A DNA stretch of 34,038 nt from an uncultured Verrucomicrobiota bacterium (GTDB lineage: Bacteria; Verrucomicrobiota; Kiritimatiellia; RFP12; UBA3636), in NCBI GenBank assembly GCA_949285835.1, contig CASEAR010000063.1, positions 1 to 34,038 of the forward strand, in the 5' to 3' direction. Made by a program: the position numbers and the translations under genes. Below are positions 1-34,038 of the stretch, piece by piece. Numbering within the stretch: the first letter of the stretch is position 1; every line of letters begins with the position of its first letter. The notes under the pieces are model-generated. The model was not told where the DNA came from. It ran no database searches and saw only the letters and a program-made list of their open reading frames with translations.

Positions 1-61
1 CCTATTTTACAGGGCTTTTGTGATGTTTTCATCAGGCGTATAATTTTTTTTTGCAACGGTA

Positions 62-91
62 TTGACTTTGCGGGGCCGAAAGTGATAGATT
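62..91 (+). promoter_or_regulatory. probable rrn promoter (sigma70-like, extended -10)
   Basis: TTGACT at 62-67 and TAGATT at 86-91 are separated by 18 bases, with TG at 83-84 giving an extended -10 (TGaTAGATT). It lies about 335 bases before the mature 16S end and ahead of boxA, as expected for an rrn leader promoter. Consensus match is moderate; no transcript evidence. Confidence 0.5.
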
Positions 92-189
92 TTCCCACAT
101 GCGCAGCAAACCGCGAGGCCCGGCTGAGGTCGGGGACAGCGCGGCGGGCTGCTTGGCGCTCCGGACACCGGACAGCGGTGCGAGGCGCC

Positions 190-203
190 TGTTCTTTGAA
201 AAC
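190..203 (+). promoter_or_regulatory. boxA antitermination element, leader copy
   Basis: TGTTCTTTGAAAAC closely matches the rrn boxA of Bacillus (TGTTCTTTGAAAACT) and resembles E. coli TGCTCTTTAACAA, the NusB/NusE binding site for Rho-resistant rRNA transcription. An identical copy lies before the 23S gene at 2534-2547. Confidence 0.75.
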
Positions 204-216
204 ACAATCGCATTCG
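199..216 (+). repeat. 18-nt inverted repeat, left arm (pairs with 2510-2527)
   Basis: AAAACACAATCGCATTCG is the perfect reverse complement of 2510-2527, just ahead of the second boxA. In the transcript the arms would pair around the whole 16S-tRNA-tRNA segment. It overlaps the 3' end of the leader boxA, so pairing and boxA use may compete. Confidence 0.7.
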
Positions 217-303
217 GGCCGCGCATTCCGCGACGCGCCGCAGGCCGCATCCGGCGGTTTCCTCTTTCGCATAGGTGGGGGAGACGCTTACCGGGGCGGA
301 GCT

Positions 304-365
304 GACCGGCAGGCGGGAGGCGGGTCCGACAGCAAATAGTTCATGCTTATAGAAGAAGAGAATCG
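304..365 (+). other. 16S rRNA processing stem, 5' arm
   Basis: This stretch pairs with 2116-2181. Read as its reverse complement, the spacer arm shows the same order of blocks (GCGGGAGGC, CAGCA, AGTTCA-like, ATAGA, AAGAAG) with small bulges. The two arms enclose the 16S gene and resemble the RNase III processing stalk of other rrn operons. Confidence 0.6.
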
Positions 366-425
366 TATTTAACCCGAAACAGAGTCCGGGTCCCCCGAGG
401 GGGTCAGCCCGGGCGAAGATTTCAA

Positions 426-1998
<1,573 letters not shown>

Positions 1999-2115
1999 CG
2001 GACCGCAGCGATGCGGATTCCGAGGTCAATAGCCGATGCGCTGGCGCAAGCCGGCGCATCCCGGCGACACATAGGCGCTCCTGCCGTGCGAACGGCGAGA
2101 GGGCGCACCCCAAGA

Positions 2116-2181
2116 CGGTTCTTCTTCTCTATGGAAGAGCGTGAAGCTCTGCTGCCGGGCCCCAGCCTCCCGCTTGCCGGC
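2116..2181 (+). other. 16S rRNA processing stem, 3' arm
   Basis: Complementary, with bulges, to 304-365. It lies in the internal spacer between 16S and tRNA-Ala, so cleavage of this duplex would release the 16S precursor from the tRNAs. The remaining spacer (1991-2115 and 2182-2269) shows no gene. Confidence 0.6.
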
Positions 2182-2269
2182 GGCTGTACGGTTTTTTTGC
2201 GTACGGCGCCGGAGTGGCAGACGGGCAAGACGCAGGCTGCTGAGGCGCTGCAGAAGAAAGATACGGAGC

Positions 2270-2345
2270 GGGGGCATAGCTCAGTTGGCAGAGCGCCAGC
2301 TTTGCAAGCTGGATGTCGCCGGTTCGACCCCGGCTGCCTCCACCA
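2270..2345 (+). tRNA. tRNA-Ala (anticodon TGC)
   Basis: A 7-bp acceptor stem is formed by GGGGGCA (2270-2276) and TGCCTCC (2335-2341) with one G-T pair. The anticodon stem-loop is CCAGC-TTTGCAA-GCTGG and the T-loop GTTCGAC is present. The CCA end is encoded (2343-2345). It sits in the 16S-23S spacer, the usual place for this tRNA. Confidence 0.97.
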
Positions 2346-2385
2346 TTGCACGGGGTGGAAACGAAAAGGACTTCGTGCGGGACGC

Positions 2386-2462
2386 GGGCGTGTAGCTCAG
2401 TCGGTTAGAGCGCGTCCCTGATAAGGACGAGGTCACTGGTTCGATTCCAGTCACGCCCACCA
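2386..2462 (+). tRNA. tRNA-Ile (anticodon GAT)
   Basis: Acceptor arms GGGCGTG (2386-2392) and CACGCCC (2452-2458) pair fully. The anticodon stem-loop CGTCC-CTGATAA-GGACG gives GAT, and the T-loop is GTTCGATTC. An encoded CCA follows. It is separated from tRNA-Ala by 40 bases within the spacer. Confidence 0.97.
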
Positions 2463-2509
2463 CTGCGTCTGACGGCGCGGCGTTGGGGGGGAGAGAAGTT
2501 TACGAGGTT

Positions 2510-2527
2510 CGAATGCGATTGTGTTTT
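2510..2527 (+). repeat. 18-nt inverted repeat, right arm (pairs with 199-216)
   Basis: CGAATGCGATTGTGTTTT is the exact reverse complement of 199-216. It lies after tRNA-Ile and directly before the second boxA, so the pair would form an outer helix around 16S plus both tRNAs. Confidence 0.7.
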
Positions 2528-2533
2528 TGAAGT

Positions 2534-2547
2534 TGTTCTTTGAAAAC
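2534..2547 (+). promoter_or_regulatory. boxA antitermination element, spacer copy
   Basis: TGTTCTTTGAAAAC is identical to the leader copy at 190-203. A second boxA ahead of 23S is a known rrn feature that reloads the antitermination complex. It runs straight into an AACCTGAGAGAGAG segment that pairs with 5638-5654 after the 23S gene. Confidence 0.72.
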
Positions 2548-2668
2548 CTGAGAGAGAGAAGAATACAGAAGGCCGTTCCGGAAGGGACGGCCGGAGAAAC
2601 AAGCGAGATTCAATAATAGGCAACAAAAACCGAGAGCGTGTTTTCGAATCTGAAGGATTTAGAAGCAC

Positions 2669-5577
<2,909 letters not shown>

Positions 5578-5664
5578 GTGCACTTCTTCGGGTTCGAAAA
5601 CACGGACTCGGTGAGAGCCTTTTTGCTTCTCGTTTGTCCCTCTCACTCTCAGGTTTGCTCTTTT

Positions 5665-5783
5665 TGCCTGGTGGCCATAGCGAGGAAGAAACACCCGTCC
5701 CCATTCCGAACACGGAAGTTAAGAGCCCCAGCGGCGAGGGTACTGCGGGAGTCGCCCGTGGGAGAGTAGCACGTCGCCAGGCA
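5665..5783 (+). rRNA. rrf: 5S ribosomal RNA
   Basis: The ends TGCCTGGTGG and CGCCAGGCA pair to form helix I. The conserved CCGTCCCCATTCCGAACACGG (split over 5696-5716) and GTTAAG blocks are intact, and the length is about 119. It follows 23S by about 90 bases and is the last gene of the operon. Confidence 0.96.
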
Positions 5784-5793
5784 TTTCTCTTGG

Positions 5794-5830
5794 GACCCGC
5801 CGGTTGAAACATACCGGCGGGTCTTTTTTT
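5794..5830 (+). terminator. rrn intrinsic terminator
   Basis: A perfect 10-bp stem GACCCGCCGG / CCGGCGGGTC (5794-5803 and 5814-5823) with a 10-base loop is followed by seven T (5824-5830). It starts 11 bases after 5S. Confidence 0.95.
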
Positions 5831-5880
5831 GCTTCTTGCCCCGCCGTCTTACGCAGCGTTCGCCTTGGCGCTTCCCTCTC

Positions 5881-5902
5881 CAGCGGCAGCGCTTCCCGGT
5901 TC
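5881..5902 (+). repeat. 22-nt direct repeat, copy 1
   Basis: CAGCGGCAGCGCTTCCCGGT plus TC is identical to 6006-6027. It lies just past the rrn terminator and contains the self-complementary AGCGCT core. Function unknown. Confidence 0.7.
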
Positions 5903-6005
5903 CTCCGCATCACCTTGGAAAAGCCCGCTTTTTCCGCTCTTTTTTGCACCGGTCCCGCCGCTGTTTCTTGCCGCCTAATTCGGTGTCAGTCCCGCCTTTT
6001 TTCTG

Positions 6006-6027
6006 CAGCGGCAGCGCTTCCCGGTTC
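6006..6027 (+). repeat. 22-nt direct repeat, copy 2
   Basis: Identical to 5881-5902, 125 bases further on. The following sequence diverges at once, so this is a short dispersed element and not a tandem duplication. Confidence 0.7.
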
Positions 6028-7311
6028 AGCGGCGCCTCGGGGAAGGCCGCCGTTGTCCCCGCGCCCCTCTCGCACCGCTTCCGCCGCCGCAATGCAACCC
6101 GGCGAAATGTCCGCAGATTTTATTACTCCGTTCCGTGACCGATCTGCGTCAGTGTTTAGAGTCGGAGCGCCGTCAGGGAATGGCGTGCAAGGGCCGGTAG
6201 TTCACGTGGAGGATGGGAATACCGCTTAGGAGTGTACTTCGGGCGTGCGAAGATGGGTATGGCGTATGTACGGCTTCGTTTTTAACGTGTAATGGAGCAA
6301 TCAAGATGCGTTGCCGGGTGGCGGAGGGGACGCATGATCTGTTCCCGAACGCGTGCCGATAGTCCGTAGTCGACATGCTATGTCTCTATCGGGTCGATGA
6401 GACGCGGCGGCTGGCGGCAGATCGAGTTTGCATAGCCAGTTTCAAGGCGGAACACGATTAAATCAGGCACTTGCGAAAGGGAGAACCTCGTCGCTTCCGA
6501 CCATGTTCCCGCGCCCCTCTTGCACCGGTCCCGCCGCCGTAATGCCGCTTTATGTATGAATGGGTCTGTCATTTGGACGGCTGACAATTGAATCCTTACG
6601 GGAAACTTGCGCAGCATATTGTGTTTTGGTGTTTTTAGACATTCCCGTTTGTCAGGCGGCCGCAAGGTGTTTTTCAACGCGGTTTGTTCACGCAGCCTTA
6701 TGTCTCGCCAAACTTTCGCCGCTGCAATCCGCGGCTGCGGATAGAAACAGCGGGCTTGTATTTTGCGGCAGAAAATTTTTCTGGGAAGTCACGCTATGTA
6801 CAGGCGCGAGCGTTTTTTGGTTGCTGCAGGGTCATTGGCAGACCATATTTTTGCGAAAGCGTATTTTGTTTTGCCGGTCATTATATTGGAGACAAATTGT
6901 TTAAGCGGCATCGTGTGAATGGAGCGCTGAATATAGTATGTATTTTTTAATCAGAAAGTTATGCGGTTAACAGGATTGGACGGGCGATGCTTTTTGACAT
7001 GTGTTCCGGCCGCACCGGCGTTTAGAATTTTCGATGCATTTTGTATCGTTATCCGAAACGGCTGGGATTTGCGCACGTTGTTTCGACATACTCTCAAAAT
7101 GTGTGCGGTAAATGTTTTCTGTTATTGTTCAGACGTAAATCCGGTTTTGATGGTGCCGGGTAAAGCGGTTCAGTGGTGAAGCGGTATTTTGCCGGGGAAT
7201 CTGCAAGCGTGTTTGTGTCAGGAGCGCCGTGTCAGGCGGGCTGAACGCCGGTTATTGCCCGAATGCCGGATACATGTTAAAATCAGAGCCGAATTTCGAA
7301 AGGGTGTGTTT

Positions 7312-8538
7312 GTGAAGATTTTCAAGTTTTCTGCGATAAGGCCAGTTTCCGGTTTTGAAAAATCGATTGCTTCGCTGCCGTACGACGTTATGGATACGGA
7401 AGAAGCGCGCCATATGGCGGACGGCAACCGGGATTCGTTTTTGCATGTGGTTCGGTCTGAAATAGATTTGCCGGATGGCACGGATCCTCATTCCAGTCAG
7501 GTTTACGAGGCTGCCGGGCGGGCGCTGCGCAAGCTTACGGACGACGGACGCATGTTCCGTGAAGACACGCCTTCATTGTACATATACCGTCAGACGATGA
7601 ACGGACGGGCGCAAACGGCGGTCGTGGCGTGCTGCCGTATTGATGACTATGCGAACGGAACGATTCTGCGGCATGAAAAGACGAGGAAGGACAAGGAAGA
7701 CGACCGCACCAATCACATTCTTGCCACGAATGCGAATACGGGACAGGTTTTTCTGACGTATCGAGATCAAGGCGGGATAGACGCGCTTGTGAGGGAAGAG
7801 TGCCGTGCAGCGCCGCTTTACGATTTTACAGCGGACGACGGGGTGGGGCACACGGTATGGAAGGCCGCTGATCCGGATGCGATTGCCGCAGCATTTGAGA
7901 GTGTGCCGAAAGCTTATATCGCCGACGGGCATCACAGGTCCGCGGCGTCTTACAGAGCAGGGATGGAGAAGCGCAGGCTTGCGGGGGCGGATTTTGATCC
8001 GGATGCTGAATACAACAGGTTTATGGCATGCCTGTTCCCTGCCTCGCAGCTTAAGATACTGCCCTACAACAGATGTGTGCGCGATCTTAACGGGATGGAT
8101 GCCGGCGGTTTTTTGGAAGCGGTTCGCGGCACCGGGGCTTTTACGGTCTCGGAGACGGATGAAGCGGCGTCGGATAAACCGTGTTCGTGCGTGGTTATAA
8201 TTGCGGGGCGCAAATGGAAGCTGGAGTGGAATGTTCCGGATGGGGCGGATCCTGTTTCGGTTCTCGACGTCAGCTATCTGCAGGAAAATCTGCTTGCTCC
8301 GGTTCTTGGAATCGGCGATCCGCGTACGGATCCAAGGATATTTTTTGTGGGAGGGATCCGTGGAACGGGCGAGCTTGTGAAGGTCACCTCGGAAGGGCAG
8401 GCCGCAGCGGCGTTTTCGATGTATCCGGTTTCAATTTCGCAGATGATGGATATCGCGGACAGCGGCGGGATTATGCCGCCCAAGAGTACGTGGTTTGAGC
8501 CGAAATTGAGAAGCGGGCTGCTGGTTCACACACTTTAA
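7312..8538 (+). CDS. DUF1015 family protein
   Basis: A 408-residue cytoplasmic protein. The N-terminal block VKIFKFSAIRPVSG...IASLPYDVMDTEEAR and the central YIADGHHRSAASY (His207/His208) are signatures of the DUF1015 family, whose biochemical role is not established. Family members often occur next to serine-biosynthesis genes, which is not the case here. I place the start at the GTG at 7312, because the family begins with this K-I-x-x-F motif and a purine-rich AAAGGG lies about eight bases upstream. The frame stays open back to 7189, but those residues look unlike the family. It is followed 27 bases later by the Bax-inhibitor gene, so it is probably the first gene of a six-gene run. No signal peptide or membrane segment is visible. 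Confidence 0.85.
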   Translation: MKIFKFSAIRPVSGFEKSIASLPYDVMDTEEARHMADGNRDSFLHVVRSEIDLPDGTDPHSSQVYEAAGRALRKLTDDGRMFREDTPSLYIYRQTMNGRAQTAVVACCRIDDYANGTILRHEKTRKDKEDDRTNHILATNANTGQVFLTYRDQGGIDALVREECRAAPLYDFTADDGVGHTVWKAADPDAIAAAFESVPKAYIADGHHRSAASYRAGMEKRRLAGADFDPDAEYNRFMACLFPASQLKILPYNRCVRDLNGMDAGGFLEAVRGTGAFTVSETDEAASDKPCSCVVIIAGRKWKLEWNVPDGADPVSVLDVSYLQENLLAPVLGIGDPRTDPRIFFVGGIRGTGELVKVTSEGQAAAAFSMYPVSISQMMDIADSGGIMPPKSTWFEPKLRSGLLVHTL

Positions 8539-8565
8539 TAAAACAAAATAAATGGAGGTCGCTGT

Positions 8566-9234
8566 ATGCAGAGCAGTACGTTGTATAGGAAAGCGGAAGC
8601 AGCCGGGCGGGAGGAAGCCGTTTCGGGGGCGATGTATAATCTGATTCTCGGCGGGATGCTTGTCTGGGGGTTTGCAATTAATTTCCTGATGGTGAAGTAT
8701 CTGCCGGTTCAGGTTCTTGCGGTCAATCCCATTGTATTTCTGGTTGCGTTTCTGGCGTTGTGCTTCGGCGGAATATGGATTGTCAACAGGACGGAAAGCG
8801 CGGCAGTTGCGTTCATCGGTTATACGATGATTGTTGCGCCGATAGGGATTTCCGTTTACGCGAACGTTGCTGCTTCGGCGCGGGAGACGGTTATTCTTGC
8901 GTTTCAGTATACCTCTCTGATATCGATTGGGATGATGGCTCTGGGTACAATTTTCCCGGTGTTTTTCCGCCGCATTTCGGGAGCGTTGTTTATAGCGCTT
9001 CTTTTTGCATTCGCGGTGATGGTTCTTTCGATATTTTTCCCGTCGCTTGAGGCTGGAGGGTGGCTGGACAAGCTGATTCTTGTCATATTCTGCGGCTACA
9101 TAGGGTATGACTGGGGCGTTGCCAATTCGCTGCCGCAGACACCGCTGAACGCCATACGCGGCGCGGCGATGCTGTATATAGACATAATAAATCTCTTTAT
9201 CACGATACTCAGGCTTTTGTCGCGCCGTGACTGA
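8566..9234 (+). CDS. Bax inhibitor-1/YccA family membrane protein
   Basis: A 222-residue integral membrane protein with about seven hydrophobic segments, starting at residues 20-40 and ending near 190-215. The C-terminus (GYDWGVANSLPQTPLNAIRG, then AMLYIDIINLFITILRLL and SRRD) fits the family's closing motif, an Asp-containing helix followed by a basic RRD tail. In bacteria such proteins (YccA, YetJ) sit in the inner membrane. YccA modulates the FtsH protease, and YetJ has pH-sensitive calcium leak activity. Which applies here cannot be told. GGAGGT at 8554-8559, seven bases before the ATG, fixes the start. The 27-base gaps on both sides suggest co-transcription with the DUF1015 and zinc-ribbon genes. 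Confidence 0.9.
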   Translation: MQSSTLYRKAEAAGREEAVSGAMYNLILGGMLVWGFAINFLMVKYLPVQVLAVNPIVFLVAFLALCFGGIWIVNRTESAAVAFIGYTMIVAPIGISVYANVAASARETVILAFQYTSLISIGMMALGTIFPVFFRRISGALFIALLFAFAVMVLSIFFPSLEAGGWLDKLILVIFCGYIGYDWGVANSLPQTPLNAIRGAAMLYIDIINLFITILRLLSRRD

Positions 9235-9261
9235 GTTGGTGTTTGCGGATTCTGTAAAGGT

Positions 9262-9663
9262 ATGAAGAACTGCATTTCATGCCGCAGACCCATACATGAT
9301 GACGATGAGGTATGCGGATACTGCGGCGCCGTTCAAAGGGAGAAGGACGTTTTCGTTGATACCGGGGCGCCGTCGGATGTTCCGCACGCCGTTGACGCCG
9401 GGGTCGAGGAGGGCGGTTCTCCGCCGGCAGTGCGCTGTCCGAAATGCGGCGGTACGGATTGCGTACTTGTGCACAGAGTATCGGAGCGGGAGTCAGACAG
9501 CATGATTTCTCTTATTCTGTGGACGCTTTTGTGGACGCTTATATTTGGACCGACGGGGTTGCTGTGCGGATTGCTCGGTGTGGCGAATCCATGCGGTGAA
9601 TACCGGATGAGGACGGTGCGCCGGTATTACGCATGCAGGGACTGCGGGCACAGGTTTGTATGA
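9262..9663 (+). CDS. zinc-ribbon membrane protein
   Basis: A 133-residue protein of no named family that I can fix. It opens with a four-cysteine ribbon (C4-x2-C7, C18-x2-C21). A second ribbon is split: VRCPKCGGTDC in the middle and YYACRDCGHRFV at the end, with a hydrophobic hairpin (ISLILWTLLWTLIFGPTGLLCGLLG) between. The layout suggests a membrane-anchored metal-binding domain exposed on one face. An AAAGG-type ribosome site precedes the ATG. Its stop codon overlaps the start of the DUF2085 gene (ATGA at 9660-9663), so the two are probably translated together. The role is unknown; it may tether or sense for the glycosyltransferase group behind it. Confidence 0.75.
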   Translation: MKNCISCRRPIHDDDEVCGYCGAVQREKDVFVDTGAPSDVPHAVDAGVEEGGSPPAVRCPKCGGTDCVLVHRVSERESDSMISLILWTLLWTLIFGPTGLLCGLLGVANPCGEYRMRTVRRYYACRDCGHRFV

Positions 9664-10025
9664 GGCTGTGTGACGGCATTTGGATCAAGCTGATGCGGGC
9701 TGGAGCGATGTCCGGCTGTCATCAGCGTGCGGATCGGAGTTTTTTTCTGTTCGGGTATCAGTTCCCCGTCTGTGCGAGGTGTCTGGGCTGTGCGGTGGGC
9801 TGGTGCGGCGGATTTCTGCTTTATGCCTGCTGCGGTTTTTTGCCCCAGCTTGCAGTTTTCGGCAGTTTGATTATGGCGGCGGACTGGTCGGTTCAGCGTT
9901 TTTGGGGCGTTGAATCAACGAATTTGAGGCGGTTCCTTACCGGGATGCTTTTCGGCGCAGGCGTTTCAAATGCCGCAGGGTACATTATTGCCGGCGTTTT
10001 TCTCTCAGATATTTCCATAAAATGA
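9660..10025 (+). CDS. DUF2085 family membrane protein
   Basis: A 121-residue small membrane protein. The N-terminal signature SGCHQRADRSFFLFGYQFPVCARCLG (Cys20, His21, Cys38, Cys41 from this start) is that of DUF2085. In this family Cys/His residues before the first helix are conserved and probably bind a metal, but the function is unknown. Three hydrophobic segments follow, the middle one containing a conserved-looking MAADWSVQ. I chose the ATG at 9660, because it makes an ATGA overlap with the preceding stop and the downstream gene uses the same arrangement. An upstream in-frame ATG at 9633 would run inside the zinc-ribbon gene. Confidence 0.8.
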   Translation: MRLCDGIWIKLMRAGAMSGCHQRADRSFFLFGYQFPVCARCLGCAVGWCGGFLLYACCGFLPQLAVFGSLIMAADWSVQRFWGVESTNLRRFLTGMLFGAGVSNAAGYIIAGVFLSDISIK

Positions 10026-10894
10026 CCGGTTGTGGGACAGTTTCTGTCATCATCCCGGCGTATAACTGTGCGGGATTTCTGCGCAGAGCGGTGGACAGCG
10101 CCCTTTCGCAGACGGTTGCTCCGTGTGAAGTGATCATTGCGGACGATGGAAGTACGGATGATACCGGTGCGGTGGCGAGATCGTACGGCGGTGCGGTGGA
10201 TTATTTCAGAATACCGCATTCCGGGGTCTACACAGTTCGGAGTGCGGCACTGGAACGTGTGCACGGCGATTGGTTTCTGAATCTGGATGCGGATAATTTT
10301 ATAGAATCCGGCTTTATATCAGCCTCACTTGATGTCCTCCGCAATGCGCTTGCGGTAAATCCGAAAACGGCGTTTGCGTATCCAGACAGGATACACTTCC
10401 GGCGCAGGGAGGTGTATAAGAGGGTTCCGGAATTTGACATGAACTTGTTTAAAAAGGGTAATTTTGTGGATATGAACAGCGTCGTATCTACAAGAGCCGC
10501 AAAAGAAATCGGGTTCGACGGCAGTTTCAATTCCGGATGGGGTGATTATGATTTTTTTCTTGGAATGGCAAGGGCCGGTTATTGCGGCGTGGCGCAGCAT
10601 GCAAGCCCGCTGCATTACATGGTAAGAGACGGCAGCATAACCGCGGCGACAGAGAAAGATCTTGGACGCAAGCGTATGCTTATGCGCAAGATTATCGCCA
10701 AGCATGCGGGCTTTTTTTCGGAAAAGGAAGCGTCTGAGGCAGTGGCGGCGTTCTCCGATGAAGCGGTTATAAGGGGGATTGTGTCCGGCATGCTGGAAGA
10801 TGGGATGTACGGGAGCGCGTTAAAATACTTTTTTTCACAGCTGCCGGCGTATCCGCGGCTGCCGTTCCCGTTCCTGAGGGGGCATTGCCAATGA
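10022..10894 (+). CDS. family 2 glycosyltransferase (GT-A fold)
   Basis: A 290-residue protein. VSVIIPAYN (7-15), the nucleotide-sugar motif IIADDGSTDDT (38-48) and the metal-binding DxD as NLDADN (Asp89, Asp91) are all intact, so an inverting sugar transferase using a UDP- or similar donor is expected. The C-terminal third carries a DYDFFLGMARAG segment like the acceptor-side ED motif of GT2 enzymes. No membrane segment is present, so it would act at the inner face of the membrane. It begins in an ATGA overlap with the DUF2085 gene and ends in another with the next glycosyltransferase. Together they probably add successive sugars to a surface glycan or glycolipid; the acceptor is not identifiable. 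Confidence 0.9.
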   Translation: MTGCGTVSVIIPAYNCAGFLRRAVDSALSQTVAPCEVIIADDGSTDDTGAVARSYGGAVDYFRIPHSGVYTVRSAALERVHGDWFLNLDADNFIESGFISASLDVLRNALAVNPKTAFAYPDRIHFRRREVYKRVPEFDMNLFKKGNFVDMNSVVSTRAAKEIGFDGSFNSGWGDYDFFLGMARAGYCGVAQHASPLHYMVRDGSITAATEKDLGRKRMLMRKIIAKHAGFFSEKEASEAVAAFSDEAVIRGIVSGMLEDGMYGSALKYFFSQLPAYPRLPFPFLRGHCQ

Positions 10895-11721
10895 AGAAGA
10901 CGCTCGCGGTAATTCTCAACAGGAATGGCCTCGCACTTACGGCGGAGTGTTGCAAAACGCTTGCGGCGCAGACTATGCCTGGGCTTTTTGTTCTCGTGGT
11001 GGACAATGGTTCCTCGGAGTGCGGGCAGGATGAACTGCGCGCGGCGTGTCCAAATGCCGCCGTCATACGGTCAAGTGTAAATCTCGGTTTCGCCGGGGGA
11101 GTGAATTTCGGCCTCAAGTACGCGGCAGACAGCGGCATCGCATATGACTATGTCTGGCTGCTGAACAACGACACTGTATGCGGCAGGGGAGCGCTTGCCG
11201 CATTGGCGGGGAGCCTCGAAAGCGATCCGCGCAATGGGGCGGCCGGTTGTTCGATGATGCAGAAGGGCGGGGGCAGGCTGCCGTCCGCAATGAGAATGTC
11301 TCGCCCGTTTTATTTTCCACTCCCGTGCCGGGCGTCTGAACCTCCGGAATTTATATGTGGAGCATGTATTCTGATACGGTGTGAAGCGCTGGAGGATACG
11401 GGGAGTCTGGATGAACGGTTTTTCTTTTTCTTTGAAGACGCCGACTGGTGCTTTAGGGCGCGCCGAAGAGGCTGGAACCTCGTCATTGCGGACGGCGCCC
11501 GCGTAATTCATGAGGGCGGAGCCACCGCCCGCAGGAATTCTTATCAGTCCTCACTTCATTACAGGGCTGGGCATGTGCTGTTCGCACGGCGTTATGCCGC
11601 CTGTCCGTTTGCAGCGGTTCTTCCGCCGCTGGTGTTCAGACTCGTTTCAGACCTGGCGGCATTCCGGTTTCACTCTTTTGCCGGGGCGCTCGCGGGATTT
11701 GCGGATGGTTTGCGGAAGTAG
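10891..11721 (+). CDS. family 2 glycosyltransferase, rhamnosyltransferase-like
   Basis: A 276-residue GT2 enzyme of the WbbL/rhamnosyltransferase-like type. It has VILNRNG (7-13), LVVDNGS (Asp38), the typical VNLGFAGGVNFGL loop, WLLNNDT (Asp94 as the DxD equivalent) and FFFFEDADWCFRARRRGW, matching the ED-DWC(F/L)R block that follows in this group. The ATG at 10891 overlaps the previous stop. A TTG two codons earlier is a poorer choice. It is the last gene of the operon. The short spacer to the convergent regulator gene (11722-11834) shows no clear T-tailed hairpin. The donor sugar is not predictable from the sequence. Confidence 0.9.
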   Translation: MKKTLAVILNRNGLALTAECCKTLAAQTMPGLFVLVVDNGSSECGQDELRAACPNAAVIRSSVNLGFAGGVNFGLKYAADSGIAYDYVWLLNNDTVCGRGALAALAGSLESDPRNGAAGCSMMQKGGGRLPSAMRMSRPFYFPLPCRASEPPEFICGACILIRCEALEDTGSLDERFFFFFEDADWCFRARRRGWNLVIADGARVIHEGGATARRNSYQSSLHYRAGHVLFARRYAACPFAAVLPPLVFRLVSDLAAFRFHSFAGALAGFADGLRK

Positions 11722-11834
11722 GGGCAATATCAGGTCTGGAAAAGCGGATAGAAGAAACGTGAAGGGTTTTGCATCCGTCTGTTTTTTTGTATCAGGTCTT
11801 TGACGGAACAATGAGCGGCAGTTTCCCGCCCGCA

Positions 11835-12404
11835 TCACATTTTCATGCGGCAGCGCCGCATGAAGGATTCGATTTCCGAGACGCGGCGCTGCGCCCACGT
11901 TTCGGGATCCGGATCATACCCGTCAGGGAATTCTATGAGCGTCCCGCCGCATGTTCCGCAGCATCCGCCGGGGAAAGATACAGGCGCGCCGCAGTGCGGA
12001 CACTCCCACATAAGAATTTCGCCGCAGCAAACACAGCGTTTCCCTGCGCCGCAGATGCCGGACGGCATGAAAAGAATTGTGCCGCAGACCGTGTATGGCA
12101 TATTTGACGGACATGAGAAATTGGGACAGAAGCACAGTCTGGCGCAGGAGAGAGCGGTGCTGCCGCCTGTAAGGAGTGCGGACTCTGATTCGTCAGTGAT
12201 GTACGGCGTCACATCTATGCCCAGCGCATCCGCTATTTTTTTTAGCGATGCGTCAGACAAAGCGTCCGCCCGGCCGCACTCAAGCATGCTGACAGCAGAT
12301 TGCTTGCATCCGACCTTGTCGGCCAGTGCCTGCTGGGTCATCCCAGATTTCAGGCGCGCAGAACGAAGAGCTGCCAGAAGCTCTTTTTGTTTTCCTCTTC
12401 TCAT
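11835..12404 (-). CDS. XRE-family regulator with cysteine-rich zinc-ribbon tail
   Basis: A 189-residue protein. Residues about 5-65 form a helix-turn-helix of the Cro/CI type (RSARLKSGMTQQALADKVGC, then KQSAVSMLECGRADALSDASLKKIADALGI in the full chain). The C-terminal part contains around ten cysteines in CxxC pairs (CVCCGE, CPHCGA, CGTCGG), which look like rubredoxin/zinc-ribbon knuckles, and ends in a charged helix. This suggests a metal- or redox-responsive DNA-binding protein. I take the ATG at 12404, because it begins the HTH domain. The frame is open to 12548, but that stretch crosses the palindromic control region. No good ribosome site is seen. It converges on the glycosyltransferase operon. 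Confidence 0.8.
   Translation of the reverse strand: MRRGKQKELLAALRSARLKSGMTQQALADKVGCKQSAVSMLECGRADALSDASLKKIADALGIDVTPYITDESESALLTGGSTALSCARLCFCPNFSCPSNMPYTVCGTILFMPSGICGAGKRCVCCGEILMWECPHCGAPVSFPGGCCGTCGGTLIEFPDGYDPDPETWAQRRVSEIESFMRRCRMKM
11842..11864. repeat. perfect 10-bp hairpin in the regulator's last codons
   Basis: TTCATGCGGC-AGC-GCCGCATGAA lies in the 3' coding end of the XRE gene, 120 bases after the convergent glycosyltransferase stop. No T-run follows on either strand. It may act as a shared 3' stabiliser, or it may simply reflect the Arg/Cys-rich C-terminus. Confidence 0.5.
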
Positions 12405-12439
12405 GGGGGCAAGTATCGCAAAAGACGCAGCTCCTATCA

Positions 12440-12555
12440 ATATCAAGTTATCAACATATAGTTTACATGTTGTTGATAACTTTTGATATCTACAATATAA
12501 CACATTGATAATTATAGTGTTACTACTTATAAACATACTTGATAACAAGTTGTTG
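12440..12555. promoter_or_regulatory. divergent promoter and operator region of the XRE regulator
   Basis: AT-rich in a GC-rich window. AAGTTATCAACA (12445-12456) and TGTTGATAACTT (12471-12482) form a perfect 12-bp inverted repeat with a 14-base centre; outer ATATCA/TGATAT bases extend it with a two-base bulge. Related half-sites follow: TTGATATC near 12484, TTGATAAT at 12505 and TTGATAAC near 12539. A - strand -10, TATAAT, lies at 12511-12516. A + strand promoter TTGATA (12505-12510)-17-TATAAA (12528-12533) overlaps it. The arrangement fits autoregulation of the XRE gene plus control of a rightward transcript. Confidence 0.65.
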
Positions 12556-13786
12556 ATTGGGAATATCCGGCAGTGAGGACGACCGGTCTGCCCGGGATTG
12601 TCTTTTGTGACCTTGTTGCTTTATGGATGCTGCGGGACGGGGGTTGAACGGCGTTTAGTTTTATATCCGCAAGGGGGTGCAAAATGCGGTTTTATTCGGG
12701 TGGTCGTATTTCCCGTTTATGCGGTTTCCTATGAGGAAAGGCTGATAATTACGGTAGGTACGTGGCGCACACTTTTCAGTGCATGTCGCATATCACGGCT
12801 TTTTGAGGTGTGGAGAAAATGGGGGGAATAATCGATTGCAGAGCAGTGCCGGCGCTTGATTGCGTGGAATGTCCCATAAAGCAAGTTTTACGGGACGCAC
12901 ATGGAAATCTGGGGAATAAGCGAAAATGGTAACTTGATGCAGTTTCCTTTTCGAAAGCGTTTCCTGGTCGCGTATATATGGCACTGGATGTGGTCGGTTT
13001 TCCGGACGTATACGGTCCGGATTCGAAATGCCTGACCAGTGATTTGGGGCCTTTTCTGCGGCGATGCGTCATGAAAACCCGGTTGAGGACAGAGAGTCTG
13101 TCCCGGCATACATGGAGCAGTCATGTGTCGGAGTCTGACGTCCAGGAGTTGGCCTTTCGTATATATTTTCTGTCCGTCATGGTTGGGTGAATTGCGGGAG
13201 AAACGTCAACTAATTTTTTTTCAAGGATAGATATTGGTATTCAGGCAGTAAGTGAATAATACGCATTGGGGCTCTTTCCGCCGGGGGATTTTCTCGGCAT
13301 GTTGTTAATGATACTTTCCACTCTTCTGAGTTCTTCGCTGCGGATACGGGTGAAAGTGATCGGACAAAAGAGAGAGATCATGAGTGAAGAGTGGTATCTT
13401 GAAGAAATAATTTTCAGATTTTATTTTCGGCGCCATTGAAGGCGCTATTGGATTTCAAGCATAAATCTTAGAAACCACGACCGCTTATGACGAACTTCAG
13501 GGAATCACAAAACTTACCATGTGCTGAACCTGTACAAGAACTGAGTTTATGCGGTTTCAAAACGGAGAAGAGGCATTATCATATTGACCAAAATAGCATA
13601 TTCCGGATAGAATGGGCAACAGCAATGTGCATGTGAACGGGGACGCCGCGTGCGGGATTCGGCATGCAGGCGGGAGGGCGCGGGATTTTTCGTTCTTTGT
13701 GCCGCCGCTGATCATCGGCGGAAGGGGGCGTTATGTATGCCGGAAGCCGATCGGTTCCGGGGAAAAATTACGGAATAGTGTTTTGT
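12556..13786. other. gene-poor region between the regulator and the secreted-enzyme genes
   Basis: About 1.2 kb. Frames of 60-100 codons on both strands show no recognisable family and none has a convincing start. Held here: one copy of a dispersed repeat (13185-13282), an interrupted inverted repeat GATAC..CCACTCTTC / GAAGAGTGGTATC (13313-13398), a small hairpin GTCCCATAAA..TTTTACGGGAC (12871-12896), and CCGCCG..CGGCGG at 13702-13721 without a T-run. A + strand promoter at 12505-12533 points into it, so a noncoding or very short transcript is possible. Confidence 0.5.
13185..13282. repeat. dispersed repeat, copy 1 (with 33742-33837)
   Basis: About 97 bases similar to 33742-33837. It starts with GGGTGAATTGC, has a 23-base identical core (13229-13251) and an identical TACGCATTGGGGC (13260-13272). 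On the - strand both copies read A-P-M-R-(I/T)-I-H-L-L-P-E-Y-Q-Y-L-S-L, with most differences synonymous. In this copy a run of eight A and a stop codon break the frame soon after. It lies upstream of a secreted-protein gene. Confidence 0.8.
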
Positions 13787-15052
13787 ATGAATATCAGGGT
13801 GTTTAGCAATGTTCCAAGTTTCAAGATGTTCAGCGTAATATTGTTGACGTTGACAGGAGCGGTTTTGACGCGTTCCGAGGCGACGTCGGATTTCAGGTAC
13901 GTTGCCGGTGTTTTCAGCGGCGCATCCCAGAATGCTGTATGGTTTTCCGGATCTGGGGATCCTGTTGACTCCGGTTTTTCTGATCCAGGTTCAAAGGTTT
14001 CCGGCATGGGGGTATGGAAGCAGGAATTGACGGAATGCCTGCCGGGAGCAACTGTGGACGTGTCGCATGTAGTGAAAGCCGGAGTTGGTTTTGTTTCACA
14101 TTGGTGGACAGAATCAGAAGGACTTACCGAAAACGGAAAGAAGGTTCGCGACGAGCTTATTGCAAAAATGAGGAAGTATCCGGAGGCCTACGGTTTTGTC
14201 TGCCATGTTTTGGCATCGGCTGCGTATAACGAGGCTTCTGCCGAACGGTTGAAGACAGAGCTGTCCGGCTACGCGAAGGCTCTTTGCAGCGCTGTGGACA
14301 GTGAATTCGGCGTTGGAGCGAGGACCTTCAGGTTCTGGTGGCTTTCTCCCGGCAACAGATGGGGAGAGCCGCAGTGGGGGCAGGCATCGGCGTCAGAGCG
14401 CAGTGGGGCAGTTCTCAGTCTTGCAAATGAACTGCCTTTTTTTCGGATTGCTCCCGGGGTTATGACCTATGCGATAGGGGACTGGAACAAAAGCGGAGAC
14501 GGCATACACTATACACGTGCGGGCAATCAGCGGGCCGGCCGCCAGCTTGCATTCTCCATGATGCTGGACATGGGAGTGCGTCCGCGAGGTATTTCAAGAG
14601 AACTCAAGGTGCTCTCGGCAGCCAGAGATCAGTCGGATCCCAATGCTGTAATTGTCAAGGTTGCGACGAACGGCGGTGTGCTCCATGCTGATGTCAGATC
14701 CTGCCGCATAGCGGTTTCCGGCGGCGACGGCGTAGGCACCGGGAAGGAAGGAATTCTTTTGTCTTCGGAGTGGAAATGCGAAGTAGACAATTCAACTTCC
14801 GGTTCCGGGTTTTCTACGGTGCGGCTCAGGCACGTGAACCCATTGCCTGATAAGCCGCTGGAGTTCTCGCACACATGGGGCACATGGCATGTCGTCACCC
14901 CGGGACGCCCGGGATATACGGGTGCATTGTCGGTGTGGCATGAGGATGTGGCAGGCGGGGCCGGAATGACTCAGGATTTCAGAGACATACTGCAGGCCGG
15001 ACGGCGTGCGGTGATGACGCTGGGAGAGAGTTTGTCAATACCGGTAAAATGA
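13787..15052 (+). CDS. secreted SGNH-like hydrolase (possible sialate O-acetylesterase relative)
   Basis: A 421-residue exported protein. A basic start and hydrophobic segment (FSVILLTLTGAVLT, about 15-28) form a signal peptide. The block DGIHYTRAGNQRAG with Asp238 and His241 matches the catalytic D-x-x-H of SGNH esterases. Before it, VSHVVKAGVGFVSHWW and a 'YPEAYGFVCH' strand resemble the middle blocks of sialate O-acetylesterase-type enzymes, but their WHQGES motif is absent. Ser47 in SGASQN may take the place of the usual GQSN serine. Residues about 265-421 look like a beta-sandwich. The ATG at 13787 is chosen because it starts the signal peptide; no strong ribosome site is visible. It may remove acyl groups from glycans, or be inactive. 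Confidence 0.6.
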   Translation: MNIRVFSNVPSFKMFSVILLTLTGAVLTRSEATSDFRYVAGVFSGASQNAVWFSGSGDPVDSGFSDPGSKVSGMGVWKQELTECLPGATVDVSHVVKAGVGFVSHWWTESEGLTENGKKVRDELIAKMRKYPEAYGFVCHVLASAAYNEASAERLKTELSGYAKALCSAVDSEFGVGARTFRFWWLSPGNRWGEPQWGQASASERSGAVLSLANELPFFRIAPGVMTYAIGDWNKSGDGIHYTRAGNQRAGRQLAFSMMLDMGVRPRGISRELKVLSAARDQSDPNAVIVKVATNGGVLHADVRSCRIAVSGGDGVGTGKEGILLSSEWKCEVDNSTSGSGFSTVRLRHVNPLPDKPLEFSHTWGTWHVVTPGRPGYTGALSVWHEDVAGGAGMTQDFRDILQAGRRAVMTLGESLSIPVK

Positions 15053-15155
15053 CGCTAAGTCATGTCGTTGAGGTTCGCTTTGCATTCGGCCAAGTAATTG
15101 CACTATTCGATAAAACGGAAGATAGACAGGAAGTCTTGTCATTAAGTTTCACAGC

Positions 15156-17819
15156 ATGAAAATCAGCGGATTGTTTCTGTTGTCATTGGCCGCAGCGGGC
15201 GTGTTATGCCGCGGAGAAACACCGGCGAACAGGGTTTACGGGCCATGGAGATCCAGCCGTATCGGCGGCGGCGGATATGTTCAGACTGCCTCCTTTTCAA
15301 AAGCGGATCCGGGGCGGATATATCTGGCGTCGGATGTGGGAGGCTTCTTCCGTACGGATGACGGCGGCGTGACGTGGCGCATGCTTCACGGTGCGCTTCC
15401 TCCGGGGGAAGGATCCTCTCAGATACGCGGAATACTCGCGCACCCGTCTCGGAAGGACACGTTTCTTGTTGCGGCCGGTTCCGCGTGGGACAGCCCGCGC
15501 GGGATTTACAGGTCGGATGACGCCGGGAATTCGTTTGTTTTGACTCTGAAGTGCAGGTTTGAGGGCAATGACTGCACCCGTTCCGCCGGATTTGTGATTG
15601 CGTCTGATCCATCGTGTCCGGAGCGGGTTTATGCGGCTCCGGTGGGGGATGGTGTTTTTCGTTCGGATGATTTCGGTAAAACCTGGAGCAGCATAGGTCT
15701 CGAGTGCGTCTATCCCAAGGACCTGGTGGTGGACAGATCCAATCCGCTCAGGATATGGGTTAATGCGGCGGATAAGGGAAGCAGGACGTATTCGGATTGC
15801 GGAGTCAAAAAGAATTTTCGTCACGGCCTGTTCATGACGGAGAACGGAGGGGAGGAGTGGATTTGCGTCAACGATTCAGAAGTGCCGGATGAAATGGTGC
15901 AGGATCCGGTGAATCCGCAAGTGCTGCATGGGACTTTCCGCATGGTACCGCAGCTGCGACGCTCTTTTGATAACGGGAGGACATGGTCCGCGTACGACAA
16001 TCCGGAGATTTTTCCCAGACCCGGCGATGCTCGCGCAGACGGGACGTATGCGGCGCTGGCTGCCGGGCAGGACTTTATCATTGCCGCCGGACATGGGGGG
16101 AATTTTTACAGGCTTGAGGCTAACGGCGGCGCGTGGTCTAAACTTCCGGCTCCCGTGATTAACGAAGGGGACTGGTTTGCCGCGGCGACGAACCGGATTG
16201 AGCGGCACTTTGGATCCGCACTCGGGTTTGCTGCAGTTTCTCCGCACGATGCGGACAGATGGCTGTTTACCGACTGGTATGCGTGCTACATCTCGCCGGA
16301 TTCGGGAAAGACGTGGAATTTGTCGGTTGACGGCATAGAGATGACGGTGCTGCACTGTCTGGCGCAGGATCCGTCCAGACCCATGCGGGTTCATGCCGGT
16401 ATGGCTGACGTCGGATATTTTCGTTCAGACGATGGAGCTGAAACTTTTCCGCTGTGGGGCCGGCACGGTAAGATCAGCAATAACATAAAGCACATATCGG
16501 TCTGTCAAAGTGAGCCGGATTCGGTGTACGCTGTAGGCCCGGCGACGTGGAAGTGGTGTGCAAATCAGACCTTTTATTCGGCAGACGGCGGGGCAATGTG
16601 GAGACGGCCTCTTCAGCGCGGTCTTCCGAATCTGGATGACGGGCGCAATCTCAGGTGCAACACGATATGCGTCAGCCCGTCGAGACCAAACGAAGTGTAT
16701 CTTGTCGTTTCCGGCGTCGTAAGGCCGGGGGAGGGCGGAGTGTACCGTTCCGCCGATTACGGGGACAGCTGGGAGTGGATGGGGAACGGGCTTCCGGAAA
16801 CGGAGCTGTTCCGGTCGGACATATGGGTCTCGGGGCCGGAGCTGGCTGTGTCTTCGGACGGTTCCGCTGTGGCGATGTCAAACGACAGCGGGCGAGGGTT
16901 TGTGTACGATCCCGCAGAAAAAAGGTGGACGGAAATTGATTTGCCGTCCGCAGCGAACTGCGTTGCGGCGGATCTGCTCGTTCCGGGGAGATTCTACTGC
17001 GCGCTCAAGGGCGCGGGACTTTTCCGTTCTGATGACGGCGGCCGTTCGTGGAAGAACATTTTTGGCGGGTTTGCGGCGTATGTAGCTTCTGACGCTGCGA
17101 AGACGGGCAGGATAGCCGTTTCGTCCGGCAGCGAATATTATGTATCCGAAGATGCGGGAGAGACGTGGGTGGAAATACCGGAAGGTCTGCCGTTCCGGCA
17201 TTTCCGAAATGTTTTATGTTTTGCCGGGGACCGTCTGGTTTGCGGCACCGGCGGTTCCGGTATATTCTGGACCTGCATTTCCGGGCTCTCCGGCCGGAGG
17301 ACGGCGCGTTCCAACGGCGCTTTCTTTGGCATGGTTTCCGGCGGTAGGAAGGACGAGGGCGGTCTGCTGTCCAACGGAAGCATGGCGGCCGGCGGTGAGA
17401 AGCCTTTAGGATGGAGTATTTTCAATGCCGTTCCGGGGAAGCGTGAAATGTCCTCCGACAGCGCAAAATTCGTCTCACCACCCGCGTCAATGTGCATTAA
17501 AGTCGACGGTGGAGAAGCTGCTGTAAACCGCCGTCTGGACGGCAATCAGTCCGGAAAGCTTTTGAAAGTTGAATGCAGTGTCTTTCTGGAGGAAGGGATA
17601 GAGTCTGCCGGGATTGTGCTGCAGTGTTTTGATTCGGATTGGAAACAGATTGCGTGGAAACAGTCTGCGGGCACTTCCGAGAAGGGGAAATGGGTTCGTC
17701 TCAGCGGAACGGCGGAAATACCAGGCGGAGCCGGCAACGTCATGTTTACGCTCACCGCGAAGGGCCGCGGCAGGGTATGGGCGGATGACGCTTTCGCGTC
17801 GGTTTTGCCAAGAGACTGA
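15156..17819 (+). CDS. secreted Asp-box (BNR) propeller glycosidase-like protein
   Basis: An 887-residue exported protein. Residues 1-20 are a signal peptide; the Cys at 19 lacks a lipobox. About eleven Asp-box motifs of the type S-x-D-x-G-x-T-W recur, among them RTDDGGVTW, RSDDAGNSF, RSDDFGKTW, RSFDNGRTW, SPDSGKTW, RSADYGDSW and RSDDGGRSW. These indicate a beta-propeller of the sialidase/GH74 (xyloglucanase-like) kind spanning about 30-720. The two-lobe length fits GH74-type double propellers better than sialidases. The final 150 residues (NGSMAAGGEKPLGW...RVWADDAFASVLP) resemble a CBM4/9-type jelly roll for carbohydrate binding. I could not place the catalytic acids with certainty. It follows the SGNH gene by 103 bases on the same strand and may be co-expressed. 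Confidence 0.8.
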   Translation: MKISGLFLLSLAAAGVLCRGETPANRVYGPWRSSRIGGGGYVQTASFSKADPGRIYLASDVGGFFRTDDGGVTWRMLHGALPPGEGSSQIRGILAHPSRKDTFLVAAGSAWDSPRGIYRSDDAGNSFVLTLKCRFEGNDCTRSAGFVIASDPSCPERVYAAPVGDGVFRSDDFGKTWSSIGLECVYPKDLVVDRSNPLRIWVNAADKGSRTYSDCGVKKNFRHGLFMTENGGEEWICVNDSEVPDEMVQDPVNPQVLHGTFRMVPQLRRSFDNGRTWSAYDNPEIFPRPGDARADGTYAALAAGQDFIIAAGHGGNFYRLEANGGAWSKLPAPVINEGDWFAAATNRIERHFGSALGFAAVSPHDADRWLFTDWYACYISPDSGKTWNLSVDGIEMTVLHCLAQDPSRPMRVHAGMADVGYFRSDDGAETFPLWGRHGKISNNIKHISVCQSEPDSVYAVGPATWKWCANQTFYSADGGAMWRRPLQRGLPNLDDGRNLRCNTICVSPSRPNEVYLVVSGVVRPGEGGVYRSADYGDSWEWMGNGLPETELFRSDIWVSGPELAVSSDGSAVAMSNDSGRGFVYDPAEKRWTEIDLPSAANCVAADLLVPGRFYCALKGAGLFRSDDGGRSWKNIFGGFAAYVASDAAKTGRIAVSSGSEYYVSEDAGETWVEIPEGLPFRHFRNVLCFAGDRLVCGTGGSGIFWTCISGLSGRRTARSNGAFFGMVSGGRKDEGGLLSNGSMAAGGEKPLGWSIFNAVPGKREMSSDSAKFVSPPASMCIKVDGGEAAVNRRLDGNQSGKLLKVECSVFLEEGIESAGIVLQCFDSDWKQIAWKQSAGTSEKGKWVRLSGTAEIPGGAGNVMFTLTAKGRGRVWADDAFASVLPRD

Positions 17820-18151
17820 ACGATCCGGGCAAAGAGTTGTGCCTTTGAGAAACGGTACTTTTTGTCGTGATTGAAACTGTTTTATCATAAACAAGAACTT
17901 TTAGAGCAGTGGAAGTATTAGTTGGGCAGTTCTGTTTCAATTTGACCAGTCGCGCACATTAAGACTCATTTTCAGAAGTCTTGTCCGTTCGTCTCAAACG
18001 GCGGAGCCGGGGGCGGCGTATTTTCCCGCGGCTCCGCATTGCTGCATGCAGTGATACTTCACATGAAAGAGACCGGTTGAGCTGTGCTGTATTGTGTTGA
18101 GCTGTGCTGTGTATACAACCGGTTGAGCTGTGCTGTGCAGAAGATTGCGTG
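17820..18151. other. spacer between convergent genes, with short repeats
   Basis: 332 bases between two converging genes. It holds a GGAGCCG..CGGCTCC hairpin near 18003-18036, which lacks a T-run on either strand but could end both transcripts. It also holds three copies of TTGAGCTGTGCTGT (18077-18136). No gene is seen. Confidence 0.6.
18077..18136 (+). repeat. three near-tandem TTGAGCTGTGCTGT repeats
   Basis: TTGAGCTGTGCTGT occurs at 18077-18090, 18097-18110 and 18123-18136, at spacings of 20 and 26 bases. The first and third copies are preceded by ACCGG, and the third sits in a CAACCGGTTG palindrome (18116-18125). It lies immediately past the stop of the - strand fusion gene. Confidence 0.75.
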
Positions 18152-21100
18152 TTATTTGCTGCCGTTTTCCGGGGTCCACTCTATGAGTCGCACGCCGTAC
18201 GGTTCCATTTTGAAACTCCCGGAGTCCGAAATCGGCTCGCCGGAAATAAGGTCGACGCCTTTCTTCATCTTTACATTGAACACCGGCGCGATGTCGAATT
18301 CCTTGTTCCCGATTTCATTGACAATGCGCGTCAGGTATACGCGGCGTCCGTCCGGAGCCGTCCATGGTACGGTGAGGGCCTCGCAGCCGGATATTGAAAG
18401 CGGCGGGGGATCTGTTTCGACGGAGGCGGCCGCTTCAAACCACGGTTTCATTATCTCGTAGTACTTTTCTTTAAGTTTGTCTCCGTTTTTGCCGATTGCG
18501 TCAATGTCTTCCTGTGTAAGCAGGATTGACGGGTCAGGGAACTTCCAGACTGTACCGGCTCCCAGATTAAATTTTACGCAGCCCGGTACTCCGTCTATCG
18601 GACTTACGGAATTCTGAGGCGGAGCGAGCCAGGGAACCTCCCTGTCGCGGCCGGACGGTTCTTTCAACAGGCTGTCGCCGATAATGACGGCCGTCCCTCC
18701 GCTGCGTATCCACGATTCGACGCCCGCGACGGTGCTTTCGCGCGCATATTCTGCACGGGGCAGCACAAGGATGTCGTATTTGTATTCATTGAGTCTGCCG
18801 GCATTGAGCCGTTTCTCCGTGACATAGTCCACGGCGTAGTTCATGTCTTTGATTATGTTTACAGCGGGGGTATGCACTTCGAAATACCTGCCGGCTCTCG
18901 GGAGGACGGGATCCGGGTAGAGGACGACGAACGGGGATCTGGGCATTTTCTGGAATGCCATCACCTGCGGCAGCAGCCGCTGAATGTTGTATGCTGCAAG
19001 CGCATTTTCGTGCAGTCCGGATGTTCTTGAGATAGCCTGGGCGAATGAATCTTTGGGATGCCAGGCCCAGATGTCGATGCCGGCAAGTCCCATGAACGCG
19101 CCTTTCCAGATATCCACGCGGGCGCGCTCGCCGCCGCCTTTGAACTCGAGGTTCACCATTGGTTTTTCGGGAGACAGGCAGCGCAGCCAGTCATAGTACG
19201 GTTTTGCAAAATTCAGCGTGCCTGAGTCCATGCCTGCGATTTCGCTCATGTCCGTCACGCCTTCCTGATCGACATTGAACGGCGGGCAGAACCAGCCCAT
19301 CTGCATATTGTTCAATTTGACTTCCACAGGTACAGTTGGGTCGTAGCGCCGTATTATTGACTTCTGCCATTTGAAGTGTTCGGTTAGGCGGTTCAGGTTG
19401 AACCACCAGTAGTCCGTCTGCCTCGGCGAAACCTCCTGAGTCCATGAGAAGTCCGGATTTATGTCTTCAGCGGAAGCGTAGCTTGTGCCCCACGCCTCGT
19501 TGATCTGCTCAATTGAACCGTACCGTTCGAGCATGAGTTTCCTGAAAAGAGCCTTTGACCTCTCGCCGTAATTCAGGTACCCTGGTTCGTTGGCGAGCCA
19601 TATTGAGTTTATCGCGGGGTGTCCGGCCACCTGCTGCATGGCGATCTCCAGATAACTCTTTATGAACTCATTTGCGTCGGGATCCTCAATGTCGTAGTTG
19701 TACATGCCGGCCATGCTTCCGCCCTTGAGCACGGCGCCGGGGTGGTCATCGAAAAACCATCCCGGGATGCTGCCGGTGGTGAGTCCCAGGTCCACCTTTA
19801 TTCCAAGGCGGCTGCATTCATTGAGAAAGTTGGTCATTACGGTGAGCGGGCCTTTGTTGAAGTCGGACACGCGGAGCGGGCCGTCTTCCCTTTTATTCTT
19901 TCCGAACACGCTGTCGGGTGCGGTACTCACATGCACGAGGTTGAATCCCATATTCCGCATTTTTTCCAATTCCGGAAGGAACGCGAAAACGCAGTGTCCT
20001 ATCATGAAGACAGGGGTGTCTCCGTCCCAGAAATATCCGTCCCGCAGACTCAGACGTCCGGCCGGGCGCGGCATTATATCGGCGTTTACGCCGCTGTCCG
20101 GGTCGGCAATAAGCGCCAGCAGCTGCGCTTTCGTTTTCGGCACCTGAGCGGCGCAGTACGCGTGATTCTGTCCAATGAGTTCGTATTCGAAACAGTCAAT
20201 GCGCGACTGTAGCTGTCTGACGGTCTCACGCATTGCCTGAATCATCAGCCCCGGGAGAGAGCAGTCCGCCCCGGCGGCGACGGCTTTCTCTTCGAGTTCA
20301 AGTAGTTCGTCAAGCCATGTTCTAATGTCCTGTGCCCAGGATTCGGCGGTTTCCCTGCTGACTATCTTTATTCCGCCGGCGAGGTAAATCTGTTCGATAT
20401 TTTCGGCCGGGGTTTCATATCTGCCGATTGTTTCACCATCGGCATTGTAAATTGTGATTACGGGGAGGTACCAGCCGTTTTCCAGTCCTCCGTCCGAAGT
20501 CTTCCACTCGGCTGACATGGAATACGTGCCCATTTTCTCAAGCGGAGCCTTAAGGATCTTGACAGATTCCTTGAGTGTGTCCATGTTGCGCAGCGCGATA
20601 TGGACAGTTCCGTCCTTATGCAGATCCACGGGCAGTTTGTACGTGAAAACGACTTTTTTCTGAAGCGCGCTGCTTGTTTCGGAGAGTTTGCGCACGTTGA
20701 TGTCAATATTGAAGTCCTCCGGGCGCCATCCGCGTTCTTTCCAGCCGCAGTCGAAGATGACGAACGGCTCTCCCGACGAGATTTGCCGTGCGGCGTCTCC
20801 CCATACGGATGCGGAACCGGCGGAGTTTCCTGCGATCATAAAGTATTTCGGGTCTTTGGATGCAGTCCGCAGGATCATACCCGCCAATTCGTCTGGTTTT
20901 CGCTCCGTTCCGGGGAGTTTTACTTCGGTCAGCCCCGTTTTTGCGTCGTATTTTGCGGAGGCGGGCCACACGCTGCGCGCGGCGGTTCGCATTTCCGGAG
21001 CGGAGCCAGTGTTCCCGGAACCTATTGTCCAGCCGCCGGAAACGATGGAGTTTATGCACACGTTTGTATCTCCGGCCAGACCGCTCAGGTTCCCGTCGGG

Positions 21101-22405
21101 GTCGTTATCCCAGATTACAGCATTGACGTTGGTAACGGCGTAGTTCGCGTGGGTGAAAATAGCGCCGCCCTGAGGCGCGCGGTTCCCGATATATATACCG
21201 TTGGTTATAACGGCGGCTGGTCTTGCTGCGTGTGAGAACTGCTGGAAGATGCCTCCTCCGCGTACTTTCGCGGTGTTGCCTGCAAAAAGCAGATTGCGTC
21301 CGTAAAATCCTCCGATATGCCCGAAAAACGCGCCGCCTTCGGCAGCCGCGCGGTTTCCGACGAATCGGCAATCCCTCACGAGTTTTCCAGAACTGTTATA
21401 GTAAATCATTGCACCGCCGGTTTTGGCGGTATTGTCAAAAAAGTCGCATGACTCAAGCATCAGCCCTGGGTTGTGCTGTGCAATGCCGCCGCCGGAATTT
21501 CCGGCCGAATTCCCGACGAAAGTGCAGCGGTACATTCTATCCCAGGCCCACCAGCAGTTGGCCGTCATAACGCCGCCGCCTTTCTGTCCGGCTGAATTGT
21601 CCAGAAACAGGGAATTCCGGATATGGCAGTCTGCCACGGAATATACAAACGCCCCGCCTCCGGAATCCGATGCGTGATTTCTTCTGAAAACGCAATTGTC
21701 CACGGACATTATCCTGCCGTCGCTGATTTCGGTAATGTTTCTGGCGTATATGGCGCCGCCTTCCGACGCGGAGTTGTCCTCGAACAGCGTGCCGCTCACA
21801 TGGATTCCGGTGTTTGTCACGGCGATTGCGCCGCCTTGTACGGCGAAGTTCCCGCGGAACACGCAGTTCGAAACGATCGCGGCCCCGTTATCTGCTGTCC
21901 TGACTGCAAGAATGCCCCCACCCATGCCGTCAAGACCCGCTCCCCCGGCGAATCCGTGCCGCACATGCACTCCGTCGAGAATGGAACCGGCTTCGGCCCG
22001 AACCACGTGGAAAACATTGTTGGACGGATTGCCGTCGCCCTGTATCTCCCCGCTCAGAACAGCCTGCCATTTTTCCGGATTGCGATTTTCCAGTGAGTCC
22101 GAACCTGGCTGGAATCCGCCGCAGACAGAGACGCCTTTCGGAATGATGAAGGAATCAGTCCTTGATTTGCCGGGCAGATATACCGCCGGAGCGAGACGTA
22201 TCTGCATGCCGCTTTCTGCGTTCTGCAGGGCCGTCTGCAGATCGGTGCATGCGTTTGCCCAATCACGGCCGGATCTGTCCCCGGAGGCGCCTGGATCGAC
22301 GTAAACAATTCCATCCGCATATGCGGCGCCGGACGCGTGCAGGATCCCGCATACACATAGAGTGAACGATTTAGCTGCAAAACGGCATAAAGAACGGTAG
22401 TTCAT
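18152..22405 (-). CDS. secreted beta-helix / GH42-like glycosidase fusion
   Basis: A 1417-residue exported protein. Residues 1-31 are a signal peptide. Residues about 33-450 form a right-handed beta-helix of the polymorphic outer-membrane/pectate-lyase-like type: it opens VYVDPGASGDRSGRDW and repeats GGAI/GGGI turns followed by CxFxxNxA coils at least eight times. A middle region (about 480-760) looks like beta-sandwich plus a helical linker. Residues about 770-1200 are a TIM barrel of the GH42 beta-galactosidase kind, with the acid/base in WLANEP (Glu940) and a nucleophile in VNLEFKGGG (Glu1087). An amidotransferase-like domain (DYVTEKRLN...VLPRAEY...GGTAVIIGD) follows, as in GH42. GAGGAT about 11 bases upstream of the ATG serves as ribosome site. 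It lies 157 bases behind the glycine-rich gene and probably shares its promoter. Target sugar unknown. Confidence 0.85.
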   Translation of the reverse strand: MNYRSLCRFAAKSFTLCVCGILHASGAAYADGIVYVDPGASGDRSGRDWANACTDLQTALQNAESGMQIRLAPAVYLPGKSRTDSFIIPKGVSVCGGFQPGSDSLENRNPEKWQAVLSGEIQGDGNPSNNVFHVVRAEAGSILDGVHVRHGFAGGAGLDGMGGGILAVRTADNGAAIVSNCVFRGNFAVQGGAIAVTNTGIHVSGTLFEDNSASEGGAIYARNITEISDGRIMSVDNCVFRRNHASDSGGGAFVYSVADCHIRNSLFLDNSAGQKGGGVMTANCWWAWDRMYRCTFVGNSAGNSGGGIAQHNPGLMLESCDFFDNTAKTGGAMIYYNSSGKLVRDCRFVGNRAAAEGGAFFGHIGGFYGRNLLFAGNTAKVRGGGIFQQFSHAARPAAVITNGIYIGNRAPQGGAIFTHANYAVTNVNAVIWDNDPDGNLSGLAGDTNVCINSIVSGGWTIGSGNTGSAPEMRTAARSVWPASAKYDAKTGLTEVKLPGTERKPDELAGMILRTASKDPKYFMIAGNSAGSASVWGDAARQISSGEPFVIFDCGWKERGWRPEDFNIDINVRKLSETSSALQKKVVFTYKLPVDLHKDGTVHIALRNMDTLKESVKILKAPLEKMGTYSMSAEWKTSDGGLENGWYLPVITIYNADGETIGRYETPAENIEQIYLAGGIKIVSRETAESWAQDIRTWLDELLELEEKAVAAGADCSLPGLMIQAMRETVRQLQSRIDCFEYELIGQNHAYCAAQVPKTKAQLLALIADPDSGVNADIMPRPAGRLSLRDGYFWDGDTPVFMIGHCVFAFLPELEKMRNMGFNLVHVSTAPDSVFGKNKREDGPLRVSDFNKGPLTVMTNFLNECSRLGIKVDLGLTTGSIPGWFFDDHPGAVLKGGSMAGMYNYDIEDPDANEFIKSYLEIAMQQVAGHPAINSIWLANEPGYLNYGERSKALFRKLMLERYGSIEQINEAWGTSYASAEDINPDFSWTQEVSPRQTDYWWFNLNRLTEHFKWQKSIIRRYDPTVPVEVKLNNMQMGWFCPPFNVDQEGVTDMSEIAGMDSGTLNFAKPYYDWLRCLSPEKPMVNLEFKGGGERARVDIWKGAFMGLAGIDIWAWHPKDSFAQAISRTSGLHENALAAYNIQRLLPQVMAFQKMPRSPFVVLYPDPVLPRAGRYFEVHTPAVNIIKDMNYAVDYVTEKRLNAGRLNEYKYDILVLPRAEYARESTVAGVESWIRSGGTAVIIGDSLLKEPSGRDREVPWLAPPQNSVSPIDGVPGCVKFNLGAGTVWKFPDPSILLTQEDIDAIGKNGDKLKEKYYEIMKPWFEAAASVETDPPPLSISGCEALTVPWTAPDGRRVYLTRIVNEIGNKEFDIAPVFNVKMKKGVDLISGEPISDSGSFKMEPYGVRLIEWTPENGSK

Positions 22406-22562
22406 AGTATTAGATCCTCGTTGCCTGCAATGCGATCCCTCCCGACGGCGAGCGCTGCATCGCAGGTATGGTTTTTGGTGTTTGATTCCCGACGTCTGCG
22501 CTGCGGTGCATTCTGACGGCGGATATCTATTCCCGCCGCATATTACGCCGCATGGTGCTCAG

Positions 22563-24689
22563 TCAGAAGATTAGTATCATGCTTGCTTCCGGAGGAGGAA
22601 TCAGGAAAACAATGCTTCCGGCTTCCGGCTGCGGGTCCTTGCTGTACTCTCCGATGCCGGCTGATATGGTTCCGGTAAATTCCGGAATACTGTCGGTAAT
22701 GAGCGCGCCGCCGGCTTCTCCGGAAAGGTACTGTTCCCTGTAGGTGCTTGGGACGTTCAGCCACACGGCGATGCGTCCGCCTCCGCCTCCGCCGCCAAGT
22801 CTGATACTAGTCGAACCATGGCCGTCCGCCTGTATTATTCCGGTTCCGGAGAAAGTCTTGCACGAAATGAAGACTCCGCCGCCCGAGCCGCATCCGATGT
22901 AGTGCCAGCCACTCCCGTTGGTGCCGTTGGCCAGGAGTTTGCCGTTGACGACTACATCGCCGGAGCAGTCGATCCTGATTAGGCCTCCCCCGTTTCCGGC
23001 GGGAACATTCGAACCACCGCCTCCGCTCCCAGGGAACAACGGCGCGACGGCATGCCCATACACGGCCCCGTAATCCTCCGGATTCTCGCCGCCGCCCTTT
23101 CCGCCGTAGCCGCCTCCCCCGGGGTAGGTGGTCCCCTTCCCATGTCCGGGGCCGAATCCGTCCGTTAAGGTAACTTGTGCGCCTGCAAACCCGAGTCCGT
23201 TGGCATTCACTCCCGAATCAGCATCGTCTACGACGAAAGATTTGGCGGAAATATGCACCGACGCACCATTGGTGGGATGCGAGTGCGGATATATGAATGA
23301 ACTGCCGGAAACCGTAATTGTGCCGCCGGAGGAAATGGCTGCCCCTGGATTCTTCTCAGAATCGGACATTCCGGCGTAGACATGCACCTCCGCTTTCCCT
23401 TTGATTGCAATATCTCCTGCGCACGACAACGAGGGCTTTGCATCCGAGTTGCCGAAAAGCTCTACTACGCCTCTGTTGACCGTCATGCTGCCGCCTACGT
23501 TGATTACGCTATTGGTGAGCTGCAGTCTGCAGAGGTAAACAACGGAGCCGCTTATGTTGAGGTCGTTTGTCACTGTAATAACGAAATTTTCCTGAGGGAA
23601 ACGGAGCCAGCTCCCGTCGAGGCTGAGAGAGTCGCGCTCCCACGAGGATCCCATGCCCGGAGCCATCCATGTGCCGCTGTGACGTATGGCGCCGGTTTCC
23701 TGCAGCAGGAATCTGCTGTCGGTGAAGAACAGCGTTCCCGGTTCGGAAAGCCGGTACTCGCCCGATCCAGCGGCGGAGAATTTGATCTGCGGAATCCCTG
23801 CTTTTTTCTGTTCGAGCGAGTCGTAGATGACGGATATGCGCCCGCCGCCTCCGGCCCCGCCTTGAGTTCCGGTGTTTTCCCCGGCGGCGCTCACAGTTCC
23901 CGAGCCGGTGATAGAAAGGCATGTGATGTAGACGGCTCCGCCTGATCCCCCGCCGGAGTAGTGCCCGTTGTGACCTTTGCCGTCCGCGGTTATCTGTCCG
24001 TTTACGGTAACAGTCCCGGCGGCTTCAATCCGGACCGCCCCTCCGCCGTTGCCTCCGGGGATATTCATTCCGCCTCCGCCTCCGCTGCCCGGCATTTCCG
24101 GAGCTTCGGCTGAACCGTAGACTGATCCGTACGAGGCGAGATTCCGATATTCTCCTCCGTAGCCGCCTCTCCCGCCGTAGCCGCCTCCCTCGGGGTAGGT
24201 GTCCCCCTTCCCATGTCCGGGGCCGCTTCCGCGCGTTTTAGACTCCTGTCCTCCAATAAAGCCCTTGCCGTTTACGTCGATTTTACCGGATGAGGATATT
24301 GTCATGTCTGTGCAGACCACATGTACGCGTGCGTTCGGGATCCACTCTCCGGAAGAATTTGTGGAAACTGCCGAGTTGACCGCATGGGTCAATGTCCCGT
24401 TTATGATAACTTCAGCCGCAGACAGCTTTGTGTCCCATCCGTCGAAAGTTACGGTATTCCCCGATTCCACCGTAAAGGAGGAATACAATGGGGTAGACTC
24501 CGTGATTGTGGCGTCTCCGCGGACGGTGACACTGTCGCCGTCCGACGGCATTAAGCCTCCGTCCCAGTTGTCCTGATTGTCCCAAGATCCTGTTCCGCTA
24601 AAAACCGCATTCTCAGCAGTTGACGGTGCGGCAGCTGCAAAACCGATAAGTGCGATGAAAACAAACTTCATCCAATTCACATAACGCAT
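22563..24689 (-). CDS. secreted glycine-rich beta-strand surface protein with duplicated module
   Basis: A 708-residue exported protein. Residues 1-25 are a signal peptide. A SGTGSWDNQDNWDGG..P..GDSV segment (about 31-55) is like the N-termini of autotransporter-associated strand-repeat proteins, and the gene at 30241 has a similar one. Two copies of a glycine-rich module follow, about 130-290 and 480-650. Each has GPGHGKG (His159 and His516), TYP-GGGYGG, APxxPGSGGGG and GGGGGRI. The DNA of the GPGHGKG-TYP stretch is nearly identical in both (23104-23154 and 24175-24225). No catalytic motif is seen, so a structural or adhesive surface role is likely. The C-terminus PPPEASMILIF resembles a cut-short PEP-CTERM sorting signal. 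AAAGGAGAGG before the ATG supports the start. Confidence 0.75.
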   Translation of the reverse strand: MRYVNWMKFVFIALIGFAAAAPSTAENAVFSGTGSWDNQDNWDGGLMPSDGDSVTVRGDATITESTPLYSSFTVESGNTVTFDGWDTKLSAAEVIINGTLTHAVNSAVSTNSSGEWIPNARVHVVCTDMTISSSGKIDVNGKGFIGGQESKTRGSGPGHGKGDTYPEGGGYGGRGGYGGEYRNLASYGSVYGSAEAPEMPGSGGGGGMNIPGGNGGGAVRIEAAGTVTVNGQITADGKGHNGHYSGGGSGGAVYITCLSITGSGTVSAAGENTGTQGGAGGGGRISVIYDSLEQKKAGIPQIKFSAAGSGEYRLSEPGTLFFTDSRFLLQETGAIRHSGTWMAPGMGSSWERDSLSLDGSWLRFPQENFVITVTNDLNISGSVVYLCRLQLTNSVINVGGSMTVNRGVVELFGNSDAKPSLSCAGDIAIKGKAEVHVYAGMSDSEKNPGAAISSGGTITVSGSSFIYPHSHPTNGASVHISAKSFVVDDADSGVNANGLGFAGAQVTLTDGFGPGHGKGTTYPGGGGYGGKGGGENPEDYGAVYGHAVAPLFPGSGGGGSNVPAGNGGGLIRIDCSGDVVVNGKLLANGTNGSGWHYIGCGSGGGVFISCKTFSGTGIIQADGHGSTSIRLGGGGGGGRIAVWLNVPSTYREQYLSGEAGGALITDSIPEFTGTISAGIGEYSKDPQPEAGSIVFLIPPPEASMILIF

Positions 24690-24744
24690 ACGCCTCTCCT
24701 TTCCCGCGACCTTATGGCAGCAAGGACAACTTCTGCCAACAGTG

Positions 24745-24781
24745 TTGACATTACTATATCACCTTGTACTGAAAATGTCAA
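24745..24781 (-). promoter_or_regulatory. leftward promoter inside an inverted repeat
   Basis: On the - strand, TTGACA (24781-24776), 17 bases, TATAGT (24758-24753): a near-consensus sigma70 promoter about 57 bases before the glycine-rich gene. TTGACATT (24745-24752) and AATGTCAA (24774-24781) form an 8-bp inverted repeat centred 29 bases apart. One arm overlaps the -35 and the other the start point, the layout of a dimer-binding operator. The regulator is unknown. Confidence 0.7.
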
Positions 24782-25043
24782 GAGAAAAGGTGTCTTATTT
24801 GCAAATTTGAAAAGTAGCAGAACGGTTCAAGACATGTGATGCCCTTTTGAAGTGCAGGTGGCTGCTGCATGGGGTACGGGCTGAAGGCCGTTTGAAGCTT
24901 CCGAAAGCTGAATCCGTCGGTGTTTTGTACATGAGTTTCAAATTACAGAGTAAAGTGTGACAAGTGGATGTAATGTTATAACAATTTGATTATTAAAGTA
25001 TTATGTTGAATTGTCAAATCATTTGAGTTTGCCTTCAACATTA

Positions 25044-25073
25044 TTGACAAACTTAGAACACGTGTACTAAAAT
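25044..25073 (+). promoter_or_regulatory. rightward promoter of the 25148-33260 unit
   Basis: TTGACA (25044-25049), 18 bases, TAAAAT (25068-25073). This gives a leader of about 70 bases to the ATG at 25148. The leader contains GAACGGTTG near 25088-25096 but no convincing full palindrome. Confidence 0.6.
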
Positions 25074-25147
25074 CCAGACAGTCCGGGAACGGTTGTCCGT
25101 TTTGAAAGTGCAATCCGGTACGGTTTCGACATTACAGTGAGAATTTT

Positions 25148-28100
25148 ATGACAAAACTGTTTCGTTTTTCATGTTCCTTCCGCAATCTGTTCTTTTGCGC
25201 TTTTCGCAAGCGGTTTCTTTTGGCGTTGGTTTGCGGCGGCGCGCTTTTAGTGTCAGCCGCCGCATTTGCGGGGGATGCGTGCGATCTCCTACGTGACGAC
25301 GCGGCGCGGGTGCTAGTTTCGCGTTCTTCGGGATGGGTTTCATATAGAGAAGATGACGGCGGGAAGGGTGTTTTTACGCTGCGTTCCGCCAAGAAGACGC
25401 AGAATCAATGGGATCTGCAGACATCTGCGGAATTGCGCGGTTCTGTCCGCAAGGGCGAAACGGTAGAAGTGTCCTTCAATGTCCGCGGCAAATCGGCGGG
25501 AGGCGCTGCGCGGATGGTGCTCAAAGTGCAGGACGCTTCGCAGGAGGGGCTGCTGAGGGAGGAGATCCGCTGTACGGAAGAGTGGAACCGGGTAAGCCGC
25601 GTTTTCCGCGCCGGGAGGGACTACGCCGGGGGGGAACTTTCTGTGGTGTTTTTCTTCGGTCTTTCGCGTCAGGTTATTGAGGTTTGCGGGCTGACGGTGC
25701 GTTGTGCTGGCGGGCCCACACCCGGGGGCGGTGCGGAGGGGCCGTCCGGCGGGGGCGCGGGCGCAGTGGCGGGGCCTCCCGAAATTGACCGGCCTCTGCC
25801 GGAACTCCCGCCGGAACCGGAGAAGATGACTCTGCCGGCTTTGAGTCAGGGAGAGCGCGGCGTCAGGCGCTACGCCGTGCTGGAGCTGGACGGTGTGACG
25901 GCGGCGGGGAAGAATGGCGGGCTGCATCCGAAGATCGCGTTAGTTGCGGATGATTTGGAGAAAGGCGGCATTCAGGCGTCTTTCGGCGTGATCGTGCGTT
26001 CGCTCGAAGACGGCGGCCCCGCGTATGCGGACTGGTTCAAACGGACCGCCTACCAGAACGGAGGCCTTTTCGAATTTACGCTGCGGGGCTGGGATGACGC
26101 CGCGGACATCGAGTTCAACGGCAGGCGTTATGCGTCGGAGTTTGCGGTGCCGGATGAGGCGTTTCAGCGCCGCCGTCTGGAGGAGGCGCAGCGGTTTTTC
26201 CACGAAAGGACGGGGCTTAGCCTACAGGCGTTCAGCGTTCCATTCAGCGGCACGCACGACGTTACCCGCGCACTACTGAGGGAATACATTGCGATACGCA
26301 GCTGGATTTACGGGAATACCGGCAGCACCGCGGGCAAATTTGTCTTTCCGAGGACGATTGCTCTCGAAAGCCGGGCCGGGTGCGTGGCGTACGACGAGTT
26401 CCTGATGCGTTATACGCCGCACCGGATGGACAGGCTCATGGTGCTCCAGGGATTTCCGGCATTGTGGGACGAATCATCGCGTGCGCATTTCCGTCTCGTT
26501 GTCGAACAGCTCAAGCGCGACGGATGGATATTCACTACCCCGACGCAGTATCTGGACGCAACGGGTGCGGACCGTCAGCTGAGGCGCGACGCGGAAGCGC
26601 ACAGCAGGCGCTATGTACCGTTCTCCATGGGCGGAAACGCCCCGAATACGGGCGCGGCTGATCTGAGCGGGCTCAATGCGGGCGGCGTCAAGCGCCTGCA
26701 CCTGGACGCGGACGGCCGCATCGTGGATGCGGATGGACGGCGCGTGCGCCTTTTCGGGACGAACCTTACGTTCGGGAACTGTTTCCCGTCCGAAGAAGAA
26801 TCCGCGCGCCTCGCCGTAAGGCTTGCCAGCATGGGGATGAATATCGTGCGCATACACCATCACGACAAACACTATGCGCCCGCCGGGATATGGAAAAAGG
26901 GGGAGAAGCTCAACGAGTTCGATCCCGGGCAGATGCGCCGTCTGGACCGGCTCCTCGCGGAGCTGTCCAGAAACGGCATATACGTGGACCTTAATCTGCA
27001 CGTTTCCAGAGAACACTGGAAGGGGCTTGTGCTTGACGACGGGCTTGCGGACGATAAAGCCCGCGACGGCGTGCTGCCCAAATACGGCAAAGCCCTCGAC
27101 AAGATAGACCGCAGGTTCATAGACCTGCAGAAGAAGTTTGCAGTCGATTATCTCGGCCATGTGAATGAGTTTACCGGAATGCGTTATGCCGACGACCCGG
27201 CGATTGCCATAGTGGAGATCAACAACGAAAACACTTTGCACGATCTGCGCCCGGAGGAACTTCCGGCGTCTTACGCCGGTCCCATCCGGAAGCGCTGGAA
27301 TGAGTGGCTTCGGAAAAAATACGGGGACACCGCGGCGCTGCGGGCCGCCTGGGGCGGAGACGAACCGCTCGGGGCGGAGGTTGCCGTATCGGGGCCGTCT
27401 GCGGAAGGCCCGGAGTACCTGAGCATTGAGTCGGAGGCTCCGGACGAGGCCACGGCCCGGCTTCTGCAGAAACCGCCGCAGACCTGGATGGCGCAGCTGC
27501 AGTGGCGCGATCTGGATCTTGCGGACGGGCAGCTCTACACGCTCTCTTTCCAGTACCGTGCGGACGCCCCCCACACCGCGCCGCTTTCCGTGCGGCGGCA
27601 GATCGCCGGATGGGAGAATCTCGGGCTGTCCGAACAGATAAGCTTCAAGGAAGACTGGCAGACCGCCGTGTATTCTTTCACGGCCCGTGCGCCCGTGCCC
27701 GGGAAGTCGCGCATCGACATCGTGATGGGCGGGTGCCCTCCCGGTGCGTTTCAGATACGCGGTTTTTCGTTGAGGCCCGGCGGGCGCAAAGGGCTTCTCG
27801 ACGGTGAATCGCTTGAAGACGGCACGGTCGGCTTTTCGGGTGTGCGCATCGGGATGACCGAACGCGGCAGGGACTGGAAGCGGTTCCTTGCCGAAGCGGA
27901 AAACGCCTACGTGTCCGAGATGACGGAATGTGTGCGTTCCACGGGATATGACGGATTTTTATTTGACTCTCAGGCCAGTTACGGCGGCTTGTTCGGGCTG
28001 TTCCGCGAAGCGCGGAGCGGTTTCATAGACATGCACAGTTACTGGCAGCACCCGTCTTTTCCGGGACGCGGCTGGGATATGGCGGATTGGAACATAGGCA

Positions 28101-29152
28101 ACAGCGCGATGAGCGCGTCGCCGGAGGGCGGCGCGAATCTCGGTTCGCTTGCCCATACGCGCGTTGCCGGCCTGCCGTTCGGCGTGAGCGAATACGACCA
28201 TGCCGCGCCAAACGAGTACGTTTCGGAAATGTTTCCGATGATAGGGAGCTATGCCGCGAGGCAGGATTGGGACGTGATTATACAGTTCGACTGGGGGAGC
28301 GCCGGGGAAGGCTGCGGATATGTTGACACGTTCTTTTCGCTCAGCTGGAATCCCGCCAAACTGTCGATGGTTCCAGTGGCCGCGCTTCTCTTCCGCGCCG
28401 GGGCCATGCCGCCGGCCGGTGCGTCCGGAGTGCTCACCATTCCGGCGGCGGAGCCTGATGAGCTGTCCCTGGACAAAGGCAGCATCTGGCGTATCTGGGG
28501 CGATGCCGGCAAGGCGGATGACCCGGGACTCAACAGGCGCATCGCCGTGCGGCTGGATCCGCAGAGTCCGGCGTCTGCGCCCGCGCGGTACACGGAGACA
28601 AATTCCGGGGAGGAATCCCCCGCGCTTATCCGTTGGGAGCCGGGCGCTCCGTATTCGGCCCTGTCTGAACGCGCAATGGTCTGGACGGGCATGCTGAAAG
28701 GCGAGATTAAATCGGAACGCGGGATGCCGGGCTTTGTGTTCCGTCCGGATGCATCCGTGGACGGTAGCCCCGTATTCGGCACGATTGCCTTGGCTGCCAT
28801 ACCCGGGGACGGGGAATACGAGCCCATTGGGAAGGCCCGGCGGCATCTGCTTGCCGCGTGCGGGCGCGTGGCCAACACGGACATGGGGTGGAACAGCGCC
28901 CGCACCAGCGTGGGTGTCAGATGGGGCGGGGCGCCTACGCTGTGCGAGACGGTCCCGGGCAGCGTGCGTCTTGCAGTGCCGGGGAGCGGGCAATGGCGCG
29001 TTTGGGCGCTCGACGGCAAAGGGAACAGGCTGAAGCGCATCAAATCGATGCGGAAGGGTTGCGAGCTGCTGTTCCGCATAGGGCCGGAGGACAAAACCAT
29101 ATGGTACGAAATAGAGTCGCCCGCCGCCGCGAACGGGGAGCCGGGGAAATGA
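25148..29152 (+). CDS. secreted CBM / inactive deacetylase-like / GH5-like glycosidase
   Basis: A 1334-residue exported protein. A basic, hydrophobic signal (about 1-41) is followed by a jelly-roll carbohydrate-binding-like domain (60-185) and a Gly/Pro linker (188-232). A polysaccharide-deacetylase-like domain (245-475) is aligned along its length with the protein at 31869, but its catalytic positions are lost: LDD is LDG (248-249), HHGYTH is LRGWDD (312-317), APGN is VPFS (364-367) and QGHP is QGFP (Phe436). Then comes a GH5-like barrel (about 505-1130), starting LFGTNLTFGNCF, with NIVRIHHHD, acid/base IEINNEN (Glu694) and nucleophile GVSEYDH (Glu1015). A beta-sandwich (about 740-905) is inserted between the two acids. 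A C-terminal beta domain closes the protein. The stop overlaps the LacI start (ATGA). It probably hydrolyses an extracellular glycan. Confidence 0.85.
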   Translation: MTKLFRFSCSFRNLFFCAFRKRFLLALVCGGALLVSAAAFAGDACDLLRDDAARVLVSRSSGWVSYREDDGGKGVFTLRSAKKTQNQWDLQTSAELRGSVRKGETVEVSFNVRGKSAGGAARMVLKVQDASQEGLLREEIRCTEEWNRVSRVFRAGRDYAGGELSVVFFFGLSRQVIEVCGLTVRCAGGPTPGGGAEGPSGGGAGAVAGPPEIDRPLPELPPEPEKMTLPALSQGERGVRRYAVLELDGVTAAGKNGGLHPKIALVADDLEKGGIQASFGVIVRSLEDGGPAYADWFKRTAYQNGGLFEFTLRGWDDAADIEFNGRRYASEFAVPDEAFQRRRLEEAQRFFHERTGLSLQAFSVPFSGTHDVTRALLREYIAIRSWIYGNTGSTAGKFVFPRTIALESRAGCVAYDEFLMRYTPHRMDRLMVLQGFPALWDESSRAHFRLVVEQLKRDGWIFTTPTQYLDATGADRQLRRDAEAHSRRYVPFSMGGNAPNTGAADLSGLNAGGVKRLHLDADGRIVDADGRRVRLFGTNLTFGNCFPSEEESARLAVRLASMGMNIVRIHHHDKHYAPAGIWKKGEKLNEFDPGQMRRLDRLLAELSRNGIYVDLNLHVSREHWKGLVLDDGLADDKARDGVLPKYGKALDKIDRRFIDLQKKFAVDYLGHVNEFTGMRYADDPAIAIVEINNENTLHDLRPEELPASYAGPIRKRWNEWLRKKYGDTAALRAAWGGDEPLGAEVAVSGPSAEGPEYLSIESEAPDEATARLLQKPPQTWMAQLQWRDLDLADGQLYTLSFQYRADAPHTAPLSVRRQIAGWENLGLSEQISFKEDWQTAVYSFTARAPVPGKSRIDIVMGGCPPGAFQIRGFSLRPGGRKGLLDGESLEDGTVGFSGVRIGMTERGRDWKRFLAEAENAYVSEMTECVRSTGYDGFLFDSQASYGGLFGLFREARSGFIDMHSYWQHPSFPGRGWDMADWNIGNSAMSASPEGGANLGSLAHTRVAGLPFGVSEYDHAAPNEYVSEMFPMIGSYAARQDWDVIIQFDWGSAGEGCGYVDTFFSLSWNPAKLSMVPVAALLFRAGAMPPAGASGVLTIPAAEPDELSLDKGSIWRIWGDAGKADDPGLNRRIAVRLDPQSPASAPARYTETNSGEESPALIRWEPGAPYSALSERAMVWTGMLKGEIKSERGMPGFVFRPDASVDGSPVFGTIALAAIPGDGEYEPIGKARRHLLAACGRVANTDMGWNSARTSVGVRWGGAPTLCETVPGSVRLAVPGSGQWRVWALDGKGNRLKRIKSMRKGCELLFRIGPEDKTIWYEIESPAAANGEPGK

Positions 29153-30177
29153 CGGCGTCTGTGCGGAGTTTGCGTGTGAGGCAGACCGACGTCGCACGGG
29201 CGTCCGGAGTATCCCGTGCGACCGTGAGCCGCATCCTCAACAATTGCACGACCGGGTTTTCCGTGACGCCGGAGGTGCGTGCGAGAGTGCTCGATGCGGC
29301 GTCAAAGCTCGGCTACAAACCGGACCTGGCCGCGAGGGCGCTCCGCCGCCGGAAGCCGGACGGGCTCATCGGCTGGCTCGGATGGACTTATCCGGAGGGC
29401 TTTTCTGAGAGTTTCCTGCGCACGCTGTCCGCGGAACTTCCAAAGCACGGGTTAGTGCTTTCTCCGACGTTTCTGCCTCCGGAGACAGACGCATTTTCCG
29501 TATTGCCGTGGTGGAGGATTGACGCCGCCATAGTTACCGATGTGACGCTGGGAGACCCCGTAATTGACGCGCTTGAACGGGAGGGCATCCCGTATATCAC
29601 GGTAAACTGCGAACGCGGCGAGAGCGGGGTGGCGGTGCGCATGGACGATGAGGGAGGGATGAGGCAGGTGTGCAGGCATCTGCTTGCGCTCGGACACAGG
29701 CGCATAGCGTATGTGGAGCGCAATGCCTCGGCCATGCGCTCTCATGCAAGCGTGGGCCTGCGCCGCATGGTGTACGAGGATTCGATGGCGGCGGCGGGGC
29801 TCGAGCCGGTAAGGCGTGCCGGCGGGCAGCCGTGGGTCGCGGACGAACGAGGGGAGCTGGTTCGCGGTGCGGTGCTTGAGGGCGGTGCTACGGCGCTCAT
29901 ACTGTACAGCGCGTCCGCGGCGCTGTTTGCTTACGATGCGCTTCTGTGCGCGGGACTGCGGGTCCCGGAAGACGTCAGCCTGGTCTCGTGCCATGACGCA
30001 TACCCGCTTCAGCATCTGGGGAAAGGGATCACGGCTGTGGTGCTCAATGCTGCGGAAGCGGCCCGCGCATCTGCCGAGATTGCGGCGCAGATCATCTCAT
30101 CGCCCGGTGAACGTCACATGGACAGGCTTCTTCCGGAACGGCTCGAACTTCGAGGCTCCACCGCTCCGCCGCGCTGA
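29149..30177 (+). CDS. LacI-family transcriptional regulator
   Basis: A 342-residue regulator. Residues 10-32 (VRQTDVARASGVSRATVSRI) are the LacI helix-turn-helix, followed by TPEVRARVLDAASKLGYKPD and LAARALRRR, the hinge region. The rest is the periplasmic-binding-like sensor fold, with DDEGGMRQVCRHLLALGHRRIAYV and a DVSLVSCHD strand. The frame is open upstream inside the enzyme gene, but the ATG at 29149 begins the domain correctly and overlaps the enzyme stop by ATGA, implying coupled translation. As a local regulator co-transcribed with a glycosidase, it probably senses a sugar released by the locus and controls the promoters at 24745-24781 and/or 25044-25073. That link is inference. Confidence 0.92.
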   Translation: MTASVRSLRVRQTDVARASGVSRATVSRILNNCTTGFSVTPEVRARVLDAASKLGYKPDLAARALRRRKPDGLIGWLGWTYPEGFSESFLRTLSAELPKHGLVLSPTFLPPETDAFSVLPWWRIDAAIVTDVTLGDPVIDALEREGIPYITVNCERGESGVAVRMDDEGGMRQVCRHLLALGHRRIAYVERNASAMRSHASVGLRRMVYEDSMAAAGLEPVRRAGGQPWVADERGELVRGAVLEGGATALILYSASAALFAYDALLCAGLRVPEDVSLVSCHDAYPLQHLGKGITAVVLNAAEAARASAEIAAQIISSPGERHMDRLLPERLELRGSTAPPR

Positions 30178-30240
30178 CGGCGCGAGCATCGCCGTTTCAT
30201 TTACGAACAATCGATAACAGACACAACAAGGAGTACCATC

Positions 30241-31719
30241 ATGAGAATCTGGAAATTAGTTACGGCTTACGCGGCGGCAAATGCGGCGTTTTTAGCTCTC
30301 GCGGTGGACGGCGTATGGTGCGGGCCGGAGTCCGGGGGCAACTGGAGCGACCCGGCGAACTGGGAAGATGGCGCCGTTCCGGGACTGTCGGAGGGCGATA
30401 CCTCCGTGATACACGCGGTTGCCGGCGATGCGCGGGTGGTTCTGGATATTCCCGTCACGCTGTCCAGTCTTGAGTTCCACCGAACATTGACGTGCGCAGA
30501 TGGCGGTTCAATGACGCTCAAAGGCGCGGACGGCGGCCCGGCATACGTCTCCACCATGTCCAAAGGAGGCTCCATAGGCGGGGAACTTTCCTGCGGATGG
30601 ACGCTTCTGTCCGATCTTGAGCTGGAGCTTCGCACGACCGGATACAACAGGATGGGGCCGTTCTCCGGCGCTTATAACATACATGTCAACCGCGGCGGAT
30701 CAAACCAGACCCTGTACGACACATCCTCGTCGCCCGGGTTCTTTGGCGACTGGCATATCTATTACGGAGGCTTCATGTCCGGCGGCGATCCTTTCGGATC
30801 GGAAACGGGCGGCGTGCGCCGTATCCACCTTTACAACCGCGCCGCATTGAAGATCAACGGAAACGGTACCCTGAAGAGCAACCGGGCGCTCCATATCGAC
30901 GCCACAGGCGGAACGCTTAAGCCCAACGGCAGGGCTTTGATCTTTCCGATGGGAAACGACTGGCTCACCGGCGAGGGCACCGTCTTCATGACGGATGACG
31001 GGAATTACGGAGGATCTTTCAGCGTGGGCGGGACGAATGCGAACTTCAGCGGCTCTTTCCACATCGGCGAACTAAAATCCGACGGTAACGCCGTCCCCGC
31101 CAAACTTATATTCACGGAAACGGCGTATCTGCCGGAAATGAAGGAGATTTTCCTGCGTACGACGAACGCGGTGTGGAACGTCGCAGCGTGTCCGGACGGG
31201 TTTGTTCTCGGCAGCGGGCAGACTCTCTCCGGCTGCGGCACTGTGGACGGCAGCGTCGTCCTCGACGGTGCGGACGCCGCTATCATCCCGGGCTTTTCGT
31301 CGCAGGGCGAATCGTACATGGAAGGCCCGCTTGCCGTAACGAGCAATCTCACCGTCAGAAGCGGGGCCCGCATTGTGTTTGCGGTGCCGTATTCGGAGGA
31401 TGGCGATTTGCCCGGAGCTGAAGCGGCGATTGTTGTAGGCGGCAGTGCGGATCTTGATGGGAGCGTCGTTTCGCTTGTTATGCCCGAATCCGAAGACGGG
31501 GAGCCGGTGCTCGATCCGGACTCCGGCAGCGCATTCTGGGAAGAAGACCGCGTCTGGCCGCTTATCCGTTTCGCGGGCGGCGCCGGTTCGGTTCGCGGCC
31601 GTCCCGCCGTTGCAGACGGAGACTTTTACAAAGGGTCGTTTGTTGCAAGCCTGCGCGACGGCGTGCTGTGGCTTGAGTTCCGGAGAGGACTTGGCGCCAC
31701 CGTGCTGCTTTTAAGATAA
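30241..31719 (+). CDS. secreted beta-strand-repeat (autotransporter-associated-like) protein
   Basis: A 492-residue exported protein. A signal peptide covers about 1-22. The mature part begins DGVWCGPESGGNWSDPANWEDGAVP, a Trp/Asn block shared with the glycine-rich protein at 22563 and typical of autotransporter-associated beta-strand proteins in PVC bacteria. The rest is rich in G, T, S, N and V, with short strands and ends in a LGSGQTLSGCGTVDGSVVLDGADAAIIPG element found in that family. No beta-barrel or clear PEP-CTERM follows; the C-terminus is GLGATVLLLR. AAGGAG at 30228-30233, eight bases before the ATG, fixes the start. It lies 63 bases after LacI, so it is probably in the same transcript. 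A surface-structural role is likely. Confidence 0.75.
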   Translation: MRIWKLVTAYAAANAAFLALAVDGVWCGPESGGNWSDPANWEDGAVPGLSEGDTSVIHAVAGDARVVLDIPVTLSSLEFHRTLTCADGGSMTLKGADGGPAYVSTMSKGGSIGGELSCGWTLLSDLELELRTTGYNRMGPFSGAYNIHVNRGGSNQTLYDTSSSPGFFGDWHIYYGGFMSGGDPFGSETGGVRRIHLYNRAALKINGNGTLKSNRALHIDATGGTLKPNGRALIFPMGNDWLTGEGTVFMTDDGNYGGSFSVGGTNANFSGSFHIGELKSDGNAVPAKLIFTETAYLPEMKEIFLRTTNAVWNVAACPDGFVLGSGQTLSGCGTVDGSVVLDGADAAIIPGFSSQGESYMEGPLAVTSNLTVRSGARIVFAVPYSEDGDLPGAEAAIVVGGSADLDGSVVSLVMPESEDGEPVLDPDSGSAFWEEDRVWPLIRFAGGAGSVRGRPAVADGDFYKGSFVASLRDGVLWLEFRRGLGATVLLLR

Positions 31720-31772
31720 CGCGGACCTGCGGCGGCTCCGGCGAGAATCTGCGTACGCCGCATGAATACGGA

Positions 31773-31802
31773 TTTACAACTCAGCCGGCTTCCTGCTAGT
31801 AT
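31773..31802 (+). promoter_or_regulatory. probable promoter of the deacetylase gene
   Basis: TTTACA (31773-31778), 18 bases, TAGTAT (31797-31802) with TG at 31794-31795, an extended -10. It sits in the 149-base gap before the deacetylase start, so the gene may be transcribed on its own as well as by readthrough. Confidence 0.5.
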
Positions 31803-31868
31803 CGGGAAAAGCGGTCTCGAGCGATGATGAAACGGCAGCATATGCCGGGATATGATATGGAGCATAGT

Positions 31869-33260
31869 ATGATGAGGAGAAAATTCGGTTTTTCAGCCCG
31901 CGCACTGACGCGCGGAATGTTTCAGGCTGCAGCAGCTGCTGCGGCCCTGTTTTCGGCAGCTGCCGCCGCAGGCGCAGAGCCCGGCCCGGAAATGATATCC
32001 GCCGAATCCTACAAGGCGCTTGACCGGTTCAAGGACTTTTTCTCGCAGCTTCCCGCAGAAGGTTCGTCTCCGGCGGGATTCAGGGCGGTGTCGCCCGAAC
32101 GGTTTGACCCGATATGGAAAATCGGGGCCTTCATGCCCGTGAGCGGCTCTGTCTCGAAAGGGGATTTGCTCGTACTCACTATGCAGGTGCGCGGCAGAGG
32201 ATCGCGGGAAGATTCCGCAAAGATACTTTTCAAGCTGCAGGACACTTCCTGGGCCGGCGTAATACGGCAGGAGGTCCCTGCCGCGCCGGAATGGAGGGCG
32301 GTCCGTTATTTCGGCGTCGCAGACAAGGATTACCCGGACGGAAGCATGAGCCTGTGCGTGTATCCGGGACTCGACCGTCAGACTGTGGAGGTGCGCGGGC
32401 TCAGCCTGAGAAACTGGGGGAAGACGGCGCGCGAAGACCTGCCACCGCTCGAGCAGTCCGGTACGGCTGTGGATACGGCCCCGCTCCCGGCGCCTCCGGA
32501 GCCCCCGAAACCGATCGTCCTCGCTCCTCTTGATGCGGAACAAAAGGCGGTCAAGCGCTATGTTATGCTGAAACTGGACGACGTCGTCAACCGCGGGGAA
32601 AAGCAGGGCCCCGGCTGGCGCTGGGTTCAGCTCGCCGGCTATTTGCGCGGCAAAGGGCTTCACGCCGGTTTCGGAGTGATCGTGAAATCCATCGAAAACG
32701 ACAATCCGGCGTATGTTGACTGGATCAAGCGCAACGCTCTGGAAAATGGCGGTAACATTGAGTTCTGGCACCATGGCTATACGCACGCCATGAATTTCGA
32801 CTTCAACGGGAAAAAATGCACGGCGGAGTTTTCCGGCCCGGATGAGGCGTACATGATGGACGCATTTTCGCGGGCGATGAATTCGTTCAAAGAGAAGACC
32901 GGGCTTACGTTCCAGACGTACGGCGCTCCCGGCAACGCGACCGACGCCACGGGGCGGAAGGTGCTTGAGGCTCACCCCGAAATCAAGGTATGGCTTTACG
33001 GGGACGAGAGAAACAACGCCGGGAAACTCGCTTTGCGGCGCTCGCTTAACCTTGAACATGCGGTCGGCAAGATTAACTACCAGACGTTTCTGCGCTCATA
33101 CCAGAACCAGCGTACGCGCGATTACCTGGTTCTTCAGGGACATCCCATGATGTGGGACGATGCGGAATTCGAGGACTTCAAGCGCATTGTAGAGCAGCTG
33201 GAGGAAGACGGCTGGATTTTTGTGACTCCGATAGAGTATTACCGCATAGCCGTAAAATAA
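31869..33260 (+). CDS. secreted polysaccharide deacetylase-like protein
   Basis: A 463-residue exported protein. The signal peptide is Ala-rich (about 15-36). A jelly-roll carbohydrate-binding-like domain (about 75-185) and a Pro-rich linker (about 190-215) precede a deacetylase barrel (about 225-460). Metal and catalytic positions look complete: LKLDD (Asp237, Asp238), FWHHGYTH (His301, His302, His306), YGAPGN (about 346-351) and LQGHP (His425). It should remove acetyl groups from a glycan outside the cytoplasm. The frame is open from 31824, but GGAG at 31859-31862 lies six bases before the ATG at 31869, where the signal peptide begins, so I prefer that start. It is a paralogue of the N-terminal half of the protein at 25148, which has lost these residues. 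A terminator follows 30 bases later. Confidence 0.85.
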   Translation: MMRRKFGFSARALTRGMFQAAAAAAALFSAAAAAGAEPGPEMISAESYKALDRFKDFFSQLPAEGSSPAGFRAVSPERFDPIWKIGAFMPVSGSVSKGDLLVLTMQVRGRGSREDSAKILFKLQDTSWAGVIRQEVPAAPEWRAVRYFGVADKDYPDGSMSLCVYPGLDRQTVEVRGLSLRNWGKTAREDLPPLEQSGTAVDTAPLPAPPEPPKPIVLAPLDAEQKAVKRYVMLKLDDVVNRGEKQGPGWRWVQLAGYLRGKGLHAGFGVIVKSIENDNPAYVDWIKRNALENGGNIEFWHHGYTHAMNFDFNGKKCTAEFSGPDEAYMMDAFSRAMNSFKEKTGLTFQTYGAPGNATDATGRKVLEAHPEIKVWLYGDERNNAGKLALRRSLNLEHAVGKINYQTFLRSYQNQRTRDYLVLQGHPMMWDDAEFEDFKRIVEQLEEDGWIFVTPIEYYRIAVK

Positions 33261-33290
33261 CGGCGGCACCGGCAGTCGGATTCGCTCTCG

Positions 33291-33324
33291 GGCGGCGTGC
33301 GGGATTCCGCACGCCGCCGTTTTT
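33291..33324 (+). terminator. intrinsic terminator after the deacetylase gene
   Basis: A perfect 12-bp stem GGCGGCGTGCGG / CCGCACGCCGCC (33291-33302 and 33307-33318) with loop GATT, then GTTTTT. Confidence 0.92.
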
Positions 33325-34006
33325 GCCGGGCGTGGCGGCGGTGTCTTCCCCTCCCTCCGGGTATGCGGTTCTGACTGGAGGAATTTCGTCCGTCATGGTT
33401 CACGGAGTCGCGGTCGCGCGCCTCCGTCCCGGGCCTGATGCGGCGTATGTCGGGCGCAGGGCGGGGAGTTGCGGAGTTTTTTTGCGCATTCCGGCATACT
33501 CGCGTTCGCAGTCTGTCACGCGGAGTATTCATCCGGCAGAGAGTTCTCTGCGGAGCATGATTTCTGCGTGCTGCAGCGTGCGGCGCTGATAACCCGGATA
33601 TTCGGCTGCAGCCTCTCAGCTGAGGTTTTTCGTGTTCACATTGTACGGTGTCGGGCATTTGACGCGTCGCCTGATGAGGCTGCCGTGCTGTTTTCGTACG
33701 GCGTCTGTTTTTATGACGTGGCGCGCCAATTGTTTTTCTTCGGGTGAATTGCAAGAAAAGCGCCCGCTAATTTTCTGCAGGGACAGATATTGGTATTCAG
33801 GCAGTAAATGGATAGTACGCATTGGGGCATTTCCCGCAAAAACAAGAAACAGGACAAGAGCCTTATGGCGTCGCGCAATATCGCAAACTGCTGTTGTCAT
33901 TTTTGAGTTTATATTTTCTTATAGATGCTGTACCTTGCTAACAGACCCTTCCCGTACGGCGAAAATGTGTAAAATCGTGACACGTAGAAACTATAAGGTG
34001 TGCAGA
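33325..34006. other. gene-poor spacer with repeat copy 2
   Basis: About 680 bases. Frames here lack recognisable families. It contains the second copy of the dispersed repeat (33742-33837), on whose - strand an open frame of 94 codons (33900-33616) runs. Nothing else is supported. Confidence 0.55.
33742..33837. repeat. dispersed repeat, copy 2 (with 13185-13282)
   Basis: Similar to copy 1, with the identical 23-base core at 33785-33807 and TACGCATTGGGGC at 33816-33828. On the - strand the frame is open throughout and reads N-A-P-M-R-T-I-H-L-L-P-E-Y-Q-Y-L-S-L-Q-K-I-S, part of a 94-codon frame. It lies about 170 bases before the start of another probable secreted-protein gene, in the same orientation as copy 1. 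Confidence 0.8.
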
Positions 34007-34038
34007 ATGAAACATGTCAATTTGCTGTTGCTCGTTTT
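34007..34038 (+). CDS. 5' end of a probable secreted protein (cut by the window edge)
   Basis: ATG at 34007 gives MKHVNLLLLV up to the edge, a lysine followed by a hydrophobic run as in a signal peptide. AAGGTG at 33994-33999 is a fair ribosome site eight bases upstream. Too short to name. Confidence 0.45.
   Translation, partial: MKHVNLLLLV

Follow-up and report, generated by a model that had tools for sequence, protein, structure and literature searches.

A multimodular secreted glycosidase of an uncultured Verrucomicrobiota-type bacterium was found to contain a CE4-like deacetylase domain that has lost its metal site and its catalytic His, while its predicted fold is kept. The gene lies in a stretch of 34,038 nucleotides that is called the window here. 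Sequence comparisons and structure models suggest that the domain is probably a CE4 pseudoenzyme, which was retained as a folded, non-catalytic module after one activity had been lost from a fusion that formerly had two. The domain is presumably inactive and is called dead in the following for short.

The glycosidase and its gene neighborhood

The features of the glycosidase gene and of the genes downstream of it are compiled in Table 1. The protein starts with a hydrophobic N-terminal segment, which is followed by a CBM4-like module, the dead CE4-like domain, a GH5-like barrel with a CBM4-like insert, and a C-terminal beta domain. In enzymes of clan GH-A a pair of catalytic Glu residues follows strands 4 and 7 of a (beta/alpha)8 barrel. 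The window barrel can be assigned to clan GH-A and is GH5-like, based on a PF00150 score above the cut-off (26.9 versus 23.5), matches to GH5 mannanase folds, and the presence of both Glu residues, which are invariant in all relatives compared. The glycosidase partner that had been proposed in the original prediction was thus supported. PF00150 and PF02449 (GH42) each matched weakly, over different parts of the protein. The N-terminal module matched CBM4-2 of the R. marinus xylanase in Foldseek (1e-9 range), and the top match of the intra-barrel domain, which is absent from some GH relatives, e.g., L015, was the CBM4 1gui.

Table 1. Coordinates of the features in the window
Feature	Position	Strand	Evidence
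Multimodular secreted glycosidase, 1334 aa	25148..29152	+	ORF call; Pfam; structure predictions
N-terminal CBM_4_9-like module (aa ~64-185), also in free deacetylase	25337..25702	+	Pfam PF02018 3.5e-9; BLASTP; Foldseek
CE4/NodB-like domain of DUF2334 type, catalytic residues absent (aa 238-470)	25859..26557	+	Alignment, fold prediction, conserved-column check
Motif 1, LDG (aa 247-249): metal-binding Asp249 to Gly, shared with C67 copy	25886..25894	+	Alignment
Motif 2, TLRGWDD (aa 311-317) for WHHGYTH: metal His gone, H313R and H317D	26078..26098	+	Alignment
Motif 3 region, SVPFS (aa 363-367): no relocated His	26234..26248	+	Alignment
Motif 5, QGFP (aa 434-437): catalytic His436 to Phe	26447..26458	+	Alignment
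GH5-like (clan GH-A) barrel, N-terminal half; acid/base Glu694 (27227-27229) in VEINNEN	26660..27412	+	Pfam PF00150; Glu invariant 44/44
CBM4-like domain within barrel (aa ~756-880)	27413..27787	+	Second Pfam CBM_4_9 stretch, here and in relatives; Foldseek
Barrel, C-terminal half; nucleophile Glu1015 (28190-28192) in SEYDH	27788..28447	+	Glu invariant 44/44; GH5 mannanase fold matches
C-terminal beta-rich domain	28448..29149	+	Predicted strands
LacI-family regulator	29149..30177	+	Sequence; Pfam; synteny
Secreted beta-rich protein, no known family	30241..31719	+	Pfam; synteny
Free CBM4-like and CE4-like protein, motifs intact (LDD, HHGYTH, QGHP)	31824..33260	+	ORF, Pfam, BLASTP

The ATG of the LacI gene overlaps the stop codon of the glycosidase gene (ATGA), and by synteny the order glycosidase-LacI is also kept in genomes G004 and G001. 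A homologue of the secreted beta-rich protein directly precedes the free deacetylase in G004 (L048). The free gene has its listed ORF start at 31824, and an in-frame ATG at 31869 is a plausible alternative start. Its product passed the PF10096 (DUF2334) cut-off (27.9 versus 26.0), while no PF10096 match was obtained with the fused window protein; despite the failed cut-off, the homology of the latter to DUF2334 proteins is clear from its sequence. PDB searches with the free protein yielded nothing informative at the sequence level and only marginal deacetylase matches with a profile, an NCBIfam search returned nothing useful, and a literature search retrieved no paper about DUF2334 deacetylases. 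The free paralogue had been predicted to be active; its motifs are indeed intact, and the word stands for intact motifs only.

Loss of catalytic residues in a retained fold

BLASTP aligned residues 88-468 of the fused protein with residues 98-472 of the free protein (35% identity, 382 residues, E = 6e-72), a similarity that chance cannot explain. The homology spans the N-terminal CBM_4_9-type module as well as the deacetylase domain, and it is therefore longer than the residues 245-475 for which it had been claimed. From the free to the fused protein LDD is changed to LDG, HHGYTH to LRGWDD, and QGHP to QGFP, and two further invariant active-site residues have been replaced (K246E and W311T). 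The original prediction had listed four altered motifs and the loss of every catalytic position. Three of the motif changes held, whereas APGN to VPFS was dropped as evidence because motif 3 varies among intact members (APGN, APCG, TAGN, SPFN, TPFN, GPHW, and others). The metal site and the catalytic His are gone, but the first Asp (D248), R402, and Q434 are still present, and the domain has new Asp residues at positions 316 and 317.

About 57 members with intact motifs were inspected (a set of 17 and 47 rows, about 40 distinct loci). Where the positions were covered, each of them had both tandem Asp residues as well as the first His and the His of Q-x-H; the two fused copies in the window genome were the sole exceptions. 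The Asp-His-His triad was intact in all live members inspected, with the exception of a related subfamily, in which one metal His seems to have moved to motif 3. The catalytic residues of both domains, as expected of an active CE4-GH fusion, are intact in the relatives L022, L023, and L149, but not in the window protein.

The CE4 or NodB-like fold is a deformed (beta/alpha) barrel. For residues 238-470 of the window protein AlphaFold2 yielded block mean pLDDT values mostly above 90, and the best PDB match to a CE4 structure in Foldseek was 2c71 (TM(target) 0.77), with 7fbw (0.73), 7bkf, and 6hm9 also among the fold matches. The NodB fold was thus recovered, while the Asp-His-His triad and the motif 5 His were missing, and the domain can be classed as a putative CE4-type pseudoenzyme. 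A lost metal site in a kept fold had been predicted, and neither of the two observations named as speaking against it, a rebuilt metal site or a differing fold, was made when the window domain was searched for them. In the window copy, invariant columns were conserved in 8 of 8 cases outside the motifs and in 3 of 9 cases inside them (Fisher p 0.009). Also 25 of the 30 scaffold positions with 80% conservation are retained, which is within the range of live members. That none of the eight invariant residues outside the motifs has been lost speaks for selection acting on the fold.

A second dead copy and the origin of the fusion

The window genome encodes a second fused copy on another contig (C67; the window copy is called C63), which is full length and 45% identical to the first. 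It is also predicted to be dead, mostly via different replacement residues. Only D249G is common to the two copies, and it is found in no intact member. The motif 5 His is replaced by Phe in the window copy and by Ser in C67, and the motif 3 region of C67 (CPSSG) is devoid of a relocated His as well. In C67 three of the eight invariant scaffold residues have been lost.

Four fused proteins of the family were available, all from draft genomes, and the one of G002 is split across two contigs. The same architecture with intact motifs is present in G004 (L022) and G002 (L023), which belong to two other genera of the same family. A fusion in another family, which arose independently (G362, L149), has intact motifs and the order CE4-CBM-GH5, and its gene adjoins a GH10 gene. 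A GH10-type fused paralogue with intact motifs is encoded on contig C20 of the window genome. Because fused relatives with intact motifs exist, the fusion presumably began as a bifunctional deacetylase-glycosidase, and the deacetylase died afterwards. When GTDB species contigs were searched with the window protein, no fusion was found; the free protein retrieved one locus (L048), apparently on the same contig as G004:C72.

In the CE4 tree the fused domains and one free relative formed a clade (100/99) and C63 and C67 were sisters (84/84), a pairing that was also recovered in the GH tree (89/92); the sisterhood is only moderately supported. The fused domains grouped with G051a rather than with the free gene of the window. 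The view that a dead copy of the neighboring enzyme had been attached to a glycosidase was therefore abandoned, all the more as intact fused relatives exist, and the free gene is, as judged from the CE4 tree, an old paralogue and not the parent. The closest stand-alone glycosidases, which lie in the same GH clade, have no CE4 module, and monophyly of the glycosidase parts of the four fused proteins was rejected in the GH tree (AU p 1.7e-102). Therefore, a single fusion requires later losses of the module; the alternative is repeated gain.

Possible roles of the dead domain

We infer that the ancestor was a secreted modular GH-A glycosidase with N-terminal CBM4-like and CE4-like domains, which would have both deacetylated and cut its polysaccharide. 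In the lineage of the window genome the metal-binding Asp would have been lost first (D249G), the gene would then have been duplicated, and those catalytic residues that were left would have drifted independently in the resulting copies C63 and C67. The dead domain most likely serves now as a folded module without catalysis, which would set the distance and orientation of the outer CBM with respect to the barrel and may still touch the polysaccharide through its old groove. Two other proteins would probably provide deacetylation in trans, namely the free paralogue, whose gene lies 2.7 kb downstream, and the fused paralogue on C20. We also put forward, tentatively, that after loss of the metal Asp from an active fusion the deacetylase became a module for substrate recognition or spacing, which is still required in both paralogues.

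Selection for glycan binding had originally been proposed. A dead domain that was selected specifically in this way would bind polysaccharide in its acetylated or deacetylated form. Glycan binding is possible, as CE4 folds possess a substrate groove, the catalytic residues have changed while fold and scaffold have been retained, and two more CBM4-like modules show the investment of the enzyme in binding. However, in the groove K246, W311, and both His residues were replaced differently in the two copies, with almost no new residues in common, which is unlike the expectation for a common binding function. A dedicated binding module is thus somewhat doubtful, and the step from catalytic loss to selection for binding overreached, given that some active-site residues remain, that dead domains evolve faster, and that sister enzymes have no module.

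These last two observations also bear on the view that the domain is a useless remnant, eroding since other genes cover acetyl removal and persisting in frame before a needed glycosidase. Relative to their own barrels, the dead domains evolve 2.4 times faster than the intact fused ones (95% range 1.7-3.4). The identity of C63 and C67 is 38% in the CE4 domain versus 55-60% in the barrel halves, while that of the intact pair G004-G002 is 61% versus 50-55%. Because dead domains are faster and sister enzymes dropped the module, relaxation explains part of the pattern, and the module in the window protein may be on its way out; the scaffold losses of C67 point in the same direction. Against simple decay, both copies hold a complete foldable domain despite their divergence, C63 has kept the scaffold, and the predicted confidence of its domain is very high. 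Taken together, decay appears rather unlikely as the explanation.

A rebuilt or metal-free site with another activity is very improbable. The NodB-like PuuE allantoinase is metal-independent and active without the motif 1 Asp pair and the second His (PMC10967932), C63 has the remaining and new polar residues described above, and the related subfamily seems to have a metal His at motif 3. Yet neither dead copy has such a relocated His, and the motif 5 catalytic His is gone from both, to different residues. An assembly or binning error is barely conceivable: the draft genome has 143 contigs and C67 is just 4.3 kb long, but no sign of misassembly or misbinning was found, the window gene is an unbroken frame of 1334 codons, the losses are many separate codon changes without frameshifts in two copies, and the GC content of C67 (56%) equals that of the window and matches the genome.

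The preferred reading remains that of a two-activity enzyme that has presumably lost one activity, for which precedents are well known. Four states exist side by side, i.e., the free enzyme, the intact fusion, the dead fusion, and the stand-alone glycosidase, and therefore the contribution of a dead domain in a polysaccharide-degrading enzyme is directly testable. If the spacing or recognition role is true, intact fusion, dead fusion, and lost module would form a natural series for the conversion of a catalytic into a binding or structural domain. A warning for annotation also follows: with PF01522 ("Polysaccharide deacetylase") Pfam scores the dead C67 domain above the cut-off (27.6 versus 23.1), but it gives no match for the free protein in the window, the motifs of which are intact.

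Comparison with known systems

In the CE4 pseudoenzymes Ba0150 (4M1B), BA3943 (7bkf, 6hm9), and EcCDA (2VYO) the fold is kept and catalytic or metal residues are lost (PMC10967932, PMC6115787), and the window domain resembles them in its retained NodB-like fold. In contrast to the window domain, they have not been described within glycosidases. The window domain also lies on a remote branch of DUF2334 type, and there are fused homologues of it in which the motifs are intact. The CE4-like proteins BA0330 and BA0331 have no detectable deacetylase activity and a non-enzymatic role (PMC4505593), as proposed for the window domain, but they keep the Asp-His-His metal site that the latter has lost. 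The multidomain xylanase Xyl (GH11-CBM36-CBM36-CE4; PMC9165906; Xyl-CE4 is 7ax7) also unites a glycosidase, CBMs, and a CE4 domain on a single chain; it combines a CE4 esterase domain with GH11, whereas in the window protein a CE4-like domain without metal site is combined with a GH5-like barrel. PelA consists of a glycoside hydrolase and a deacetylase (PMC12022489) and is, by its description, like the fused family a single chain for the deacetylation and hydrolysis of a polysaccharide. However, PelA acts in the periplasm on a self-made exopolysaccharide, whereas the setting of the window gene suggests the degradation of a foreign polysaccharide.

Results

The fused protein (residues 88-468) and the free deacetylase (residues 98-472) were aligned by BLASTP with 35% identity (E = 6e-72). 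Besides the deacetylase domain, the alignment takes in a CBM_4_9-like module (Pfam 3.5e-9), and therefore the shared unit is the CBM plus the deacetylase, not the deacetylase alone. The original prediction had listed four motif changes in the fused copy, and LDD to LDG, HHGYTH to LRGWDD and QGHP to QGFP were borne out. K246 and W311, both unvarying among intact members, are also missing from this copy, and D248, R402 and Q434 are still present. The fourth change, APGN to VPFS in motif 3, cannot serve as a sign of lost catalysis; motif 3 varies freely among intact members and, judged from the sequences, says nothing about activity.

The search for family members covered the genome that holds the window, the order to which it belongs and 388 sampled genomes from the phylum; motifs were read in 17 members from the order and in 47 rows, representing about 40 distinct loci, from the phylum sample. 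Every member with coverage has the Asp pair in tandem, the His of motif 5 and the first of the two in motif 2, two proteins of the window's genome being the sole exceptions. One is the fused protein of the window, the other a paralogue of full length on contig C67 (45% identity), in which the motif regions read VFEG, CHHGWSG, CPSSG and LSGSP.

In a DUF2334/CE4-like subfamily, motif 2 is without its second metal-binding His and motif 3 contains a His instead (GPHW, GPHA, GAHW) in 13 of 13 rows, compared with none of the 34 rows with the normal second motif 2 His; the metal ligand seems to have moved. This motif 3 His is absent from both dead copies, and therefore a rebuilt site of this kind is excluded for both.

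Coordinates and loci of the features
Feature	Location	Strand	Basis
1334-aa open frame with fused deacetylase-like domain without catalytic residues	25148-29152	+	ORF
CBM4-like insert in GH5-like barrel	27413-27787
Free deacetylase with catalytic residues, 478-aa open frame	31824-33260	+	ORF
Secreted beta-rich proteins ahead of CE4-like genes	30241-31719; L048:5834-7390; L117:706-2676; L118:653-2395
887-aa protein with sortilin/BNR repeats	15156-17819	+
1417-aa protein, Chlamydia-type PMP repeats joined to GH42-like glycosidase	18152-22405	-
Operon-like group with separate fusion	L149:1685-9275
Motif-3-His subfamily	L134, L139, L142, L143 (two domains), L146, L155, L156, L157, L161, L163

A CBM4-like domain (aa ~756-880) is set into the GH5-like barrel that residues ~505-1100 of the fused protein form. 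The model of this glycosidase part (mean pLDDT 88.7) matches GH5 mannanases and CBM4; the Pfam models GH5 and GH42 each match weakly. Glu694 and Glu1015 are present in all 44 relatives compared, and the two copies in the window's genome are among these. A stand-alone form of the glycosidase part is widespread across the phylum, and the insert is conserved in many such relatives and missing in some, e.g., L015.

Two further genera of the family have fusions with the module order of the window protein, namely in G004 (L022, 44%) and G002 (L023, 45%; the N-terminal end apparently lies on a separate contig, L044), and in both the motifs are intact (LDD, QHGWYH or QHGWDH, QGHP). A separate fusion in another family (G362, L149) has the order CE4-CBM-GH5 and intact motifs; it lies in an operon-like group with a free CBM-CE4 deacetylase and a xylanase-type GH10 gene that overlaps the latter by ATGA. 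In a deacetylase-domain tree built without the motif columns, the four fused domains and one free relative formed one group (100/99), the two dead copies were paired (84/84), and the window's free gene was placed elsewhere. The dead copies were also paired in the glycosidase-part tree (89/92), where three stand-alone glycosidases without the module fall inside the clade. D249G is common to both dead domains and occurs in no intact member; they have few other new residues in common.

Retention of the domain was assessed on the columns that do not vary among 17 live members. All 8 such columns outside the motifs are kept in the window copy, against 3 of the 9 within them (Fisher p = 0.009). Of the 30 outside columns conserved at the 80% level it keeps 25, equal to some live members. 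Erosion is greater in C67 (5/8 and 20/30). Relative to their own barrels, dead-domain branches are 2.4 times as long as live fused ones (fixed topology; column resampling 1.7-3.4). For the intact fused pair, identity is 61% in the CE4-like domain and 50-55% across the two halves of the barrel; for the dead pair the corresponding values are 38% and 55-60%. An AlphaFold2 model of the dead domain has block means mostly >90 and matches the CE4 esterases 2c71 and 7fbw and the CE4 pseudoenzyme BA3943 (Foldseek).

The stop codon of the glycosidase and the start codon (ATG) of a LacI-type regulator overlap, a gene order shared with G004 and G001. A secreted beta-rich protein precedes the free deacetylase, and this order recurs in G004 (L048). 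Therefore, the window joins two separate conserved gene pairs. In G004 the fused and free copies are on different contigs, and thus their closeness is not itself conserved there. In several genomes, such beta-rich proteins, lacking Pfam matches, are encoded directly ahead of CE4-like genes; they have in common a short hydrophobic C-terminal stretch that finishes in Arg (VLLLR, ILCVR, LLIVR, VVIIR) and may serve for sorting or anchoring. A third relative on contig C20 (L013) has intact motifs and is fused to a second module that follows it and has the N-terminal portion of a GH10-like domain, a label of our own reading to which Pfam gave no match. Two glycosyltransferase 2 genes lie upstream of the sortilin/BNR gene.

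Discussion

We conclude that the window domain is a CE4 pseudoenzyme domain within a multimodular glycosidase and, from the sequence comparisons, that fusion probably preceded loss of the deacetylase motifs, the domain being derived from an intact fusion. In the simplest order, moderately supported by four fused sequences, an intact deacetylase would have been fused, the metal Asp would then have been lost, the gene duplicated, and the other catalytic positions would have drifted separately in each copy.

Column retention, branch lengths, pairwise identities and modelling together suggest that constraint on the active site was released and that the fold persists, in the window copy at least. 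Our first choice would be that the domain is folded and serves for spacing or contact. The main rival is that the domain is a remnant, a reading to be weighed with the long dead-domain branches and eroded C67 on one side and the retained columns of the window copy on the other. Selection for glycan binding, raised in the original prediction, is possible.

A narrow literature search found no published description of a dead CE4 domain inside a glycosidase. Cases available for comparison are known CE4 pseudoenzymes (PMC10967932, PMC6115787), CE4-like proteins that have a non-enzymatic role (PMC4505593), and glycosidase-CE4 chains (PMC9165906, PMC12022489).
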